64,000 bases of DNA from Micromonospora sp. NBC_00421 (lineage in GTDB: Bacteria > Actinomycetota > Actinomycetes > Mycobacteriales > Micromonosporaceae). The position numbers were made by a program, and so were the translations under genes. Shown in pieces: positions 1 through 64,000 of this stretch (positions are counted from its first letter, which is position 1; every line of letters begins with the position of its first letter). A model generated the notes under the pieces. The model was not told the origin of the DNA and made no database searches. It worked only from the letters and a program-made list of their open reading frames with translations. Location of the stretch: positions 868,001-932,000 of the forward strand of contig NZ_CP107929.1 in assembly GCF_036017915.1 (NCBI RefSeq), given 5' to 3'.

Positions 1-86
1 CCGAGACCGTCGGTGACCAGCCATTCCCGGGTCGTCCCAGCGGCCAGTTCGCCGCAGACCCCCGGGCCGAAACCGAACTCGATCAA
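1..86 (-). CDS. Glycogen debranching enzyme, N-terminal fragment (cut by window edge)
   Basis: Only the first 28 codons are inside the window. They begin at a TTG codon at 86, seven bases after a perfect AGGAGG (94-99, minus strand). The peptide contains the pattern CGELAAGTTREWLVTDGLG, which resembles the conserved start of bacterial glycogen debranching enzymes and amylo-alpha-1,6-glucosidases (C-G-x-L-x-x-A-x-x-R-E-W-L-V-T-N-G-x-G-G). These enzymes remove alpha-1,6 branch points of glycogen in the cytoplasm. The gene diverges from the GH63-type glucosidase that starts 46 bp away, so both may serve storage-glucan turnover. The rest of the gene is needed to confirm the family. Confidence 0.7.
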   Translation of the reverse strand, partial: MIEFGFGPGVCGELAAGTTREWLVTDGL

Positions 87-131
87 CTTCTTTCCTCCTG
101 TGGCGGCGAGGTGTAACACGCCACGACGACA

Positions 132-2870
132 ATGGCCGCTGTGGTCAAGTACCCCGGCGGCGTCGAAAATGTGCAGGTGTTCACCGACAGATCGCCCTCC
201 GATGCCCCGTCCCCCGACGCCGAGCGGCTCCGGCTCGCCCAGGCAGAGGCCGGGGAGCAGGACTGGCGCGCATGGGGTCCCTATCTGTCCGAGCGGGCGT
301 GGGGGACGGTACGGGAGGACTACAGCGAGCACGGCACGGCGTGGGACTACTTCCCCCACGACCATGCGCGGTCCAGAGCCTACCGGTGGAACGAGGACGG
401 CATGGCGGGCGTCTGCGACGACCGGCAGACGTTCTGCTTCGCGCTGGCGCTGTGGAACGGGGTGGATCCGATCCTCAAGGAGCGGATGTTCGGCCTCGGC
501 GGTGACGGCGGCAACCACGGCGAGGACGCCAAGGACTACTGGTGGTACCTCGACAGCACGCCCACCCACTCCTGGATGCGCTGGCGTTACCACTACCCGC
601 AGGCCGCCTTCCCGTACGACGAACTGGTCGCCGTGAACGCCCTGCGTGGCCGGGACGAGAACGAGTACGAACTGGTCGACACCGGCATCTTCGACGACGA
701 CAGGTACTGGGCGGTCACCGTCGACTACGCCAAGGCGTCCCCGACCGACCTGTGCATCCTGGTCACCGTCGCCAACCGGGCCGACGAGGCGGCCACCCTG
801 CACGTGCTGCCCACGCTGTGGTTCCGCAACACCTGGGCCTGGGGTCCGCCCGGCGCGGACCGGGTGCCCCGGCTGGTCGGCGAGGGCGGCCGGCTGGTCG
901 GCGAGCACTGGGTGCTGGGGCAGATCCTGCTGGAGGGCGACGGTGAACCGACCCCGCTGCTCTGCGACAACGACACCAACGCCGAGCGGCTGTGGGGGCT
1001 GGCCGGTCGCTCGCCGTACCCGAAGGACGGGATCAACGACCACGTGGTGGCCGGCGCGGCCACCGTCAACCCGGACCGGGAGGGGACCAAGGGCGCCCTG
1101 CACTACGTGCTCGAGGTGCCGGCCGGCGGGCAGCGGCAGATCCGGCTGCGGCTGACCCGGACCGCCCCGCCGCCCGCGGCCGTCGCACCGCCCCTGGCGG
1201 AGCTGGGGGCGGGGTTCGACGCGGTGGTGTGGGCCCGCCGGGCCGAGGCGAACCGCTTCTTCGCCGGGGTGATCCCGGCGGCGGCCAGCGCCGACGAGGC
1301 GCTGGTGGCCCGGCAGGCCATCGCCGGGCTGATGTGGGGCAAGCAGTTCTACCACTTCGACGTCAAGCGGTGGCTGGAGGGCGACCCGGGCTCGACGCCG
1401 CCGGCCGGTCGCCGGCACGGGCGCAACAGCGCCTGGTGGCACATGACCAGCTTCGACGTCATCTCCATGCCGGACCCGTGGGAATATCCCTGGTACGCCG
1501 CCTGGGACCTGGCCTTCCACTGCGTCACCATCGCCCGGGTCGACCCGGGCTTCGCCAAGGCGCAGGTGCTGCTCCTGCTCCGTGAGTGGTACCTGCACCC
1601 CAACGGCCAGATCCCGGCGTACGAGTGGGCGTTCGGCGACGTGAACCCGCCGGTGCACGCCTGGGCGGCGCTGAAGGTGTTCGAGATCGACGGCGGGCGC
1701 GACCACGAGTTCCTGGCCCGGGTGATGCACAAGCTGCTGCTGAACTTCACCTGGTGGGTCAACCGCAAGGACACCGGCGGCAACAACCTGTTCGAGGGCG
1801 GCTTCCTCGGGCTGGACAACGTCGGCCCGTTCGACCGCTCGGCCGCGCTGCCGGTCGCCGGGGTGCTCGAACAGTCCGACGGCACCGGCTGGATGGCGAT
1901 GTACGCCCTCAACCTGCTCGACATGGCGATCGTGCTTGCCGAACACGACCGGGCGTACGTGGACACCGCGACGAAGTTCTTCGAGCACTTCGCGTACATC
2001 GCCGCGGCCGGCTACTCGCAGGGCCTGTGGGACGCCGAGGACGCGTTCTTCTACGACGTGCTGCGGCTCGCCGACGGCAGTCAGGTGCCGCTGAAGGTCC
2101 GCTCGGTGGTCGGCCTGCTGCCGTTGGCGGCCACCACCCGGCTCAGCGGCCGGACCCTGCAACGCCTGCCCGAGCTGGGTGCCCGGCTGCGCTGGTTCCT
2201 CACCCAACGCCCCGAGTACGCCGACGTGATCGGGGCCCGTCGGCTCGGCCCGGACGGCCGTCAGCAGCGGCTGCTGTCCATGGTCGGCCCGGAGCAGGTG
2301 GTCCGGCTGCTGGCCCGGATGCTCGACCCCGACGAGTTCCTCTCCGACTACGGCCTGCGGACGCTCAGCCGGGCGCACCTGGACAAGCCGTTCGCGGTCG
2401 ACCTCGGCGGGCAGGAGTTCTGCGTCGGCTACGAGCCGGCCGAGTCGACCAGCGGGTTGTTCGGCGGCAACTCCAACTGGCGCGGCCCGATCTGGATGCC
2501 GACGAACTTCCTGCTGATCAGCGCGCTGCGCGACTACGCCGCGTTCTTCGGCGACGACCTCCAGGTGGAGTACCCGACCCGGTCGGGGCACAAGTGCACC
2601 CTGGACGAGATCGCCGACGACCTCTCCGCCCGGTTGATCTCCCTGTTCACCCGGGACGGCTGGGGCCGCCGGCCGATCTACGGCGCGTGTCAGCTGTTCC
2701 AGACCCATCCCGACTGGCGGGACCTGATCGCCTTCCCCGAGTACTTCCACGGTGACAACGGCGCCGGGCTCGGGGCCTGGCACCAGACCGGATGGACCGC
2801 CCTGGTCGTCGACCTCATCCTGACCCTGCGCCGGGACAACCCGGATGTGCCGGGCGGGGCGGACCACTAG
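132..2870 (+). CDS. GH63/MGH1-like glycoside hydrolase (912 aa)
   Basis: This large cytoplasmic protein has no signal peptide. Its composition (aromatic-rich, with motifs such as YFPHDHARSRAYRW, LYWNG-like segments and GNSNWRGPIWMP) is typical of the (alpha/alpha)6-barrel family GH63/MGH1-like glucosidases, which hydrolyse alpha-glucosides or mannosylglycerate-type substrates. The C-terminal part (about residues 390-900) carries the barrel, including the GNSNWRGPIW segment near residue 785 that forms part of the active site in relatives. The start is uncertain: the ATG at 132 has no clear ribosome binding site, and GTG codons at 171 and 177 are possible. It lies 46 bp from a divergent glycogen debranching enzyme, which suggests alpha-glucan metabolism. 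Exact substrate unknown. Confidence 0.8.
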   Translation: MAAVVKYPGGVENVQVFTDRSPSDAPSPDAERLRLAQAEAGEQDWRAWGPYLSERAWGTVREDYSEHGTAWDYFPHDHARSRAYRWNEDGMAGVCDDRQTFCFALALWNGVDPILKERMFGLGGDGGNHGEDAKDYWWYLDSTPTHSWMRWRYHYPQAAFPYDELVAVNALRGRDENEYELVDTGIFDDDRYWAVTVDYAKASPTDLCILVTVANRADEAATLHVLPTLWFRNTWAWGPPGADRVPRLVGEGGRLVGEHWVLGQILLEGDGEPTPLLCDNDTNAERLWGLAGRSPYPKDGINDHVVAGAATVNPDREGTKGALHYVLEVPAGGQRQIRLRLTRTAPPPAAVAPPLAELGAGFDAVVWARRAEANRFFAGVIPAAASADEALVARQAIAGLMWGKQFYHFDVKRWLEGDPGSTPPAGRRHGRNSAWWHMTSFDVISMPDPWEYPWYAAWDLAFHCVTIARVDPGFAKAQVLLLLREWYLHPNGQIPAYEWAFGDVNPPVHAWAALKVFEIDGGRDHEFLARVMHKLLLNFTWWVNRKDTGGNNLFEGGFLGLDNVGPFDRSAALPVAGVLEQSDGTGWMAMYALNLLDMAIVLAEHDRAYVDTATKFFEHFAYIAAAGYSQGLWDAEDAFFYDVLRLADGSQVPLKVRSVVGLLPLAATTRLSGRTLQRLPELGARLRWFLTQRPEYADVIGARRLGPDGRQQRLLSMVGPEQVVRLLARMLDPDEFLSDYGLRTLSRAHLDKPFAVDLGGQEFCVGYEPAESTSGLFGGNSNWRGPIWMPTNFLLISALRDYAAFFGDDLQVEYPTRSGHKCTLDEIADDLSARLISLFTRDGWGRRPIYGACQLFQTHPDWRDLIAFPEYFHGDNGAGLGAWHQTGWTALVVDLILTLRRDNPDVPGGADH

Positions 2871-2923
2871 CGTGTCCGGGACGCCGCCGGCCGGGCGGGG
2901 CGACCCTTCGGGAGGGAACCGGG

Positions 2924-3622
2924 ATGCGTACGGGTGGGACCGCGAAGACGTTGGTCTTCGACGCCGACGACACGCTGTGGGAGAACAACGTCCTGTTCGA
3001 GCGGGTGATCGACGACTTCCTGGACTGGCTCGACCACCCGACCCTCGACCGGGTCCAGATCCGTGGGGTGCTCGACGACATCGAGCGGGCCAACGCGGTG
3101 GCGCACGGCTACGGCAGCAAGGTCTTCCTGCGTAGCCTCGGCGAATGCCTCGTCCGGCTGCGCGAGCGGCCGGTCACCGCGCGGGAGCGGCAGGAGATCG
3201 ACGGGTTGGCCACCGCACTGGTCAACCACCAGGTCGAGCTGATGCCCGGGGTCGCCGACACCCTCGACGCCCTGGCCACCCGCTACGACCTGCTGCTGCT
3301 GACCAAGGGGGACCAGGAGGAGCAGCAGCGCAAGCTGGACGCCTGCGGCCTGCTGCACCACTTCACCGCGGCGCACGTCGTGGCGGAGAAGAACACCGAG
3401 ACCTACCGGTGGCTGGCCCGGGAACACGGGTTCGCCCCGGCCGACGCCTGGATGATCGGCAACTCCCCGAAGTCGGACATCCTGCCGGCGCGGGCGGCCG
3501 GCATGCGGGCGGTGTTCATCCCCAACGAGAACACCTGGGTCCTGGAGGACGACGACCTCGACCCGGCCGATGCCGGGGTGGTCCGGCTGGCGGCTTTCCC
3601 GGACCTGCTTGCCCACTTCTGA
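2924..3622 (+). CDS. HAD-superfamily hydrolase (232 aa)
   Basis: The protein has all HAD phosphatase motifs: motif I FDADDTLWENN at the N-terminus (nucleophile first Asp, acid/base second Asp), motif II in LLLLTKG, a conserved lysine in VVAEKN, and motif IV GNSPKSDILPA. The cap domain lies between motif I and motif II (about residues 20-100). The ATG at 2924 follows GGAGGG at 2911-2916. It begins 53 bp after the glucosidase and may be cotranscribed. Phosphomonoesterase activity on a small metabolite is expected; the substrate cannot be told from sequence. Confidence 0.85.
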   Translation: MRTGGTAKTLVFDADDTLWENNVLFERVIDDFLDWLDHPTLDRVQIRGVLDDIERANAVAHGYGSKVFLRSLGECLVRLRERPVTARERQEIDGLATALVNHQVELMPGVADTLDALATRYDLLLLTKGDQEEQQRKLDACGLLHHFTAAHVVAEKNTETYRWLAREHGFAPADAWMIGNSPKSDILPARAAGMRAVFIPNENTWVLEDDDLDPADAGVVRLAAFPDLLAHF

Positions 3623-3649
3623 GGGTGTCGGGGCGGTAACGTACGGTGC

Positions 3650-4444
3650 GTGCCGCTGACTTTCCCCTCCCACCTGGCTCCGGTGCTGCCGTTGAAGTTG
3701 TGGCGACCGCACTGGTTCGACGGGGTGGCGCTCTGCACCGGGGCTGTGGCGCCCGACGTCGCTTACCTGGTCAGTGGCACCCGGTTCGAGATGGGCGCGC
3801 GGGTACACACCCTGGGTGGTGCGCTGTGGTGGGGCCTGCCGGTGGCGCTGGCCTACGCCTGGTTGGTCCGCCGGGTGGTGGCCGGGGTCGCGGTGCACCT
3901 GCCCGGCGGTCGGCTCTTCGGCTGGCCCGGGTATGCGGCGCTCGGCGGCGTCCGGCACCCCTGGCAGGTCACCGTCTGTTCGGCGCTGATCGGCGTGGTG
4001 AGCCACGTCGTCCTGGACCGGGTGACCCACAGCGCGTGGTGGGCGTACGCCCTGGGGGTGGACCCCGGCACGGTCAGGGTCGCCGGTCTGGACTGGCCGC
4101 TGCTGGCCAATCTGACCAGCAGCCTGGCCTGCGGGGCGCTGGTGTGCGTGTTGGCGGTCCGGGCCGCCCGTCGCGGGCAGCTCTTCCCCGACGTGCCGGC
4201 AGCCGCGCCACCGGACCGTCCGGGGGTGTTCCGGGCGGTGGCCCTGGCGGTCGTCGCGCTCGGGATGCCGGTGCTGCCGGTGCTGCCCGCCGCCACCGCA
4301 CCCGCCCCCTACGGCGTGCGACTGCTGCACCTGATGGCGCTGGGGACGATCCTCGGTGCCTGGGCGGCGGGACGTCGTTCCGCCGGGCCCGCGGTCGTGC
4401 CGACGACCACCCGCCTCGACGAGAAGCAGCGTCAGCCCGGCTGA
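3650..4444 (+). CDS. DUF4184-family integral membrane protein (264 aa)
   Basis: A GTG-started protein opening with MPLTFPSHLAPVLPLKLW, the hallmark of DUF4184 proteins (PFTxxHPAxVLPL-like start). At least five hydrophobic segments are visible, for example WWGLPVALAYAWLV near residue 65 and VFRAVALAVVALGMPVLPVL near residue 195. A conserved histidine in VVSHVVLDRVTH resembles a metal-site motif of membrane hydrolases of this class. Function is unknown. It starts 27 bp after the HAD hydrolase and could share its transcript. Confidence 0.75.
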   Translation: MPLTFPSHLAPVLPLKLWRPHWFDGVALCTGAVAPDVAYLVSGTRFEMGARVHTLGGALWWGLPVALAYAWLVRRVVAGVAVHLPGGRLFGWPGYAALGGVRHPWQVTVCSALIGVVSHVVLDRVTHSAWWAYALGVDPGTVRVAGLDWPLLANLTSSLACGALVCVLAVRAARRGQLFPDVPAAAPPDRPGVFRAVALAVVALGMPVLPVLPAATAPAPYGVRLLHLMALGTILGAWAAGRRSAGPAVVPTTTRLDEKQRQPG

Positions 4445-4870
4445 CCGTGTCACGCCGAGATGCCGCAATTCCACCCCTGCGGGAATCACCTCCACGGCAC
4501 CGCCGAGCTGCTTGCCCGGCCACCCGACGGGTGCCTAACCTGGGCCGGCGTTCCGGACCATTCGGGGTGGTCGGGAACGCACCGAAGTCCGGCGCCGGGG
4601 CACAGTGGAGCTGAGTGCAGGCGGCCTGGTCCGCGTGTCGGGCCGACGTGGGCGGCCTGCCCCGCCCATCGTGCCCGCACCGGCGAGCACCGTTGCCGGG
4701 CCGGACGGCCGGCGGTCAGGGACGGGGAGTTGCGGACCCGGCCCTGACCCGCCGGCACCGCCCGCCGGTGCTGACCCGCCGGCACCGCCCCGAGCTGCCG
4801 GCGTCGGTCGTCGGGCACCGCCCCGAGCTGCGGGCGTCAGCCGTCGGGGCGCGACGTCGATCCGTCGGCC
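4445..4870. other. Gene-free region with a hairpin and short direct repeats
   Basis: No coding sequence is supported here. It holds a hairpin at 4550-4578 and degenerate direct repeats between about 4743 and 4850 (units of the kind GACCCGCCGGCACCGCC and CACCGCCCCGAGCTGC, each about twice). The repeats have no obvious function. Confidence 0.5.
4550..4578 (+). terminator. Hairpin, probable terminator after the DUF4184 gene
   Basis: Arms GTTCC-g-GACC and GGTC-g-GGAAC pair over nine positions with one symmetric G/G mismatch and a 9-nt loop. There is no U-tract, as is usual in high-GC actinobacteria. It lies about 105 bp past the DUF4184 stop codon. Confidence 0.45.
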
Positions 4871-4903
4871 TTGGGGAGCCGGGGAGTCGTCAGTGATGCG
4901 ATC

Positions 4904-5605
4904 ATGTCAGCGATGGAGACGACACCTGCCGGGGCGGCATCGGCGACGGGCCGTGGGCGGCCGGTCCCGCCGCCCAACCGGGCCTCCCGGCTGACCACCC
5001 TGCCGGCCGCGACCCGTCAGGTCGTCATCGTCACCGGTGCCGGCTACTCCACCACCTACGCCACCCTGGAGACGTTCCACCAGGCAGGCGGGCACTGGGT
5101 GCCGGTGTCGGCTCCGCTGCCCGCCCGGGTGGGCGCGAAGGGCTTCAGCGACAACCACGCCGAGGGGGTGTCGACCACCCCCACCGGGGTCTACTCGTTC
5201 GGCCCCACCATGTACGGCATCGCCGTCGATCCCGGCGTGCGCTTCCCCTACCACCGGGTGGTCGCCGACGACTGGTGGAACGAGAACCCGAACTCGGCCG
5301 CCTACAACACCTTCCAGCACAGCACCACCAACCCGGGCGGGTACAGCGAGGCGCTCTGGCGGGAGGTGCCCGCGTACACCCACTTCGCGGTGATCACCTA
5401 CAACATGCCGCCGAACGTGCCCAGGCCGGTGCCGAACGCCGGCAGCGGGATCTTCCTGCACGAGTTCAGCACCGCGACCGGGGGCCCGACCGCCGGCTGT
5501 GTCAGCCTGTCGCACGCCGACCTGGTGGCCGTACTGCGCTGGCTGGATCCGAAGCACTCACCGCGCATCGTGATCTGCCCGGCGCAGAACCTCGGCCGGT
5601 ACTGA
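4904..5605 (+). CDS. L,D-transpeptidase/YkuD-like catalytic domain protein (233 aa)
   Basis: The C-terminal half contains FLHEFSTATGG followed by PTAGCVSLSHADLVAVL. This matches the His...(S/T)xGC(V/I)xL signature of YkuD L,D-transpeptidases, in which the cysteine attacks the donor peptide to make 3-3 peptidoglycan cross-links. An upstream HxxxTTPTGVYSF segment also fits the family. No convincing signal peptide follows any of the possible starts (ATG at 4871, 4904 or 4913), so the protein may be exported by another route or the start may lie elsewhere. The middle start is chosen tentatively. Confidence 0.7.
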   Translation: MSAMETTPAGAASATGRGRPVPPPNRASRLTTLPAATRQVVIVTGAGYSTTYATLETFHQAGGHWVPVSAPLPARVGAKGFSDNHAEGVSTTPTGVYSFGPTMYGIAVDPGVRFPYHRVVADDWWNENPNSAAYNTFQHSTTNPGGYSEALWREVPAYTHFAVITYNMPPNVPRPVPNAGSGIFLHEFSTATGGPTAGCVSLSHADLVAVLRWLDPKHSPRIVICPAQNLGRY

Positions 5606-5615
5606 GCTGGCGGGG

Positions 5616-5891
5616 TCAGGAGACCTCGTCGCGGACGATGGCCACCGCCACCCGGCAGAACTCGTCCATGTCGGGCCGGAAGCCGGCGGCGATGTCCGGG
5701 TGCAGCCCGGACCGGGTCTCCTCGAGCAGCCGCTGACAGACCTGCTCGACCGGTTCGCCCGCGTAGCTGGCCCGCACCCGGTCGGTGGCCGCCTGGAGAG
5801 CCGAGGTGAGCTGGTCCTCCAGTGGGCCGCGCAGCTTCTGCTGCACCGGGTCGAGCCCTCTCGGGTCGAGCGTGACATGTGGCTCCGACAT
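5616..5891 (-). CDS. Hypothetical protein (91 aa)
   Basis: A small acidic, helix-rich protein starting at the ATG at 5891 behind a GGGAG ribosome binding site. It is predicted cytoplasmic with no membrane segment. No family is recognised. It lies 47 bp downstream of the RusA-like gene on the same strand and is probably cotranscribed with it; both could form a small unit of unknown role. Confidence 0.7.
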   Translation of the reverse strand: MSEPHVTLDPRGLDPVQQKLRGPLEDQLTSALQAATDRVRASYAGEPVEQVCQRLLEETRSGLHPDIAAGFRPDMDEFCRVAVAIVRDEVS

Positions 5892-5938
5892 CGGCGCTCC
5901 CTTCGTCGGCGTCCGCGGTACCCCACCGCGGACGTCGG

Positions 5939-6373
5939 TCAAACCACGGTTGGCGCGGCGGCCACCCGGACCTGGTACGAGAAGTCCTCCGCCGGCTTCT
6001 CCAGATACGACAGCCGGCGGATCTGCCGGTCGTCGGTGTAGAGGGCGACGTCGACCAGGACCCCGAGATGGGCCAGCCCGATGTTCGCCACCCGCTTCTT
6101 GTCCTGAAGCACCGCGCACACCCCGCCGAGCAGGGTGCTGGCGTCGGACGTGCGGTGCCCGGGTGGGCAGCGCAGGATCAGGTCGACCTCGATCGGCCCG
6201 GCCAACGGCGTCCAGCCGGTCTGCTGGGCCGCGGCGCAGGCCGCTTCGAGCAGGGCGCGTACCCTCGTCGCCTGCCGATGGCCGGCGGCGAAGATGGACA
6301 GCGCCTCGGTCTTGACCGGTGGCAGGCCGCTCACCTCGAACGTCAGGGCGAGAGCGCGGGTGTCCTGCACCAC
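5939..6373 (-). CDS. RusA-like small protein (144 aa)
   Basis: The start is GTG at 6373, seven bases after GAGGAG. The layout resembles RusA-type Holliday junction resolvases: an N-terminal F-x-V-x-G-x-P-x-x-K strand, GPIEVDLIL in the middle, a leucine/glycine-rich helix near TLLGGVCAVLQDKK, and YTDDRQIRRLSY near the C-terminus, comparable to the DDxQI motif of RusA. One of the usual aspartates appears changed to SDAS, so catalytic activity is doubtful. The family assignment is from pattern only. It is followed by a 91-aa hypothetical gene. Confidence 0.5.
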   Translation of the reverse strand: MVQDTRALALTFEVSGLPPVKTEALSIFAAGHRQATRVRALLEAACAAAQQTGWTPLAGPIEVDLILRCPPGHRTSDASTLLGGVCAVLQDKKRVANIGLAHLGVLVDVALYTDDRQIRRLSYLEKPAEDFSYQVRVAAAPTVV

Positions 6374-6540
6374 GGAGCACCTCCTCGTTGAGGATGATCC
6401 TGCCCAAGCGGTGGGCGCGCAGCGGTGAGTTCGCCGGAGAACCCACCGAACGGGCAGGCTGATGTCGGCCGGAGGCGTATCGACTACGACGGCGACGCGC
6501 CGGCTGTGGAGTGAGTGCATCAACGCTAGTGCAAGAGGCA

Positions 6541-7074
6541 CACGCTGGGTAGCCCGTCGCGCCCGCCGACCGGACAGTCATGGTCAGCCGACGGACCCCA
6601 CGGTGCCCGCCGGGGCGCGGGGCGTCGGGCGGTGAGGGGTGCGGGCGGTGATGGGGTGCGGTGATGGGGTGCGGGCGGTGGAGCCTCAAGATCAGATTGC
6701 CATTCGATGTACTTTCCCGGGCGTGTCGTCTCTATTTCGGCAATCCGATCATGGGGCGGGGCTTTGCATACCGACGACGTGGGGCATGGGGCGGTCAGCC
6801 AAGGCCGCAGCGGCAGGTCGACGGTCATCTGCGGTGTGGGCACCCCGACCAGCAGTCGCGTCGGGCGTGCGACTCCGGGTCGAGACGTACGTGCGGGCGA
6901 CACCTGCCGGCGGCACGCTGACGGCCGAGGCGATTGACGCCCCGATCGCCTCCGTGTCGCTGTCCCGAGATTGCGCTCTTGCTGAGCGCCGCCGCTGCCG
7001 AGTAGAGCCTCGTTGATCATCGACGACCGTCGTCCTGCGCGACGGGCCGGAGCGGGGGTGAGAGGCGGCCGGGG
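6541..7074. other. Gene-free region containing palindromic element A
   Basis: No coding sequence is supported over about 530 bp. It holds direct repeats of the type GGTGATGGGGTGCG near 6647-6682 and a 61-bp imperfect palindrome at 6690-6750 (described separately). Confidence 0.5.
6690..6750. repeat. Small palindromic element, copy A
   Basis: Terminal arms GATCAGATTGCC and GGCAATCCGATC pair at 11 of 12 positions around a 37-nt centre containing GGCGTGTCGT. The centre and right flank (about 6719-6755) align with a second element at 33438-33504. Both share GGCGTGTCGT and CCGATCATGGG at the same spacing, while the inner stem bases differ but still pair. This looks like a dispersed non-autonomous or REP-like element. 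Confidence 0.55.
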
Positions 7075-7113
7075 CCGGCCAGGCTCCCCGGCTGCGCGGT
7101 GGAGCCTGGCCGG
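7075..7113 (-). terminator. Terminator hairpin after the DUF397 gene
   Basis: A perfect 13-bp inverted repeat (CCGGCCAGGCTCC with GGAGCCTGGCCGG, 13-nt loop) begins ten bases after the DUF397 stop codon. It is strong enough to end transcription without a U-tract. Confidence 0.65.
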
Positions 7114-7122
7114 TGAGCCGCG

Positions 7123-7311
7123 TCAGTGCTGCTTGGCGTAGCCGACGAACGCGGTCCAGGCCGTACGGTCGAAGTGGAGGGTGCCGCCCTCGCGGTCCTT
7201 GGTGTCGCGCACCAGCACCCGGCCGGGCAGGTTGTCGGCGACCTCGACGCAGGCTCCGCCGTTGCCGCCGGACCTGGTCGACTTCCGCCACTGCGGGGTC
7301 ATCATGTCCAT
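7123..7311 (-). CDS. DUF397 domain protein (62 aa)
   Basis: The sequence shows the DUF397 signature: WRKSTRSGGNGGACVEVA near the N-terminus, then VLVRDTKDREGGTLHFDRTAW. These small actinobacterial proteins nearly always pair with an XRE/DUF5753 regulator and are thought to act as its partner or antagonist (BldB/WhiJ-like pairs of Streptomyces). The ATG at 7311 overlaps the end of the upstream regulator gene, so translation is probably coupled. An alternative start is the ATG at 7305. Confidence 0.85.
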   Translation of the reverse strand: MDMMTPQWRKSTRSGGNGGACVEVADNLPGRVLVRDTKDREGGTLHFDRTAWTAFVGYAKQH

Positions 7312-8099
7312 GACTTCGCCACTTCCTTGATCAGCTCGATTGACTGCCGGCGGGGGAGCGCCTCGTTCCGCACGATCTCCCACGTCCTGGCCAGACTAGC
7401 AACGGCGGGCGTCGCATCGACGATCTGTGCGGTGAGCTGGTTGTCCGCATAGGTCACCCGTTCGCCGTCGGGCATCTCGGCGATGATGAACTGCCCGGCC
7501 AGCCCCAGGTACATGCCGGCATCGGTCGGCACGATGTGCACCTGGATGTGCTCCTCGGCGGTCAACCGGGCCAGGTGCTCACACTGCTCGATCATCAGCC
7601 CCGGCTGGTCGAGCACCGGCCGGCGGAGCACCGCCTCGTCGATCACGCAGATGAGCTGCGGTGGGCGCTCGCGCCGCAGGATCGCCTGCCGTTCGAGCCG
7701 GGACGCCACGATCCGGTCCACGTCCTCCGAGGCGAACCGGCCGCCGGCCAGCGTCGCGCGGGCGTACCGCTCGGTCTGCAACAGGCCCGGCACGTACGCC
7801 AGCTCGAACCAGCGCAGGGTGGTCGCCTCCCGCTCGAACTCGATCCACTCCCGGAGCCAGGCGGGCTCGGCGTCGAGCCGGCCCAACCGCTCCAGCATCC
7901 GCAGGAAACGCCCACCGGTCTGGTGGTGGCCGTCGACCGCCTTCATGAACTCCTTGGTGGGTGCCCGGCCACCGGTCTCCACCGAGCTGACGTGCGACCC
8001 CGAGTAGCCGATGCCCTTGCCGAAGTCGTCCTGGCTGAGCGCGAGCGCCGCCCGGAACAGGCGTAACTCCTCCAACACATAGTCGGTAGCTGTCCCCAT
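7302..8099 (-). CDS. XRE-family regulator with DUF5753 (265 aa)
   Basis: An N-terminal helix-turn-helix (about residues 10-65; ALALSQDDFGKGIGYSGSHV then SSVETGGRAPT) is followed by a DUF5753 domain (about 80-260), with the typical FELAYVPGLLQTERYARATL and PDGERVTYADNQ segments. These WhiJ-like cytoplasmic regulators control development or secondary metabolism in actinomycetes. The ATG at 8099 follows GGGGG; a GTG at 8153 would add 18 non-conserved residues. Its end overlaps the DUF397 partner gene by 10 bp. Confidence 0.85.
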   Translation of the reverse strand: MGTATDYVLEELRLFRAALALSQDDFGKGIGYSGSHVSSVETGGRAPTKEFMKAVDGHHQTGGRFLRMLERLGRLDAEPAWLREWIEFEREATTLRWFELAYVPGLLQTERYARATLAGGRFASEDVDRIVASRLERQAILRRERPPQLICVIDEAVLRRPVLDQPGLMIEQCEHLARLTAEEHIQVHIVPTDAGMYLGLAGQFIIAEMPDGERVTYADNQLTAQIVDATPAVASLARTWEIVRNEALPRRQSIELIKEVAKSWT

Positions 8100-8411
8100 C
8101 ACACCCCCAGTCTCTGCCCACCGTGGACCGGCGGGTCTGTCGTGGTCGCTCACCCGCCCTGCTGAGCTGCGCAGATGACGTGAGCGTGTATCGACAGTAG
8201 TGGTCCGATCAGCAGACTGTCACCCGTGGCGGGCCCGCTGGCAGCCGGGGAGGGCGGCAGCGGGCCCTGCCGGGGCCGCTCCCGATCCCCCGTGCGGGAG
8301 CGGCCCCTTCCAGTCCCCAGATCGGTGTGGTGACGCGGATGGTCGGCCCCGGGTCGAGACGACCGGGGTCGACCCCGCCGAACGCGCCCATGATTCGAGG
8401 AGGTGGCGGTG

Positions 8412-8666
8412 ATGGTGGTCCGACCGCCTGTCCCGCACGTCGCGATGCGCCCGCTGTGGCGGTGCCGCAACTGTGGCCGGGAGTGGCCCTGCCAGCCGGC
8501 CAAGCTCGCCCTGCTCACCGAGTACCGCAAGGACCGCACCGGGCTGCTCGTCTACCTCGGCACCCTGATGTACGAGGCGACGAACCAGCTCAGCCAACTG
8601 CACCCGGAACACCCACCGGCCCGGATGACCGAACGCTTCCTGTCCTGGGCGAGAGCCCGCGCCTGA
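8412..8666 (+). CDS. Small CxxC protein, actinobacterial hypothetical (84 aa)
   Basis: A GAGGAGG ribosome binding site precedes the ATG at 8412. The protein has a possible zinc or redox motif (CRNCGREWPC) and a helical C-terminal half (LLTEYRKDRTGLLVYLGTLM). Similar short proteins are common beside DUF5753 regulators in Micromonospora-type genomes, sometimes labelled flavin reductase without support. It diverges from the XRE regulator and may be its target. Function unknown. Confidence 0.7.
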   Translation: MVVRPPVPHVAMRPLWRCRNCGREWPCQPAKLALLTEYRKDRTGLLVYLGTLMYEATNQLSQLHPEHPPARMTERFLSWARARA

Positions 8667-8814
8667 ACCGGGCACCCGGCCTGAACCGGGTGCGCCCGCT
8701 CCTGAACGGGTGCGTGTCAGCCTGAACGGTGCGCATCGGCCTTGACGGTGCGCGTCAGTCTCAACGGTGCGCGTCGGCCTGAATGGTGCGCGTCGGCCTG
8801 ACGGTGTGCGTCGG
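8662..8814 (+). repeat. Degenerate tandem repeat, about eight 18-21-nt units
   Basis: The unit is close to CCTGAACGGTGCGCGTCGG and is repeated about eight times with drift (CCTGAACC, CCTTGACG, TCTCAACG and CCTGAATG variants). The first unit supplies the stop codon of the preceding small gene. No coding use is seen. Confidence 0.65.
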
Positions 8815-9082
8815 CCCGCAGAGTGTGTGCCGAGGTTGAACCGTGCGGCCGGCCCGATTGGGCACGAGGTGGGACACCCGGCCGCGCCACCTCCGGTGCG
8901 GGCCGACCGATCGGTCCGGACTCTGGTTACCGGCAGGTTTCGCGACTTCACAGGTCGGGCAGTGTAGGCGCACGGAACGGCCGGGCGGGCGCGTTTCCGC
9001 ACTTCACCGGCCCGGTACCGGCTCGCCGTGCACCGGGGCGCGGGTGACTTCCCCGGTATTCGCCGAAGAGAGGGGGAGAGCG

Positions 9083-10372
9083 ATGACGGACCCCGGAACG
9101 GCCCGGCACCGGCGTCGGCCGGCGCTCCGGGCCGGGGCGGCGGCAGCCGCGCTGGCGCTGGTCGCGCCGCTGGCCGCATGCGGCGCTGACGACGGCGACG
9201 GAGGTACGCCCACGATCAACCTGTACTACCCACCCGAGCAGAACCTGCAGAAGGTGGTCGACGACTGCAACACCCGGGCCGAGGGCCGCTACCAGATCAC
9301 CTACCGGGTGCTGCCCCGGCAGGCCGACGACCAGCGGGTGCAGTTGGTCCGCCGGTTGGCCGCCGAGGACACCGGGATGGACGTGCTCGGCCTCGACGTC
9401 ACCTGGACCCAGGAGTTCGCCAGCGCGAAGTGGATCCGGGAGTGGACCGGTCAGGACAAGAGCGAGGTGGAGCAGGGCACCCTGGCGGGCCCGCTGGACA
9501 CCGCCCGGTACGAGGGCAAGCTCTACGGAGCGCCGAAGAACACCAACGTGCAGCTGCTCTGGTACCGCAGTGACCTGGTCCCCGAGGCCCCGAAGAGCTG
9601 GGACGACATGATCAGCGTCGCCAAGGACCTCAAGGGGCAGGGCAAGCCCCACCAGGTGCTCACCATGGGCGCGCAGTACGAGGGCCTGGTGGTGCTCTAC
9701 AACACCCTGGCCGAGAGCGCCGGCGGCAAGATCCTCAGCGACGACGGCAAGAAGGCCGTGATGGACGAGGGCACCGTCAAGGCCCTCGACCAGCTCCAGC
9801 GGTTTGCCACGTCGGGCGTGACGTCGCCGTCGTTCAGCAACTCCACCGAGGATCCGGTCCGGTTGGACTTCCAGTCCGGTAAGGGTGCCTTCCAGGTCAA
9901 CTGGCCGTTCGTCTACCCGGCGTTGCAGGAGGCGGACCCGGAGCTGGCCAAGAAGGTCAAGTGGGCCCGGGTGCCCGGCGTCGACGCGAACACCCCCAGC
10001 AAGGTCACCATCGGCGGGGTCAACATGGCGGTCAGCGCCTACTCCAAGCACCCGACGGAGTCGTTCGAGGCGGCGAAGTGCCTCCGGGACGCCAGGAACC
10101 AGAAGTTCTCCGCGATCAACGACGGGGTGCCACCGACCATCGAGGCGGTCTACGACGACCCGGAGATGGACGAGGCGTACCCGATGAAGGAGACCATCCT
10201 GGAGGAGTTGAAGGAGCCGGCGGTCCGGCCGCTGACCCCCGCGTACCAGAGCATCTCCACGGTGATGTCGGCGATCCTGTCGCCGCCGTCGGCGATCCGG
10301 CCGGAGCAGACGGCCAAGGAACTACGCAAGGCGATCTCCGACGCGCTCCAGTCCAAGGGGGTCCTGCCGTGA
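9083..10372 (+). CDS. lpqY: Trehalose-type ABC transporter substrate-binding lipoprotein LpqY (429 aa)
   Basis: An N-terminal lipoprotein signal peptide ends in the lipobox LAAC at about residue 33, so the mature protein is anchored outside the membrane. The body matches LpqY of the mycobacterial trehalose importer along its length: segments such as LGLDVTWTQEFA, GAPKNTNVQLLWYR, GAFQVNWPFVYPAL, KVTIGGVNMAVS and AVRPLTPAYQSIS have direct counterparts there. LpqY captures trehalose for SugABC. ATG 9083 follows AGGGGGAGAG. The three downstream genes overlap or nearly abut, giving one operon. Substrate is inferred from homology recalled from memory. Confidence 0.85.
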   Translation: MTDPGTARHRRRPALRAGAAAAALALVAPLAACGADDGDGGTPTINLYYPPEQNLQKVVDDCNTRAEGRYQITYRVLPRQADDQRVQLVRRLAAEDTGMDVLGLDVTWTQEFASAKWIREWTGQDKSEVEQGTLAGPLDTARYEGKLYGAPKNTNVQLLWYRSDLVPEAPKSWDDMISVAKDLKGQGKPHQVLTMGAQYEGLVVLYNTLAESAGGKILSDDGKKAVMDEGTVKALDQLQRFATSGVTSPSFSNSTEDPVRLDFQSGKGAFQVNWPFVYPALQEADPELAKKVKWARVPGVDANTPSKVTIGGVNMAVSAYSKHPTESFEAAKCLRDARNQKFSAINDGVPPTIEAVYDDPEMDEAYPMKETILEELKEPAVRPLTPAYQSISTVMSAILSPPSAIRPEQTAKELRKAISDALQSKGVLP

Positions 10373-11268
10373 GCCGGCGTGCCCCGTTGAGCGAGAACAA
10401 GAAGGCCGAACGGAAGCTCGGCTGGCTGCTCTGCGCCCCGGCCGCGCTGGTCATGGTGCTGGTCACCGCGTACCCGATCATCTATTCGGTCTGGCTGTCG
10501 TTGCAGCGCTTCGACCTGCGCTTCCCCGACCAGCGCGAGTTCATCGGGCTGGAGAACTACGTCACCGTGCTCAGCAACGAGTTCTGGTGGACCGCGTTCG
10601 GGGTGACCATGCTGATCACGGTGGTCACCGTCGCCGTCGAGCTGGTGCTCGGTATGGGGTTGGCCCTGGTCATGCACCGCACCCTGGTCGGCCGGGGGAT
10701 CGTCCGGACCGCCGCGCTGATCCCGTACGGCATCGTCACGGTGGTCGCCGCGTTCTCCTGGCGGTACGCCTGGACGCCCGGCACCGGTTACCTGGCCAAC
10801 CTCTTCGACGGCAGCGCCCCGCTGACCGAGCGGGCCAGCTCGCTGGCGATCATCATGCTGGCGGAGATCTGGAAGACCACCCCGTTCATGGCCCTGCTGC
10901 TGATGGCCGGGCTGGCGCTGGTCCCGGAGGACCTGCTCAAAGCGGCCTCCACCGACGGGGCGACGGCGTGGCAGCGGTTCACCAAGGTGATGCTGCCGGT
11001 GATGAAGCCGGCGATCCTGGTCGCCCTGCTGTTCCGCACCCTGGACGCGTTCCGGGTCTTCGACAACATCTTCGTGCTCACCAACGGCGGCAACGAGACC
11101 TCGTCGGTGTCGATGCTCGCCTACAACAACCTGATCCGGGGGCTCAACCTCGGCATCGGCTCCACGATGTCCGTGCTGATCTTCATCACGGTGGCGATCA
11201 TCGCGTTCGTCTTCGTGAAGCTGTTCGGCACCGCTGCCCCGGGCAGCGACGACGGGGAGAGGCGCTGA
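10369..11268 (+). CDS. sugA: ABC sugar transporter permease SugA/MalF type (299 aa)
   Basis: It starts with GTG at 10369, overlapping the lpqY stop as GTGA. Six transmembrane helices are apparent, the first at about residues 19-41 ([20 protein letters not shown]). The cytoplasmic EAA loop that docks on the ATPase is visible as [18 protein letters not shown] (near residue 190). It forms the heterodimeric channel with SugB. Confidence 0.9.
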
Positions 11269-11269
11269 C

Positions 11270-12103
11270 ATGGCCGACACCACCACCCGGGCGAAGCTGC
11301 GCTGGGGCCTGATCGACGTCATAGTGGTCGTCTTCGCCCTGGTTCCGGTGCTCTGGATCGCCTCCCTGTCGTTCAAGACCCCGGCCACCCTGACCGACGG
11401 CAAGTTCTGGCCGAGGGAGTGGACGCTCGACAACTACAGGAGCATCTTCGACACCGACCAGTTCGTCCGGGCCCTGGTCAACTCGATCGGCATCGCCCTG
11501 ATCGCCACGCTCATCGCGGTGGTGCTCGGCGCGATGGCCGCGTACGCGATCAGCCGGCTGGACTTCCCCGGCAAGCGCCTGCTGGTCGGGGTGTCCCTGC
11601 TGATCGCGATGTTCCCGCAGGTGTCGCTGGTGTCGCCGCTGTTCGAGATCGAGCGGCAGTTGGGCCTCTTCGACACCTGGCCGGGGCTGATCCTGCCGTA
11701 CATCACCTTCGCGCTGCCGCTGGCGATCTACACGCTGTCGGCGTTCTTCAAGCAGATCCCGTGGGACCTGGAGAAGGCGGCCAAGATGGACGGCGCGACC
11801 CAGGCGCAGGCGTTCCGGCGGGTCATCGCCCCGCTTGCCGCCCCGGGCCTGTTCACCACGGCGATCCTGGTCTTCATCTTCTGCTGGAACGACTTCCTGT
11901 TCGCCATCACGCTCACCTCGACCGAGCGGGCCCGTACGGTGCCGGTGGCGCTGTCGTTCTTCACCGGCGAGTCGCAGTTCGAGGACCCCACCGGGGCGAT
12001 CTGCGCCGCCGCCGTGGTGATCACCATTCCGATCATCCTGTTCGTGCTCTTCTTCCAGCGCCGCATCGTCTCCGGTCTGACCTCCGGCGCAGTCAAGGGA
12101 TAG
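11270..12103 (+). CDS. sugB: ABC sugar transporter permease SugB/MalG type (277 aa)
   Basis: The gene starts one base after the sugA stop. Six hydrophobic helices are seen, with the EAA loop [20 protein letters not shown] (near residue 165) that contacts the nucleotide-binding subunit. The C-terminus [12 protein letters not shown] is typical of MalG-class permeases. It acts in the membrane with SugA. Confidence 0.9.
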
Positions 12104-12111
12104 GTGACAAA

Positions 12112-13317
12112 ATGGCTGACATCGTGCTGGACAAGGTGAGCAAGAGCTTCCCCGACGGCACCGTCGCGGTGCAGGACGTCGACCTGGAGATCGCCGACGG
12201 TGAGTTCGTCATCCTGGTCGGCCCGTCGGGGTGCGGGAAGTCCACCACCCTCAACATGATCGCCGGGCTGGAGGACATCAGCTCCGGTGAGCTGCGCATC
12301 GGCGGGCAGCGGGTCAACGACAAGGCGCCCCGGGACCGGGACATCGCGATGGTGTTCCAGTCCTACGCGCTCTACCCGAACATGACCGTGCGGGAGAACA
12401 TGGCCTTCCCGCTGCGGCTGGCCAAACTCGACAAGGAGACCATCGACTCCAAGGTCGAGGAGGCGGCGAAGGTCCTGGAGCTGACCGCGCTGCTGGACCG
12501 CAAGCCGGCCAACCTCTCCGGTGGGCAGCGCCAGCGGGTGGCGATGGGCCGGGCGATCGTCCGGCAGCCCAAGGCGTTCCTGATGGACGAGCCGCTGTCC
12601 AACCTGGATGCGAAGCTGCGGGTGCAGATGCGCACGGTGGTGTCCCGGTTGCAGAAGAAGCTCGGCACCACGACCGTCTACGTGACCCACGACCAGACCG
12701 AGGCGATGACCCTGGGCGACCGCGTGGTGATCATGCGGGGCGGCGCGATCCAGCAGGTCGGCCCGCCCCAGGAGCTGTACGACCACCCCCGCAACCTCTT
12801 CGTGGCAGGGTTCATCGGCTCCCCGTCGATGAACTTCCTGCACGCCGCCGTGGAGGACGGGAAGCTGCGTACCGCCCTGGGCGACGTGCCGATCGGCGAG
12901 CGGATCCGCCGCGAACTGGAGGGTGCCGACGCGCCCCGGGAGCTGATCCTCGGCATCCGCCCGGAGCACTTCGAGGACGCCGAACTGATCGACGACGAGG
13001 CGCGGGCCCGGGGGATGGAGTTCACCGCGCCGGCCGACATCGTCGAGTCGATGGGCTCCGACAAGTACGTCTACTTCACCGTGGAGGGGCAGCGGGCCAG
13101 CGCCGCCGAGTTGGAGGAGTTGGCCGCCGACGCCGGTGCCGACTTCAGCGGGGGCGGGGGCAACCTGGTGACCCGGTTGTCGGCCGAGTCGCCGGTGCAG
13201 GAGGGGGAGGACCGGCGGGTCTGGTTCAACCTGGAGAAGATCCACCTGTTCGACCCGTCGTCCGGGCGGAACCTCACCCTGCACGAGGGCCGGTCAGCCG
13301 GCACGCTCGGCGACTGA
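12112..13317 (+). CDS. sugC: ABC sugar transporter ATPase SugC/MsmK type (401 aa)
   Basis: Walker A GPSGCGKST (about residue 37), signature LSGGQRQRVAMGRA, Walker B AFLMDEPLSNLD and the switch histidine in VYVTHDQ are intact. The C-terminal 150 residues form the regulatory MOP/OB-fold domain of the CUT1 sugar ATPases. ATG 12112 lies eight bases past the sugB stop. It powers the LpqY-SugAB importer. The frame is open further upstream across sugB, but the family starts at MADIVLDKV. Confidence 0.9.
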   Translation: MADIVLDKVSKSFPDGTVAVQDVDLEIADGEFVILVGPSGCGKSTTLNMIAGLEDISSGELRIGGQRVNDKAPRDRDIAMVFQSYALYPNMTVRENMAFPLRLAKLDKETIDSKVEEAAKVLELTALLDRKPANLSGGQRQRVAMGRAIVRQPKAFLMDEPLSNLDAKLRVQMRTVVSRLQKKLGTTTVYVTHDQTEAMTLGDRVVIMRGGAIQQVGPPQELYDHPRNLFVAGFIGSPSMNFLHAAVEDGKLRTALGDVPIGERIRRELEGADAPRELILGIRPEHFEDAELIDDEARARGMEFTAPADIVESMGSDKYVYFTVEGQRASAAELEELAADAGADFSGGGGNLVTRLSAESPVQEGEDRRVWFNLEKIHLFDPSSGRNLTLHEGRSAGTLGD

Positions 13318-13385
13318 TCCGCCGGGTGCGCGGTCGACCGGGGCGGTGACGACCCGCCCGCCGGGGGCCGGTGCGACACGGTCCG

Positions 13386-13422
13386 GCGGGGTGGCGGCCG
13401 GAGGATACGACCGCCACCCCGC
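13386..13422. terminator. Bidirectional terminator between sugC and the CE1 esterase
   Basis: Perfect 12-bp arms (GCGGGGTGGCGG and CCGCCACCCCGC, 13-nt loop) lie between the two convergent genes, 68 bp after sugC and 39 bp after the esterase stop. Confidence 0.7.
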
Positions 13423-13461
13423 GTCGGCATCGTGCCATGGTGGTACGGGGTTGTCGGACCG

Positions 13462-14838
13462 TCAGCTACGGGTGGCCCATTGCTGGTTACCGCCTCCGTT
13501 GCACGCCCACAGGTTGAGTTGCGTCCCGTTGGCGGTGCCGGCGCCGACGGCGTCCAGGCAGAGTCCCGACTGGGCGGAGGTGATGGTCCCGTTGCTGTTG
13601 CGGTTCCACTGCTGGTTCGCGCCGCCGTTGCAGTCCCAGATCTGGACGACGGTGCCGTTGCTGGTGCCCGACCCGCTGGCGTCCAGGCACTTGTTGCCGT
13701 AGACGGTCAGGGTGCGGTTGGCGGTATGGGTCCAGCGCTGGTTGCTGTTGCCGTGGCAGTCCCACAGCTGCAACCGGGCGCCGTTGCTCGTGCTGGAGTT
13801 GGCGACGTCGATGCAACGGCCCGACTGGCCACCCGCGATCATCACGTTCGCCTCGCCGGCCGGCGGCGTGGTCGGCGGCGTGGTGGTCGGCGGCGGCGTG
13901 GTCGGCGGGGTGGTCGGCGGCGTGGTGGTCGGCGGGGTCGATCCGAACTGGGTGAAGAACCGCCACACCTCAGGCTTGACCCAGCTTCGCGCGCCGCTCT
14001 CACAGCCGGCACAACCGTCCACCGGACCCTGCTGGTGGCCCCCGTCGAACGGGGCCCAGACCACCGGGTAGCCGGCCCGGCACGAGTAGGTGGTGATGAT
14101 GTGGGTCAGGCTGCCCCGCGCGGGCTCGGGAGCGTTCTGCGCCGCGCAACCGTTGTTCCTGAGCCACCTGTCACGTAGTGACCGGCCGTTCTGGATGTTG
14201 TCGCTGATGCCGTGAATGCCCAGGTACGCCACGGGTTGGGTCCCGCCACTGCAGCCACTGATCGTTCCGGGGGCGGCGATGGCCGCGACCGCACGGAACA
14301 CCGTCGGCCGGGAACACGCCAACGAGTAGCTCATCGCGCCGCCGTAGCTGAACCCGACCGAGAAGCGTTGCGTCGTGTCGACGCAGAGCGCGTTGTCGAT
14401 CATGCGGATCATGTCGTCGGTGAAGGTGACGTCCTCACCGTTGGTGTTGGCCCAGCCGTTGTTGATGCCCTGTGGGGCGACGAAGATCGTGGTGTTGTTC
14501 GACTGCGACAGCATGCCGTAGTAGGCCCAGGGGTAGCCGTCGGTTCCGCCCGAGGCGACGGCACTGGCGGTGCCGCCCAGCCAGTGGAACCCGAAGGCCA
14601 GCCTGTGTGGGTAGGTGTTGTTGTAGCTGTCGGGGAGCCGGAGGATGAAGCTGCGGCTCTTGCCGCCGCTCTGGATGGTGTGGGTGCCGCTGTTCAGCCC
14701 CGGGGCCTTGCCGCAGCCGGCAGTGGTGGCCGCCGCGGCCGGTGGCGCGTTCGTGATGACGTTCGCGCCGACGGCGACCAGGACCAGGGCGGCCAGGATC
14801 GTCCCGATTAGTGGGGCCGAGCGTTTGCGAGGTGGCAC
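13462..14838 (-). CDS. Secreted CE1-type esterase with CBM13/ricin-B domain (458 aa)
   Basis: An N-terminal signal peptide (about residues 1-37, ending near PPAAAA) directs secretion. The catalytic part (about 40-300) resembles feruloyl esterases and PHB depolymerases of CE1: GFHWLGG forms the oxyanion region, GFSYGGAM holds the serine nucleophile, and an aspartate and a histidine (FDGGHQQGP) complete the triad. A Pro/Thr linker (about 305-330) leads to a ricin-B-type CBM13 with three QxW repeats (NQRW, NQQW, NQQW), which binds xylan or galactose-type sugars. It probably cleaves ferulic or acetyl esters of plant polysaccharide. Confidence 0.85.
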   Translation of the reverse strand: MPPRKRSAPLIGTILAALVLVAVGANVITNAPPAAAATTAGCGKAPGLNSGTHTIQSGGKSRSFILRLPDSYNNTYPHRLAFGFHWLGGTASAVASGGTDGYPWAYYGMLSQSNNTTIFVAPQGINNGWANTNGEDVTFTDDMIRMIDNALCVDTTQRFSVGFSYGGAMSYSLACSRPTVFRAVAAIAAPGTISGCSGGTQPVAYLGIHGISDNIQNGRSLRDRWLRNNGCAAQNAPEPARGSLTHIITTYSCRAGYPVVWAPFDGGHQQGPVDGCAGCESGARSWVKPEVWRFFTQFGSTPPTTTPPTTPPTTPPPTTTPPTTPPAGEANVMIAGGQSGRCIDVANSSTSNGARLQLWDCHGNSNQRWTHTANRTLTVYGNKCLDASGSGTSNGTVVQIWDCNGGANQQWNRNSNGTITSAQSGLCLDAVGAGTANGTQLNLWACNGGGNQQWATRS

Positions 14839-15033
14839 GGGGTCGTCTCCTTACGGGGAGGCCGTCATCCGGTTCGGGGGTGTGACGCCAGAGCACTACC
14901 TGAGCCACCCGACCGGACGCGAAGGCGTCACCGAAGCATCGACGTCAGCATGGGACGGGCGGTCGAAGCGGCGGGCGCAGACGTCGACCGGTCCGGTGTC
15001 ATCTCGACCCTCCGGACGGGACGCGGAATCAGT

Positions 15034-15080
15034 GCATATATCGATGCTCATATTGGTATGACGTACGACGTCTGTCAAGT
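15034..15080 (-). promoter_or_regulatory. Possible promoter and palindromic site upstream of the CE1 esterase
   Basis: On the minus strand a TTGACA hexamer (about 15079-15074) is followed after roughly 17 nt by an AT-rich segment (CAATAT). The interval contains GACGTCGTACGTC, a near-palindrome that could be an operator, and a second imperfect palindrome around GCATATATCGATGC. This AT-rich block stands out in otherwise GC-rich DNA. It is about 200 bp from the start codon. Confidence 0.4.
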
Positions 15081-15102
15081 CTCTGCCGCTGCGGCAGGCG
15101 GG

Positions 15103-16209
15103 CTACCAGGAGAGGTGCAGCGGCAGGGCGAGGAAGCGGGCGTAGCCTTCCAACGCCGCCTCGACCCGCTGCCTGGTCGACGGGTCCAGCGTGACCAGCG
15201 GCTGCACCGTCACGGTGACCCTGGTCCGGGCGAGGCGGCGCTTCCAGGTGCCGATCACCCGGCCGCCGCGTACCACGGTGGACTGGAAGACCCCGTTGCC
15301 GCCGGGGACCACCGCCGACATGTGTGCCGGGTCGACCATCAGGGTCCGGTCCTTGAAGCCCAGCAGGTATTCGTCGAAGCCGGGCAGCACGTGCACGTCG
15401 TCCACCGGCAGGCGGGGCGCGTCGAGCAACGTCGGGTCGAGATACGACTCCACCCCGTCGACCTGCACCCGGGCCAACTGTCCGGCGTCGGTGGCGACCG
15501 CGACGGCGCGTTTCGCGTCGGTGGCGGTCAGCCCCGTCCAGCCGGTGAAGTCCTGCCGGGTCGTCGGCCCGTGACTGCGGAAGTACCGGCGGGCCAGGAT
15601 GCCCAGCGCCTCGTCCCGCGCGGGCCGGTGCGGGTCGGGGGCCCACTCGTCGAGCAGCGCGAAGGTCTGCTCGGTGCCCACGTGCGGGGTGATGCAGGTG
15701 ACGCCCCGCTGGCTGGCGTACCAGAGCAGGTGGTAGCCGCGCTGACCGGTGACGTCGACGCCGGCGGCGGTGAGCGCGGCCAGGCACTGGGCGCGGGTCA
15801 GCCGGCCGCCGCCGGCCAGCGCCGCGCCGAGCACGTCGGCGGCCCGGTCGGCCTCGGCCTCGGTCAGCCCGATCACGGCCCGGCGGGCCGGTGCCCCGGC
15901 CAGTGCCCGTACGCCGGTCAACTCCAGCATCCAGCGGGCGTCCCGGCAGGGCACCAGGTGCACGGTGCCGCGCATCGGCCAGGTGCGCAGCGCCTCGCGC
16001 CGCTCGAGGGCGGCCCGCACGTCGGCCTCGGTGCGGCCGGGCAGCCGCAGCCCCAGCGACCACAGGCCGCTCGCCGCGTCCTGGGCCTGCATGGCCCCGA
16101 ACCACTCCACCACCCCGGCGACGTCCGCCGGGCGGCCGGTCGGATGTTCCCGCAGGGCCAGCGCGGTCATCCGCAACGTCAGCGCCTCGCCACCGGTCAG
16201 CTCCACCAC
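15103..16209 (-). CDS. Winged-helix DNA-binding protein, AlkZ-like DNA glycosylase family (368 aa)
   Basis: The N-terminus (about residues 1-110) has the family start LREHPTGRPADVAGVVEWFG followed by MQAQDAASGLWSLGLRLPG, and GTVHLVPCRDARWM follows. The C-terminal half includes LPGFDEYLLGFKDR, characteristic of the HTH_42/AlkZ family, in which a QxQ/QxD-type motif removes damaged bases or unhooks DNA crosslinks. Here MQAQD lies at the expected place. The GTG at 16209 is chosen as start because the reading frame before it has no family similarity. Cytoplasmic; whether it is a true glycosylase or a regulator is open. Confidence 0.75.
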   Translation of the reverse strand: MVELTGGEALTLRMTALALREHPTGRPADVAGVVEWFGAMQAQDAASGLWSLGLRLPGRTEADVRAALERREALRTWPMRGTVHLVPCRDARWMLELTGVRALAGAPARRAVIGLTEAEADRAADVLGAALAGGGRLTRAQCLAALTAAGVDVTGQRGYHLLWYASQRGVTCITPHVGTEQTFALLDEWAPDPHRPARDEALGILARRYFRSHGPTTRQDFTGWTGLTATDAKRAVAVATDAGQLARVQVDGVESYLDPTLLDAPRLPVDDVHVLPGFDEYLLGFKDRTLMVDPAHMSAVVPGGNGVFQSTVVRGGRVIGTWKRRLARTRVTVTVQPLVTLDPSTRQRVEAALEGYARFLALPLHLSW

Positions 16210-16291
16210 GCGGTCAGCATAGGAGCGTCCCCCGACACCAGCGGTCACGCCGGGCCCGAACCGGTGGTCACGGCCGTGGTGGGGCACCCCT

Positions 16292-16331
16292 GATCGCGCT
16301 ACGCCGGTTGCCGAACCGGCGGAGCGCGATC
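16292..16331. terminator. Long two-part hairpin, probable terminator
   Basis: GATCGCGCT pairs with AGCGCGATC, and inside it GCCGGTT pairs with AACCGGC around a GCCG loop, separated by a 2x2 internal loop. It lies between the GNAT gene and the AlkZ-like gene on the minus strand, about 155 bp past the GNAT stop. Confidence 0.55.
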
Positions 16332-16485
16332 CCCCGTGCAGGTCCCCCCGGCTACCGATGGTGGTCTCCACCCCCGGCATCCGTGCCCCCCAGGATCGCG
16401 TTCCGGCCCCGGGCGTGGGAGCGTTCCCGGGCGGAACTTGCGGAAATCTTGAGCTGCGGCCGAAACTCCCGGGACCGGCGGCCGG

Positions 16486-16977
16486 TCAGTCGAGCGGGCG
16501 GTGCATCACCAGCAGGTCGACCAGGCCGAGGTCGGGATGGCGGAAACCCTCCGGCACCCGGCCGACCACCGCGAATCCCAACGACTCCCACAGCGCCACC
16601 GCCCGGGTGTTGCTGGCCACCACCGCGTTGAACTGCATCGCCCGGTAGCCGTCGCCCCGGGCCAGCTCCAGCACGTACACCCCGAGGGCCCGGCCGACGC
16701 CGCGACCCGCCGCCGTCGGCGCGACCATGAAGCTGGCGTTCGCCACGTGGTCACCCGGCCCGTCCTGGTTGGCGACCAGCTTCGCCGTCCCCAGGACCGT
16801 CCCGTCGGCGTCGACCGCGACGACGGTACGACCCGGCGGGGCGACCAGCCACCGTCGGCGGGCGTCGTCCTCGCCGACGTCGCGGGGCCAGGTGTACGTC
16901 TGCCCGGTGGCGACGATCTCCCGCAGGAAGGGCCAGATGGCCGGCCAGTCCTCGGCGGTGGCGGCGCGCAACTGCAT
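16486..16977 (-). CDS. GNAT-family N-acetyltransferase (163 aa)
   Basis: The protein has the GNAT fold motifs: a conserved N-terminal strand (MQLRAATAEDWPAIWPFL), and the acetyl-CoA pyrophosphate loop GRGVGRALGVYVLELA (motif A, R/Q-x-x-G-x-G/A) near residue 100. A conserved asparagine in ASNTRAVALWESLGF follows. It resembles phosphinothricin-type or ribosomal-type acetyltransferases. ATG 16977 is chosen because upstream residues are not conserved. Substrate unknown. Confidence 0.85.
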   Translation of the reverse strand: MQLRAATAEDWPAIWPFLREIVATGQTYTWPRDVGEDDARRRWLVAPPGRTVVAVDADGTVLGTAKLVANQDGPGDHVANASFMVAPTAAGRGVGRALGVYVLELARGDGYRAMQFNAVVASNTRAVALWESLGFAVVGRVPEGFRHPDLGLVDLLVMHRPLD

Positions 16978-17063
16978 GTCCGGATCATGCCATGGCCAAA
17001 CGTTTGACCCGGCGACCGGCGGGTAGTCGCCGGAGCTGACCCGAACCGAGGAGGACACAGACG

Positions 17064-17681
17064 ATGGACGGCCAGGTCAAGGTTGCGGTCATCTACTACA
17101 GCGCGACAGGCGTCACCTACCAGATGGCGCAGGCGGCCTGCGAGGCCGCCGGTGAGGCGGGGGCCGAGGTGCACCTGCGCAAGGTGCGGGAGTTGGCGCC
17201 CGACGAGGCGATCCGCTCCAACGCGGGTTGGCAGGCGCACCGGTTGGAAACCCAGGACGTGATGGAAGCGGAGATCGACGACCTGGCCTGGGCCGACGTG
17301 GTGATCTTCGGCTCCCCCACCCGGTACGGCATGATCGCCGCCCAGCTCAAGCAGTTCATCGACACCACTGGCCCGCTCTGGGCCAACGGGGCGTTGGCTG
17401 ACAAGGTCTACAGCGGCTTCACCTCCACCGCGACCTCGCACGGGGGCCAGGAGTCGACCCTGCTGTCGCTGTTCACGATCTTCTACCACTGGGGTGGTGT
17501 GGTGGTCACCCCTGGTTACACCGACCCGAGCCAGTTCGTCGCCGGCAACCCGTACGGCGCCTCGCACACCAGCAACAACGGCGAGGTCGCCCCGGATCAT
17601 GTGGCGCTCGCGGCCACCGCGCTGACCGCGAAGCGGGCGGTCCGCATCGGTGGTGCCGTCAAGCGTGGCCTCGCCGGCTGA
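17064..17681 (+). CDS. wrbA: NAD(P)H:quinone oxidoreductase, WrbA-like flavodoxin (205 aa)
   Basis: VAVIYYSATGVTYQMA is the FMN phosphate-binding loop, FGSPTRYGMIAAQLKQFID the flavin-binding middle motif, and FTSTATSHGGQESTLLS the type IV quinone reductase signature. WrbA proteins are cytoplasmic FMN enzymes that reduce quinones in two-electron steps under oxidative stress. GAGGAGGA precedes the ATG. It diverges from the GNAT gene. Confidence 0.9.
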   Translation: MDGQVKVAVIYYSATGVTYQMAQAACEAAGEAGAEVHLRKVRELAPDEAIRSNAGWQAHRLETQDVMEAEIDDLAWADVVIFGSPTRYGMIAAQLKQFIDTTGPLWANGALADKVYSGFTSTATSHGGQESTLLSLFTIFYHWGGVVVTPGYTDPSQFVAGNPYGASHTSNNGEVAPDHVALAATALTAKRAVRIGGAVKRGLAG

Positions 17682-17750
17682 GCCCTGCCGGAGCCCCCGG
17701 CCGGGCCGCACCACCCCACCCGCCACCGGACCGGGCCGGGTCGGACGGGT

Positions 17751-17797
17751 GACCGGTGGACCGGGCGGGGGCTCTCGACCCGTGCGGTCCACCGGTC
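17751..17797. terminator. Bidirectional terminator between wrbA and anthranilate synthase
   Basis: Perfect 13-bp arms GACCGGTGGACCG and CGGTCCACCGGTC with a 21-nt loop lie between two convergent genes. Confidence 0.65.
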
Positions 17798-17806
17798 AGC
17801 GCTGTG

Positions 17807-19726
17807 CTACCCGTGTTCGGCGTCGCCGTGTGCCGTCAGGGCCGGTCGGGCCAGCAGCTGCCCCGACAACTCGGCCAGGACCGCGAGCCCGTCCCGGCTG
17901 AGCACCGACTCCGGGTGGAACTGCACCCCGGCGAAGGTCGCCCCGCGTAGCGCGTGCACCGACCCGTCCCGCGGGTCCCGGGCCAGCTCCACCGGCCCGT
18001 ACGGCGAACCGGTCCGGTCGGTGGCCGACCGGGCGGTGAACGTCGAGTAGAAGCCCACCAGACGCGGCACCCCGAACATCGACACCTGCCGTTGCAGCCC
18101 CTGGTAGGGCGCTGCGCGACGGTGCAGCGTCAACCCCAACAGCCCGCTGAGCAGCTGATGCCCCAGGCACACCGCCAGGGTGGGAAGGCCCGCGTCGAGC
18201 CGCCCGGCCAGCAGCCCGCGCAGGGCGGCCATCTTCGGGTCGTCGACCGCTCCCGGGTCACCCGGCCCGGGGCCGACCACCACCAGGTCGTACCCCCCGT
18301 CGTCGCCGGGGGTGTGCCACGGCCGGACGTCCACCGTCAGGCCCAGCGCGCGCAACTGGTGGGCGAGCATCCCGGTGAAGGTGTCCTCGCCGTCGACCAC
18401 CAGCGCCCGCCGGCCGACCGCCCCGGGCAGCGTCGTGGCGCCGGGGGCCCGCTGGTCGAGCCAGAACCGGGCCAGCGGGGCGTTGCGGGCGGCGAGCACC
18501 GCCCGTACCTCCGGATCGTCGGCCAACCGCACCGGCGGGTACGGGCCGACGGCCGCCGCCTGCGGCCCGAGCCCCAGCGCGGCGAGCACCCCGGCGGCCT
18601 TGGCGTGCGTCTCGGCGACCTCGCCGGCGGCGGTGGAGTGCCGGACCAGGGTCGCCCCGACCGGCACCCGCAACTGCCCGGCGGGGGAGATCTCGGCGGT
18701 CCGGATCAGGATCGGCGCGTCCAACGTCTGCCGGCCCTCGGCGTCGCGGCCCAGCAGCGCCAACACCCCGGAGTAGTAGCGCCGGCCGGTACGTTCGTGC
18801 CGGGCGATCACCCGGCAGGCGTTCTGCATCGGGCTGCCGGTCACCGTCGGGGCGAACATCGTCTCCCGCAGCACCTCCCGGACGTCCCGGGTGCCCCGGC
18901 CGGCCAGCAGGTACTCGGTGTGCGCCAGGTGCGCCATCTCCTTGAGGTACGGCCCGACCACCTGGCCGCCGTGCTCGGCGACGCCGGCCATCATCTTCAG
19001 CTCCTCGTCGAGGACCATGTACAGCTCCTCGACCTCCTTCGGATCGCGCAGGAACCGCAACAACCCGTCCCGGTCGGCGGCCGTCCCGGTGTGTCGGAAG
19101 GTGCCGCTGATCGGGTTCATCATGACCAACCCGTCGTCGACGCTGACGTGCCGTTCCGGGCTCGCGCCGACCAGGGTCCGGGTGCCGGTGTGCACCAGGA
19201 ACGTCCAGTACGCGCCCCGCTCGTCGCGCAGCAGCCGGCCCAGCGCCGCCAGCGCGGCACCCAACGGGGCACCCTGCACGGTGGCGTGCAGGGTGCGGTG
19301 GATGACGAAGTTCGCCCCCTCGCCCCGGCCGATCTCCTCGGCCAGCACCCGTTCGACGATTCGGGCGTACTCGTCGTCGTCGACGTCGAAGGCCGCGCCG
19401 TCGGTGACCACCGGCCCGGCCGGCAGGGCGGCGAGCAGGTCGGCCAGCGGCAGTTCGACGTGCCCGGTGACGGTCAGGTACTCCAGCGGGACGCCGTCGT
19501 CCACGCACTCGAAACCCCGCTCGGCGATCTGCCGGTACGGCACCAGCGCCAGCGTCCGGGGGCCGGGACCACCCTCGGGCAGCGGCAGGTCGGCGAGCCG
19601 GTCGGCGACGCCCACCGGGCCGGTGAACAGGTCGACGTGGTCGACGCCCTCGCGGCGGACCAGGGCGAACGGGCCGGGGTCCACGCCGTCGGCGACGGCG
19701 GCGAGCAGGTCGTGTGGGCGGTTCAT
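17807..19726 (-). CDS. Fused anthranilate synthase, TrpE-TrpG type (639 aa)
   Basis: The N-terminal 400 residues are a chorismate-binding domain, with LVGASPERHVSV, NPISGTFRHTG, LDEELKMMAG and FAPTVTGSPMQNA motifs. The C-terminal part (about 430-630) is a class I glutamine amidotransferase with the nucleophile in LAVCLGHQLL and the His-Glu pair in GVQFHPES. Together they make anthranilate from chorismate and glutamine. PhzE of phenazine pathways has the same fusion and cannot be excluded by domain order, but the leader peptide with adjacent Trp codons upstream argues for tryptophan supply. No other trp genes are in the window. Confidence 0.85.
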   Translation of the reverse strand: MNRPHDLLAAVADGVDPGPFALVRREGVDHVDLFTGPVGVADRLADLPLPEGGPGPRTLALVPYRQIAERGFECVDDGVPLEYLTVTGHVELPLADLLAALPAGPVVTDGAAFDVDDDEYARIVERVLAEEIGRGEGANFVIHRTLHATVQGAPLGAALAALGRLLRDERGAYWTFLVHTGTRTLVGASPERHVSVDDGLVMMNPISGTFRHTGTAADRDGLLRFLRDPKEVEELYMVLDEELKMMAGVAEHGGQVVGPYLKEMAHLAHTEYLLAGRGTRDVREVLRETMFAPTVTGSPMQNACRVIARHERTGRRYYSGVLALLGRDAEGRQTLDAPILIRTAEISPAGQLRVPVGATLVRHSTAAGEVAETHAKAAGVLAALGLGPQAAAVGPYPPVRLADDPEVRAVLAARNAPLARFWLDQRAPGATTLPGAVGRRALVVDGEDTFTGMLAHQLRALGLTVDVRPWHTPGDDGGYDLVVVGPGPGDPGAVDDPKMAALRGLLAGRLDAGLPTLAVCLGHQLLSGLLGLTLHRRAAPYQGLQRQVSMFGVPRLVGFYSTFTARSATDRTGSPYGPVELARDPRDGSVHALRGATFAGVQFHPESVLSRDGLAVLAELSGQLLARPALTAHGDAEHG

Positions 19727-19750
19727 CGGGTTCTCCTCCGGGGTCGGGAC

Positions 19751-19812
19751 GCCTCGTCGTCGGGCGGCCCCGGTGCCGGGGAGAGAACCGTCGGCCGCCT
19801 CGTCGGGCGGCC
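19751..19812 (-). promoter_or_regulatory. trp attenuator hairpins upstream of the anthranilate synthase
   Basis: Just past the leader peptide the transcript carries two related hairpins. The first (19812-19793) is GGCCGCC-CGACGA-GGCGGCC; the second (19768-19751) reads GCCGCC-CGACGAC-GAGGCG. Because the arms are near copies of each other, they can pair alternatively, as in an antiterminator/terminator switch controlled by ribosome stalling. Confidence 0.65.
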
Positions 19813-19823
19813 GCGTGAGATAG

Positions 19824-19883
19824 CTACGCGCGGGGGGTGGCCGCCGGGTCGGCGGGCCACCAGCAGGTCAGGTGCGCGGGCAT
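19824..19883 (-). CDS. trpL: trp leader peptide (19 aa, two adjacent Trp codons)
   Basis: A 19-codon reading frame, MPAHLTCWWPADPAATPRA, starts at 19883 and ends 97 bases before the anthranilate synthase start. Two consecutive TGG codons (residues 8-9) and the attenuator hairpins after its stop fit transcription attenuation by tryptophan starvation. A TAGGGT -10 box (19895-19890) ends six bases before the ATG, so the mRNA is probably leaderless. Trp attenuators of fused anthranilate synthase genes are known in Streptomyces. Confidence 0.75.
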   Translation of the reverse strand: MPAHLTCWWPADPAATPRA

Positions 19884-19889
19884 ACCCAC

Positions 19890-19918
19890 ACCCTAGGCGG
19901 CGCACGGGCGGCGCGGAA
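19890..19918 (-). promoter_or_regulatory. Promoter for the trp leader transcript
   Basis: The -10 hexamer TAGGGT (19895-19890) lies 17 nt from a weak -35 TTCCGC (19918-19913). The predicted start of transcription coincides with the leader peptide ATG. Confidence 0.45.
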
Positions 19919-19957
19919 GGGCGTTCCCACCCGGAACGCCGGGTACCGTGACCCGCG

Positions 19958-21385
19958 ATGAACATTCTCGCTCTCGACCTGGGCACCTCCTCGGTACGCG
20001 GACTGGTGCTCGACGCCGACGCCGATCCGCTGCCGGGAGCGCTGGCCCGCCGCAAGGTGCACCTGACCGTCGCCGAGGACGGGGCCGGCACCCTGGACGC
20101 CGCCGGTTACCTCGCCGGTCTGACCGAGTGCCTGGACGAGTTGGCCGCCGGCGGGCACCTGCGCGACGTCCGGCTGGTCGCGACCTGCGCGCAGTGGCAC
20201 TCGGTGGTGCCCCTCGACCGCGCCGGCGACCCGCTCGGCCCGGTACTGACCTGGTTGGACACCCGGCCCACGCCCCCGCCCGGGGCGCGGGGCCCGGCCG
20301 ACCCCGAGGACTTCCACTGTCGTACCGGGGCATGGTGGCACCGCTGCTACTGGTCGGTGCGGCTGCCCTGGCTGCGGGACCGGACGGCCGGGGCGACCCG
20401 GTTCGCCGGCCTGGTCGAGTACGTCCTCGGCCAACTGCTCGACAGCGCGCCCATGTCGGTGTCGATGGCCTCCGGCACCGGCCTGCTCGACCTGCGTCGG
20501 CTGGACTGGGACGCCGAGGCCGTCGCGTTGGCCGGGGCCCGGCCGGGCGACCTTCCCGCACTGGCCCCGATGGACTGGCACGGCCGGTTGAGGGCCGAGC
20601 ACGCCCGGCGGTGGCCGCAGCTCGCCGGGGCGGACTGGGCCGCCCCGGTCGGCGACGGGGCCGCCTCCAACGTCGGCTCCGGCTGTGTCGACCCCCGCCG
20701 GGCCGCTGTCACGGTCGGCACGTCGGCCGCGGTACGGCTGGTCCAGCGGGTGCCGGCCGGAACGGCGCTACCACCCCTGCCCGACCGGTTGTGGCGCTAC
20801 CGGGTGGACCACGAGTACGTGGTGACCGGCGCGGCGTACTCGTCCGGGGGGAACCTGTTCGCCTGGGCCGAACGGGAACTGCGCCTGCCCGAGGGGGCCG
20901 ACCTGGAGGCGGCCCTGGCCCGGGTGGCACCGGACGGGGTGCTCGCGGCGAACCCGCGACTGGGCGGGGACCGGCCCCCCGGTCTGGCCCCGGCCGGCTC
21001 CGGTGCGGTGCGTGGGCTCAGCTTCTCCAGCACCGGGGTGGACATTCTCGCCGGTCTGATGACCGGGCTGTGCCGGATGGTCGCCGACGACCTGGCCGTG
21101 CTGGAGTCCGGTGTCGACTCTCCGGTCGAGGTGGTGCTCGGCGGGGGAGCGGTGACCGCCTCCGCGTGGTGGCGTGCCGCGTTCGCCGCCGCGCTCGCGC
21201 CGCGACCGGTCCGGCACCGGGCCGAGCGGGAGATCGGGGCCACTGGCGCCGCGCTTGTCGCCCTGGGCCGGGTGCCCGACGCGGCCCGGCTCGCCGGCAC
21301 CGGCCGTACGGAGGAGGACCCGTCACCGACCTCGGCCGTGGAGCCCGGTACGTCCGCCCGATCGGATGCCCCGTCGACCCGTTGA
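19958..21385 (+). CDS. FGGY-family carbohydrate kinase, gluconokinase-like (475 aa)
   Basis: The N-terminal phosphate-1 motif LALDLGTSSVRG and the C-terminal VVLGGGAVTASAWW are typical of FGGY kinases. DGAASNVGSG and TVGTSAAVRL form the ATP-binding and substrate loops. It resembles gluconokinase-type members; the sugar is not certain. The cytoplasmic enzyme would phosphorylate a polyol or sugar acid with ATP. It diverges from the trp leader, 74 bp away. The last 40 residues are low in complexity. Confidence 0.8.
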   Translation: MNILALDLGTSSVRGLVLDADADPLPGALARRKVHLTVAEDGAGTLDAAGYLAGLTECLDELAAGGHLRDVRLVATCAQWHSVVPLDRAGDPLGPVLTWLDTRPTPPPGARGPADPEDFHCRTGAWWHRCYWSVRLPWLRDRTAGATRFAGLVEYVLGQLLDSAPMSVSMASGTGLLDLRRLDWDAEAVALAGARPGDLPALAPMDWHGRLRAEHARRWPQLAGADWAAPVGDGAASNVGSGCVDPRRAAVTVGTSAAVRLVQRVPAGTALPPLPDRLWRYRVDHEYVVTGAAYSSGGNLFAWAERELRLPEGADLEAALARVAPDGVLAANPRLGGDRPPGLAPAGSGAVRGLSFSSTGVDILAGLMTGLCRMVADDLAVLESGVDSPVEVVLGGGAVTASAWWRAAFAAALAPRPVRHRAEREIGATGAALVALGRVPDAARLAGTGRTEEDPSPTSAVEPGTSARSDAPSTR

Positions 21386-21454
21386 CACAGCTCCCGGGCC
21401 TGGTTGGATGGACCGGGCTCCCCGTCGTGGGGACGGGGACCGAGGAGGCGAGTC

Positions 21455-24010
21455 GTGGACGCAGGTCCCGATCCGACACCGAGCGCGGCGTTGACGCCGG
21501 GCCGGAACCGGTTCGACGAGCGGGTGGTGCCGCACCGACGGCGCTCGCCGTTGCGGTTGCGGGACTGGCGGATGCGGACCAAGCTCGCCACAGTCCTGGT
21601 CATCCCGTCGGTGGCCTTCCTGGTGCTGGCCGGGGTGCAGGCCGCCGGGCTGGTCGGGCGGACCAGCGCGCTCAACGACTTCGCCCGGCAGGTAGGCATC
21701 GGGCAGCAGATCACCACGGCGGTGGACCGGCTCCAACAGGAACGGGACCGGACGGCCGGTGAGCTGGCCGTACTGCGTCAGGCGGGGAACGCCGCCGACC
21801 GGGACGCGGCGCTGCTCGCCCTCCGCCCGCTGCACTCCGCGACCGACACGGCCTTCGGCGAGCTGCGTGCGGCGGCCGGGCCGCTGGCCGACTCCGACGC
21901 CGCCTGGCAGGTCGCCTACGCCGAGGCGCTGGAGGCGTACGACCAGGTGGTCTACATCCGGGCGGCGGTGCCGCCGGCGGTGTTGAGCAGCGACACCATC
22001 CTCGGCAACTACCACCGGGCGGTGGAGGCGCTGCTCGGCCTGCTCGCCGAACCCGACCCGGGACCGGACCGGCCGGAGCTGACCGACGCGGTGCTGCGGT
22101 ACGTGCAGCTGGCCCGGGTCAAGGAGTTGTCGTCGCGGATCCGGAGCCAGCTGTACGCCGCCGCCCGGGCCGGCCGTTACGGCCTGGAGGACCAGGTGAA
22201 CCTCACCGACCTGCGGGCCCAGCAGTTGGCCGCGTTGGGTGCGTTCCGGGTCGCCGCGACCACCGCCCAGATCCAGGCCTACGACCGGACCTCCCGCGAC
22301 CGGGCGTTCGTCGACGCCACCCGGCTGGAGGAGAAGAGCATCACCACCGGCGGCACCGCCCTGCCCGCGGTGCTGCCCGCGAACCAGTGGTGGACGGCCA
22401 GCGAGCAGCGGCAGGAACTGCTGCGCCAGTTGGAGACCCGGGTGCTCGACGACGCGTTGGTCCGGGCCGACGAGGTCAGCGGCGCACAGCTGCGCACCAC
22501 CCTGCTGGTGCTGGGCGGCATCGTGGTGGTGCTCGCCCTGGCGGTGCTGCTGGCCGCGCTGGTCGGCCGGTCGATCGCGAACTCCATGCAGCGGCTGCGT
22601 GACCAGGCCCTGCGGATCGCCCAGATCGAGCTTCCCAACGCCCTGGACCGGCTGCGTGCCGTCGACGGCGGGGTGCCGAAGATCGACGTGCCGCCCGCCG
22701 TGGTCCGGTCACTCGACGAGATCGGCGAGTTGGCCGAGGCGTTCGTGGCGGTGCACCGCAGCGCGGTCAGCGTGGCGGTGGAGCAGGCGGAGACCCGCCG
22801 TACCGTCAACGCGATGTTCGTCAACCTGGCCCGACGCAGTCAGGTGCTCGTGGAGCGGCAGCTGGAGCTGTTGGACGACCTGGAGCGGGAGGAGGCCGAT
22901 CCGGACCAGTTGGAGAGTCTGTTCAAGCTGGACCACCTGGCCGCCCGGATGCGTCGTAACGACGAGAGCCTGCTGGTGCTGGCCGGCACCGATTCCACCC
23001 GGCGGTGGAACCGGCCGGTGCGGCTGGGTTCGGTGCTGCTCGCCGCCAGTGCGGAGATCGAGCAGTACCAGCGGGTCCGGCACGAGTCGGTGGCCGACCT
23101 GTACGTGGTCGGGCACGCCGTCGGCGAACTGGTGCACCTGCTGGCGGAGCTGCTGGAGAACGCCACCGCCTTCTCCCGGCCGGACACCCTGGTCCGGGTG
23201 ACCGCGCGGGCCGAGGGCGGCGGTGCGGTGGTGGAGATCGCCGACGCCGGCCTCGGCATGAGTCCCACCGCGTTGACACAGGCCAACACCGTGCTGGCGG
23301 CCCCACCGGTGGCGGACGTGGCGGCCGTCGAACGGATGGGCCACTTCGTGGTCAGCCACCTGGCCGCCCGGCACGGCGTCGGGGTGCGGCTGGCCGCCGC
23401 CGGGCAGGGGCTGGTGGCCCGGATCGCGCTGCCGGGCACCCTGCTCGCCCCGGCGCCCGCCGTGGAGCTGGACGCGCCGGCCGGGCAGCGGGCCCTCACC
23501 ACCTTCGCCCCGGTCAACGCGGCGCTGCGCCCCGTCGAGGCGTCGCGTCAGCCCGGTCCGGTCCGCCCGGCCGACCTGCCGGTGGCCGGCCGTCCCCCGC
23601 AGCAGTGGCCGGGGGTGCCGGACCAGCGGCCCGGGGCGCCGGCCGCACTGCCGGTACGCGCCGCGGACGTGCCGGCGCCGGCCGACGGGGGTGGTGGTTG
23701 GTGGTCCCGGGAGGGGCCGGCACCGTCCTCACCGGTGTCGCTGGGGGAGAGCACGCCGGCACCGCCGGTCGTCCCGGTGACCGGTGGCACCAACGAGCGG
23801 GGCCTGCCGGTACGGGTGCCGATGGCCCAGCTCAGCTCGGTGACCGAGCCGGCCCGGCCGGCGGCGGCGCGGGTCCGCGAGGACCCGGATCCGGAGGCGG
23901 TGGGCGGGATGCTGTCCCGGCTCTACAGCGGCGTCCGCCGGGCCGAGGCCGAGGAGACCACCGAGTTAATCTTGCCGCCGGGTGTGCGCAGCGAAGGAGG
24001 ACGACAGTGA
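21455..24010 (+). CDS. Conservon-type sensor histidine kinase with NIT domain (851 aa)
   Basis: A GTG start at 21455 sits behind GAGGAGG. A first membrane helix (about residues 40-63, [20 protein letters not shown]) leads into an extracytoplasmic nitrate/nitrite-sensing-like domain (65-345), closed by a second helix ([20 protein letters not shown]) and a HAMP-like segment. The kinase core shows an N box ([10 protein letters not shown]) and a G box ([11 protein letters not shown]), but the phosphoacceptor histidine region is divergent, as in CvnA proteins. The C-terminal 200 residues are a Pro-rich tail. It overlaps a roadblock gene by one base. Confidence 0.85.
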
Positions 24011-24429
24011 TGACACTGAGCCAGGAGGCGCGGGACCTGAACTGGCTGGTCAACGCGTTCGCGGAGCGGGTGCCCGGGGTGGCCCACGCGGTGGTCGTCT
24101 CCTCGGACGGGTTGCTGGTGGCGATCTCGGCGCAGTTGCCCCGGGACCACGCGGACAAGCTGGCCGCGGTCACCTCGGGGCTGATGAGCATCACCGCCGG
24201 CGCGGCCCAGATGTTCGACGGGGACATCGTCAAGCAGACGGTGGTCGAGATGGGCCGGGGTTACTTCCTGGTCATGCAGATCCGGGACGGCTCGATCCTG
24301 GCCACCCTGGCCGGCGCGGACGCGGACATCGGCGTGGTGGGTTACGAGATGGCCCGGCTGGCCAAGCAGGCCGGTGAGATGCTGACCCCGGCGTTGCGGG
24401 CGGAACTCCAACAGGCCCTGCCCCGCTGA
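24010..24429 (+). CDS. Roadblock/LC7 domain protein, CvnB-like (139 aa)
   Basis: The roadblock fold is seen in [35 protein letters not shown], and the hydrophobic strands [16 protein letters not shown]. In actinobacterial conservons this protein follows the sensor kinase and interacts with a small GTPase (MglB-like role). Here the downstream DUF742 and GTPase genes are absent. ATG 24010 overlaps the kinase stop (TGATG); a GTG at 24007 is the alternative. Confidence 0.9.
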
Positions 24430-24498
24430 CCGGCCCCGGGTCGGGACGGTTCCGGGGTGCCGGGGCGGACTCCACCCGGGCTCCCGGGCGGGGTGCCG

Positions 24499-24526
24499 GG
24501 CCGGACCGCTCCCACGCGGTCCGGCC
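24499..24526. terminator. Terminator hairpin after the conservon genes
   Basis: Perfect 11-bp arms GGCCGGACCGC and GCGGTCCGGCC enclose a 6-nt loop between the roadblock gene and the convergent GH1 gene. Confidence 0.7.
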
Positions 24527-24560
24527 GTGCCGGTGTGTCTCTCCGTCCTCCGACGGCGCC

Positions 24561-26057
24561 CTACAGGCCGTTGTCCCGGATGACCTGGCGGTACCAGTGG
24601 GCGCTGCGCTTCAGGACGCGCCGTTGGGTCGGGTAGTCCACGTAGATCAGTCCCCAGCGCTGGTCGTACCCCTCGGCCCATTCGAAGTTGTCAAGCAGTG
24701 ACCAGACGTGGTAGCTCTCCAGCGGTACGCCGTCGGTGACGGCCCGGTGGGCGGCGGTGAGGTGGTCGCGCAGGAAGGCGATCCGGCCGGCGTCGTCGAC
24801 GGTGCCGTCCGGGCCGAGGGTGTCCGGACAGGGCAGGCCGTTCTCGGTGACGGTGATCGGGATCGACCCGTAGTCGCGGGTGACCCGGGTCAGGATGTCG
24901 TACATGCCCTGGGGGTAGATCTGCTGCCAGTCCGCCTCGCTGGTGGGCCAGCGGGTGACGGTGTTGCCGTTTCCGGTCAGGTAGAGCGGGGTGTAGTACT
25001 GCACCGCGAGCAGGTCCACCGGGCTGGCGATGATCGCCAGGTCACCGTCGCGGATGCCCTTGACCATCCGGCTGTCCGGGCCGAGGTCGGCCAGCACGTC
25101 GGCCGGGTAGGCGCCGGTGAGGACGGAGTCCAGGTAGAGCCGGTTCTCGTACCCGTCGTGCAGCGTGGCGGCGGCGGCAGCGGCGGCGCTGTCGTCGGCC
25201 GGATAGCACGGGTGCAGGTTCAGCGCCGGGCCGATCCGGGCGTCGTGGCCGGTGGCGCGCAGTGCGCGGACGGCGAGGCCGTGGGCGAGCTGGAGGTGGT
25301 GGGCGACCAGGTAGGCGGCGTCGGCGTCCTGCCGGCCCGGGGCGTGGTGGCCCCAGAGGTAGCCGTTCTGCACCACGGTCTTCGGCTCGTTGACGGTCAG
25401 CCAGACCGGCACCTGGTCGCCGAGGCCCCGGTAGACGGCGTCGGCGTAGTCGGCGAACCGGTGGGCGGTGTCCCGGTTCTCCCAGCCACCCTTGTCCTGC
25501 AACGCCTGCGGCAGGTCCCAGTGGAAGAGGGTGACCATCGGGGTGATGCCGCGTTCGTGCAGCCCGTCGACCAACCGTTTGTAGAAGTCGAGCCCGCGCT
25601 GGTTGGGCTTGCCGGTGCCGTCGGCCTGGATCCGGGGCCAGGAGACGGAGAACCGGTAGCTGCCCAGTCCGAGGTCGCGCATCAGGTCCAGGTCGTCGGC
25701 CCAGCGGTGGTAGTGGTCGGCGGCCACGTCACCGGTGTCCCCGTTGCGGGTGCGTCCGGGGGTGTGGCTGAAGGTGTCCCAGACCGACTCGCCCCGGCCG
25801 TCCTCCTTGGCGGCGCCCTCGATCTGGTATGCCGAGGTGGCGGCGCCCCAGCGGAAGCCGGGCGGGAAACGCAGTGCGTCTTCGCGGGGATCGGCGGTCG
25901 GTTCGCCACCCTTCGGCGCGTCGCAGCCGGCGGCGAGGACGCCGGTGGCCGCGGTCAGGCCGACGCCCCCGGCGGCGGCGGAGAGCCCGGCGCCGGCGGT
26001 GGCGGTGGCGGAGAGCGCGGCGCGTCGCAGCAGGCGCCGTCGGGTGAGTATCGACAT
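24561..26057 (-). CDS. Exported GH1 beta-glucosidase (498 aa)
   Basis: The N-terminus starts with a twin-arginine-type signal (RRRLLRRAAL, residues 6-15) and ends in a lipobox-like LAAGC (about residue 45), so a surface lipoprotein is likely. The GH1 barrel begins at FPPGFRWGAATSAYQIEGA. WLTVNEPK holds the acid/base glutamate and ITVTENGLP the nucleophile. The enzyme should cleave cellobiose released by the neighbouring GH48 cellulase. A CebR-type operator lies 38 bp upstream. GH1 enzymes are more often cytoplasmic, so the export signal is notable. Confidence 0.9.
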   Translation of the reverse strand: MSILTRRRLLRRAALSATATAGAGLSAAAGGVGLTAATGVLAAGCDAPKGGEPTADPREDALRFPPGFRWGAATSAYQIEGAAKEDGRGESVWDTFSHTPGRTRNGDTGDVAADHYHRWADDLDLMRDLGLGSYRFSVSWPRIQADGTGKPNQRGLDFYKRLVDGLHERGITPMVTLFHWDLPQALQDKGGWENRDTAHRFADYADAVYRGLGDQVPVWLTVNEPKTVVQNGYLWGHHAPGRQDADAAYLVAHHLQLAHGLAVRALRATGHDARIGPALNLHPCYPADDSAAAAAAATLHDGYENRLYLDSVLTGAYPADVLADLGPDSRMVKGIRDGDLAIIASPVDLLAVQYYTPLYLTGNGNTVTRWPTSEADWQQIYPQGMYDILTRVTRDYGSIPITVTENGLPCPDTLGPDGTVDDAGRIAFLRDHLTAAHRAVTDGVPLESYHVWSLLDNFEWAEGYDQRWGLIYVDYPTQRRVLKRSAHWYRQVIRDNGL

Positions 26058-26094
26058 CGGTGTTTCTCCTCAGGGTGCGGGCCACCCCGACGGC

Positions 26095-26108
26095 CGGGAG
26101 CGCTCCCA
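26095..26108. promoter_or_regulatory. CebR/CelR-type operator near the GH1 gene
   Basis: CGGGAGCGCTCCCA matches 13 of 14 bases of the consensus TGGGAGCGCTCCCA bound by LacI-family cellobiose repressors (CebR in Streptomyces, CelR in Thermobifida). It lies 38 bp before the GH1 start codon. Confidence 0.75.
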
Positions 26109-26321
26109 GCGCGGGCGTGCGACGGCCCCGCCGCCTCGGGGGCGGACCGCCAGCCTAGAGGGCCGCGCGCGGGCGGCCGGGATGGGGAATTGGGGGTGTG
26201 CCGGCCGCCACCGAAGGACGGACGGCCCAACTGCCGAGGGGCAGATAGCGATCGAGGCCGCCCGGGTGGCGCGCACGCCTGACCCGTCGGCCTCTTTTCC
26301 CGTCGAGTACGGGGGTTTAGT

Positions 26322-26354
26322 GTGGGGACGGGGGAGGGCAACCCCCGTCCCCAC
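26322..26354. terminator. Very stable hairpin, terminator-like
   Basis: Perfect 13-bp arms GTGGGGACGGGGG and CCCCCGTCCCCAC surround a 7-nt loop. It sits mid-way in the GH1-GH48 intergenic region, where no transcript end is expected from the GH1 side, so it may insulate the two units. Confidence 0.5.
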
Positions 26355-26365
26355 CTGTGTTGCAC

Positions 26366-26401
26366 ACACGCACGCTCGAATTGGCGTCCGGCCGTGCGTG
26401 T
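26366..26401. repeat. 9-bp inverted repeat
   Basis: ACACGCACG (26366-26374) pairs with CGTGCGTGT (26393-26401), 18 nt apart, directly after the 13-bp hairpin. Role unknown. Confidence 0.35.
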
Positions 26402-26566
26402 CGCGCGGGAGCCGGGCCACGCGAGTGGCTCTGGTTCCACCTCCCTCCATGATGGTGGGTTTTCGGCTGGCGACGGTGTCCGGGCTGGCCCGTCGTCAGC
26501 CGTTCGGGCTGAACCCCGTGGTCGGGCGACCACGGTTCTGACCTTCTCTTGTTGCATCTCCGTCGA

Positions 26567-26580
26567 TGGAAGCGCTCCCA
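26567..26580. promoter_or_regulatory. CebR/CelR-type operator upstream of GH48, distal
   Basis: TGGAAGCGCTCCCA matches 13 of 14 bases of the cellobiose-repressor operator. Confidence 0.75.
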
Positions 26581-26636
26581 TCGGCGATGCTGCGACTGTA
26601 ACGCCCGTCACGGCTTTGTGAAAGCCCCTAAACGAG

Positions 26637-26662
26637 ATCGAAACATCGACCTGCGTTTCGAT
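26637..26662. promoter_or_regulatory. Inverted repeat ATCGAAAC-N10-GTTTCGAT
   Basis: A perfect 8-bp inverted repeat between the two GH48-proximal cellobiose operators. It may be a second regulator's site, as GAAAC/GTTTC half-sites are used by several LacI and GntR-family sugar regulators. This is inference from symmetry and position. Confidence 0.4.
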
Positions 26663-26676
26663 ACTGGCAGTTGTCG

Positions 26677-26690
26677 TGGGAGCGCTTCCA
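26677..26690. promoter_or_regulatory. CebR/CelR-type operator upstream of GH48, proximal
   Basis: TGGGAGCGCTTCCA matches 13 of 14 bases of the operator. With the distal site 110 bp away, it could support cooperative repression or looping. The GH48 start is 258 bp downstream, leaving a long 5' leader. Confidence 0.75.
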
Positions 26691-26947
26691 TGGCAGACTG
26701 TCGAATCAACGCAGCGGAGCCAGACACGCGCGGAAGATGGGTCGCCGAGGGCATCCGGGTCTCCCGGACGGCACCCGAAGGAACGGCACGGCCGATCGAG
26801 TGGCCGTACCCCGTCCTGCCCCGGCCCACCGGCCGGACCGACCACCATTCCGGCGCCTCCGTCCCCCCGCGCACCCCTGTTCCCGCGCGTGGAGGTGCCT
26901 CCGCCGGGGCCCGCAGCCCCGGCCCGGTCCGAGGAGACACCGCGCAC

Positions 26948-29854
26948 ATGAGACTCATGGCAAGACGTCGCCGTACGGCGATGCTCGCCGCCACCGCACT
27001 CGCCATCGGCGGGGTGGGCCTGCCGGCCAGCGCGGCCCAGGCCGCGCCGGCCTGCGACGTGGTCTACGCCACCAACGACTGGGGCAGCGGCTTCACCGCG
27101 AACGTCACCATCAAGAACATGGGTGACGCGCTCAGCAGCTGGTCGCTCAAGTGGACCTTCCCGAACAGCAGCCAGCGGGTCACCCAGGGCTGGTCGGCGA
27201 AGTGGAGCCAGAGCGGCAGCGAGGTCACCGCGACCAACGAGTCCTACAACGGCAGCCTCGCCACCGGGGCCTCCACCACCATCGGCTTCAACGGCTCCTA
27301 CTCGGGCAGCAACCCGAAGCCGACCGCGTTCACCCTCAACGGCACCCCGTGCAACGGCACGCCGGCCAACCAGCCGCCGACGGTCTCCCTCGGCGTGCCG
27401 TCCGGCCCGTTCACCGCGCCGGCCGACGTGCCGCTGACCGCCACCGCGAGCGACCCGGACGGGACGATCAGCAAGGTCGAGTTCTACCGCAACGGCCTGC
27501 TGGTCAACACCGACACCTCTGCGCCGTACGCGTACACGCTGACCTCGCTGCCGGCTGGCAGCTACACGGTCCAGGCCAAGGCGTACGACAACGCCAACGG
27601 CATCGGCGTGTCGGAGAAGTCGTTCACCGTCGGTGCCGCCACCGGACCGGTGCTGGTCGCCACGCCGTCCACGGTGAGCGTCAACGAGGGTGGCAGCACC
27701 ACCTTCAACCTCAAGCTGAGCGCCGCGCCCTCGGGCAACGTGCCGGTCACCCTCACCCGCGCCGGTGACACCGACATCACGGTCTCGCCGTCCACCGTCA
27801 CGCTGACCCCGAGCAACTGGAACACCGGGGTCGCCGTCACGGTCTCCGCGGCGGAGGACGCCGACACCGCCGGTGGCGCCGCCACCATCACCGCGGCCGG
27901 CACCGGAGTCGCCTCGGTGGTGGTCACCGCCACCGAGATCGACAACGACACCCCCGGTGGGGACAACGCCTACGTCGCGAAGTTCCTCGACCAGTACGGC
28001 AAGATCAAGAACTCGGGCTACTTCAGCCCCGAGGGCGTGCCGTACCACTCGATCGAGACGCTGATCGTCGAGGCGCCCGACCACGGCCACGAGACCACCT
28101 CGGAGGCGTTCAGCTACTGGCTGTGGCTGGAGGCCTACTACGGCCGGGTGACCCAGAACTGGGCGCCGTTCAACAACGCCTGGACGGTGATGGAGAAGTA
28201 CATCATCCCGTCGCACGCCGACCAGCCCACCGCGGGCGTCGCCGGCACCCCGCAGTACGCCGCCGAGTACAACCTGCCCAGCCAGTACCCGTCGGCGCTG
28301 AACCCGAACATCTCCGTCGGTCAGGACCCGCTGCGCTCGGAGCTGCAGTCCACCTACGGCACCGGCGACATCTACGGCATGCACTGGCTGATGGACGTCG
28401 ACAACACCTACGGCTTCGGTCGCTGCGGCGACGGCACCACCAAGCCGGCCTACATCAACACCTTCCAGCGCGGCACCCAGGAGTCGGTCTGGGAGACCGT
28501 CCCGCAGCCGTCCTGCGACACCTTCAAGCACGGCGGCCAGTACGGCTACCTCGACCTGTTCGTCAAGGACTCGGGTGCCCCGGCCAAGCAGTGGAAGTAC
28601 ACCAACGCCCCGGACGCCGACGCCCGCGCCATCCAGGCCGCGTACTGGGCGCAGACCTGGGCCAAGGCGCAGGGCAAGCAGGCCGACGTCGCGGCCACCG
28701 TGGCCAAGGCCGCCAAGATGGGCGACTACCTGCGGTACGCGATGTACGACAAGTACTTCAAGAAGATCGGCAACTGCGTCGGGGCCAGCACCTGCCCCGC
28801 CGGCACCGGCAAGGACTCGGCACACTACCTGCTGTCCTGGTACTACGCCTGGGGCGGCGCGTACGACGCCAGCGCGGGCTGGTCCTGGCGGATCGGTTCC
28901 AGCCACAGCCACTTCGGTTACCAGAACCCGTTCGCGGCCTGGGCGATGACCAACGTGAACGAGCTGAAGCCGAAGTCCCCGACCGCGGTCGCGGACTGGC
29001 AGAAGAGCCTCGACCGGCAGCTGGAGTTCTACACCTGGCTCCAGTCCGCCGAGGGCGGCATCGCCGGTGGCGCCACCAACAGCTGGGACGGTAGCTACGC
29101 CCAGCCGCCGGCCGGCACCGCCACCTTCTACGGCATGTTCTACGACGTCGACCCGGTCTACAACGACCCGCCGTCGAACCAGTGGTTCGGCATGCAGGTC
29201 TGGTCGATGCAGCGCATCGCCGAGCTCTACCTGGAGACCGGCAACACCAAGGCCAAGGCCCTGCTCGACAAGTGGGTGCCCTGGGCGATCGCCAACACCA
29301 CGCTGGGCACCAACTGGGCGGTCCCGTCCGAGCTGAAGTGGACTGGCCAGCCCGCCAACTGGAACCCGAGCAGCCCGGCGACCAACACCGGCCTGCACGT
29401 CGAGGTCAGCTCCAAGGGCCAGGACGTCGGCGTCACCGGCTCCTTCGCCCGGACCCTGATCGCGTACGCGGCGAAGTCGGGCAACACGCAGGCGAAGACC
29501 ACCGCCAAGGGTCTGCTGGACGCGCTCTCGGCGGCCAGCGACAGCAAGGGTGTCTCGACGACGGAGACGCGCGGCGACTACAAGCGCTTCGACGACGTCT
29601 ACAACGCCACCGACGGCCAGGGCCTCTACGTGCCGCCGGGCTGGACCGGGAAGATGCCCAACGGTGACACCATCGCCGCCGGCAAGAGCTTCCTGGACAT
29701 CCGGTCGTTCTACAAGAACGACCCGGACTGGCCGAAGGTCGACGCGTACCTCAAGGGCGGCCCCGAGCCGACGTTCAACTACCACCGGTTCTGGGCCCAG
29801 TCCGACATCGCCATGGCGTACGCGGACTACGGGATGCTGTTCCCGAACGGCTGA
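26948..29854 (+). CDS. Secreted GH48 cellulase with N-terminal CBM2 (968 aa)
   Basis: A Sec signal peptide (RRRRTAMLAATALAIGGVG, cut near ASAAQA) precedes a CBM2 cellulose-binding module (about residues 31-137; CDVVYATNDWGSGFTANVTI). Two beta-sandwich linker domains follow: an Ig-like one (140-228) and a Calx-beta-like one (231-335). The GH48 catalytic domain fills 340-968, with EAPDHGHETTSEAFSYWLWL carrying the proton-donor glutamate. GH48 enzymes are processive reducing-end exocellulases that yield cellobiose. GAGGAGAC lies before ATG 26948; ATG 26957 is possible. Operators upstream suggest induction by cellobiose together with the GH1 gene. Confidence 0.95.
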   Translation: MRLMARRRRTAMLAATALAIGGVGLPASAAQAAPACDVVYATNDWGSGFTANVTIKNMGDALSSWSLKWTFPNSSQRVTQGWSAKWSQSGSEVTATNESYNGSLATGASTTIGFNGSYSGSNPKPTAFTLNGTPCNGTPANQPPTVSLGVPSGPFTAPADVPLTATASDPDGTISKVEFYRNGLLVNTDTSAPYAYTLTSLPAGSYTVQAKAYDNANGIGVSEKSFTVGAATGPVLVATPSTVSVNEGGSTTFNLKLSAAPSGNVPVTLTRAGDTDITVSPSTVTLTPSNWNTGVAVTVSAAEDADTAGGAATITAAGTGVASVVVTATEIDNDTPGGDNAYVAKFLDQYGKIKNSGYFSPEGVPYHSIETLIVEAPDHGHETTSEAFSYWLWLEAYYGRVTQNWAPFNNAWTVMEKYIIPSHADQPTAGVAGTPQYAAEYNLPSQYPSALNPNISVGQDPLRSELQSTYGTGDIYGMHWLMDVDNTYGFGRCGDGTTKPAYINTFQRGTQESVWETVPQPSCDTFKHGGQYGYLDLFVKDSGAPAKQWKYTNAPDADARAIQAAYWAQTWAKAQGKQADVAATVAKAAKMGDYLRYAMYDKYFKKIGNCVGASTCPAGTGKDSAHYLLSWYYAWGGAYDASAGWSWRIGSSHSHFGYQNPFAAWAMTNVNELKPKSPTAVADWQKSLDRQLEFYTWLQSAEGGIAGGATNSWDGSYAQPPAGTATFYGMFYDVDPVYNDPPSNQWFGMQVWSMQRIAELYLETGNTKAKALLDKWVPWAIANTTLGTNWAVPSELKWTGQPANWNPSSPATNTGLHVEVSSKGQDVGVTGSFARTLIAYAAKSGNTQAKTTAKGLLDALSAASDSKGVSTTETRGDYKRFDDVYNATDGQGLYVPPGWTGKMPNGDTIAAGKSFLDIRSFYKNDPDWPKVDAYLKGGPEPTFNYHRFWAQSDIAMAYADYGMLFPNG

Positions 29855-29864
29855 GTTGACCCTG

Positions 29865-29895
29865 CCGGGTGGGTGGCGCGGCGCTGCCCACCCGG
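29865..29895 (+). terminator. Terminator of the GH48 gene
   Basis: Perfect 9-bp arms CCGGGTGGG and CCCACCCGG with a 13-nt loop begin ten bases after the stop codon. Confidence 0.65.
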
Positions 29896-30103
29896 AGGCC
29901 GACCGGGCCCGGGGGAGCGGACAGCCCGGTCGGCGGGCGGCCTGATTCCCACGGTCAGGCCGGGGGTGGGTCGATCATCTGGCCGACGCAGCGGATCGGT
30001 CGGCCCACCCCACCATCCCTCTTCCCTGCCACGATGGGAAAGCCGCGAAAAAAGAGGGCGCGCGGGATAACGCGACGCCGTATGACGGAGTACCGTGTTG
30101 ATC

Positions 30104-30135
30104 GGAGAGGCCGCTCCCCCCGTGGCGGCCTCTCC
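30104..30135. terminator. Second hairpin between GH48 and DUF3159 genes
   Basis: Perfect 11-bp arms GGAGAGGCCGC and GCGGCCTCTCC with a 10-nt loop. It probably terminates the DUF3159 transcript coming from the right. The remaining bases of the 29855-30258 gap show no gene. Confidence 0.55.
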
Positions 30136-30258
30136 ATTAACGTTCCCGCCCCCGGTCTGCCGGGGCACCGGTCGCTCACCGCGACTCCGCCGGAGCACCG
30201 GCCGGCCCCGCACCTCACCCGGTCCCACGCCGGCTCTGACGGGGCTCCACCCCGCACC

Positions 30259-31089
30259 TCACCCCGGCTCCACCGGGTGGCGCAGCCCCGGATGACCGGC
30301 CGGCAGCGAGCGGCGGATCACCACCCAGCTCACCGTCAGCGCCGCCGCCACCAGCGGCCAGGTCAGCGCGACCCGGGCCACGGTCAACGCGAGCACCTGC
30401 CCGCCCAGCCACAGCGGCAGGAACACCGCCACCCGCACGGCGTACGTGGCCGCCCACACCCAGCTGCCCCGCCCGTACGCCCGCAGCAGCGCCGGGTCGC
30501 GTCGCCACCGCCCCCGCTGCCGCAGGGCCGCCCCGACGACCACCCCGAGCAGCGGTCGGCGTACCACGATGCTGACCACCCAGACCAGCGCGCTGGCCAG
30601 GTTCGAGAAGACCTGCACCGCGAAGAAGTCGACCGCCCGGCCGGTGCGCAGCGCCACCACCGCGGCCAGGCAGACCGCCAGCAGCCCGATCAGCACCGCC
30701 CGGGGACGGTCCCCGCGCCGCCACCGCCACAGCGCCACCGCCGTGCCGACCAGCACGGCTGCGGCCACCCCGCCGACGACCGAGCGTCCGGTCGCCAGCC
30801 AGCCGATCGTGAACGCCACCGGCGGCAGGGTCGCGTCGACCGTGCCACCCCGCCCACCGAGCAGACCGGCCAACGACTCCACCGGCTCCGGTGCCGACGG
30901 GTCCGGCAGCTCCGGCTGCGGGGTCGACGGTTCCCGTGCGGCCCGGTCCGCTGCCTGCTGGTCCGCTACTGGTCGGTCCGGTGCCGCGCGGTCCGGTGTC
31001 GCCCGGTCCGGTGCCGCCCGGTCCGGTGCCGCCCGGTCCTGGGCCGCCCGGTCCTGGGCCGGTCTTCCGTGCTGCGGTGTGCCGGTCAC
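30259..31089 (-). CDS. DUF3159 integral membrane protein (276 aa)
   Basis: The C-terminal 200 residues contain about five membrane helices (for example PRAVLIGLLAVCLAAVVAL and VWVVSIVVRRPLLGVVVG), and match the actinobacterial DUF3159 family. The N-terminal tail (about residues 5-50) is soluble and built of AxPDR pentapeptide repeats. The GTG at 31089 has GGGAGG five bases upstream and is preferred over the GTG at 31095. Function unknown; it diverges from a PAP2 phosphatase. Confidence 0.8.
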   Translation of the reverse strand: MTGTPQHGRPAQDRAAQDRAAPDRAAPDRATPDRAAPDRPVADQQAADRAAREPSTPQPELPDPSAPEPVESLAGLLGGRGGTVDATLPPVAFTIGWLATGRSVVGGVAAAVLVGTAVALWRWRRGDRPRAVLIGLLAVCLAAVVALRTGRAVDFFAVQVFSNLASALVWVVSIVVRRPLLGVVVGAALRQRGRWRRDPALLRAYGRGSWVWAATYAVRVAVFLPLWLGGQVLALTVARVALTWPLVAAALTVSWVVIRRSLPAGHPGLRHPVEPG

Positions 31090-31178
31090 CGTCACCTCCC
31101 GTGGTCCGGATGCCAAGTATCCGCACCGGATCGGTGGCCCCGCGCGCGACGGGCCGGGCTTGCCGCTACGGTGTGCGG

Positions 31179-32060
31179 GTGCGAGCGACGGCAAGGGGTT
31201 GGACCGCGGTCTGGTTGGTCGTACTGGCGTTGGTCCAGGCGGCCGCTCTGCTGCTGGTGTGGCGCTTCGCCGTGCACACCGGCACCGGGCAGTGGCTCGA
31301 CACGGTCGCGTTGACCGGCAACCGGATCGGTCAGGACCGCATCGACGGGCTGGTCAGTCGGATCCTCAACGCCATGTCTGTGGTCTCCCTGCTGGCCGCC
31401 ACCGTGGTGATCTTCTTCATCGCCCTGATCAGGGGCCGCAAGGCGCTCGCCATCTCGGCCACCCTGGTGATCGCCGGGGCGAACGTCACCACCCAGGTGC
31501 TCAAGTACGTCATCGACCGGCCGGCACTGGGCATCGACCCGCAGCGCGACGGGGTCGGCAACAGCCTGCCCAGTGGACACACCACCATCGCCGCCTCGGT
31601 GGCGCTGGCGCTGATCCTGGTGCTGCCGGCCAAGGTGCGCGTCGTCGGCGCGTTCCTCGGCGTCGCGTACGCGGCGGTCGCCGGGGTGGCCACCCTCTCC
31701 GCCGGCTGGCACCGGCCCAGCGACGCGATCGCCGCGTTCCTGGTCGTCGGGGTCTGGGCGGCGCTGGCCGGTCTGCTCCTGCTGATCTTCCAGCACGAGC
31801 AGGCGCAGGTGGCCCCGGACGACGCGCACAAGGTGGCCGCCACCGTGCTCGGCGTCGGCGGTCTGCTCGCCGTCCTCGGCTGCGGGCTGGCCCTGTCCGG
31901 CCTGCTCGACCAGCAGCAGGTGCCGGTGGACGAGCTGGGCCGCCGCACCCTGTTCATCGGGTACGCGGGCAGCGCCGCCGGCATCGCCGGCACCATGGGG
32001 GTGGTGGCGGCGCTGGTGCTGCTCTCCGTGCACCGCCTGGTGCCCCGCTGGAAGGGCTAA
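31179..32060 (+). CDS. PAP2-family membrane phosphatase (293 aa)
   Basis: Six transmembrane helices carry the three PAP2 motifs: LKYVIDRP (motif 1, KxxxxRP), LPSGHTT (motif 2) and SAGWHRPSDAIAA (motif 3). The two motif histidines and the arginine make the phosphohistidine site. The enzyme dephosphorylates lipid phosphates such as undecaprenyl pyrophosphate or phosphatidic acid on the outer face of the membrane. GTG at 31173 or 31179 is the start; no strong ribosome binding site is seen. Confidence 0.85.
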   Translation: MRATARGWTAVWLVVLALVQAAALLLVWRFAVHTGTGQWLDTVALTGNRIGQDRIDGLVSRILNAMSVVSLLAATVVIFFIALIRGRKALAISATLVIAGANVTTQVLKYVIDRPALGIDPQRDGVGNSLPSGHTTIAASVALALILVLPAKVRVVGAFLGVAYAAVAGVATLSAGWHRPSDAIAAFLVVGVWAALAGLLLLIFQHEQAQVAPDDAHKVAATVLGVGGLLAVLGCGLALSGLLDQQQVPVDELGRRTLFIGYAGSAAGIAGTMGVVAALVLLSVHRLVPRWKG

Positions 32061-32509
32061 CGCCGGTACGTCCCCACCATGGTGCCGCTGGCCAGTTGCC
32101 GGCCGGCGAGCGCCGCGTGCACGTCGGCCGCCTGCGGCTCGTCGGTCAGGTCCAGCGGACGGTCCAACGCGTACAGCCGGAAGAAGTACCGGTGCGCCTC
32201 CTCGCCCTGCGGCGGGTGCGGCCCGGCCCAGCCCGTCGTCCCGAAGCCGTTGGGCCACGCCCGAGCACCCCCGGGCAGGGTGCCCTCGGCCACCCCGTCC
32301 GAGGTGGGGGAGATGCCGGTGACCAGCCAGTGCAGGAACGGGCTGCGCCCGGCGTCCGGGTCCTCCACCAGCAGTAGCAGTTCGGTCGCCGTCGACGGCA
32401 CGTCGGACCACTGCAACGGCGGTGACACGTTGCCGCCGTCCCGGGCGAACCGCCCCGGCAGCAGGTCGTGATCGGTGAACGCGGTGCTGCGCAGCATCAA
32501 CCCGGCCAT
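32057..32509 (-). CDS. YbhB/YbcL-family (PEBP/Raf kinase inhibitor-like) protein (150 aa)
   Basis: The ligand pocket is marked by FARDGGNVSPPLQWSDVP and LLLLVEDPDAGRSPFLHWLV, with YFFRLYALDRPLDL near the end; all are hallmarks of bacterial PEBP homologues. Function in bacteria is poorly known. Its stop codon overlaps that of the convergent PAP2 gene by two bases. Confidence 0.9.
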   Translation of the reverse strand: MAGLMLRSTAFTDHDLLPGRFARDGGNVSPPLQWSDVPSTATELLLLVEDPDAGRSPFLHWLVTGISPTSDGVAEGTLPGGARAWPNGFGTTGWAGPHPPQGEEAHRYFFRLYALDRPLDLTDEPQAADVHAALAGRQLASGTMVGTYRR

Positions 32510-32587
32510 CTGGCGACCGCCCCCTCTCCTCGACCCGGCGCGGGTACCCGGGCGCACGTCGACGAAACCGGATGCGAGGCTACGACC

Positions 32588-33421
32588 ATGGGCGCAGCAC
32601 GGTCGGCGGGCGGCATCGAGGCGGTAAGCACGGCGTTCCGCGACGAGTGTGCCCAACTGGACACGATCCTGCGTACGCTGGCCGTCACGGACCTCGACCG
32701 GCCCACGCCCTGCCCACCCTGGGCGGTGCGGGACCTGGTCGCCCACGTCCGTACCGGTGCCGGTCGCCTGGTCGACATGCTGGCCGCGCCCGCGCCGCCC
32801 CGCGCCGAGGTCGACGCCGCCGGCTACTTCGGTGCCGCCAAGTTCACCCCGCAGGTCGACGCGGCCCGGATCGACAGCGCCCGTCGGGCGGCCCGCGACC
32901 TCCCCGAACTGGCCGGACCAGGTGAGGCCCCTCGACTGCCCGGGCCTCCCACCGGTCCGGACATGGCGGACGATGCCCGGTTGCCTGCCGACGTGGCGGT
33001 GTACAGGATGTCGTTGACAAGCGTCGACTTGCCCGAGCCGGAGACCCCGTTGACGACCGCGGCGGCCTTCACCGCTGCCTGGCGGGCCACCGACGCGGCC
33101 GTGGCGGTGCAGCCCGCCGACCGGGTCGTCCGTACCCGGCACGGTGACCCGATGAGCCTGCCCGAGTTCCTGGTGACCCGGGTGGTGGAGGTCGGTGTGC
33201 ACGGGTTGGACCTGGCGGTGGCCCTGAACCGCGAGCCGTGGCTCACGCCCACCGCCGCCCAGGTGATCGCCGATCTGCTCACCGGAGGCCGGCCTGTCCC
33301 GGCCGGGCTCGGCTGGGACAGGCTCACCCTGATCCGCAAGGCCACCGGCCGTGCCCCGCTCGCCGGCCGGGAACGGGCGGTGGTGGCGGCTGCCGTCCGC
33401 TGGCTGTCCTTCGGCGGTTGA
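32588..33421 (+). CDS. Maleylpyruvate isomerase-like (DinB/MDMPI) protein with inserted segment (277 aa)
   Basis: The N-terminal half (residues 10-110) is a DinB-like four-helix domain of mycothiol-dependent enzymes: FRDECAQLDTIL, CPPWAVRDLVAHV with its metal-site histidine. The C-terminal part (VVEVGVHGLDLAVAL, with a further conserved histidine, then WLTPTAAQVIADLL) belongs to the same family. Between them, about residues 112-158 are not family-like; the antisense strand of this stretch encodes GVSGSGKSTLVNDILY, a UvrA Walker A. The frame stays open. Whether the product folds and works is uncertain. Confidence 0.7.
   Translation: MGAARSAGGIEAVSTAFRDECAQLDTILRTLAVTDLDRPTPCPPWAVRDLVAHVRTGAGRLVDMLAAPAPPRAEVDAAGYFGAAKFTPQVDAARIDSARRAARDLPELAGPGEAPRLPGPPTGPDMADDARLPADVAVYRMSLTSVDLPEPETPLTTAAAFTAAWRATDAAVAVQPADRVVRTRHGDPMSLPEFLVTRVVEVGVHGLDLAVALNREPWLTPTAAQVIADLLTGGRPVPAGLGWDRLTLIRKATGRAPLAGRERAVVAAAVRWLSFGG
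33001..33048 (-). pseudogene. Antisense UvrA-type Walker A fragment inside the MDMPI-like gene
   Basis: Read on the minus strand, 33048-33001 encodes GVSGSGKSTLVNDILY, the consensus C-terminal Walker A of UvrA excinuclease. The similarity does not continue convincingly on either side, so it is a short relic inserted in reverse, probably with flanking non-family DNA (about 32920-33065). No independent gene is proposed. Confidence 0.5.
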
Positions 33422-33437
33422 GCGAAGGGGTGGGCTT

Positions 33438-33504
33438 CATGATCGGGTAAGGATTCTGGAGTGATTCATCGGCGTGTCGTGTCCATAATCGCTACCCGAT
33501 CATG
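33438..33504. repeat. Small palindromic element, copy B
   Basis: Perfect 12-bp terminal arms CATGATCGGGTA and TACCCGATCATG enclose a centre with GGCGTGTCGTGTCC, matching copy A at 6690-6750. The right arm encodes the last codons and the stop of the ltrA reading frame, so the element appears to have landed at the end of that gene. Confidence 0.6.
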
Positions 33505-34639
33505 GGCGAAGTCGGTGGCGGAGCCCAGCGGCGGTACGTGCAACAGCAGTGGAAGCAGCACCACCAGGACGCCCACGGCGATCCACCGGGACGGCGACAC
33601 CCGGCCGAACACCTCGTACTCGAACCGGGCCCGGCCGAGCAGGAAGAGCCCCGGCCCACCCACCACCATCACCACCCAGGCATCCTCGGGGACGGCGAGC
33701 GGGTGCTCGATGGTCAACTCGTAGCCGATCGCCGTGCCGACCAGCCCCACCACCATCACCAGGTGGGTGTCGGCCGCCGACCGGCCGGTGTTCGACGGGT
33801 GCCTCGACCGCACCACCGCCTCGGCGAGGATCTGCCCGGCCCGCTGCACGTAGATCCGCCACAGCAGCACCGAGGTCAGCAACGCCACCGCGAACGCGCC
33901 GGTACGGGCCGGGTCGAACGGTCCCGTGCTGTACGCCAACCCGCCCACCAGGATCGTCTCGCCCAAGGCGACCAGGAAGAACTGCTGGTACCGCTCGGCC
34001 AGGTGTTCCCCGGCGACGTCCCAGCGGCTCGCCGTCGACCGGCCGAGCCCCGGCACCGGCCACCCGAACCGGGCGGCCAGGTATTCGACGCCCAGCGCCG
34101 ACGCCCAGAGCACCACCCGGGCGGTGGTGGGCAGGAACGCGCCGGTCAGCCAGAGCACCCCGGTGGCACAGTAGGTGATCAGCATGCGCAGCTTGATCCG
34201 CCGGTACTCGTGCCGGCCGAGGGCCAGTAGCAGCAGCCCCGGGCGGGACACCTGCGCCGCCACGTACGCCACCGCGAAGGCGACCCCGGTGGAGGTGAAC
34301 GCGCGGGGGATGGCCACCCCCCATCACCATGCTGCAGACCAGGGCGCTGATCACCACGAACTGGAGCCAGCCGTGGTGCGGGTCGTAACGGCTGGTGGTC
34401 CACGCGGTGCTCTGCCACACCGCCCAGAGCGCGAGGATCAGCAGCAGCGTCTTGCCGCCCCCGGTGATCGGTGACCAGCCGGTCGCGCCGCCCGGCTCCA
34501 GGGCCAGGTCCTCGAAGGCACGGAACGAGATGCGGGTGAGCGCGAAGACGTACACCAGGTCGAAGAAGAGCTCCAGGAAGGTCGCCCGCTGGGTCGATTC
34601 GGTACGCCGCAGCGGAGCGGCCTGGTCGCCGCTCGTCAT
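33466..34639 (-). pseudogene. ltrA: Low temperature requirement protein A (LtrA), frameshifted
   Basis: The N-terminal half (34639 to about 34325; TQRATFLELFFDLVYVFALT, the LtrA signature) and the C-terminal half (from about 34317; VAIPRAFTSTGVAFAVAYVA) are in different frames. The join is a run of six G (plus-strand C at 34317-34322); five would restore MGVAIPRAF, the family sequence. The gene is therefore inactivated by a one-base insertion, or the insertion is a sequencing error. LtrA proteins are multi-helix membrane proteins of unclear role. The C-terminus runs into palindromic element B. Confidence 0.75.
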
Positions 34640-34763
34640 GATCGTCGGCGTCCACCGTCGGCCCGGCCCACCAGGGGTTCGTAACACCCCGGCCGGGCCC
34701 GGCGACGGTCAACGCGACAATCCACCCTTGTTCCGTCGGGGGTGAGCGGGCACGATCGACCGG

Positions 34764-35840
34764 ATGACGAACCGATGGGGCTTCACGGTGCCGCTGGCCG
34801 GCGTCCCGCTCGCCGCGCACGCCGCCTGCTACGCGGCCCTGGCGCGGGCCGGCTTCACCGACCTGTGGTCGTCGGAGGTCAACGGCACCGACGCGTTCAC
34901 CCCGCTGGCGCTGGCCGCCGCCTGGCAGCCCGACCTGCGGCTGGGCACCGCGATCACCCCCGCCTTCACCCGGGGGCCGGGCCTGCTGGCGATGAGCGCG
35001 GCGGCGCTGGCCGAGGCCGCCCCGGGCCGGTTCGCGTTGGGCATCGGCGCGTCCTCGCCGGTGGTGGTGGGGGACTGGAACGCGGTGCCGTACACCGAGC
35101 CGTTCCGGCGTACCCGCGACCTGCTGCGGTTCCTCAGGCCGGCGCTGCGGGGCGAGACGGTCGACGGGGCGTTCGACACCTTCCAGGTCCGCCGGTTCAC
35201 CCTGGAACGCCCGCCGGCCAGCCCACCGCCGGTGCTGCTCGCCGCGCTGCGCCCGGGGATGCTGCGGCTGGCCGCCGCCGAGGCCGACGGGGTGATCCTC
35301 AACTGGCTGGCCGCCGCCGACGTCCCCAGGGCGCTGGCCGAGCTGGGCGGTCGCGGCCCGGACTTCGACGTGGTCGCCCGGATCTTCGTCTGCCCCACCG
35401 AGGACGTCGACCACGCCCGCGCCCTCGGTCGCCGGTTGATCACCAGCTACCTCACCGTCCCCGCGTACGCGGAGTTCCACCGCTGGCTGGGGCGGGAGTC
35501 GGCGCTCGGCGGAGTCTGGGCGGCCTGGGCGGCCGGTGACCGGCGGGCCGCCGCCGCGGCCGTGCCGGACGACGTGGTCGACGCGCTGATCCTGCACGGC
35601 TCGCCCGAACACTGCCGCGACCAGGTCCGCCGCTACGCCGACGCCGGGGTGGACGTGCCGGTGCTCGCCCTGCTGCCCACTCCGGAACTGGCTGCCGGTG
35701 GGGCCGCCGCATTGGGCGAGCTGATCGCCCGGCTGGGTCCACCGTCGACCCCGGGAGGCCGGACCGGCCCGCTGCCGGCGCCGGAAGCGCCGCCGGCTCC
35801 GGGCAGCGGGCCGGCCGGGCAGCCGGCGGAACGGGGTTGA
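34764..35840 (+). CDS. LLM-class F420-dependent oxidoreductase (358 aa)
   Basis: The luciferase-like TIM barrel is visible from the N-terminus (GFTVPLAGVPLAAHAACYAA, LWSSEVNGTDAF) through LRLGTAITPAFTRGP and RFALGIGASSPVVVGDWN, with PPVLLAALRPGMLRLAAAEAD and GVILNW in the second half. The family in actinobacteria uses reduced F420 or FMN to reduce or oxidise diverse substrates. The last 35 residues are a Pro/Gly tail. It abuts the SDR gene by one base, so a two-gene operon is likely. Confidence 0.85.
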   Translation: MTNRWGFTVPLAGVPLAAHAACYAALARAGFTDLWSSEVNGTDAFTPLALAAAWQPDLRLGTAITPAFTRGPGLLAMSAAALAEAAPGRFALGIGASSPVVVGDWNAVPYTEPFRRTRDLLRFLRPALRGETVDGAFDTFQVRRFTLERPPASPPPVLLAALRPGMLRLAAAEADGVILNWLAAADVPRALAELGGRGPDFDVVARIFVCPTEDVDHARALGRRLITSYLTVPAYAEFHRWLGRESALGGVWAAWAAGDRRAAAAAVPDDVVDALILHGSPEHCRDQVRRYADAGVDVPVLALLPTPELAAGGAAALGELIARLGPPSTPGGRTGPLPAPEAPPAPGSGPAGQPAERG

Positions 35841-35841
35841 G

Positions 35842-36657
35842 ATGAACCTGACCGACCGGGTGGTGGTGATCACCGGAGGAGCCGGTGGCATCGGGTCGGC
35901 GCTGGCCCGCCGCTTCGCCGCCGAGGGTGCCGCCGCCGTCGTCCTGGCCGACCTGGACGCCGCGGCGACCGCCGCGGTGGCCGAGGCCGTCGGCCCGGTC
36001 GCCCGGGGGGTCGCCGTCGACGCCGCCGACGAGGGCCAGGTCCGCGACCTGGTGGCCGACACCGAGCGACGGTACGGCCGGATCGACCTGTTCTGCGCCA
36101 ACGCGGGCGTGGCCACCGGCGTCGGCATCGAGGCCCCCGACGCCGACTGGGACCGGGCCTGGCGGGTCAACGTGCTGGCCCACGTGTACGCCGCCCGCGC
36201 CGTGCTGCCCGGAATGCTGGCCCGGGGCGGCGGCTACCTGATGCACACCTGCTCGGCGGCCGGGGTGCTGACCGCGGTCGGCGACGCCCCGTACACCGCC
36301 ACCAAGCACGCGGCGGTCGGGTTGGCCGAGTGGCTGGCGATCACCTACCGGGACCAGGGCATCCGGGTCAGCGCGCTCTGCCCGCAGGGGGTGGACACCC
36401 CGATGCTCGCCGACGGGCTCGCCACCGGCCACCTGGCCGCCCGGGTGATCGCCGCCTCCGGCGCGGTGCTCACCGGCGACCAGGTGGCCGACGCGGCGGT
36501 GGCCGGGCTGGCCGAGGAGCGCTTCCTCATCCTGCCCCACCCGGAGGTCGCCGGGTACGCGCTACGCCGCGCCGAGGACCCGGACGGGTGGCAGGCCGGC
36601 CTGCGCAAACTGGTCCGCCGGCTGCGCGCCGCCAGCCCGCCGTCGCCCTCCCCGTAG
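35842..36657 (+). CDS. Short-chain dehydrogenase/reductase (271 aa)
   Basis: The classical SDR pattern is complete: cofactor loop TGGAGGIGSALARRFA, the NAG-type strand FCANAGVATG, the catalytic serine in HTCSAAGVL, and the YTATKHA pair (YxxxK). The D at the end of the second strand (VLADLDAA) suggests NAD(H) preference. Substrate unknown; partner of the adjacent F420-type oxidoreductase. Confidence 0.9.
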   Translation: MNLTDRVVVITGGAGGIGSALARRFAAEGAAAVVLADLDAAATAAVAEAVGPVARGVAVDAADEGQVRDLVADTERRYGRIDLFCANAGVATGVGIEAPDADWDRAWRVNVLAHVYAARAVLPGMLARGGGYLMHTCSAAGVLTAVGDAPYTATKHAAVGLAEWLAITYRDQGIRVSALCPQGVDTPMLADGLATGHLAARVIAASGAVLTGDQVADAAVAGLAEERFLILPHPEVAGYALRRAEDPDGWQAGLRKLVRRLRAASPPSPSP

Positions 36658-36693
36658 CCGTCGCCCACGCCCGCCGCCCGCCGGGGTCGACGC

Positions 36694-36770
36694 CGCTGCC
36701 CGCTGCCTGCCGCTGCCCGCTGCCTGCTGCCTGCCGCTGCCTGCTGCCTGCCGCTGCCCGCTGCCTGCCG
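36694..36770. repeat. CTGCC/GCTGCC microsatellite-like repeat
   Basis: A run of degenerate CTGCCCG, CTGCCTG and CTGCCGG units follows the SDR gene, ending 70 bp before the TgpA-like stop. It lies outside any coding sequence and may vary in length. Confidence 0.6.
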
Positions 36771-36841
36771 GCCCCGCTGTCCACCCTCCGCGGGTTGCCG
36801 GATGTCGGGTGGCGATCGGCGGGTGTCGGTCGGTGGGAGCG

Positions 36842-39217
36842 TCAGCGGGGCCAGCGCAGCGGGCCGGGGCGTACCGACCAGAGCAGCCGCCGCCAGCGGG
36901 GCCGGGCCGCCCGCAGGGCTGCCGCATAGCCCTCGGCGATACCCCGGGCCCGATCGGCCTGGGCGTCGGTCAGCGTGCCGGGGGCGAAGGCCGCCTGGTT
37001 GAGCAGCCCGGCCAACTCCGTCAGCGGCACCTCGTCCCCGGCGCGTCCGGAGTCCCCGGCGCGTCCGGAGTCCTCGGCGAGGGCACGCCGGGCCTGTTCG
37101 GCCACCTCGGTGGCGGAGAGCTGCCCGCCGACCGGTCGCCCCGACAGTCGTAGCGCGTCCGTGACGTGCCGCCACGCGCCGAACACCCGGGTTGCCGGAT
37201 CGCCCCGGGTCAACCGGGCCCGGGTCTGCGCCCGGCGCCGCCCGACCAGCGCCCCCACCGTCATCCCGGCCAGCAGCAGCACCCCCACGCCGCCGACCAC
37301 CAGCGCCGGCGTCGACCCGTCCCGGCCGTCACCGTTCCGCACCGGCCCGGCCGCCGCCGGTGGGGTGGTCGGTGGGGTCAGGGTCGGCTCGGGCACCTCC
37401 GACGGTGGTGGGCTCTGCGGGGCCGGTCGGAAGTCCTCCTCCACCGGGCGGGGCGCGCTGTCCGGCCGGGGCAGCGGATCGAACGGCACCCACCCCACCC
37501 CGGCGAAGAGCACCTCCGGCCAGGCGTACGCGTCGGCGGCCCGGACCGGCCCGTCCCCCCGGGAGGTGAACCCCACCACCACCCGGGTGGGTAGGCCGAC
37601 CAACCGGCCCAGCACCGCGAAGGCGGCGGCGAACTGCTCGGAGGTGCCCCGCTGACCGCCGCCGTTACGCGGCCCGAACAGGAAGAACTCCAGATTCGGG
37701 TACGCGTGCCCGCTCGGGGCGTCCGCCACCAGCCGGTAGTGCTCGGCGAGGAACTGCTCCACCGCCGCCGCCCGCGCGTACGGGGCGCCGTTCTCCTCGG
37801 CGAGTTGGGCGGCGAGCCGGCGCATCGGTTCCGGTGTCCCGTCGGCCACCCGCAACACCCGGGCCACCTCCGCGCCGGCAGGTACGTCGGCGGTGCCGAG
37901 CAGGTTCGAGTCCGGCCGTTCCCGTGCCGAGGTGACCGTGTACGCCAACCCCGGTACCAACCCCTCCGGTCGGATCAGCGTCCCGCTCTCCGGGTCGTAC
38001 GCCACCCGGGCGCCGTCGACCGAACGGGGGGTGGCCACCGCCGGCAGCAGCCGACCGGTCAACCCGGCCACGGTGATCTCCTGCCGGACGGTGTCCACCG
38101 TCCCCGATCCCGGCTCCCCGACCGGCAGGACCCGTCCGGCGGTGCGGTAGGTCGCCCCCACCCGCCAGGTGACCCCGTCGTAGTCGCTGAGCACCGCCAG
38201 CCGGATGGTGGTCGGCCCGTCGGTGGAGGGCCGGGTCGACACGTCCAGCAGCTTGCGCTGCGGGTCCAGCGCCCACCCGGAGATCCGGATCAGCGGGTTC
38301 TCGTCAAGCGACTCCACCCGGGGCGGCGGCACGTAGCGACGCGGGTCCACCGGCCGCTCGTCGACCAGCCCGGCGAGCACCGGACCCAGCAGGGCCGCCG
38401 CCCCGACCACCACCGCCACCCCGGCGGCGGTGACCGCCGCCGCCCGGACCCGGACGGTGGCCCGCACCGCCGGTGCCAGCCCGGCGGTCGGGTCCGGCCC
38501 CGGGGCGCGTGCCCCGACCAGGGCCACCGCGACCAGGCCGGCGAAGGCCACCGACACCCCTGTCGCCGGTGCCGCGTTCGGGCCGACCACGTAGACGCCC
38601 CCGGCGTAGAGCGCGGAGGCCGGCAGGAAGCCGAGCAGCACCCGACCGGCCCGCAGCGCCACCTCGGCGCCGCCCAGCCCGGCCAACCAGGCCGCGACCA
38701 CCGGCAGCAGCACCGTGTCCGGTGCCGGCTCGACCGGGATCATCGCGGTGAGCAGTCGGGGTACCGCGTTGCCGGCGGCGTCGGCGGCCACGTCGAGGAA
38801 GCTGCCCGGCAGTCCGGCGTGGGCGGCGGCGAGCCGCACCGACCAGGCCGTCCACCCGAGCATGGCGGCCACCGACAGCGGCGCCACCAGCCAGGACGGC
38901 AACCGGCGGGCCGCCACGCTGACCAGCACCGCGCCCAGGGCCGCACCGCACACCAGCCGGGTCAGCAGGTCGCCGGCGTACACCCGGCCGAGCACCACCC
39001 CGGTCAGACCGATGGCGGCGACAAGCGCCGTCGGCACCACGGCGGCCCGCAGCACCCGCCCGGCGATCCGGCCCGTCGCCCGGTTCCACCCCGCTTCGGC
39101 CGGACCACTACCGTCGGCCTCCGCCCGTTCCGGTCCGTCGCCGGCCGGACCACCGCTGTCGGCCTCCGGTCGGGGCCGGCGGCCGGGCCCGTCGTGCGGG
39201 TCGGTCACCGTCACCAT
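36842..39217 (-). CDS. TgpA-like DUF3488/transglutaminase-fold membrane protein (791 aa)
   Basis: About six membrane helices occupy residues 40-230, followed by an extracellular transglutaminase-like domain (about 450-580) and a final helix (VVGGVGVLLLAGMTVGALVG) with a short cytoplasmic tail. The core motif reads GTSEQFAAAF where catalytic members have a cysteine, and YAWPEV where they have HAW; so the Cys and His of the triad appear to be Ser and Tyr. It is the last gene of the MoxR-DUF58 operon and overlaps the DUF58 stop by 7 bp. A scaffold rather than an enzyme seems likely. Confidence 0.85.
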   Translation of the reverse strand: MVTVTDPHDGPGRRPRPEADSGGPAGDGPERAEADGSGPAEAGWNRATGRIAGRVLRAAVVPTALVAAIGLTGVVLGRVYAGDLLTRLVCGAALGAVLVSVAARRLPSWLVAPLSVAAMLGWTAWSVRLAAAHAGLPGSFLDVAADAAGNAVPRLLTAMIPVEPAPDTVLLPVVAAWLAGLGGAEVALRAGRVLLGFLPASALYAGGVYVVGPNAAPATGVSVAFAGLVAVALVGARAPGPDPTAGLAPAVRATVRVRAAAVTAAGVAVVVGAAALLGPVLAGLVDERPVDPRRYVPPPRVESLDENPLIRISGWALDPQRKLLDVSTRPSTDGPTTIRLAVLSDYDGVTWRVGATYRTAGRVLPVGEPGSGTVDTVRQEITVAGLTGRLLPAVATPRSVDGARVAYDPESGTLIRPEGLVPGLAYTVTSARERPDSNLLGTADVPAGAEVARVLRVADGTPEPMRRLAAQLAEENGAPYARAAAVEQFLAEHYRLVADAPSGHAYPNLEFFLFGPRNGGGQRGTSEQFAAAFAVLGRLVGLPTRVVVGFTSRGDGPVRAADAYAWPEVLFAGVGWVPFDPLPRPDSAPRPVEEDFRPAPQSPPPSEVPEPTLTPPTTPPAAAGPVRNGDGRDGSTPALVVGGVGVLLLAGMTVGALVGRRRAQTRARLTRGDPATRVFGAWRHVTDALRLSGRPVGGQLSATEVAEQARRALAEDSGRAGDSGRAGDEVPLTELAGLLNQAAFAPGTLTDAQADRARGIAEGYAAALRAARPRWRRLLWSVRPGPLRWPR

Positions 39218-40359
39218 CGGCGCACCGCGTCCCACGCGGCGGCGAACGCCGCGCCGTCGACCGCGTCGAGCACCACCGGCCCGGCCGCCGCGGACGTCGG
39301 CCCGGCCGCACCGAGCACCCCCACCACCACCGACGGGTACGCCCCGCGCAGCGCACCCACCCGGCCGAGGTCGTCGCGGCCACCGGGGCCGGTGAGGAAG
39401 ACCAGCGTGTCACCGGACCGGTCCCCGCGTAGCCGGGTCAGCATCGCACCCAGCACCCCGTCGGAGCCGGAGTCGGTCAGGGCCACCGCGGCCAGCCGGT
39501 CGAGCGGCGGATCGGCGGCCCGGTCGTCCCCCGGATCCACGAGCAGCAGCACCACCGGCAGGTCCTGGCGGAACGCGGCCACCACCAGTGAGGCCGCCGC
39601 CTCGCAAGCCGACTCGAACGACCCGGCCACCCCGCCGGCCCGCTCCGGGTGGGCGGCGGCCCGGTTGTCCAACAGCACCACGATCCGGGGCAGGCTGGTG
39701 TCCACGTTCTCCCGCACCATCAGCTCACCCACCCGGGCGCTGGTCCGCCAGTGCACCCGGCGCAACTCGTCGCCGACCACGTACTCGCGTAACGAGTCGA
39801 AGGTGATCGACCCATGCGGCACCCCGTCCACCCGACCGTCCAGACTGCGCCCCGCCCCGGTCGGCACCGCCGTCAACGGGAACACCCGCGGATGCACCCG
39901 GATCACCGTCGCCGGCCCGTACGGGCGGGTCGCGGCGTACAGGCCCAGCGGGTCGCGGCGGGTCACCCGCAGCGGTCCCACCGGTAGCACCCCACGCCGA
40001 CGGGTCGGTACGTCGTACCCGAGGGTGGTGTCCCGGCCGGGGCGCAGCCGCAGCAGCGGCACCGGCACCGGGCGGTCCGCGCAGCGGTCCACGGCCAGCA
40101 GGGTGGTCACCCGCAGCCGGCCGGCGTTGCGGACCGTCAGCGTCATCCGGGCGGGCTCGCCCACCGCCACCCGGTCCGGGTCGGCCGCGCGGTCCACCAC
40201 CAGCCGGGGGCGGCGGGCCGCGCCCAGCACCGCCTGCCCGACCGCCACCGCGCCCGCCGCCCCCAGCACGGTCAGCTCCGGGTACGCGAACCGCAGCCCC
40301 GCGCCCAGCAACGCGGACGCGGCGACGAGCAACCCGGCACCCCGGGCGGTGAGCCCCAT
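39211..40359 (-). CDS. DUF58 domain protein (382 aa)
   Basis: Two N-terminal hydrophobic segments (residues 5-35) anchor it in the membrane. The DUF58 signature is the stretch GRVDGVPHGSITFDSLREYV then GDELRRVHWRTSARVGELMV near residue 190, followed by a vWA-like region with VVLLDNRAA. These proteins accompany MoxR ATPases and are thought to be their clients or metal-binding partners. It starts ten bases after the MoxR stop. Confidence 0.9.
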   Translation of the reverse strand: MGLTARGAGLLVAASALLGAGLRFAYPELTVLGAAGAVAVGQAVLGAARRPRLVVDRAADPDRVAVGEPARMTLTVRNAGRLRVTTLLAVDRCADRPVPVPLLRLRPGRDTTLGYDVPTRRRGVLPVGPLRVTRRDPLGLYAATRPYGPATVIRVHPRVFPLTAVPTGAGRSLDGRVDGVPHGSITFDSLREYVVGDELRRVHWRTSARVGELMVRENVDTSLPRIVVLLDNRAAAHPERAGGVAGSFESACEAAASLVVAAFRQDLPVVLLLVDPGDDRAADPPLDRLAAVALTDSGSDGVLGAMLTRLRGDRSGDTLVFLTGPGGRDDLGRVGALRGAYPSVVVGVLGAAGPTSAAAGPVVLDAVDGAAFAAAWDAVRRW

Positions 40360-40369
40360 CGCGGCCCGG

Positions 40370-41368
40370 TCAGCCGTGCGTCGGGGTCGACTGGCCCGAC
40401 GGCAGCGGCACCGGCACCGACGCCACCGCCTGACGCAGCACCTCGGCGGCGGTCACCCCACGCACCTGCGCGTCGGCGGTGAGCAGCAGCCGATGGGCGA
40501 AGACCGGCTCGACGAGCGCCTTCAGGTCCTCCGGCATGATCCACCCCCGGCCGTCGATAAGCGCGTACGCGCAGGCCGCCCGGGTCAGCGCGATCACCCC
40601 CCGGGGGCTGACCCCCACCCGCACCTGCGGATGGTGGCGGGTGGCCGTGGCCAGCCGGACGGCGTACCCGTAGAGGGGTTCGGCGATGTGCACCCGGCGG
40701 GCCATCCGGACCATCTCCCCGACGGTGGCCGTGTCGGTGACCGGTTGCAGCGAGTCGGGGGAGCGGACCGTCGCCCCGCGCAGCACCTCCACCTCGATCG
40801 CCTCGTCCGGGTAACCCACCGACAGCTTCACCAGGAACCGGTCCAGCTGGGCCTCGGGCAGCCGGTACGTGCCGTCCATCTCCACCGGGTTCTGGGTGGC
40901 GACCACCAGGAACGGCTGCGGCACCGGGTGCCGGACACCGTCCACCGTGACCGTCCGCTCCTCCATCACCTCCAGCAGCGCCGACTGGGTCTTCGGCGAG
41001 GCCCGGTTGATCTCGTCGGCGATGACGATGTTGGCGAACACCGGCCCCGGGTGGAACTCGAACCCCCGGGTGGCCTGGTTGAAGATCGTCACCCCGGAGA
41101 CGTCCGAGGGGAGCAGGTCCGGGGTGAACTGGATGCGCCGCCACTGGCCCTGCACGGTGGCCGCCACCGCCCGCGCCAGGGTGGTCTTGCCCACCCCCGG
41201 GACGTCCTCCAGCAGCACGTGCCCCTGGGCGAACAGGGCGGTCAACGCGAACCGCACCACCTCCGGCTTGCCCAGCACTACCGCGTTGACGTTCTCCGCC
41301 AACCGGGCGGCCAGGGCGGCGAAACCCTGGACCTCCGGCTGGCTGAGCGGTTCGGGGGTGCTGTTCAC
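40370..41368 (-). CDS. MoxR-family AAA+ ATPase (332 aa)
   Basis: Walker A EDVPGVGKTTLARAVA (about residue 53), Walker B NIVIADEINRASPKTQSALL with sensor-1 asparagine in FLVVATQNP, and the sensor-2 arginine region VRVGVSPRG are intact. MoxR AAA+ proteins act as chaperones that help assemble or insert metal cofactors in partner proteins. It is in the same operon as DUF58, TgpA-like, FN3 and TPR proteins. Confidence 0.95.
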   Translation of the reverse strand: MNSTPEPLSQPEVQGFAALAARLAENVNAVVLGKPEVVRFALTALFAQGHVLLEDVPGVGKTTLARAVAATVQGQWRRIQFTPDLLPSDVSGVTIFNQATRGFEFHPGPVFANIVIADEINRASPKTQSALLEVMEERTVTVDGVRHPVPQPFLVVATQNPVEMDGTYRLPEAQLDRFLVKLSVGYPDEAIEVEVLRGATVRSPDSLQPVTDTATVGEMVRMARRVHIAEPLYGYAVRLATATRHHPQVRVGVSPRGVIALTRAACAYALIDGRGWIMPEDLKALVEPVFAHRLLLTADAQVRGVTAAEVLRQAVASVPVPLPSGQSTPTHG

Positions 41369-41403
41369 GACGACGGGATGCTCCTCGGCTACGGCGGCGC
41401 TGG

Positions 41404-44028
41404 TCAGCAGGTGGGTAGTACGGCGATGTCGTCACCGCCGGCCAGGTTGAGCCAGGCCCAGGGGATGTAGTTGCGCCCCTGGTAGTCGACCCGTACCCAC
41501 CAGGTGCTCTGCTTCTGGTCGTTGTAGATCCAGGAGTCGACGTTCTCGCCCTGCCGCCGACAGTACGTCCGCAGCCGGGTGCCCGGCTTCGCCCAGCCGA
41601 CCTGCTTGTCGTCGTCCTGCCGGGGCACCGAGAAGACCTCGTTGCCGTTGCGGCCGTCCACGTCGGAGTCGCAGTAGGTGCGCTGGTCGCCGTCCGGCCC
41701 GTTGACGCAGGTCGCCACGCCGTACAACGGGTCGGTGCCCTGCGCCCGGGTGTCCGTGCCCCGGCCGGCGGCGTTGCTGGCCGTGACGGTCACCGTGTAC
41801 GCCGTACCCGGGGTCAGGCCGGTCACCCGCAGGCTGGCGCAGCTGCCCGTGGCGCTCTTCCCCCCGGTGGCGGCGGTGCAGGTCGGCTCCCCGCCGCCGG
41901 CGTCCACGGTGAACGTCACAGTCACCGACGTCGCCTCCGCCGACGACCCGGTCACCGTCACCCGGGGCGCCGCCACCGTACGCGCGGTGGCGGTGGCCTC
42001 CGGCCCCGGTCCGGCCTCGTTGACCGCCTTCACCCGGACCATCAGGTTCTGCCCGTCGCCCAGCCCGGTGACAGTCGTCGCGGTGTCGGTCACCTCGCTG
42101 GTCCGCCCGCCCACGTCGACCTGGTACCGGCTCACCGGCCTGCCGTTCGCCTCCGCAGGCGACCACCGCACCGCGATCGTGCCCGGCCGGTCGGCCACGG
42201 TGGCCGCCCGCAACCCCGCCGGCTGGCCGGGAGCGGTGAACGGCACCACCGTGTCGCTGATCGGGGAGGCCGCCGAGGCGGCGCCCCGGTCGTTGACCGA
42301 GGTCACCGTGAACGCGTACTGGGAGCCGTACGTCAACTCGCCGGCCGGCACCACCAGCTCGGTGCGCCGCGACTCGCCGACCGGGGCGTTCGTGCCGGCC
42401 GAGGTCGCGGTGACCGCGTACCGGGCGATCCGGTTGCCCTGCCCGTCGGCGGCCGGCCACCGCACCAGCACGGTGCCGTCGGCGCGGGCCTGCGCGGTGA
42501 CCTGCGCCGGCGGGGCGGGCACCGCCGAGGTCGGGGTCACCGGGTTGCTGCGCCGGGCCGGACCGTCGCCCTTCGTGTTCACCGCGTGCACCGAGAACGT
42601 GTACGTCGCCCCGTTTGTCAGTTCGGTGATCTCGACGGCCCGCTGGTTCGCCCCCACCTCGTGGCGTTGACCGGCGCCCTCCACCACGTACCGCAGGACG
42701 GCCGCGCCGTTCGCGGCGGCCGGCCGCCAGGCGACCCGGGCCCGCGCGTCACCCGCGGTGGCGGTGACCTGCCGGGGCGCACCGGGCTTGCCCACCCGGG
42801 GCTTCGGCGGCGGTGGCGGCGGAGGCGGATCCGGCGGCGGATCCCCGCCCAGCACGTCGTTGGCGTACTTGTCGACGGTGCGCACCCGGTGCGCGTCGTC
42901 GACCACCCGGGCGGTGGCCGACCCCGGGGCATTGACGAACAGGTGGTTCTCCCGCACCTCCAGCTCCAGCGGACCGGTCGCCCGACCGGGGCGGATGGTC
43001 TCCACCAGCTGCCCGGCAGCGTCGAACGAGTAGACCGCGCCGGTGACCCCGTCGGCACAGTAGAACCGGCCGGCCCAGGCGACGGCCGGCCCGACCCGGT
43101 CGCCGCTGCCCGGCACGACGAACCGGGTGACCACCCGGCCGTCGCCGACCGCGAGCACCCGCCGGTCGCCGCCGATCGTCACCGGCACCACCGGGCCGCT
43201 GGTCCGCGCCGGCAGCGCGCCACCGGCGGTCGCCCCGAGCACGGTACGCCGCATCTGCCCCGCCCGGACCGTCACCAACTCGCCTGTGGTCCGGTCCAGC
43301 ACCGCCACCCCCTCGTCCAGGGTGGACAGGACCAGCTCATGGTTCGGCTCGGCCACCGGATGGGTCTCGACCCGCCGGGGCCCCCGACCGTCGGCCGCCC
43401 CCGACACCGGCCCGGACGGCAACGCGGCGGCGGTGACCGCCGAGACGGTGCCCTCCGCCGGCACCGCGATCCACAACCGACCCCGACCGTCGAACGCGCC
43501 GGCCGTGATGCCCGGCGGAAAGAGCACCGGGTCGCCCACCGGCACCAGCGAACGGGGGTCGAGCTGCCGCACCACCCCCCGCACCGCGTCCACCACGAAC
43601 GCGGCGTCGTCGTGCAGCACCACGTTGACCCCGAGCCCCGGCGTCGTGGGGGTGGTCGCGGTGATCTGGAGCGTGGCCAGGTCGAGCGCGCTCACCTGAC
43701 CGGTCTCCAGATCCCGCAGGACCAGCAGCCGGTCGGTCTGGGTGACCTGCACCGGATGCTGCCGGGCCCCGGGGACCTCCTTGCGGGTGTCCACCCGGGC
43801 GGTGATCCCGTTGACCCGGGCCAGCTCGCCCCGGGCGCTGCTCCACAGCCAACTGCTGGCGTCGAAGCTGGCCAGCGCATCCTCGGCGGCACCCCGGCCG
43901 AGCAGGGTGAGCCCCAGCGCGGCCACCAGCGCGGTCACCGTGCCGACAGTGACCAGCCCGCCCCGTAGCCGGGACCGCCGACGGGACGCTCCGGCGTCGG
44001 CGGTCGCGGCGTCGTCGATGCTGGCCAC
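41404..44028 (-). CDS. Membrane-anchored FN3-repeat protein (874 aa)
   Basis: A single N-terminal helix (residues 20-45, GGLVTVGTVTALVAALGLTL) anchors the protein. A beta-propeller-like domain (about 60-370) precedes at least four fibronectin type III domains (about 395-760; motifs such as YVVEGAGQR and YRVDVGG-like strands), and the C-terminal 100 residues look SH3-like (TYCDSDVDGRNG, WWVRVDYQGRNYIPWAWL). The GTG at 44028 follows GGAGGG. Its position ahead of MoxR suggests the cell-envelope complex assembled by the operon. Exact role unknown. Confidence 0.8.
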   Translation of the reverse strand: MASIDDAATADAGASRRRSRLRGGLVTVGTVTALVAALGLTLLGRGAAEDALASFDASSWLWSSARGELARVNGITARVDTRKEVPGARQHPVQVTQTDRLLVLRDLETGQVSALDLATLQITATTPTTPGLGVNVVLHDDAAFVVDAVRGVVRQLDPRSLVPVGDPVLFPPGITAGAFDGRGRLWIAVPAEGTVSAVTAAALPSGPVSGAADGRGPRRVETHPVAEPNHELVLSTLDEGVAVLDRTTGELVTVRAGQMRRTVLGATAGGALPARTSGPVVPVTIGGDRRVLAVGDGRVVTRFVVPGSGDRVGPAVAWAGRFYCADGVTGAVYSFDAAGQLVETIRPGRATGPLELEVRENHLFVNAPGSATARVVDDAHRVRTVDKYANDVLGGDPPPDPPPPPPPPKPRVGKPGAPRQVTATAGDARARVAWRPAAANGAAVLRYVVEGAGQRHEVGANQRAVEITELTNGATYTFSVHAVNTKGDGPARRSNPVTPTSAVPAPPAQVTAQARADGTVLVRWPAADGQGNRIARYAVTATSAGTNAPVGESRRTELVVPAGELTYGSQYAFTVTSVNDRGAASAASPISDTVVPFTAPGQPAGLRAATVADRPGTIAVRWSPAEANGRPVSRYQVDVGGRTSEVTDTATTVTGLGDGQNLMVRVKAVNEAGPGPEATATARTVAAPRVTVTGSSAEATSVTVTFTVDAGGGEPTCTAATGGKSATGSCASLRVTGLTPGTAYTVTVTASNAAGRGTDTRAQGTDPLYGVATCVNGPDGDQRTYCDSDVDGRNGNEVFSVPRQDDDKQVGWAKPGTRLRTYCRRQGENVDSWIYNDQKQSTWWVRVDYQGRNYIPWAWLNLAGGDDIAVLPTC

Positions 44029-44082
44029 AGCGGGCTGCCCTCCGTCCGGTGGCCCGGGCGGCGTGCCGGGTGCCGGCCGTCC

Positions 44083-44130
44083 TGCCCTGAACCGTGGGAC
44101 ATCATATGGGCCACTCCGGTACGACGAAAC
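44083..44130 (-). promoter_or_regulatory. Possible promoter of the FN3 operon
   Basis: TATGAT (about 44109-44104, minus strand) lies in a lone AT-rich patch about 76 bp before the FN3 start. The -35 region about 17 nt upstream is poorly conserved (TCGTCG). The rest of the 44029-44224 gap shows nothing else. Confidence 0.3.
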
Positions 44131-44224
44131 CCGCACCGTTCCGATTCGGACACCCAGCGTGCCGGGGTGGACGGGGTTGCGCGCACCGACGCTGCCCGGG
44201 TCGGTGCCCTCCGGCGCTGCCCGG

Positions 44225-47200
44225 TCAGCCGCTCGGCGACGGTCGTACCCGGTCGGTACAGACCTGACCGGAGGTGGCGAACGCGTTCGTCGAGTAGACC
44301 GCCAACACGGTGAAGCAGTAGTCCACCTCGGCGTTCAGGCCGTTGACGGTGAAACTGGTCTGTCCCGGGTCGACTGTGGCCATCACTCCGAGCGCCCGCC
44401 CGGTCCGTCCACCCGCGACCATGAACGGCACCGACCCGTTGCTCGGATCGGACCAGGTGACCGTGATGGTGGCGGCGTCGTCGCGCAGCTTCAGGTCGTC
44501 CGGCGGCGGCCCGGCCGTACCTTCGGGGGCGGCACCCGTCGACTGTCCCGGACCGGTCGATTCCCGGCCCAGCATGACCGCACCGATCGTGCCCCCGACA
44601 GCCAGCAGCACCACCACCCCCGCCGTCACGGCCACCAGCCGACCCCGGCCGGGCGGCCCACCCGCCCGCACCGGGTACGACGGCGCGAGCTCGGGATACC
44701 CCGTTCCCTCCATCGGCGGCAGGTGTACGTGGGCGGCCGGCCCTCCGTCCGGTGCCGGCCCCGGTGGGGCGAGCATGGCGGTCTCCGGTTCCGCCCCGCC
44801 CCGCGCCACCGGATCGTCGGCCGTAACCGGACCGTCCTCGGTGTCCCGGCGACTCCCGGCGGTCCATGCCGGCTCACCCGTGCCCCAGGAGCCGGTGTCC
44901 CACCCAGGTGACGCGCCCGCCGGCAGCCGCGGCGGCGACTGCGATCCCGGCCGGTCGAGCGGCCCCACCGGCTGACGGCCGTCGACCAGGTACGTAGGCG
45001 TCCCGGTCGGCGATGCCGGTGCCGCCGCCGGTGGCCCGCCCACCGGATGCGGGTGGGTTCCGGCGAGTGGTGCGCTCGTCGGATACGGACGTGTTTCGGT
45101 GGGTGGCCCGCCCGCCGGATGCGGGTGTTGCTCGGAGGACGGCCCGCTCACGTTGCTCGTCGACGGTCCGTCGGCCTGCTGCGGGCGTGCTCCGGCGGGA
45201 GGTGCGCTCACCGGATCGACCGCCGACGGCGGTCGATCCGGCAGCGACATCGGAGCGGGCGGTCCGCTGACCGGAGGAACCGGCGGGACGGTGTCTGTCG
45301 ACCCGCCGTACGTACCGGGTGGACCCGGCGGCGACGGGCTGAGCAGCGCGCTGCTGAGCGCATCCACGGGTACCGGCGGAACGCTTGCTGGTGCTGGTGG
45401 AATCCTCGCTGCCGATGGTGGCGGTGCTGCCGGTCCGCTCGCTGCCGGTCCGCTCGCTGCCGGTCCGCTCGCTGCCGGTCCGCTCGTTGGTGGTGCAGCC
45501 CGGGCCGCTGCCGGTGGCGGGATTATGGTGGCCGGTGGTGCCGGTGGTGTCGGGAGGCTCGGCGTCGGGTGCGCGGCCGGTGCCGGCGACGGGGGATGTC
45601 CGGCAGACGGTGTGGCGGTGGGCGGCGAACCGGTCGGTGTCGGGTCGCCTGGCGGAGTCCGCTGGTCCCGAGCGGCGTCGTGGTCCCGGGCAGCGTCGTG
45701 GTCCCGGGCGGCGTCGCGCGCCCGTTCCTCCCACAACGGTCCGATCTGCTGTACCTGCACCGTCGGCCGGTCCCAGTTCTGTTCCGGCGAGGGCCCGGCG
45801 ACGACTGGTGTGTCCGGTGGTGCCGTCGGGGACGGTGGTGCGACCGGGGACAGGTCGTCCGCAAGTATGTTCGGCCCACCACGCTCGCGAGCAGGTGTCG
45901 TCGGCCCGGACCTGTCAGCGGTAGGTGTGGTCGCTGATCCGGACCGGTCGGCGGCCGGGGGCGTTGCCGGTCCTGGCCGGTCGGCGGGCGGGTTGCGGTC
46001 TGGTGCCCACCGGTCGGGGGCGGGTGACGGGGTGGTTTCCGGGGAGAGCCGGGGCGCGGGAACCTGCGCCGGTTCGGCTTCCTGCTCCCGGGGGACGACA
46101 GGTGGTGTGCTGGCCGGCCCGGTGAGGCGTCCCTCCGGGGCAGACGGAGTCGCGGCGGAGACAGCCGGGCGTACCGGACCGGTGACATCGGTCCGCCCGT
46201 CGAACGGGGCGGCGGGGAGGGCGGTCGGCTGGCCGTGCCGGGTGGGCGGCCCGGACGGGAGCGCGGTCGGCTGGGCCGGACCGGTGGGGATCACGACCGG
46301 CTGTCCGTGGTGGGCCGGCGGGCCGGGTGGCGTCGCGGTCGGCTGTCCGTGGTGCGGTACGGGCAACCGTGCGACCGAGGAAGTGCCGCCATGCGCCGCT
46401 CCCGCCTCGCCGAGGTCGGGCTGCTCGGGCGGGATCGGCGACGCTCGGCGACGCGGCGGAGGGAGGTGCGGCGATGCGGAGTGCGGTGGCTGGGGGTGTG
46501 GTGGCTGGAGGTGTGGCGGTGCCCAGGGTGACGTGGCCGGTCCGCCGCCGGAGACCGGAACGGACGGGGGGACCGGTGGCGCCGAGTGCGGGCGGGACGG
46601 TGCCGAGGCTGCGGGAGCGGAGCGTGGCGGTACTTCCGGCGGCGCGGCGTGTGGCGTGACTGCTGGAGCCGCCGGGGTGGCGCCCTGCGGTGCGGGGCGA
46701 GGCGGTGGCTCGGACTGCTGGCCGGGTGATGTCGGCCAGGGCCGGGGTGCACCGGGTCGGTGAGCGGTCGGCAGACCGTACATCTGCCTGGGCAGCGGCA
46801 CCCGGGGTTCGGCGTCCGGCACGGGAGCTGCCGGGGTGGTGCCGTGCCGGGGCGCTGGTGGCGTGCGCACCGGCTGACCGGGGGAGGCCGGGTGGGTAGG
46901 CGCGGCCCGTGGTTCCAGCGGGGTGCCGGGTTGGGGTGGGGTGGGGTGATCGGCGGCAGCGGTGGGCGGTGCGGGGATCGGACGGGACGTCGGTGAGACG
47001 ACTTCGGGTCGGGGCGTCGACGTGGGGGCGTACCCCTGGCGAGGTCCCGTCGGCGGGGTGTGTCCGGTCGGGGCCGGCGACGGCGGTGCTGTCGGAAGCG
47101 ACGTCCCGGCGGAAGCCGGCTGCGGCTGGTCCGCCGGAATGCCCAGGTACTGGCGGGCGACCCGTACGGCGGGATGCTGTTCACCGAGCACGGCGGGCCC

Positions 47201-47560
47201 GGCGGTGGCGACCCGGGTGTAGTTGCGGCGGGCCTCGTGCCGGTTACCCAACTCCTCGGCGACCCCGGCCAGGTCGAAGGCGAGGGCGAGCATCAGCGGG
47301 TCGGCCGGATTCCACCGCCGCTCGCCGGCGGCGTACGCCTCCTCCAGCACCCGACGGGCGGCGGCTGGTTCGTCGGCCTCCCGGTGCAACCTCGCGAGCA
47401 GGTGCGCGGTGCCCATGATCTCCGGGTGGTCCTCGCCGTACGCGGGGCGGGCCGAGTCGATCGTGTCGGTGAGCAGCCGGCGGGCCGCCGACAGGTCACC
47501 GGAGGAACGCAGGGCGAGGGCCCGGTGTTGGACTGCGGCCAGGGGTGAGGGTGCGGACAC
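44225..47560 (-). CDS. TPR protein with Pro-rich region, membrane helix and FN3-like C-terminus (1111 aa)
   Basis: Residues 1-135 form tetratricopeptide repeats (ALALRSSGDLSAARRLLTDT, LLARLHREADEPAAARRVLE). The next 800 residues are intrinsically disordered and rich in Pro, Ser and Thr, with 15-nt repeats coding SGPAA (45430-45486) and an ARDHDA repeat. A single membrane helix (about 970, VAVTAGVVVLLAVGGTIGAV) leads to a C-terminal fibronectin-like domain outside. GTG 47560 is chosen because the upstream frame lacks similarity. It is the first gene of the MoxR operon. Confidence 0.75.
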   Translation of the reverse strand: MSAPSPLAAVQHRALALRSSGDLSAARRLLTDTIDSARPAYGEDHPEIMGTAHLLARLHREADEPAAARRVLEEAYAAGERRWNPADPLMLALAFDLAGVAEELGNRHEARRNYTRVATAGPAVLGEQHPAVRVARQYLGIPADQPQPASAGTSLPTAPPSPAPTGHTPPTGPRQGYAPTSTPRPEVVSPTSRPIPAPPTAAADHPTPPQPGTPLEPRAAPTHPASPGQPVRTPPAPRHGTTPAAPVPDAEPRVPLPRQMYGLPTAHRPGAPRPWPTSPGQQSEPPPRPAPQGATPAAPAVTPHAAPPEVPPRSAPAASAPSRPHSAPPVPPSVPVSGGGPATSPWAPPHLQPPHPQPPHSASPHLPPPRRRASPIPPEQPDLGEAGAAHGGTSSVARLPVPHHGQPTATPPGPPAHHGQPVVIPTGPAQPTALPSGPPTRHGQPTALPAAPFDGRTDVTGPVRPAVSAATPSAPEGRLTGPASTPPVVPREQEAEPAQVPAPRLSPETTPSPAPDRWAPDRNPPADRPGPATPPAADRSGSATTPTADRSGPTTPARERGGPNILADDLSPVAPPSPTAPPDTPVVAGPSPEQNWDRPTVQVQQIGPLWEERARDAARDHDAARDHDAARDQRTPPGDPTPTGSPPTATPSAGHPPSPAPAAHPTPSLPTPPAPPATIIPPPAAARAAPPTSGPAASGPAASGPAASGPAAPPPSAARIPPAPASVPPVPVDALSSALLSPSPPGPPGTYGGSTDTVPPVPPVSGPPAPMSLPDRPPSAVDPVSAPPAGARPQQADGPSTSNVSGPSSEQHPHPAGGPPTETRPYPTSAPLAGTHPHPVGGPPAAAPASPTGTPTYLVDGRQPVGPLDRPGSQSPPRLPAGASPGWDTGSWGTGEPAWTAGSRRDTEDGPVTADDPVARGGAEPETAMLAPPGPAPDGGPAAHVHLPPMEGTGYPELAPSYPVRAGGPPGRGRLVAVTAGVVVLLAVGGTIGAVMLGRESTGPGQSTGAAPEGTAGPPPDDLKLRDDAATITVTWSDPSNGSVPFMVAGGRTGRALGVMATVDPGQTSFTVNGLNAEVDYCFTVLAVYSTNAFATSGQVCTDRVRPSPSG
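45430..45486 (-). repeat. 15-nt tandem repeat coding SGPAA
   Basis: About four near-perfect copies of a 15-nt unit (GCCGGTCCGCTCGCT on the plus strand) lie within the TPR gene. The in-frame unit can change copy number without a frameshift. Confidence 0.7.
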
Positions 47561-47779
47561 GCAAGCAATGCTGCCGCTTGACCGGGTCCGGACGCTACCC
47601 GCCCGGCGGAGCCGTCCGGAACAGGCGCCTGACCTGCGATGATCCAGTTCCCGTTCGCCTGCCCGGCGGCGATGTGCATGATCCATTCGAGCCGTGTACA
47701 GTAATGCCCCGTGCGGCCCACCAGGGTGGCTGACCGGGGTGAAAGCCGCCGGAGTCGACACGGTAGGCTGAACGAGCAG

Positions 47780-47863
47780 GTCCGGGTGGCGGAATGGCAG
47801 ACGCGCTAGCTTGAGGTGCTAGTGCCCGTATAGGGCGTGGGGGTTCAAGTCCCCCCTCGGACA
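47780..47863 (+). tRNA. tRNA-Leu (anticodon GAG)
   Basis: An 84-nt cloverleaf: acceptor GTCCGGG pairs with CTCGGAC (one G-U), anticodon stem CTAGC/GCTAG holds the loop TTGAGGT with anticodon GAG, a long variable arm (TGCCCGTATAGGGCG) and a T-loop GGTTCAAGTCC are present. It is a class II leucine tRNA reading CUC/CUU. No CCA is encoded. Confidence 0.95.
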
Positions 47864-47871
47864 CAATTTGG

Positions 47872-47890
47872 CAGCATCCCTGCTGTTTTT
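47872..47890 (+). terminator. Rho-independent terminator of tRNA-Leu
   Basis: A short CAGCA-TCCC-TGCTG hairpin is directly followed by TTTTT, nine bases after the tRNA. This classical U-tract form is rare in this window. Confidence 0.75.
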
Positions 47891-47979
47891 GACGTACTGG
47901 TGGTCGAGCGCGCTTGACCACACCAATCTGATCTTCGTGTCGATGTCGGCCGGTCCCGTTTCGGGCGGGGGTGGTCGGC

Positions 47980-48456
47980 GTGTCTGACGTTGTGGTCGCT
48001 CCCGTTGTCCCGCCGGTCGTGTTGGCGGGCCGGGGTAAGCCGGGTGGTCGTTCTGGCGGGGGTCTTCGTCGTCGGCCGTTGCCGCTTGCGGATCTTCCGA
48101 CTCCTCGTGTCGGCACCCTGGTCTATGGGGTGGCGGCTCTGGATGCCAGTGGTCGGATCGCCGACAGTGGGGTCGTTCGTGCGCTCGGTTGGGTGCCGGG
48201 CACCCGGCTGCACATCCATGAGGGTGCCGGTCTGGTGGTGCTCCGCGCGGATCGGCAGGGCGTGTTCACGGTGACCGGTCAGGGTCATCTGCGGCTGCCG
48301 GCGGCGGTGCGGCAGTGGTGCGGGTTGGCGGCGGGTGACCGGCTGCTGCTGGCGGCCTGTCCTGCGGATGGGTTGTTGGTGGTGCATCCTCCGGCGGCTG
48401 TGGACGCGATGGTTGGCCCGGTGCACGCTGCTGTGCTCGGTGGTGGTCGGCCGTGA
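47980..48456 (+). CDS. AbrB/MazE/SpoVT-like DNA-binding protein (158 aa)
   Basis: The C-terminal half shows the swapped-hairpin pattern: a first strand in VYGVAALDASGRIADSGVV, then GWVPGTRLHIHEGAGLVVLR, and the repeat GHLRLPAAVRQWCGLAAGD RLLLAAC-like motif. It starts at GTG 47980 behind GGGGG and its stop overlaps the recombinase start (GTGA), so the two form an operon. Such pairs are common in Micromonospora-type genomes. It may regulate the recombinase. Confidence 0.7.
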   Translation: MSDVVVAPVVPPVVLAGRGKPGGRSGGGLRRRPLPLADLPTPRVGTLVYGVAALDASGRIADSGVVRALGWVPGTRLHIHEGAGLVVLRADRQGVFTVTGQGHLRLPAAVRQWCGLAAGDRLLLAACPADGLLVVHPPAAVDAMVGPVHAAVLGGGRP

Positions 48457-49472
48457 CCGATGGTGCGGTGGGGCGGGCGGAGTTGGACGCGGCCCGGTTG
48501 TTGTTGGCGCGGATGGGGATCTCGCCGGCTGATCTGGTGGAGGCGGCGGCGGTGCGGCCGGTGGCGCCGACGTTCGCGGAGTACGTGCCGGTCGTGTCGG
48601 CGGCGGTGACCGCGGGTACGCGGCGGGCGTACGGGTCGTACTGGAAGCGGGTGGTGGAGCACTGGGGGCAGCGGCGGTTGGATGAGCCGAGCCCGTCGGA
48701 GATCGAGTGGTTGGCGGAGTACGTCAGGACGCATGTGGTGGCGCGTCGCAATGCGCGGGGTGGGCGGAGCGCGGCGGAGCATCTGATCGCGGCGTTGCGG
48801 TGTTTGTACAAGCGGGCGGTGGCGGACGGGTTCATCGCGGCGGCGGACAATCCGGCGGTGAAGGTGGCCAAGCCGCGGCGGTTGGCGAGTACCAGGCGGG
48901 CGGTGGCTGATGCCCGGTTGGCGGAGATCAATGCGGTCGCGGCGGGTACGGGTGATGATCCGGTGTTGGACAGTCTGTTGTTGCGGTTGCACACCGAGAC
49001 GGCGTGCCGGCGGGGTGGGGCGTTGGCGTTGCGTCCGGTGGATCTGGATCCGGATCAGTGTCTGATCCTGTTGCGGGAGAAGGGTGACACGGTGCGGTGG
49101 CAGCCGGTGTCACCGACGTTGATGCGGCATCTGCAGCGGCACGCGGAGGAGCGTCATGCTTCGGCGCGGGGCCAGTTGCTGCGGTACCGCAACGGGCAGC
49201 CGATCACGTACCGGCGGTACGACCATCTGTGGGTGCGTATCGGTGAGCATCTGCCGTGGGTGTGGGTGCAGCAGATCAGCACTCACTGGTTGCGGCATAC
49301 GACGTTGACGTGGGTGGAGCGGAACTTCGGTTACGCGGTGGCCCGTGCCTATGCCGGTCATGCCGACAGTGGCGGTGATGTCGGTACGACCACGACGTAT
49401 GTTCGGGCGAGTCTGCAGGAGGTCGCCGCCGCATTGGCGGCCTTGACGAACGAGCCGCATCCCCTCGCATGA
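48453..49472 (+). CDS. Tyrosine recombinase / integrase (339 aa)
   Basis: An N-terminal SAM-like core-binding domain (about 45-140, AGTRRAYGSYWKRVVEHWG) precedes the catalytic domain. The active-site residues are visible: Arg in TACRRGGALAL, Lys in LREKGDTVRW, HWLRH with its His-x-x-Arg, a further His in AYAGHAD, and Tyr in TTTYVRAS. The GTG start overlaps the AbrB-like stop by four bases. It lies 590 bp after the tRNA-Leu and reads away from it, as expected for an integrase of an island entering at that tRNA. Confidence 0.9.
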   Translation: MTDGAVGRAELDAARLLLARMGISPADLVEAAAVRPVAPTFAEYVPVVSAAVTAGTRRAYGSYWKRVVEHWGQRRLDEPSPSEIEWLAEYVRTHVVARRNARGGRSAAEHLIAALRCLYKRAVADGFIAAADNPAVKVAKPRRLASTRRAVADARLAEINAVAAGTGDDPVLDSLLLRLHTETACRRGGALALRPVDLDPDQCLILLREKGDTVRWQPVSPTLMRHLQRHAEERHASARGQLLRYRNGQPITYRRYDHLWVRIGEHLPWVWVQQISTHWLRHTTLTWVERNFGYAVARAYAGHADSGGDVGTTTTYVRASLQEVAAALAALTNEPHPLA

Positions 49473-50923
49473 GTTTCAGCAGTGGGCGTGTGGGGCCTGT
49501 TCTGCGGTCCTGAACGCTGTGGTTGCGCGGCCATCGCAGGGCAGAGATGGCGGGCGGGGGTGCCGGGGGCACCGAAGGGCACGGACGGCGCGGTGATCCC
49601 GCATCCCCGCATGGGCGGGAACGAGGTGCGTCCAGGTCGTCCTGACGTCTCTGCTGAGCTCGTCCCTGGGGTGCCGGGGCGGGGGCAGGGCACCTCCCGG
49701 CGTGGGGTGTGGTCAGAAGGTGATCGTGAGGGTGGTGTCGGGTCGGTTGATGTCGCCGGGTTCGGCGGGTCGGGTTCCTGCGCGGTGACGGTGGGCTGGT
49801 TGGGGCGGCCTGCGGCGTCCCATTGGTCGAGCAGGTTGGTCAGGTCGGTGGCGAGCGCGTTGGCGTCGGGTCCGTGGGCGATCGCGCCGAGTTCGTGGTG
49901 GCCGTCGCCGGTGTCTTGGAAGGCGAGGTAGGCGATGGTGCCGCCGTGGTAGATGGCGGCACCGGCCCATCGGTAGGCGGGGGTGACCAGTCCGCTGGTG
50001 CGGGCGGTATCGCCGACGCCGAGGCGGCCGAACGGTTTGTCGGCGTGTGCGAGGAGCCACAGGTCGAGGTGGCCGATGGGGTCGGCGTCGTTGACCTGGA
50101 TGCCGGTCCAGCGTTCGAGCCGGGGGTGGCTCAGAGCCTTGGCGAGGGCGGCGCGGTCGGGTTGGTCGGTGGCGTCGAGTTTGAGGACGACGTCGGTGTC
50201 GAGGCGTACGTGGTGGTCGGTGTGTTCGGTGCTGCCGCGCATGGGGACGAATCCGCAGACCAGTGGCGTCGTGGCGCTCACCAGCATCGTGGGGCTGGTG
50301 CGGTCGAAGGCGAAGCATCGGGTCAGGCCGCTCTCGTGCACGCGCAGGGGCACGACGATGCGGCCGTGGTCGGCGAGTTGGTTCCACCAGGCGGCGGAGA
50401 TGTCCCAGGCTCCGGCGGTGACGATGATCCGGTCGTAGGGCGCGTGGTCGGGTGCGCCGAGGGCGCCGTCGCCGCAGATCACCTTCACGGTGTGGTAGCC
50501 GGCGCGGTCGAGGCCGGCGCGGGCGCCGTCGGCGAGGTCCTGGTCGAGTTCGATGGTGACGACCGTGCCGCCGGGGCTGGTCAGCTCGGTGAGCAGTGCG
50601 GCGTTGATGCCGGTGGCCGCGCCGATCTCCAGGACGCGGTGGCCGGGTTGGGGGGCGAGTTGTTCGAGCATGTCCGCGACGAGGCTGGGGTTCGATGCGG
50701 ACGACAACGCGGCACCGCTGGGGTCTCGTTTGGTGACGATCTGGCGGCGGGTGTAGACGGTTTCCAGGTCGACGCCGGGGAGGAACTGCTCGCGGGGGAC
50801 CGTACGGAATGCGTGCGCGACGGGGGCGGAGCGGATGTGGCCGCGCTGTTCGAGTGTGCTGACGAGCTGTTCGCGGAGCGTCGCGGCACTCGACGTTCCC
50901 GGTGCGGTGGGGGAAGTGTTCAC
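49358..50923 (-). CDS. FxLD-system (PIMT-like) methyltransferase, C-terminal frame disturbed (521 aa)
   Basis: The Rossmann-type core is clear: LEIGAATGINAALLTEL (SAM motif I), VVTIELDQDLADGARAGL, VICGDGALG and YDRIIVTAGAWDISAAWW. It resembles protein-L-isoaspartate methyltransferases, in particular the FxLD-associated RiPP methyltransferases. Family members end in a beta-strand like DINRPDTTLTITF, which is present here in another frame (ending at 49713). The frame drawn runs on through about 115 bases of the recombinase gene. A one-base shift near 49765 would restore the normal end. GTG 50923 is the start; no FxLD precursor peptide is visible nearby. Confidence 0.7.
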   Translation of the reverse strand: MNTSPTAPGTSSAATLREQLVSTLEQRGHIRSAPVAHAFRTVPREQFLPGVDLETVYTRRQIVTKRDPSGAALSSASNPSLVADMLEQLAPQPGHRVLEIGAATGINAALLTELTSPGGTVVTIELDQDLADGARAGLDRAGYHTVKVICGDGALGAPDHAPYDRIIVTAGAWDISAAWWNQLADHGRIVVPLRVHESGLTRCFAFDRTSPTMLVSATTPLVCGFVPMRGSTEHTDHHVRLDTDVVLKLDATDQPDRAALAKALSHPRLERWTGIQVNDADPIGHLDLWLLAHADKPFGRLGVGDTARTSGLVTPAYRWAGAAIYHGGTIAYLAFQDTGDGHHELGAIAHGPDANALATDLTNLLDQWDAAGRPNQPTVTAQEPDPPNPATSTDPTPPSRSPSDHTPRREVPCPRPGTPGTSSAETSGRPGRTSFPPMRGCGITAPSVPFGAPGTPARHLCPAMAAQPQRSGPQNRPHTPTAETHARGCGSFVKAANAAATSCRLARTYVVVVPTSPPLSA

Positions 50924-51070
50924 TGCGTTGACCCTACTGTCGATCTTGGGGGCATTCGGCTGGTGCAGGCGGGAAGCGAGAGTTGCCAGACGTTGCGCCG
51001 TTGTCCAAGGGTTCAAGGCTCATCATCTCCACTCGTGGCGTCAGCATTGACATACTGAAGGTTGACCAGT

Positions 51071-51206
51071 GGCTGATCTAGGAACCCCCGGTGGACACGG
51101 AAAGGCGGGAGGTTCCGAACCTCGAAATGAGAATGATTGGGGCATACCGGTTGCGCATCGCCTGGGTGATTCGCTGGCGAGCGTCGATTTCTGCTGGTGG
51201 AGAGCT
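51071..51206 (+). promoter_or_regulatory. CRISPR array 1 leader
   Basis: The leader opens with CTGATCTAGGAACCC and GTGGACACGG, closely matching the leader of array 2. Inverted GGAACC (51081) and GGTTCC (51111) form a hairpin 126 bp before the first repeat; array 2 has the equivalent 127 bp before its first repeat. The AT-richer 3' part carries the probable promoter of the pre-crRNA, but no clear -35/-10 is called. Confidence 0.6.
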
Positions 51207-53401
51207 GCTGCGCCCGGTCTACGGACCGGGCGAGGATCGCAACACCGCGTCGAAGTTGCCCAGCAGAATGCCACCGTCGAGCTGCGCCCGGTCTACGGAC
51301 CGGGCGAGGATCGCAACAGGTCGAGCCCGAACGCGAGGTGCAGCGCGACCAGGCTGCGCCCGGTCTACGGACCGGGCGAGGATCGCAACCACCCGGGCAT
51401 CATCGCCCACCGGGAAGCCACGCCGTCGCTGCGCCCGGTCTACGGACCGGGCGAGGATCGCAACCTCGGAGCGGCCGGGGACCTGCTGGGCACGGGGCTG
51501 GCTGCGCCCGGTCTACGGACCGGGCGAGGATCGCAACTCACCGCCGCTCGCCGCTGCCCCGGCGACACCCCGCTGGCTGCGCCCGGTCTACGGACCGGGC
51601 GAGGATCGCAACCCCGGACTGCCCGGCGCGGACCAGAGCGGCCAGCTCGGCGGCTGCGCCCGGTCTACGGACCGGGCGAGGATCGCAACTCACCGCCGCT
51701 CGCCGCTGCCCCGGCGACACCCCGCTGGCTGCGCCCGGTCTACGGACCGGGCGAGGATCGCAACCCCGGACTGCCCGGCGCGGACCAGAGCGGCCAGCTC
51801 GGCGGCTGCGCCCGGTCTACGGACCGGGCGAGGATCGCAACCACTCCCCTCCCAGCCACGTCTCGATGTCGGGCGGCAGGCTGCGCCCGGTCTACGGACC
51901 GGGCGAGGATCGCAACTCGATTCCGGCCAGGGCCTCTGCCCGGGCCGCGTGGGCTGCGCCCGGTCTACGGACCGGGCGAGGATCGCAACGGGTCCGGTCT
52001 TGGTGGGTGGCTGTCCGGCCGGCGGGGGCTGCGCCCGGTCTACGGACCGGGCGAGGATCGCAACATGGTGTTCCTGTCCACGATGGTGCAGCTGCTGATG
52101 CGCTGCGCCCGGTCTACGGACCGGGCGAGGATCGCAACCAGTACTGCGTCGTCCCCATGGCCGGGGGCTGCGGGGCGCTGCGCCCGGTCTACGGACCGGG
52201 CGAGGATCGCAACCCGGCACCGGGGATGTCCACGGTTTCGGCGCTCACGCTGCGCCCGGTCTACGGACCGGGCGAGGATCGCAACAAGGTCGAAGCGGGC
52301 CGGGAGTAGATCAACGTTGGTGGCTGCGCCCGGTCTACGGACCGGGCGAGGATCGCAACGGCGGACCCGCAGGAACCGGTCCAGGGCCTGCCCGGTGCTG
52401 CGCCCGGTCTACGCACCGGGCGAGGATCGCAACCCGCATGACGGCCAGGTCCCGCTCGTCACGGCGGATCGCTGCGCCCGGTCTACGGACCGGGCGAGGA
52501 TCGCAACATCCGGTGGTACAGCCCGGACTTGAGTCCCGGCACATAGCTGCGCCCGGTCTACGGACCGGGCGAGGATCGCAACCTGGTCGCCTCCGTGGTG
52601 GGTGACGCAGCGGGGCCGGGCTGCGCCCGGTCTACGGACCGGGCGAGGATCGCAACCGGCATCACCGCAGCGGTGAACATCCCGAGACCGATCGCTGCGC
52701 CCGGTCTACGGACCGGGCGAGGATCGCAACGACGAGGATCAGGGGCCACGGGACGCGGCCGGTCGGCTGCGCCCGGTCTACGGACCGGGCGAGGATCGCA
52801 ACGACGTGATCGAAACGGGCATCGGCAGCGTGTCGGCGGTGGCTGCGCCCGGTCTACGGACCGGGCGAGGATCGCAACATCAGCAACACGGCCGACGCCG
52901 CCGAGATCCTGACGATGCTGCGCCCGGTCTACGGACCGGGCGAGGATCGCAACAGACAGGCGGCGGCCATCTCACGCGGCATCGCCCGCCAGCTGCGCCC
53001 GGTCTACGGACCGGGCGAGGATCGCAACCTGGACTACGCGGCGTTGGCCCTGCATCACGTGGCCCGCTGCGCCCGGTCTACGGACCGGGCGAGGATTGCA
53101 ACAAGCCGGACCGGGAGGCAGTGATTGTCGAGCTGGCGCTGCGCCCGGTCTACGGACCGGGCGAGGATCGCAACTCGGCCATGGGTATCTCCTGTCGGCA
53201 GGGTGCGGGCGTGCTGCGCCCGGTCTACGGACCGGGCGAGGATCGCAACTGCGCCACGTTCGAGGTGGTGATGCTCCACCAGGGCAGCGCTGCGCCCGGT
53301 CTACGGACCGGGCGAGGGTCGCAACGCCGTGCACCCGCAGGAACAGCGGGGTCTCGACGTCCCCGCTGCGCCCGGTCTACGGACCGGGCGAGGATCGCGG
53401 C
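51207..53401 (+). CRISPR. CRISPR array 1, 30 repeats
   Basis: The 37-nt repeat has a 9-bp stem (CGCCCGGTC with GACCGGGCG, loop TAC plus G) and ends in the 11-nt handle AGGATCGCAAC, the type I-C layout. There are 29 spacers of 35-40 nt. Repeats 17, 26, 29 and 30 carry changes, the last three near the far end, so the leader is on the left and transcription runs rightward. Spacers 5-6 are duplicated as spacers 7-8 (152-bp block). Confidence 0.98.
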
Positions 53402-53577
53402 CTTCCGTACCCACCAGTGCTGCTGGGTACGCGCTGGGTGAGGTTCTCGATATCGAGGGCCAGGTCGGCACACTTTGGCTGTGGCGAGCGCCTGGGCGCG
53501 ACAGGAGTCGGTGGTGGCCGCCGACAGGGTCAATGCTCTGTGGTCGGTAACCACTTGGCTCAGGAGGATCTGTAACG

Positions 53578-53628
53578 ATGATCTTGGGAGTTGTTTATGT
53601 CTGGTGTGAGTTCTCTGCGGGCGCATAG
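53578..53628 (+). CDS. Possible 16-residue leader peptide overlapping the cas3 start
   Basis: ATG at 53578 has the strong ribosome binding site AGGAGG (53562-53567) and reads MILGVVYVWCEFSAGA in a different frame, ending at 53628 inside cas3. The cas3 ATG itself has only GGGAG. Translation of the short frame could load or limit ribosomes on cas3. Only the signals are seen; translation is not proved. Confidence 0.35.
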   Translation: MILGVVYVWCEFSAGA

Positions 53629-55864
53629 TCCTGCTACCGGTTCTGGTCGGTGGCACTCGCTTGCGGATCATCTTCGTGGCACGGCGGTGCTGGCGCGACG
53701 GTTCGCTGCCCCGTTTGGTGGGGGTGAGGTGGCGTACTGGCTGGGTGCGCTGCATGACGTGGGAAAGGCGTCCTGTGCGTGGCAGGACAAGCTCGCTGTG
53801 GTCGGGCCCACTGGGGGAGCGGTGGGTATTGATCACAAGTCGTTGGGGACCAGGATCGCGCAGGAGCGTGGGCTTGGGCCGTTTGCTGGGGCGATTTTCG
53901 GCCATCATGGTGGGCTTGTCGATAATCCTGGGCTACGTGAGGCGTTGCGGAAGAGGCTGGCTGACTGGTCCGGGGACGTGGCGTCCGCTGAGCGCGAGTT
54001 GCCCGTGTTGCTGCCCGATCTGCCACAGGATCTGGGTTCTCTGGTGCCGGTGGATTGGCGTGGTGATCCGCTGGCGGGGGAGATGGCGCTACGCCTGTGT
54101 TACAGCGCGTTGGTGGATGCGGACAGTTTGGACACTTCCGCGCATTTCAAAGGGTTGACCGGTCCTCGGGTGTGTGCGGATGCCGACTTCAGTCATCTCT
54201 ACCAGAGGTTCGAGGGTCGACGTCGGGCGGAGATCGCCGCACGTGGCGGCTCTCCGATCGCGGCCTTGCGGGAGCAGATCTACGCGGATTGTCTGGCGGC
54301 GGCTGAGTGCGAGCCGGGGGTGTTTCGCCTTGGTGCGCCGACCGGTGCCGGTAAGACGCTGGCGAGTGGGGCGTTCGCGCTGCGGCATGCGGAGAAGCAC
54401 GGGTTGCGCCGGGTGATTGTGGCGGTCCCGTTCCTGACCATCACCGAGCAGAATGCCGCCGTATACCGTCGGCTGTTGGACGAGGAAGGTGAAGAGCCGG
54501 TCGTCCTCGAACATCACAGCCAGGCCGACTTCGATGATCCGGATGCCGGCCGGTGGGCACGGCTCGCGGCGGAGAACTGGGATGCGCCGTTCGTGGTCAC
54601 GACCTTCGTCCGGCTCTTCGAGTCGCTGTACGCGCGTAAACCGTCGGCGATGCGTCGGGTGCATCGCCTGGCCAACTCGGTGATCGTGTTGGACGAGGTG
54701 CAGGCGCTGCCGCATGCCATGCTCGCGCCGATCCTCGATGGTCTTCGCCTGCTCGTGCGGCACTTCGGTGCGACCGTGCTGCTGTCCTCGGCGACACAGC
54801 CGAGTTTCTGGGCGTTGGATGAATTCAAGGATGTGCCGTGCATGGATCTGATCCACGACACCCCAAGGCTGGTCAGTGAGCTGCGGCGGGTGCGATACAA
54901 GTGGCAGCTCGACCCGCAGCCGACGCTGGCGGACATCGCCGACCAAGCAGCGGCAGAACGGTCGGCGTTGGTGGTGGTAAACACGACGGCGGACGCGAAG
55001 GCAGTGTTCGAGCGGTGGAACGACACGGAACAGGAAGGGGCGGCCTGGCACCTATCGACTCGCATGTGCCCAGAGCATCGGCGGCAGGTGCTGAATGAGG
55101 TACGCACTCGTCTCGACCAGGACGAGCGGGTCCTGTTGGTAGCCACGCAACTCATCGAGGCTGGTGTAGACGTCAGTTTCCCGGTGGTGTTCCGGGCGAT
55201 GGCGCCGGCTGACTCACTGTTGCAAGCAGCCGGGCGAGCCAACCGTGAAGGGCGGATGGCCGACGGTGGTCTGGTGGTCGTCTTCGCGCCGAAGGACGGC
55301 GGGCAACCACCCTCGTACAAGACGTTGGTCGGCTGTGCCGGACGTCAGTTCGGACCGGACAAGGCCGACCCGGACGACGTGGCGGCGCTCGGACGCTACT
55401 ACCGCAACGTGTACGACATGCTGAACCTCGCCGACAGCCAGCACGTCGGCAAACGCATCCAGTACGCCCGGCAACGCTGGGAGTTCGAGACCGTGGCGGA
55501 CGGGCCGATGGATGCGAGCACCAAGCGGCGGGATCGGAAGCTGGCGTTCAGGATGATCGACGACGACGCTATCAACGTGGTGACGCCACAGGGCGCAGTA
55601 ACACCTGAGCTGCGGTATGAGCTGGAGGAGCTCATCGTCGAGCTACGTCACGCACCGGTTCCGGATCTGGCGAAGCTGCGTCGTTTGCAGCCATACACGA
55701 CGAACCTCCACCCCAGCGTTCTACGCCAGCCCGGAGTGACGGCGCTACTGCGACCGATTCTCGGCACCGAGGTACGGCGGGGCGCGTTGGTCGAGTGGAT
55801 CGGCGAGTACGACAACTCCACGGGGATCAACCTCGACCCGAACCTGGAGCAGTTCGTCTTCTAA
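53597..55864 (+). CDS. cas3: CRISPR-associated helicase/nuclease Cas3, type I-C (755 aa)
   Basis: The N-terminal HD nuclease has WLGALHDVGKASCAW (HD pair) and IFGHHGGLVDN. The SF2 helicase follows: motif I GAPTGAGKTLASG, motif II IVLDEVQALP (DExx), and motif VI LQAAGRANREGR. Cas3 is recruited by target-bound Cascade and degrades one DNA strand. ATG 53597 follows GGGAG. It lies between array 1 and the silent gap, apart from the Cascade operon, so it may have its own promoter. Confidence 0.95.
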   Translation: MSGVSSLRAHSPATGSGRWHSLADHLRGTAVLARRFAAPFGGGEVAYWLGALHDVGKASCAWQDKLAVVGPTGGAVGIDHKSLGTRIAQERGLGPFAGAIFGHHGGLVDNPGLREALRKRLADWSGDVASAERELPVLLPDLPQDLGSLVPVDWRGDPLAGEMALRLCYSALVDADSLDTSAHFKGLTGPRVCADADFSHLYQRFEGRRRAEIAARGGSPIAALREQIYADCLAAAECEPGVFRLGAPTGAGKTLASGAFALRHAEKHGLRRVIVAVPFLTITEQNAAVYRRLLDEEGEEPVVLEHHSQADFDDPDAGRWARLAAENWDAPFVVTTFVRLFESLYARKPSAMRRVHRLANSVIVLDEVQALPHAMLAPILDGLRLLVRHFGATVLLSSATQPSFWALDEFKDVPCMDLIHDTPRLVSELRRVRYKWQLDPQPTLADIADQAAAERSALVVVNTTADAKAVFERWNDTEQEGAAWHLSTRMCPEHRRQVLNEVRTRLDQDERVLLVATQLIEAGVDVSFPVVFRAMAPADSLLQAAGRANREGRMADGGLVVVFAPKDGGQPPSYKTLVGCAGRQFGPDKADPDDVAALGRYYRNVYDMLNLADSQHVGKRIQYARQRWEFETVADGPMDASTKRRDRKLAFRMIDDDAINVVTPQGAVTPELRYELEELIVELRHAPVPDLAKLRRLQPYTTNLHPSVLRQPGVTALLRPILGTEVRRGALVEWIGEYDNSTGINLDPNLEQFVF

Positions 55865-55877
55865 CGTTTTCAGGTCA

Positions 55878-55906
55878 CCAGGTGAGCGCACCGTGCGCTC
55901 ACCTGG
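55878..55906. terminator. Terminator between cas3 and the small membrane-protein gene
   Basis: Perfect 13-bp arms CCAGGTGAGCGCA and TGCGCTCACCTGG around a CCG loop, 14 bp after the cas3 stop and nine bp past the stop of the convergent small gene. It should end both transcripts. Confidence 0.8.
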
Positions 55907-55914
55907 CAATCCAG

Positions 55915-56118
55915 TCAATCCATGATCTTGTGCAGCCCTCCGGCGGTGATCAAGCTGGCAAGCACACCGGTGGGCAGACTCTCGGCGGTGCCGACCATGA
56001 TGCCAATCGCAGCGCTCAGCGCCATGATTACTACCCAGCGTAACGGGAGAGGGGAGGGGCTCCGGGGTTCTTGACTCTCGTCGGGTGGCCTGTGGGCGCG
56101 GCGTTGCCCTACTGTCAT
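55915..56118 (-). CDS. Small membrane protein in the cas3-cas5 gap, candidate CRISPR-repressed toxin (67 aa)
   Basis: ATG 56118 follows AAAGGA. The first 27 residues are hydrophilic (MTVGQRRAHRPPDESQEPRS), then a membrane helix (about 28-45, LRWVVIMALSAAIGIMVGTA) and a second hydrophobic stretch (VLASLITAGGLHKIMD). It reads opposite to the cas genes. A promoter (TTAGAC-N18-TATAAA) lies about 100 bp upstream and directly beyond it sits the PAM-and-seed site matched by the putative mini-crRNA. Small membrane toxins often have this size and shape. Similar small actinobacterial proteins of unknown role exist, so toxicity is a hypothesis. Confidence 0.55.
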   Translation of the reverse strand: MTVGQRRAHRPPDESQEPRSPSPLPLRWVVIMALSAAIGIMVGTAESLPTGVLASLITAGGLHKIMD

Positions 56119-56157
56119 CTTGTTCCTTTCGGCCTCACGGATGGCGGGGGAGCTGGG

Positions 56158-56183
56158 CGGTCCGCTGTTCGCGCAGCGGACCG
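56158..56183 (-). promoter_or_regulatory. 5'-UTR hairpin of the small membrane-protein gene
   Basis: Nine-bp arms CGGTCCGCT and AGCGGACCG enclose an 8-nt loop in the predicted 5' leader of the minus-strand transcript. It could influence translation or be a processing site. Confidence 0.45.
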
Positions 56184-56220
56184 TCGTGTTTCTGGGGACG
56201 GTGCCCGCCCAGCCGACATC

Positions 56221-56250
56221 TTTATAGCCCACAGTGGAGCGTGTGTCTAA
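56221..56250 (-). promoter_or_regulatory. Promoter of the small membrane-protein gene
   Basis: On the minus strand, -35 TTAGAC (56250-56245) and -10 TATAAA (56226-56221) are separated by 18 nt. TATAAA is one of the best -10 boxes in the window. Transcription would start near 56214, leaving a leader of about 95 nt. The mini-crRNA target site ends 10 bp upstream of the -35. Confidence 0.55.
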
Positions 56251-56255
56251 CCACA

Positions 56256-56291
56256 GGGTGCTTGAGCCGACTCCGTCCGGCTCAAGCACCC
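56256..56291. repeat. Perfect 14-bp inverted repeat overlapping the seed site
   Basis: GGGTGCTTGAGCCG and CGGCTCAAGCACCC pair perfectly around an 8-nt loop. It lies upstream of both divergent promoters, so it is more likely a binding or structural element than a terminator of a known gene. Its right arm contains five bases of the seed target. Confidence 0.6.
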
Positions 56292-56297
56292 AAGGAA
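56260..56297 (-). promoter_or_regulatory. Predicted Cascade target site (TTC PAM plus 8-nt seed match)
   Basis: On the minus strand, TTC (56297-56295) is followed by CTTGGGTG (56294-56287), identical to the first eight bases after the orphan handle at 56357-56367. Matching past the seed is at background level. TTC is the known type I-C PAM, on the correct side. Binding would cover about 56294-56260, between the -35 boxes of two divergent promoters, which is the geometry of partial-match repression without cleavage. Confidence 0.65.
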
Positions 56298-56299
56298 GT

Positions 56300-56329
56300 T
56301 TGATAGCCTGTTTGGGCCGCTAGCAAGGT
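56300..56329 (+). promoter_or_regulatory. Promoter of the putative mini-crRNA
   Basis: A -35 TTGATA (56300-56305) and a -10-like CAAGGT (56324-56329) are 18 nt apart and predict a start near 56336, only a few bases before the degenerate repeat. The -10 is weak. The PAM of the target site is three bp from this -35, so Cascade bound there could also repress this RNA. Confidence 0.4.
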
Positions 56330-56340
56330 CGGGTGGCCTG

Positions 56341-56367
56341 CAGTGCCTAGGTGCTGAGGATCGCAAC
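56341..56367 (+). repeat. Degenerate solitary CRISPR repeat (pseudo-repeat)
   Basis: CAGTGC-CTAG-GTGCTG forms a six-bp hairpin with two G-U pairs, directly followed by AGGATCGCAAC, identical to the 11-nt handle of all array repeats. The stem sequence is unrelated to either array stem, but the hairpin and its distance to the handle are kept. This is the pattern of pseudo-repeats in CreA genes. Confidence 0.75.
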
Positions 56368-56396
56368 CTTGGGTGTTGCCCGGAGGGGGTTGGCTT

Positions 56397-56430
56397 CGTC
56401 CGACCAGGACTGACCCGTCCTTGTCGGACG
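56397..56430 (+). terminator. Closing hairpin of the putative mini-crRNA
   Basis: CGTCCGAC pairs with GTCGGACG, then after a C/T mismatch AGGAC pairs with GTCCT around a TGACCC loop: 13 bp in all. It starts 29 nt after the handle and is suited to end or protect the RNA. Confidence 0.6.
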
Positions 56431-56618
56431 GAGTTCCGCCCCGAAGTAGTCGAGTCGGATTCTTGTCAGTCCTTCATGGAGTGAACCGGCGTGGTGCGGC
56501 CGTTCCTGCCGCACTGGTCGTGGATCGTCGCACCTGGTGTGCGAGGAGGCCTCCGGTTTCGTGGTGGGGTCTTGCTTCGATCATGTGTGCGAGGGGCCTG
56601 TCGTGGGAGGGCTGTGTG
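56431..56618 (+). other. Leader of the cas5 operon, no gene seen
   Basis: This stretch holds hairpins at 56494-56514 (GTGCGGC/GCCGCAC) and 56528-56544 (TCGCAC/GTGCGA). No clear promoter boxes are visible for the Cascade operon. The cas5 frame is open through it but carries no similarity. Confidence 0.4.
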
Positions 56619-57320
56619 GTGACGATGGAAGTGGTCAATGGGGTGACCTTGCGGCGGAGCCCGGAGGGTGATCTTCCGGTGGTGGTGCAGGTCAGTGGTG
56701 AGGCGGCGTTGTTCTCGCGGCCGGAGTTGAAGGTGGAGCGGGTCAGTTATCCGGTGATGACGCCGTCTGCTGCGGTGGGGGTGCTCGAATCGATCTTCTG
56801 GAAGCCGGAGATGCGGTACCGGGTGGTGGCGATCGAGGTGCTCAAGCCGGTGCGGCAGTTTTCGATTCGGCGGAACGAGACCTCGGATGTCGCACCGTTG
56901 GCGGAGGCGCTCAAGGGCTCGCGTCGGGTCGATACCGCAGCGCATCGTGATCAGCGGAATGCGGTGTGCCTGCGGGATGTGGCGTACCGGATTCATGCTC
57001 ATGTCGAGGTGGCGGCGCACGCGGACAAGCCGGTCGCGGCGTATCGGGATCAGTTGCGTCGGCGGGTCCGGAAAGGGGCTTGCTTCCAGCAGCCCTACCT
57101 GGGCACGCGTGAGTTCAGCGCGGAGTTCGGCTGGCCGGATGACACGCCCCGGGCGGATGTCAACGAGGAGATCGGCATCATGCTGCACTCCATCCACCGG
57201 GACGGGCAGTCGGCTCAGCCGCGGATGGAGTGGTTCGCCGCTCGGGTGGTGGCCGGGGTGTTGTCCGTGCCGGAACGGGGGATCGAGCTGGCGCTTCCGG
57301 TGGAAGGCCAGGTGGTGTAG
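56619..57320 (+). CDS. cas5: Cas5 (Cas5d/Cas5c), type I-C crRNA endonuclease (233 aa)
   Basis: The RAMP fold starts with VVVQVSGEAALFSRPELKVE, the Cas5d N-terminal motif, followed by YPVMTPSAAVGVLESIFWKP (glycine-rich region of Cas5). With no cas6 in the locus, Cas5 is expected to cut pre-crRNA at the base of the repeat hairpin, giving the 11-nt handle, and to stay bound to it. The GTG at 56619 is eight bases after GGGAGG; GTG 56616 and ATG 56625 are alternatives. It overlaps cas8 by one base. Confidence 0.9.
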   Translation: MTMEVVNGVTLRRSPEGDLPVVVQVSGEAALFSRPELKVERVSYPVMTPSAAVGVLESIFWKPEMRYRVVAIEVLKPVRQFSIRRNETSDVAPLAEALKGSRRVDTAAHRDQRNAVCLRDVAYRIHAHVEVAAHADKPVAAYRDQLRRRVRKGACFQQPYLGTREFSAEFGWPDDTPRADVNEEIGIMLHSIHRDGQSAQPRMEWFAARVVAGVLSVPERGIELALPVEGQVV

Positions 57321-59146
57321 TGCTGCTGCAGCGGCTGGTGGAGTTCGCCGACACCAGCACAGAGATCATCCCGCCGTTCTACTCCCGCAAGGCGGTGCGT
57401 TGGAGCCTGGAGATCGACGCCAACGGTGTTCCCCAGGGTGGCCTGGTCGATACGGCGAACAAGGACGACCCGAACTCCCGGTTCGGTGCGCCCCGGCTGG
57501 TGCCGGCGGTGACCCGGACCGTCGGGATCTCGCCCGCGCTCGCGGTCGACACGGGGGAGTACGTCTTCGGTTGGCTGTCGGAGGGGGTCAAGCCGGAACG
57601 GGTCGCCAAGCAGTACACCGCGTTCCGTGCCCTGATCGCCGAGTGGGCGGCAGCCGAACCAGATAGTCATGGTCCGGCTGTCGCCGCCTTCTACCGCGAC
57701 GGGCACGCCGACCGTGTTTCACCGCCGGCGGACTGGGGCAGGGGAGACCTGGTCGGCTTCTGGGTCGACGGGGTCTACGCGGCGGACGCTGTCGCGGCGC
57801 AGCGTTTCTGGGCCGGGGTGGCCGGTGACCGGAAGGGCTCCGGACGATCCGGGTTGTGTCTGGTCTGCGGGCGGGTGCAGCCGCTACTCCACACGATGCC
57901 GCAGCAGATTCCTCGACGGTGGGTGCCCGGGGCCACCCAGAGCGCGTCGCTGGTCAGCATGAACGAGGCCACCCACGGCTACGAGTTGCAGAAGTTCCTG
58001 ACCCATACCCCGATCTGCGCCGACTGCGGACTGAAGTTCATGACCGCGCTGACGGCGCTGCTGTCCGATCCCCGGCACAGCACCAGCCTGTCCGGGCAGA
58101 ACGCCCGGCTCGCCTGGTGGGTCCTCGGCGGGTCGACCATCGACCCGTGGGCGGCCGTCGAGCAGTTGGACCCCAGCCACATCCAGCGCCTGGTTGCTGG
58201 GCCGGCGAGCGGCGCGGAAGCCTCCCTCGACGAGGTGTCCCGGTACTGCTCGGTGACCGTGGGCGGCAACGTCGCCCGCGTCGTTGTGCGGGACTGGGTC
58301 GAGCTGCCGATCTCCCGGGTCAAGGACAACATCCGGGCCTGGTTCGACGACCACCGGATCGTTGACGCCTGGACCGGTGAGGTGGCCACCATCAGGGTCT
58401 CCCAACTGGCCCGGGTAGCGGGTCGGTTCGAGGTCGGACGTAACGGAGGTGCCGGGACGTGGACGAAGTTCGGCGCGTCCGGGGAACACCGCCCACCTGA
58501 CCTGTTCCACCGGCTGCTCAGCGCCGCGCTACTCAGGCGACCGTTGCCGCCGAAGCTGCTCAACCACGTCATCAACCGCATCCGGATCGACGGCCGTCTC
58601 GACCCCGCCCGCGCGGCGTTGATCCGGCTCGCCCTGCGCCGTCACCCGACCCTGCCCGAGCATGAACGAGAGAGGCTGACGCCGACCTTGAACGTCGCCC
58701 ACAAGCAGCCGGCCTACGTAGCCGGCCGCATCTTCGCCGTCATGGACGACCTGCAACGCACCGTGTTCCGGGTCGCCGACCAGAAGCTGAACACCACCTT
58801 CGCCGAACGTTACTTCGGCCGCGCCATCGACAACCCGCAGGTCGTCATCGTCTCCGGCCGCCGCAACGTACAGGCGTGGCTCAAACGCCTCCGCGGCCCG
58901 CTGCGCCGGCCCGGCTGGTCGGACGCGTACGAACGGCGGCTCGACGACCTGTTCGTCCAGCTTGACGTGATCCCCAGCGCTGCGGTGCTGACGGACAAGG
59001 CCCAGTTCATCCTCGGCTACCACCAGCAGCGGGCCGAGATGCGGACCGAACGCGTCGCCGCAGCCGCGAACAAGAAGAAGACCGACCTTCCCCCGGAGCC
59101 CGACGACGTGGCACCGACCGCCGACGACGAAGGAGACGACGCATGA
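57320..59146 (+). CDS. cas8c: Cas8c (Csd1), type I-C Cascade large subunit (608 aa)
   Basis: It begins with LLQRLVEFADTSTEIIPPFY, a typical Csd1 start, and contains RWSLEIDANGVPQGGLVDTA. CLVCGRVQPLLHTMPQQIPR and ICADCG supply paired cysteines of the family. Cas8c recognises the PAM and recruits Cas3; in I-C an internal start also produces a separate small subunit (Cas11). The GTG start shares a base with the cas5 stop. Confidence 0.9.
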   Translation: MLLQRLVEFADTSTEIIPPFYSRKAVRWSLEIDANGVPQGGLVDTANKDDPNSRFGAPRLVPAVTRTVGISPALAVDTGEYVFGWLSEGVKPERVAKQYTAFRALIAEWAAAEPDSHGPAVAAFYRDGHADRVSPPADWGRGDLVGFWVDGVYAADAVAAQRFWAGVAGDRKGSGRSGLCLVCGRVQPLLHTMPQQIPRRWVPGATQSASLVSMNEATHGYELQKFLTHTPICADCGLKFMTALTALLSDPRHSTSLSGQNARLAWWVLGGSTIDPWAAVEQLDPSHIQRLVAGPASGAEASLDEVSRYCSVTVGGNVARVVVRDWVELPISRVKDNIRAWFDDHRIVDAWTGEVATIRVSQLARVAGRFEVGRNGGAGTWTKFGASGEHRPPDLFHRLLSAALLRRPLPPKLLNHVINRIRIDGRLDPARAALIRLALRRHPTLPEHERERLTPTLNVAHKQPAYVAGRIFAVMDDLQRTVFRVADQKLNTTFAERYFGRAIDNPQVVIVSGRRNVQAWLKRLRGPLRRPGWSDAYERRLDDLFVQLDVIPSAAVLTDKAQFILGYHQQRAEMRTERVAAAANKKKTDLPPEPDDVAPTADDEGDDA

Positions 59147-60033
59147 GCGCCGCGCACCTCGACCCGACCCGCCGCCACGACGCCGTCCTGCTGTTCGACG
59201 TCAGCGACGGCAACCCCAACGGCGACCCGGACGCCGGCAACCAGCCCCGCACCGACGATGAGAGCGGACAGGGCCTGGTCACCGACGTGGCGATCAAACG
59301 CAAGATCCGCGACACCGTGTCGCTGCTGCGCGGCGACGACCCGCGCTACGGCATCTTCGTCGAAGCCGGCCACGCCCTGAACACCCGAATCGACGGCGCC
59401 TTCACCGCCAACCCACCCAAGATCAGCAACAAGCCCACCCCGGCAGAGAGCGCGGCAGCCCAGCAGTGGCTCTGCGCGCACTACTTCGACATCCGGATGT
59501 TCGGCGCGGTGCTCAGCACCGGCAAGAGCGGCGGCGCCGGTCAGGTCCGTGGTCCGCTCCAGCTCACCTTCGCCCGCAGCATCGATGCGATCCTGCCCAC
59601 CGACCACACCATCACCCGGGTCACCCAGACCCGACAGGACGACATCGACAAGGGTGAGCGCACGGAGATCGGATCCAAGTGGACCGTCCCGTACGGCCTC
59701 TACCGCGCCCACCTGTTCTACTCCGCACCCCGCGCCGCCAAGACCGGCGTCACCAGCGACGACCTCGCCGCCTTGTGGCAGGCCCTCACCGTCATGTTCG
59801 ACCACGACCGGGCCGCCAGCCGCGGCGAGATGAAGCTCTGCGGTCTCTACGTTTTCAGCCACCCCGACGCCTTCGGAGCCGCACCCTCGGCCGCCCTCAC
59901 CCAGCGGATCACCGTCAAGCGCACCAACGACGACAAGGCGCCACGCGCCCACACCGACTACACCCGCAGCATCGACGAGTCCGGCTTGCCCGGCGGCATC
60001 GAGCTGACCAAGCTGGTCGATCTCTGGCCGTGA
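59143..60033 (+). CDS. cas7: Cas7 (Csd2), type I-C Cascade backbone (296 aa)
   Basis: The Cas7 signature is strong: DAVLLFDVSDGNPNGDPDAG near the N-terminus and TDVAIKRKIRDTVSL. GADVRMFGAVLSTG-like stretch (DIRMFGAVL) and RGPLQLTFARSIDAI follow. Several copies coat the crRNA spacer. The gene overlaps cas8 by four bases (ATGA). Confidence 0.95.
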   Translation: MSAAHLDPTRRHDAVLLFDVSDGNPNGDPDAGNQPRTDDESGQGLVTDVAIKRKIRDTVSLLRGDDPRYGIFVEAGHALNTRIDGAFTANPPKISNKPTPAESAAAQQWLCAHYFDIRMFGAVLSTGKSGGAGQVRGPLQLTFARSIDAILPTDHTITRVTQTRQDDIDKGERTEIGSKWTVPYGLYRAHLFYSAPRAAKTGVTSDDLAALWQALTVMFDHDRAASRGEMKLCGLYVFSHPDAFGAAPSAALTQRITVKRTNDDKAPRAHTDYTRSIDESGLPGGIELTKLVDLWP

Positions 60034-60680
60034 CCGACGACCACCCTGAGGACAGCGGCACCGACCTGCGGGAGGTGCCGCTGTCCGCGTTGGAGCACTA
60101 CGCCTACTGCCACCGGCAGACCGCCCTCATCCACGTCGAGGGCGTCTGGACGGAAAACGTCGAGACGGTACGCGGCGACCTCAGCCACACCACCGTCGAC
60201 CTACCCGGCATCCAACGCCGCCGAGGCCTCACCACCATCCGGTCACTGCCGGTATGGAGTCACACCCACGGCCTACGCGGTATCTGCGACGTCGTCGAGT
60301 TCGAGAAGAACGCCGCCACACCCGTCGAGTACAAGGTCGGACGCTACAAACCCGGCGGCCCCGCCGAACTACAACTCGGCGGGCAGGCCCTCTGCCTCAT
60401 CGAAGCCGGCTTCGACGTACCCACCGGATACATCTACTCCGTGGCCGAACGCCGCCGACACCCCGTACCCATCGACCATGACCTGCTCGAACGGGTCATC
60501 GCCGCCACCGCAGCCGTCCGTCGACTGCTGCACACCCCGGCGCTGCCGGCGGCACGCAACGACACCCGCTGCCGGCGATGCTCCCTGCGCGAGGACTGCC
60601 TACCCGAACTAACCGACGGCCAGCGGCAGACCCCACCCGACCTGTTGACCCCACGACCATTGGGACAGTGGCGTGACTGA
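60030..60680 (+). CDS. cas4: Cas4, RecB-like nuclease for spacer acquisition (216 aa)
   Basis: The four cysteines of the iron-sulfur cluster are seen (first in HYAYCHRQ, then CRRCSLREDC). The nuclease residues appear in GICDVVEFEKNAATPVEYKV and GRYKPGGP...LQLGGQALCL. Cas4 trims prespacers and checks the PAM with Cas1-Cas2. It overlaps cas7 by four bases (GTGA). Confidence 0.92.
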   Translation: MTDDHPEDSGTDLREVPLSALEHYAYCHRQTALIHVEGVWTENVETVRGDLSHTTVDLPGIQRRRGLTTIRSLPVWSHTHGLRGICDVVEFEKNAATPVEYKVGRYKPGGPAELQLGGQALCLIEAGFDVPTGYIYSVAERRRHPVPIDHDLLERVIAATAAVRRLLHTPALPAARNDTRCRRCSLREDCLPELTDGQRQTPPDLLTPRPLGQWRD

Positions 60681-61701
60681 ACTACTCAACACCCTCTACG
60701 TCCAGACCCCCGGCACCAGCCTGCGCCTCGACGGCGACACCGTCCGGATCTACCACCCCGACCAACCCGGACGTCACCTACTACCCCTCGTCCGACTCGA
60801 CCACCTGGTCCTGTTCAGCGGCGTGACCCCCACCGACGACCTGCTCCTGCGCTGCGCCGACGACGGCCGCTCCGTCAGCTGGCTCACCGGCAGCGGACGA
60901 TTCCGCGCCGGACTGATCGGCCCCACCCACGGCAACCCACTGCTACGCCAAGCCCAACACCGCGCCGCCGACTCACCACAGCGCCAACTCCCCATCGCCG
61001 TCGCCATCGTCGCCGGCAAAATCCACAACGCGCGCCAAGTCCTGCTCCGCACCGCCCGCGACACCAGCGGCCCCCGACAAACCGCACTACGCGCCACCGC
61101 CGAACTCCTCGCCCAACGACTCGAACTCCTCACCACCACCGCCAGCACCAACGAAATCCTCGGCGTCGAAGGCATCGCCGCCCGCGACTACTTCGCCGCC
61201 ATGCCCTACCTCCTCGGCGACAACACCGACTGGAAGGCATCCGGCCGCAATAAACGACCACCCACCGACCCCCTGAACTGCCTGCTCTCCTTCCTGTACG
61301 GCATGCTGCGCGTCGCGGTGCAGGGTGCACTCGAACAGGTCGGCCTCGACCCCTACATCGGTTTCCTCCATGCCGTCCGACCCGGTAAACCAGCCCTCGC
61401 TCTCGACCTGATGGAAGAGTTCCGACCCCTCCTGGCCGACCGCCTCGCCCTCACCATGCTCAACAGACGAGAGCTGACCCCCACCGACTTCGAAGAACTA
61501 CCAAACAACGCATACCGACTCACCGACAACGGACGAAAGACCGTGCTCGCAGCCTGGCAACAGAGCCGACAACGCGAGTGGCCGCACGCGCAACTCAACC
61601 GCCAAGTGCCTGCCGCGCTGCTCCCACTCGTGCAAGCCCGACTACTCGCCCGCCACCTCCGCGGAGACACGGTCGCCTACGAGCCGTGGACGGTGAACTG
61701 A
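60673..61701 (+). CDS. cas1: Cas1 integrase, type I-C (342 aa)
   Basis: N-terminal beta domain (LLNTLYVQTPGTSLRLDGDT) and the catalytic helical domain with GVEGIAARDYFAAMPYLLG (first catalytic Glu in VEG), LLSFLYGMLRVAVQGALEQ and GLDPYIGFLHAVRPGKPALA (His) and DLMEEFRPLLADR (Asp). Cas1 with Cas2 inserts new spacers at the leader. The GTG start overlaps cas4 by eight bases. Confidence 0.97.
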   Translation: MTELLNTLYVQTPGTSLRLDGDTVRIYHPDQPGRHLLPLVRLDHLVLFSGVTPTDDLLLRCADDGRSVSWLTGSGRFRAGLIGPTHGNPLLRQAQHRAADSPQRQLPIAVAIVAGKIHNARQVLLRTARDTSGPRQTALRATAELLAQRLELLTTTASTNEILGVEGIAARDYFAAMPYLLGDNTDWKASGRNKRPPTDPLNCLLSFLYGMLRVAVQGALEQVGLDPYIGFLHAVRPGKPALALDLMEEFRPLLADRLALTMLNRRELTPTDFEELPNNAYRLTDNGRKTVLAAWQQSRQREWPHAQLNRQVPAALLPLVQARLLARHLRGDTVAYEPWTVN

Positions 61702-61703
61702 AC

Positions 61704-61994
61704 GTGGACCTACTCGTCACCTACGACGTCGAGACAGTCACCCCACAAGGGCAACGCCGCCTCCGCAAAGTCGCCAAGATCTGCGAGGCATACGGACACC
61801 GCGTACAAAAATCGGTCTTCGAAGTAGTCTGCCGCGACACCGACAAAGTCCGCTTCGTCGCCGCCCTCCAAGACGCCATCGACCCCACCCAGGACAGCAT
61901 CCGCATCTACCACCTACCAGCCCACGCCCTCGACGACGTCGAACACCTCGGCAAACCACGACCCATCGACCCACGCGGACCACTAGTGATCTAG
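61704..61994 (+). CDS. cas2: Cas2, adaptation protein (96 aa)
   Basis: The ferredoxin-like fold starts LLVTYDVETVTPQGQRRL (metal-site Asp in TYDV), and ends with the strand DSIRIYHLPA. Two bases separate it from cas1. Its last codons (GTGATCTAG) are the start of the leader motif shared with array 1, so leader and gene overlap. Confidence 0.95.
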   Translation: MDLLVTYDVETVTPQGQRRLRKVAKICEAYGHRVQKSVFEVVCRDTDKVRFVAALQDAIDPTQDSIRIYHLPAHALDDVEHLGKPRPIDPRGPLVI

Positions 61995-62120
61995 GAACCC
62001 CTAGTGGACACGAAAACCCCGGAGGGTTCCGAGGTCAAAAACCCGGATCAGAGAGTCAAAACGGACTGCGAGCACGTCGATGAAGGATCGCCTAATCGCT
62101 ATATTTGCTGCTTGTGAACC
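61986..62120 (+). promoter_or_regulatory. CRISPR array 2 leader
   Basis: Starts inside the last codons of cas2 with GTGATCTAGGAACCC, then GTGGACACG. Inverted GGAACCC (61994) and GGGTTCC (62024) form a hairpin, as in leader 1. The distal part is AT-richer (about 62085-62115, CTAATCGCTATATTTGCTGC). The first repeat starts 127 bp after the motif. Confidence 0.65.
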
Positions 62121-64000
62121 GCTGCGCCCGGCCACCGCGCCGGGCGAGGATCGCAACCGCCGGGGGCGTACTGCCGCACTGCGCCACAGTGCAGTGGCTG
62201 CGCCCGGCCACCGCGCCGGGCGAGGATCGCAACCTCCGGGCCCCCGTCCGGCATCCCCAGGTCCGATTCCGCTGCGCCCGGCCACCGCGCCGGGCGAGGA
62301 TCGCAACGCCGGGAATCGCGGAAGCGCTGAACGAAACCGCGAGGGCTGCGCCCGGCCACCGCGCCGGGCGAGGATCGCAACTCCCCGGGGATGGTTCCTA
62401 CCCTGACGCAGCGGCGTGGCTGCGCCCGGCCACCGCGCCGGGCGAGGATCGCAACCTCCAGGAAATCGAGCTGTACGTCAAGGCGACCACGCTGCGCCCG
62501 GCCACCGCGCCGGGCGAGGATCGCAACCCCTTGCTCGGGTCCTCTGGCACCACCAGGCCGTGAGGCAGCTGCGCCCGGCCACCGCGCCGGGCGAGGATCG
62601 CAACTGGTCGTGGTTGGAGGTGGAGGCGCAGCAGGCCGGGTGCTGCGCCCGGCCACCGCGCCGGGCGAGGATCGCAACTGGGCAACAAGGCGGCGGCCGA
62701 GCGACTGGCCGACTCCGCTGCGCCCGGCCACCGCGCCGGGCGAGGATCGCAACCGCGCGGTCACCCGGATCTCGTACTCCACGTCGGTCAAGCTGCGCCC
62801 GGCCACCGCGCCGGGCGAGGATCGCAACCGGCGATACCTGACCACCCACGACATGATGGAGGAGCTGCGCCCGGCCACCGCGCCGGGCGAGGATCGCAAC
62901 CGTTCCGCCGTCCAGATCAGCCGCAGTCCGGACGCGCGGCTGCGCCCGGCCACCGCGCCGGGCGAGGATCGCAACCGGCCGTGGTGACGTCCATGTCCAC
63001 GGTCCAGATCGCGCTGCGCCCGGCCACCGCGCCGGGCGAGGATCGCAACCTTGATGCGTAAGCCGCGCGTGCTGACCATGGCAAGCTGCGCCCGGCCACC
63101 GCGCCGGGCGAGGATCGCAACTGCCTGGCGGGTGGTCCGGTCGGGCCACCTCCGCGCGGGCTGCGCCCGGCCACCGCGCCGGGCGAGGATCGCAACCTTG
63201 TGCTCGACGACCTGACCAGACATGACGGTGGTGCTGCGCCCGGCCACCGCGCCGGGCGAGGATCGCAACTACGAGGCCCTGGTGCGGGTCGACGGCTGGG
63301 AGCGGAGCTGCGCCCGGCCACCGCGCCGGGCGAGGATCGCAACATGCGGGAATTGGCACCTGGGCTGCGGGACGCTGCGGAGCTGCGCCCGGCCACCGCG
63401 CCGGGCGAGGATCGCAACGGCGCGGTCGGACCGCCCCCAGGTGATCGCGACGTCCTGCTGCGCCCGGCCACCGCGCCGGGCGAGGATCGCAACATCCCCA
63501 CCAAGCACGGCCTGATCTCCCCCATCTGCAGCTGCGCCCGGCCACCGCGCCGGGCGAGGATCGCAACCGGGCGATCGTGGTCACCCACGCGCCGAAGTCA
63601 CCGCCGCTGCGCCCGGCCACCGCGCCGGGCGAGGATCGCAACGGGGTTGGTGAGGTGCCGGTTGGTTATCTGCGCGCCAGCTGCGCCCGGCCACCGCGCC
63701 GGGCGAGGATCGCAACAGCCGGAACGGGTTATGGCAGATGGCGCACGCGCCGCCCGCTGCGCCCGGCCACCGCGCCGGGCGAGGATCGCAACGCCGACGA
63801 GCTAGCCGGGCTCGATGACGAATTAGGCGCTGCGCCCGGCCACCGCGCCGGGCGAGGATCGCAACTCGCCGGCCTTGACCACGCCGACGGACAGGTGGGG
63901 GGCTGCGCCCGGCCACCGCGCCGGGCGAGGATCGCAACTCGATCGAGCCGGCGAGGAACACCCGCCCGTCGCGGGCTGCGCCCGGCCACCGCGCCGGGCG
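62121..64000 (+). CRISPR. CRISPR array 2, at least 26 repeats (runs off the window)
   Basis: The 37-nt repeat has an 8-bp stem (CGCCCGGC with GCCGGGCG, loop CACCGC) and the handle AGGATCGCAAC. It differs from repeat 1 only in the central 10 or so bases. All 25 complete repeats are identical and there are 25 spacers; the 26th repeat is cut at 64000. High identity suggests an active, recently growing array. Confidence 0.98.

Follow-up and report, generated by a model that had tools for sequence, protein, structure and literature searches.

The gap between cas3 and cas5 of a type I-C CRISPR-Cas locus in the soil actinomycete Micromonospora sp. NBC_00421 contains what appears to be a small gene for a guide RNA directing Cascade to the promoter that serves the cas genes themselves, in the manner of a dimmer switch. 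Judging from sequence comparison of related actinobacterial loci, the best explanation for this element is a crRNA-like guide of CreR type serving as cas autorepressor in subtype I-C, which we hold to be right with a probability of about 0.72. The window hereinafter means the whole stretch of 64,000 nucleotides subjected to analysis; its relevant features, with positions counted from its first letter, are the following.

51207..53401, + strand: CRISPR array 1, the repeat of which ends with AGGATCGCAAC.
53591..55864, + strand: cas3 of type I-C (Pfam Cas3 domains; PADLOC Cas3c, 1.5e-182).
55915..56118, − strand: gene of a small membrane protein of 67 aa, accessory and not required by the module (ORF, relatives).
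56156..56185, no strand assigned: hairpin GGTCCGCTG..CAGCGGACC within the membrane gene's leader, terminator-like if read on the + strand.
56256..56291, no strand assigned: 14-bp perfect inverted repeat overlapping the target (read from the sequence).
56260..56294, − strand: target protospacer (35 nt assumed), with the seed at 56294-56287.
56295..56297, − strand: TTC PAM (TTC in 26 of 27 module loci, TTT in L105).
56304..56309, + strand: −10-like box TAGCCT of a supposed rightward promoter, adjoining the PAM (TANNNT pattern).
56341..56356, + strand: stem-loop of the pseudo-repeat (folding; alignment conservation).
56357..56367, + strand: 11-nt handle AGGATCGCAAC, identical to the end of the array repeat.
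56368..56402, + strand: guide (pseudo-spacer) with nominal 3′ limit and seed CTTGGGTG at 56368-56375.
56394..56433, + strand: strong hairpin 3′ of the guide (fold dG −27.0), a possible 3′ end or Cas5-recognised stem.
56619..57320, + strand: cas5c (PADLOC Cas5c, 2.6e-55), heading the run cas5-cas8c-cas7-cas4-cas1-cas2.
62120..64000, + strand: CRISPR array 2, with the same handle as array 1, extending past the edge of the window.

Subtype I-C is assigned to the window by its Cas5c, Cas8c, and Cas7c proteins (Pfam, PADLOC), and the cas locus has arrays on both sides, the first of them carrying at 51500-51803 a 152-nt segment of two repeat-spacer units in exact tandem duplicate. From the end of cas3 at 55864 to the start of cas5c at 56619, the gap takes 754 nt. 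Within the named genome collection, the nearest relatives of this cas5 belong to M. wenchangensis, M. pattaloongensis, and Salinispora. The lone hairpin followed by the exact 11-nt array handle, on which the earlier note had built its proposal, is indeed present, with a match of 11/11 and with CTTGGGTG placed directly 3′ of it; among the 53 copies of GAGGATCGCAAC in the window, the handle copy at 56357-56367 is the sole one situated outside the two arrays. TTC-CTTGGGTG was likewise found on the minus strand at 56297-56287, where it had been claimed to be, and no second TTCCTTGGNTG occurs anywhere in the 64 kb (0.03 expected). The estimate of chance occurrence given at that time, 4 in 10,000, is about right, as a set of 2000 dinucleotide shuffles of the gap yielded TTC with the 8-mer a single time. 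In the window, guide and target match at 8 of 10 scored seed positions (9 and 11 are mismatched), which is weaker than in most relatives. Thus, the observation made in the window is right, but modest taken alone.

The strong hairpin noticed 3′ of the guide is present, but the suggestion that it ends the RNA found no counterpart in the terminator scan, which gave nothing at this place, and a canonical terminator was rejected. Among 19 other folded loci, 13 have their best 3′ hairpin starting at +23 to +40, including a weak one of −6.5, and in the remaining 6 the start is farther 3′. Only one pseudo-repeat was seen, the folded 3′ hairpins having no repeat-like sequence on inspection. Assignment to a known Rfam family was discarded, with no match at the gathering threshold over positions 50000-64000.

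Type I-C loci for comparison were gathered by cas5: 12 came from one genome-contig scan, and searches of increasing taxonomic breadth gave 13/160 genomes for the genus, 30/354 for the family, and, in samples of the higher ranks, 16/397 for the order, 15/394 for the class, and 22/346 for the phylum. This resulted in 77 distinct cas5 loci, 73 from the genus-to-phylum searches and four (L013-L016) from the contig scan; L005-L012, sharing their cas5 sequence with L019, L030, L020, L022, L024, L025, L021, and L038, were counted once. The distance from cas3 (or the nearest long upstream ORF) to cas5 exceeds 190 nt in 27 of the 77, is short in 48, and was left unassigned in L053 and L054, which have no cas3 upstream; for L085-L104 of the phylum sample the gap was measured to the nearest long upstream ORF with its cas3 identity assumed, and L013 was judged gapless by eye. 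Selection of guide-target pairs used positions 1-5, 7, and 8 or positions 1-5 and 7-11, and never positions 6, 12, or 13 onward. In searches run without a handle requirement, the best-scoring pair was kept only if preceded by a handle-like 11-mer.

Among the 27 gap-bearing loci, 21 possess a handle-like 11-mer and, behind it, a guide matching a TTC-flanked protospacer in its own gap at no fewer than 8 of positions 1-5 and 7-11; the other six (L016, L021, L028, L029, L061, and L104) have no module. Together with six cases found upstream of cas3 and described below, this makes 27 module loci, all of actinobacterial type I-C, with 23 distinct seeds. Seeds are unrelated among groups, examples being CTTGGGTG in the window, genome G011, and M. 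wenchangensis, CTCAGGTGGTG in M. pattaloongensis, TGTCGGCGGGAAG in G001, GTTGTgAATGC in G336, AGCACcGGACG in G356, TGAAGcGGACA in G363, CATCCATCGAT in Acrocarpospora, and AGCTTgCGCAT in G991. The earlier note had named relatives keeping the handle while seed and target no longer match as evidence that would speak against a guide; this was checked, and the pairs stay matched in 27 loci despite 23 seeds. Positions 1-5 and 7-11 agree in 257 of 270 cases over the 27 loci, with 10/10 reached in 18 of them. For the 16 gap loci with distinct seeds, the score within the own gap is 8-10 of 10 in 16/16, and 7 of 240 cross-pairs reach at least 8.

Some guide positions took no part in selection. In type I Cascade, every sixth base of the guide stays unpaired. 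Over the 23 seeds, agreement at positions 6 and 12 is 10/46, i.e., at the level of chance, and at positions 13-17 it amounts to 61/115 (p of about 1e-8 versus a background of 0.28). Calculated over all 27 loci, the agreement is 46/81 for positions 13-15 versus 14/54 for positions 6 and 12 (Fisher p = 0.0004), and in the 11 loci picked by the handle and the seven positions 1-5, 7, and 8 it is 24/33 for positions 9-11 versus 10/22 for 6 and 12, a difference reaching only p = 0.052. Neither duplicated DNA nor a protein operator would be expected to produce matching with free positions 6 and 12. A combined cut (handle 8/11 and seed 9/10) was passed by 15 of 20 gaps, all with a module already accepted, so that this is not a blind rate, and by 0/1000 shuffles and 0/20 coding controls, both unselected; with the handle relaxed to 7/11 the respective numbers are 16/20, 3/1000, and 1/20. 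The strict cut is missed by the window, L018, L019, L025, and L014. The pseudo-handle also follows the array of its own genome, agreeing at 9-11 of 11 positions in the 10 loci for which an array was found and scored (no array was found in 10 other fetched module stretches). In G001, where the array ends with AGGATCTCAAC and not with AGGATCGCAAC, the pseudo-repeat has the same handle at 11/11, and in the distant locus L069 the handle GGAGTCTCAAC coincides with the end of its own array repeat.

The target was said to lie between two divergent promoters. A strict sigma-70 scan of the gap found no promoter; on the rightward side, a TANNNT box (TAGCCT) is located 6 nt beyond the PAM and is shared by near relatives aligned with the window. 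The target is on the minus strand in 16 gap loci, and 14 of them have TANNNT on the + strand with its first base 0-13 nt beyond the PAM, against 0.93 expected; hence Cascade bound there would lie across a promoter reading into the guide and towards cas5. In five gap loci the target is on the + strand, namely, in L022 (M. thermarum) and, from another family, in L058, L059, L060, and L062; in L022 the protospacer itself includes a TANNNT, in L060 one follows the protospacer at a distance of about 20 nt, and for L058, L059, and L062 none was found within 110 nt. The palindrome overlapping the target in the window was considered as a functional site and rejected, since G011 and M. wenchangensis lack it but retain the target (cas3-cas5 gap of G011 and of L005). 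Salinispora fenicalii (L007) has a different inverted repeat at the equivalent place, and the nearest relatives of the window have none.

Were the Cascade operon's promoter the target, loci with cas3 and cas5 in a single operon should have the module upstream of cas3. Such upstream stretches were fetched for 20 of the 48 gapless loci, and a module was accepted in six, five with TTC (G333, G327, G377, G311, and G542) and one, L105 (G157), with a 10/10 match, after the PAM was relaxed to TTT; shuffled stretches were positive in 2 of 500 cases. Consequently, the TTC module is absent from 15 of the 20 stretches, and 14 are free of any accepted one. The weakest accepted case is L115 (9/10, with a + strand target 228 nt from the guide), and 9/10 pairs of L111 and L120 were rejected as modules since the 11-mers preceding them match the handle at only 7/11. 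About 170 nt upstream of cas3, L109 (G331) shows a decayed module with a guide nearly as in G333 and a lost handle, and no matching target was found for it within 1 kb. For the five cas3-upstream loci with a minus-strand target, TANNNT occurs within 13 nt of the PAM in only two (L108 and L118, i.e., G327 and G542), so that the promoter reading is weaker here than in gap loci. A different arrangement is offered by L069, which has its guide on the opposite strand and its target 38 nt before the start of cas5 in a gap of 200 nt with no other evident gene; pairing there again covers positions 1-5 and 7-11 with 6 and 12 unmatched.

A role of the targeted site as the cas promoter is suggested by the −10-like box (14/16 gap loci and 2/5 cas3-upstream loci) and by position. 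Other sequences are situated nearer to the first cas gene: at about 56502-56530 of the window and in equivalent places there is a conserved TTGTC(G/A)TAC... block with a hairpin TCGCAC..GTGCGA before cas5, and several gapless loci (L105-L110) have a TTGAC-17-CTGGAT-like sequence upstream of cas3. It is possible that the TTGTC(G/A) or TTGAC motif belongs to a second cas promoter, perhaps staying outside the control of the guide. Because of the hairpin between guide and cas5 and this possible second promoter, the targeted one may drive mainly the guide itself.

The divergent neighbor of the module, the 67-aa minus-strand gene, looks real by its same length and frame in relatives and by dN/dS of 0.12-0.79 (15 pairs of 6 sequences); its product has no family in Pfam, NCBIfam, or PADLOC. 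It is intact in 11 of the 27 module loci, 7 in the gap and 4 upstream of cas3, all in Micromonosporaceae, the other 16 having it broken or not at all; when the module stretches were searched with a profile, the only extra find was the gene of Salinispora fenicalii, with a stop at the fourth codon. Five of these 16 loci (L014, L027, L042, L046, and L118) have some other hydrophobic minus-strand ORF, perhaps in part by chance, and none was found in 11. L027 and L042 share a second kind of small hydrophobic ORF between cas3 and target, with common GGANPANAALAGGG, which is short in L042. Profile matches were obtained in 34 of 280 genomes of the family, mostly to weaker relatives of LPLRWAVI type; the nine strongest in this search (E < 1e-20) are all in module loci, and among 16 fetched loci of weaker relatives, 15 are without a handle-like 11-mer on either strand and one has a loose one. 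The leader hairpin of the gene is kept in the four cas3-upstream loci possessing it (L105, L107, L108, and L110), and in M. thermarum it bears paired changes CGTTG..CAACG (by eye). In the gap of Salinispora vitiensis (L011/L021), a deletion took the target, the guide, and the membrane gene except for approximately its last ten codons. An obligatory partnership of the membrane gene with the module was rejected on account of the 16 loci without it; co-regulation may take place, and the gene is unlikely to be the reason for module retention.

The competing possibility that the guide represses this gene as a toxin punishing the loss of Cascade, in the way of CreTA or CrePA, has to be weighed with these data. 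It is favored by the intact divergent copies, which go with the module at either of its two locations, by the other hydrophobic ORFs standing in the same orientation, by the dN/dS values and the confinement of the nine strongest relatives to module loci, and by the protospacer of G011 and M. wenchangensis, extending towards the likely −35 element of the membrane gene (by eye). Against it, the module is kept where the gene is absent or broken, including 11 loci in which no hydrophobic minus-strand ORF was detected, and weaker relatives occur in other loci, nearly all of those fetched being without a handle-like sequence; the protein bears no mark of a toxin family, and the conserved anchor of gap loci is the rightward box. 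For the absence of the gene in 16/27 loci, the distribution of weaker relatives, and the lack of a toxin mark, the CreTA option is less favored, and we regard it as unlikely. The general idea of a crRNA-like silencing guide with a PAM-adjacent seed is, on the other hand, strongly supported by covariation in the 27 loci, and the alternative of a cas-regulating RNA, which the earlier note had also offered, is favored by the −10 placement in gap loci, by modules preceding cas3 in some of the gapless operons, and by L069.

Still more doubtful is a guide RNA limiting only its own promoter and having another target elsewhere. The targeted promoter does lie directly upstream of the guide, which is then followed by a hairpin, and the second promoter-like motif is nearer to the cas genes, all of which would suit self-limitation. 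Against this, the guide of L069 is on the other strand with its target just before cas5, and in L014 the distance between the guide start and cas5 is as short as 86 nt. A scan of the window genome revealed no TTC site matching guide positions 1-5, 7, 8, 10, and 11, a pattern that the known target itself fails at position 11, so that weaker sites would escape it. As for a degenerate leftover repeat combined with a chance seed match, the single repeat, the 8-nt match, the chance of about 1 in 2000 for the window alone, and the decayed copy in L109 might be taken in its favor, but guide and target matched in 27 loci with 23 seeds and with the 6/12 pattern render it highly improbable, and chance matching was rejected by both gap shuffles and covariation.

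Under the preferred reading of a CreR-type autorepressor, events may proceed as follows. The rightward promoter with its box at 56304-56309 would transcribe the pseudo-repeat and the guide, probably reading on into cas5-8-7-4-1-2. Cas5c would cut this RNA at the pseudo-repeat, like at array repeats, leaving the 11-nt handle, and Cascade loaded with the guide would bind the TTC-flanked target beside the −10 box, with base pairs formed for the most part at positions 1-5 and 7-11. A duplex this short is supposed to block RNA polymerase without cutting by Cas3. As long as free Cascade is plentiful, the operon would be turned down; once Cascade is tied up by crRNAs or anti-CRISPRs, it would be turned up. 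In Micromonosporaceae, a two-way switch is conceivable, albeit tentatively, with Cascade sitting between divergent promoters and repressing both its own operon and the membrane protein. If true, anti-CRISPR attack or loss of Cascade would raise new Cascade along with an inner-membrane effector, combining CreR and a CreTA-like module in one, the CreR half often being alone elsewhere in the class.

If the main reading holds, RNA-guided CRISPR autorepression is extended to subtype I-C and to actinomycetes. The 27 natural matched guide-target pairs constitute a data set on the pairing needs of a regulating Cascade, and guide-target covariation with free positions 6 and 12 gives a search route for such switches. 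The prediction is that a deletion of approximately 40 bases would raise the endogenous type I-C activity in genomes having the module.

Several known systems resemble the element in part. Solitary repeat units of phages (Racr) are described, also for type I-C, as inhibitors acting as repeat mimics (PMC10651486). These are phage-borne, unlike the element considered here, which belongs to the cas locus and shows conserved matching of guide and target. The toxin of CreTA systems is a small RNA sequestering a rare tRNA. This RNA toxin is repressed by the antitoxin CreA (PMC8501985, PMC9458426, PMC10097628, PMC12737573), and CreA of Haloarcula hubeiense pairs at nucleotides 1-5 and 7-11 behind TTC, with mutations of the 6th or 12th base tolerated (PMC8501985). 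Our module is alike in pairing at 1-5 and 7-11 behind TTC (8/10 in the window) with 6 and 12 free, in its degenerate repeat, and in having a supposed promoter as target; it differs by the target being beside the supposed cas/guide promoter and by the absence of any matched toxin family. In CrePA, a crRNA-like antitoxin represses a protein-coding gene, CreP being typically a KilA-N protein (Shu et al., 2025, as excerpted in PMC12737573). The 67-aa membrane protein has neither KilA-N nor any Pfam match. Shmakov and colleagues reportedly described in 2023 crRNA-like elements and mini-arrays, including stand-alone repeats of cas loci, mostly of type I, with spacers partly matching cas promoters; a stand-alone repeat in the cas locus with a partial match is what is observed here.

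CreR, a two-repeat mini-CRISPR, is the closest counterpart. It is presented as a crRNA-like transcript that originates at an ectopic repeat of the cas locus and has limited complementarity to the cas promoter, autorepression having been proposed for it (Liu et al., 2023, Cell Host Microbe, as cited in PMC13131331 and PMC12737573), its repression being relieved when crRNAs or anti-CRISPRs occupy Cascade (review, PMC12737573). In PMC13131331, CreR is named for types I-B, I-E, and V-A, and type I-C is mentioned only for anti-CRISPRs; no type I-C CreR was seen among the entries listed by the literature searches. The window belongs to subtype I-C and hence falls outside the reported I-B, I-E, and V-A; I-C lacks Cas6, and processing is performed by Cas5, Cas5c being described as the processing enzyme of this subtype (PMC10013973). 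Further differences are the one pseudo-repeat seen, with a 3′ hairpin, and the link to a divergent membrane gene in Micromonosporaceae. The likeness to CreR lies in the ectopic repeat in the cas locus with its cognate handle (11/11 in the window and 9-11/11 in 10 loci) and in the partial PAM-flanked complementarity in 27 loci, directed to what box and position suggest to be a cas promoter.
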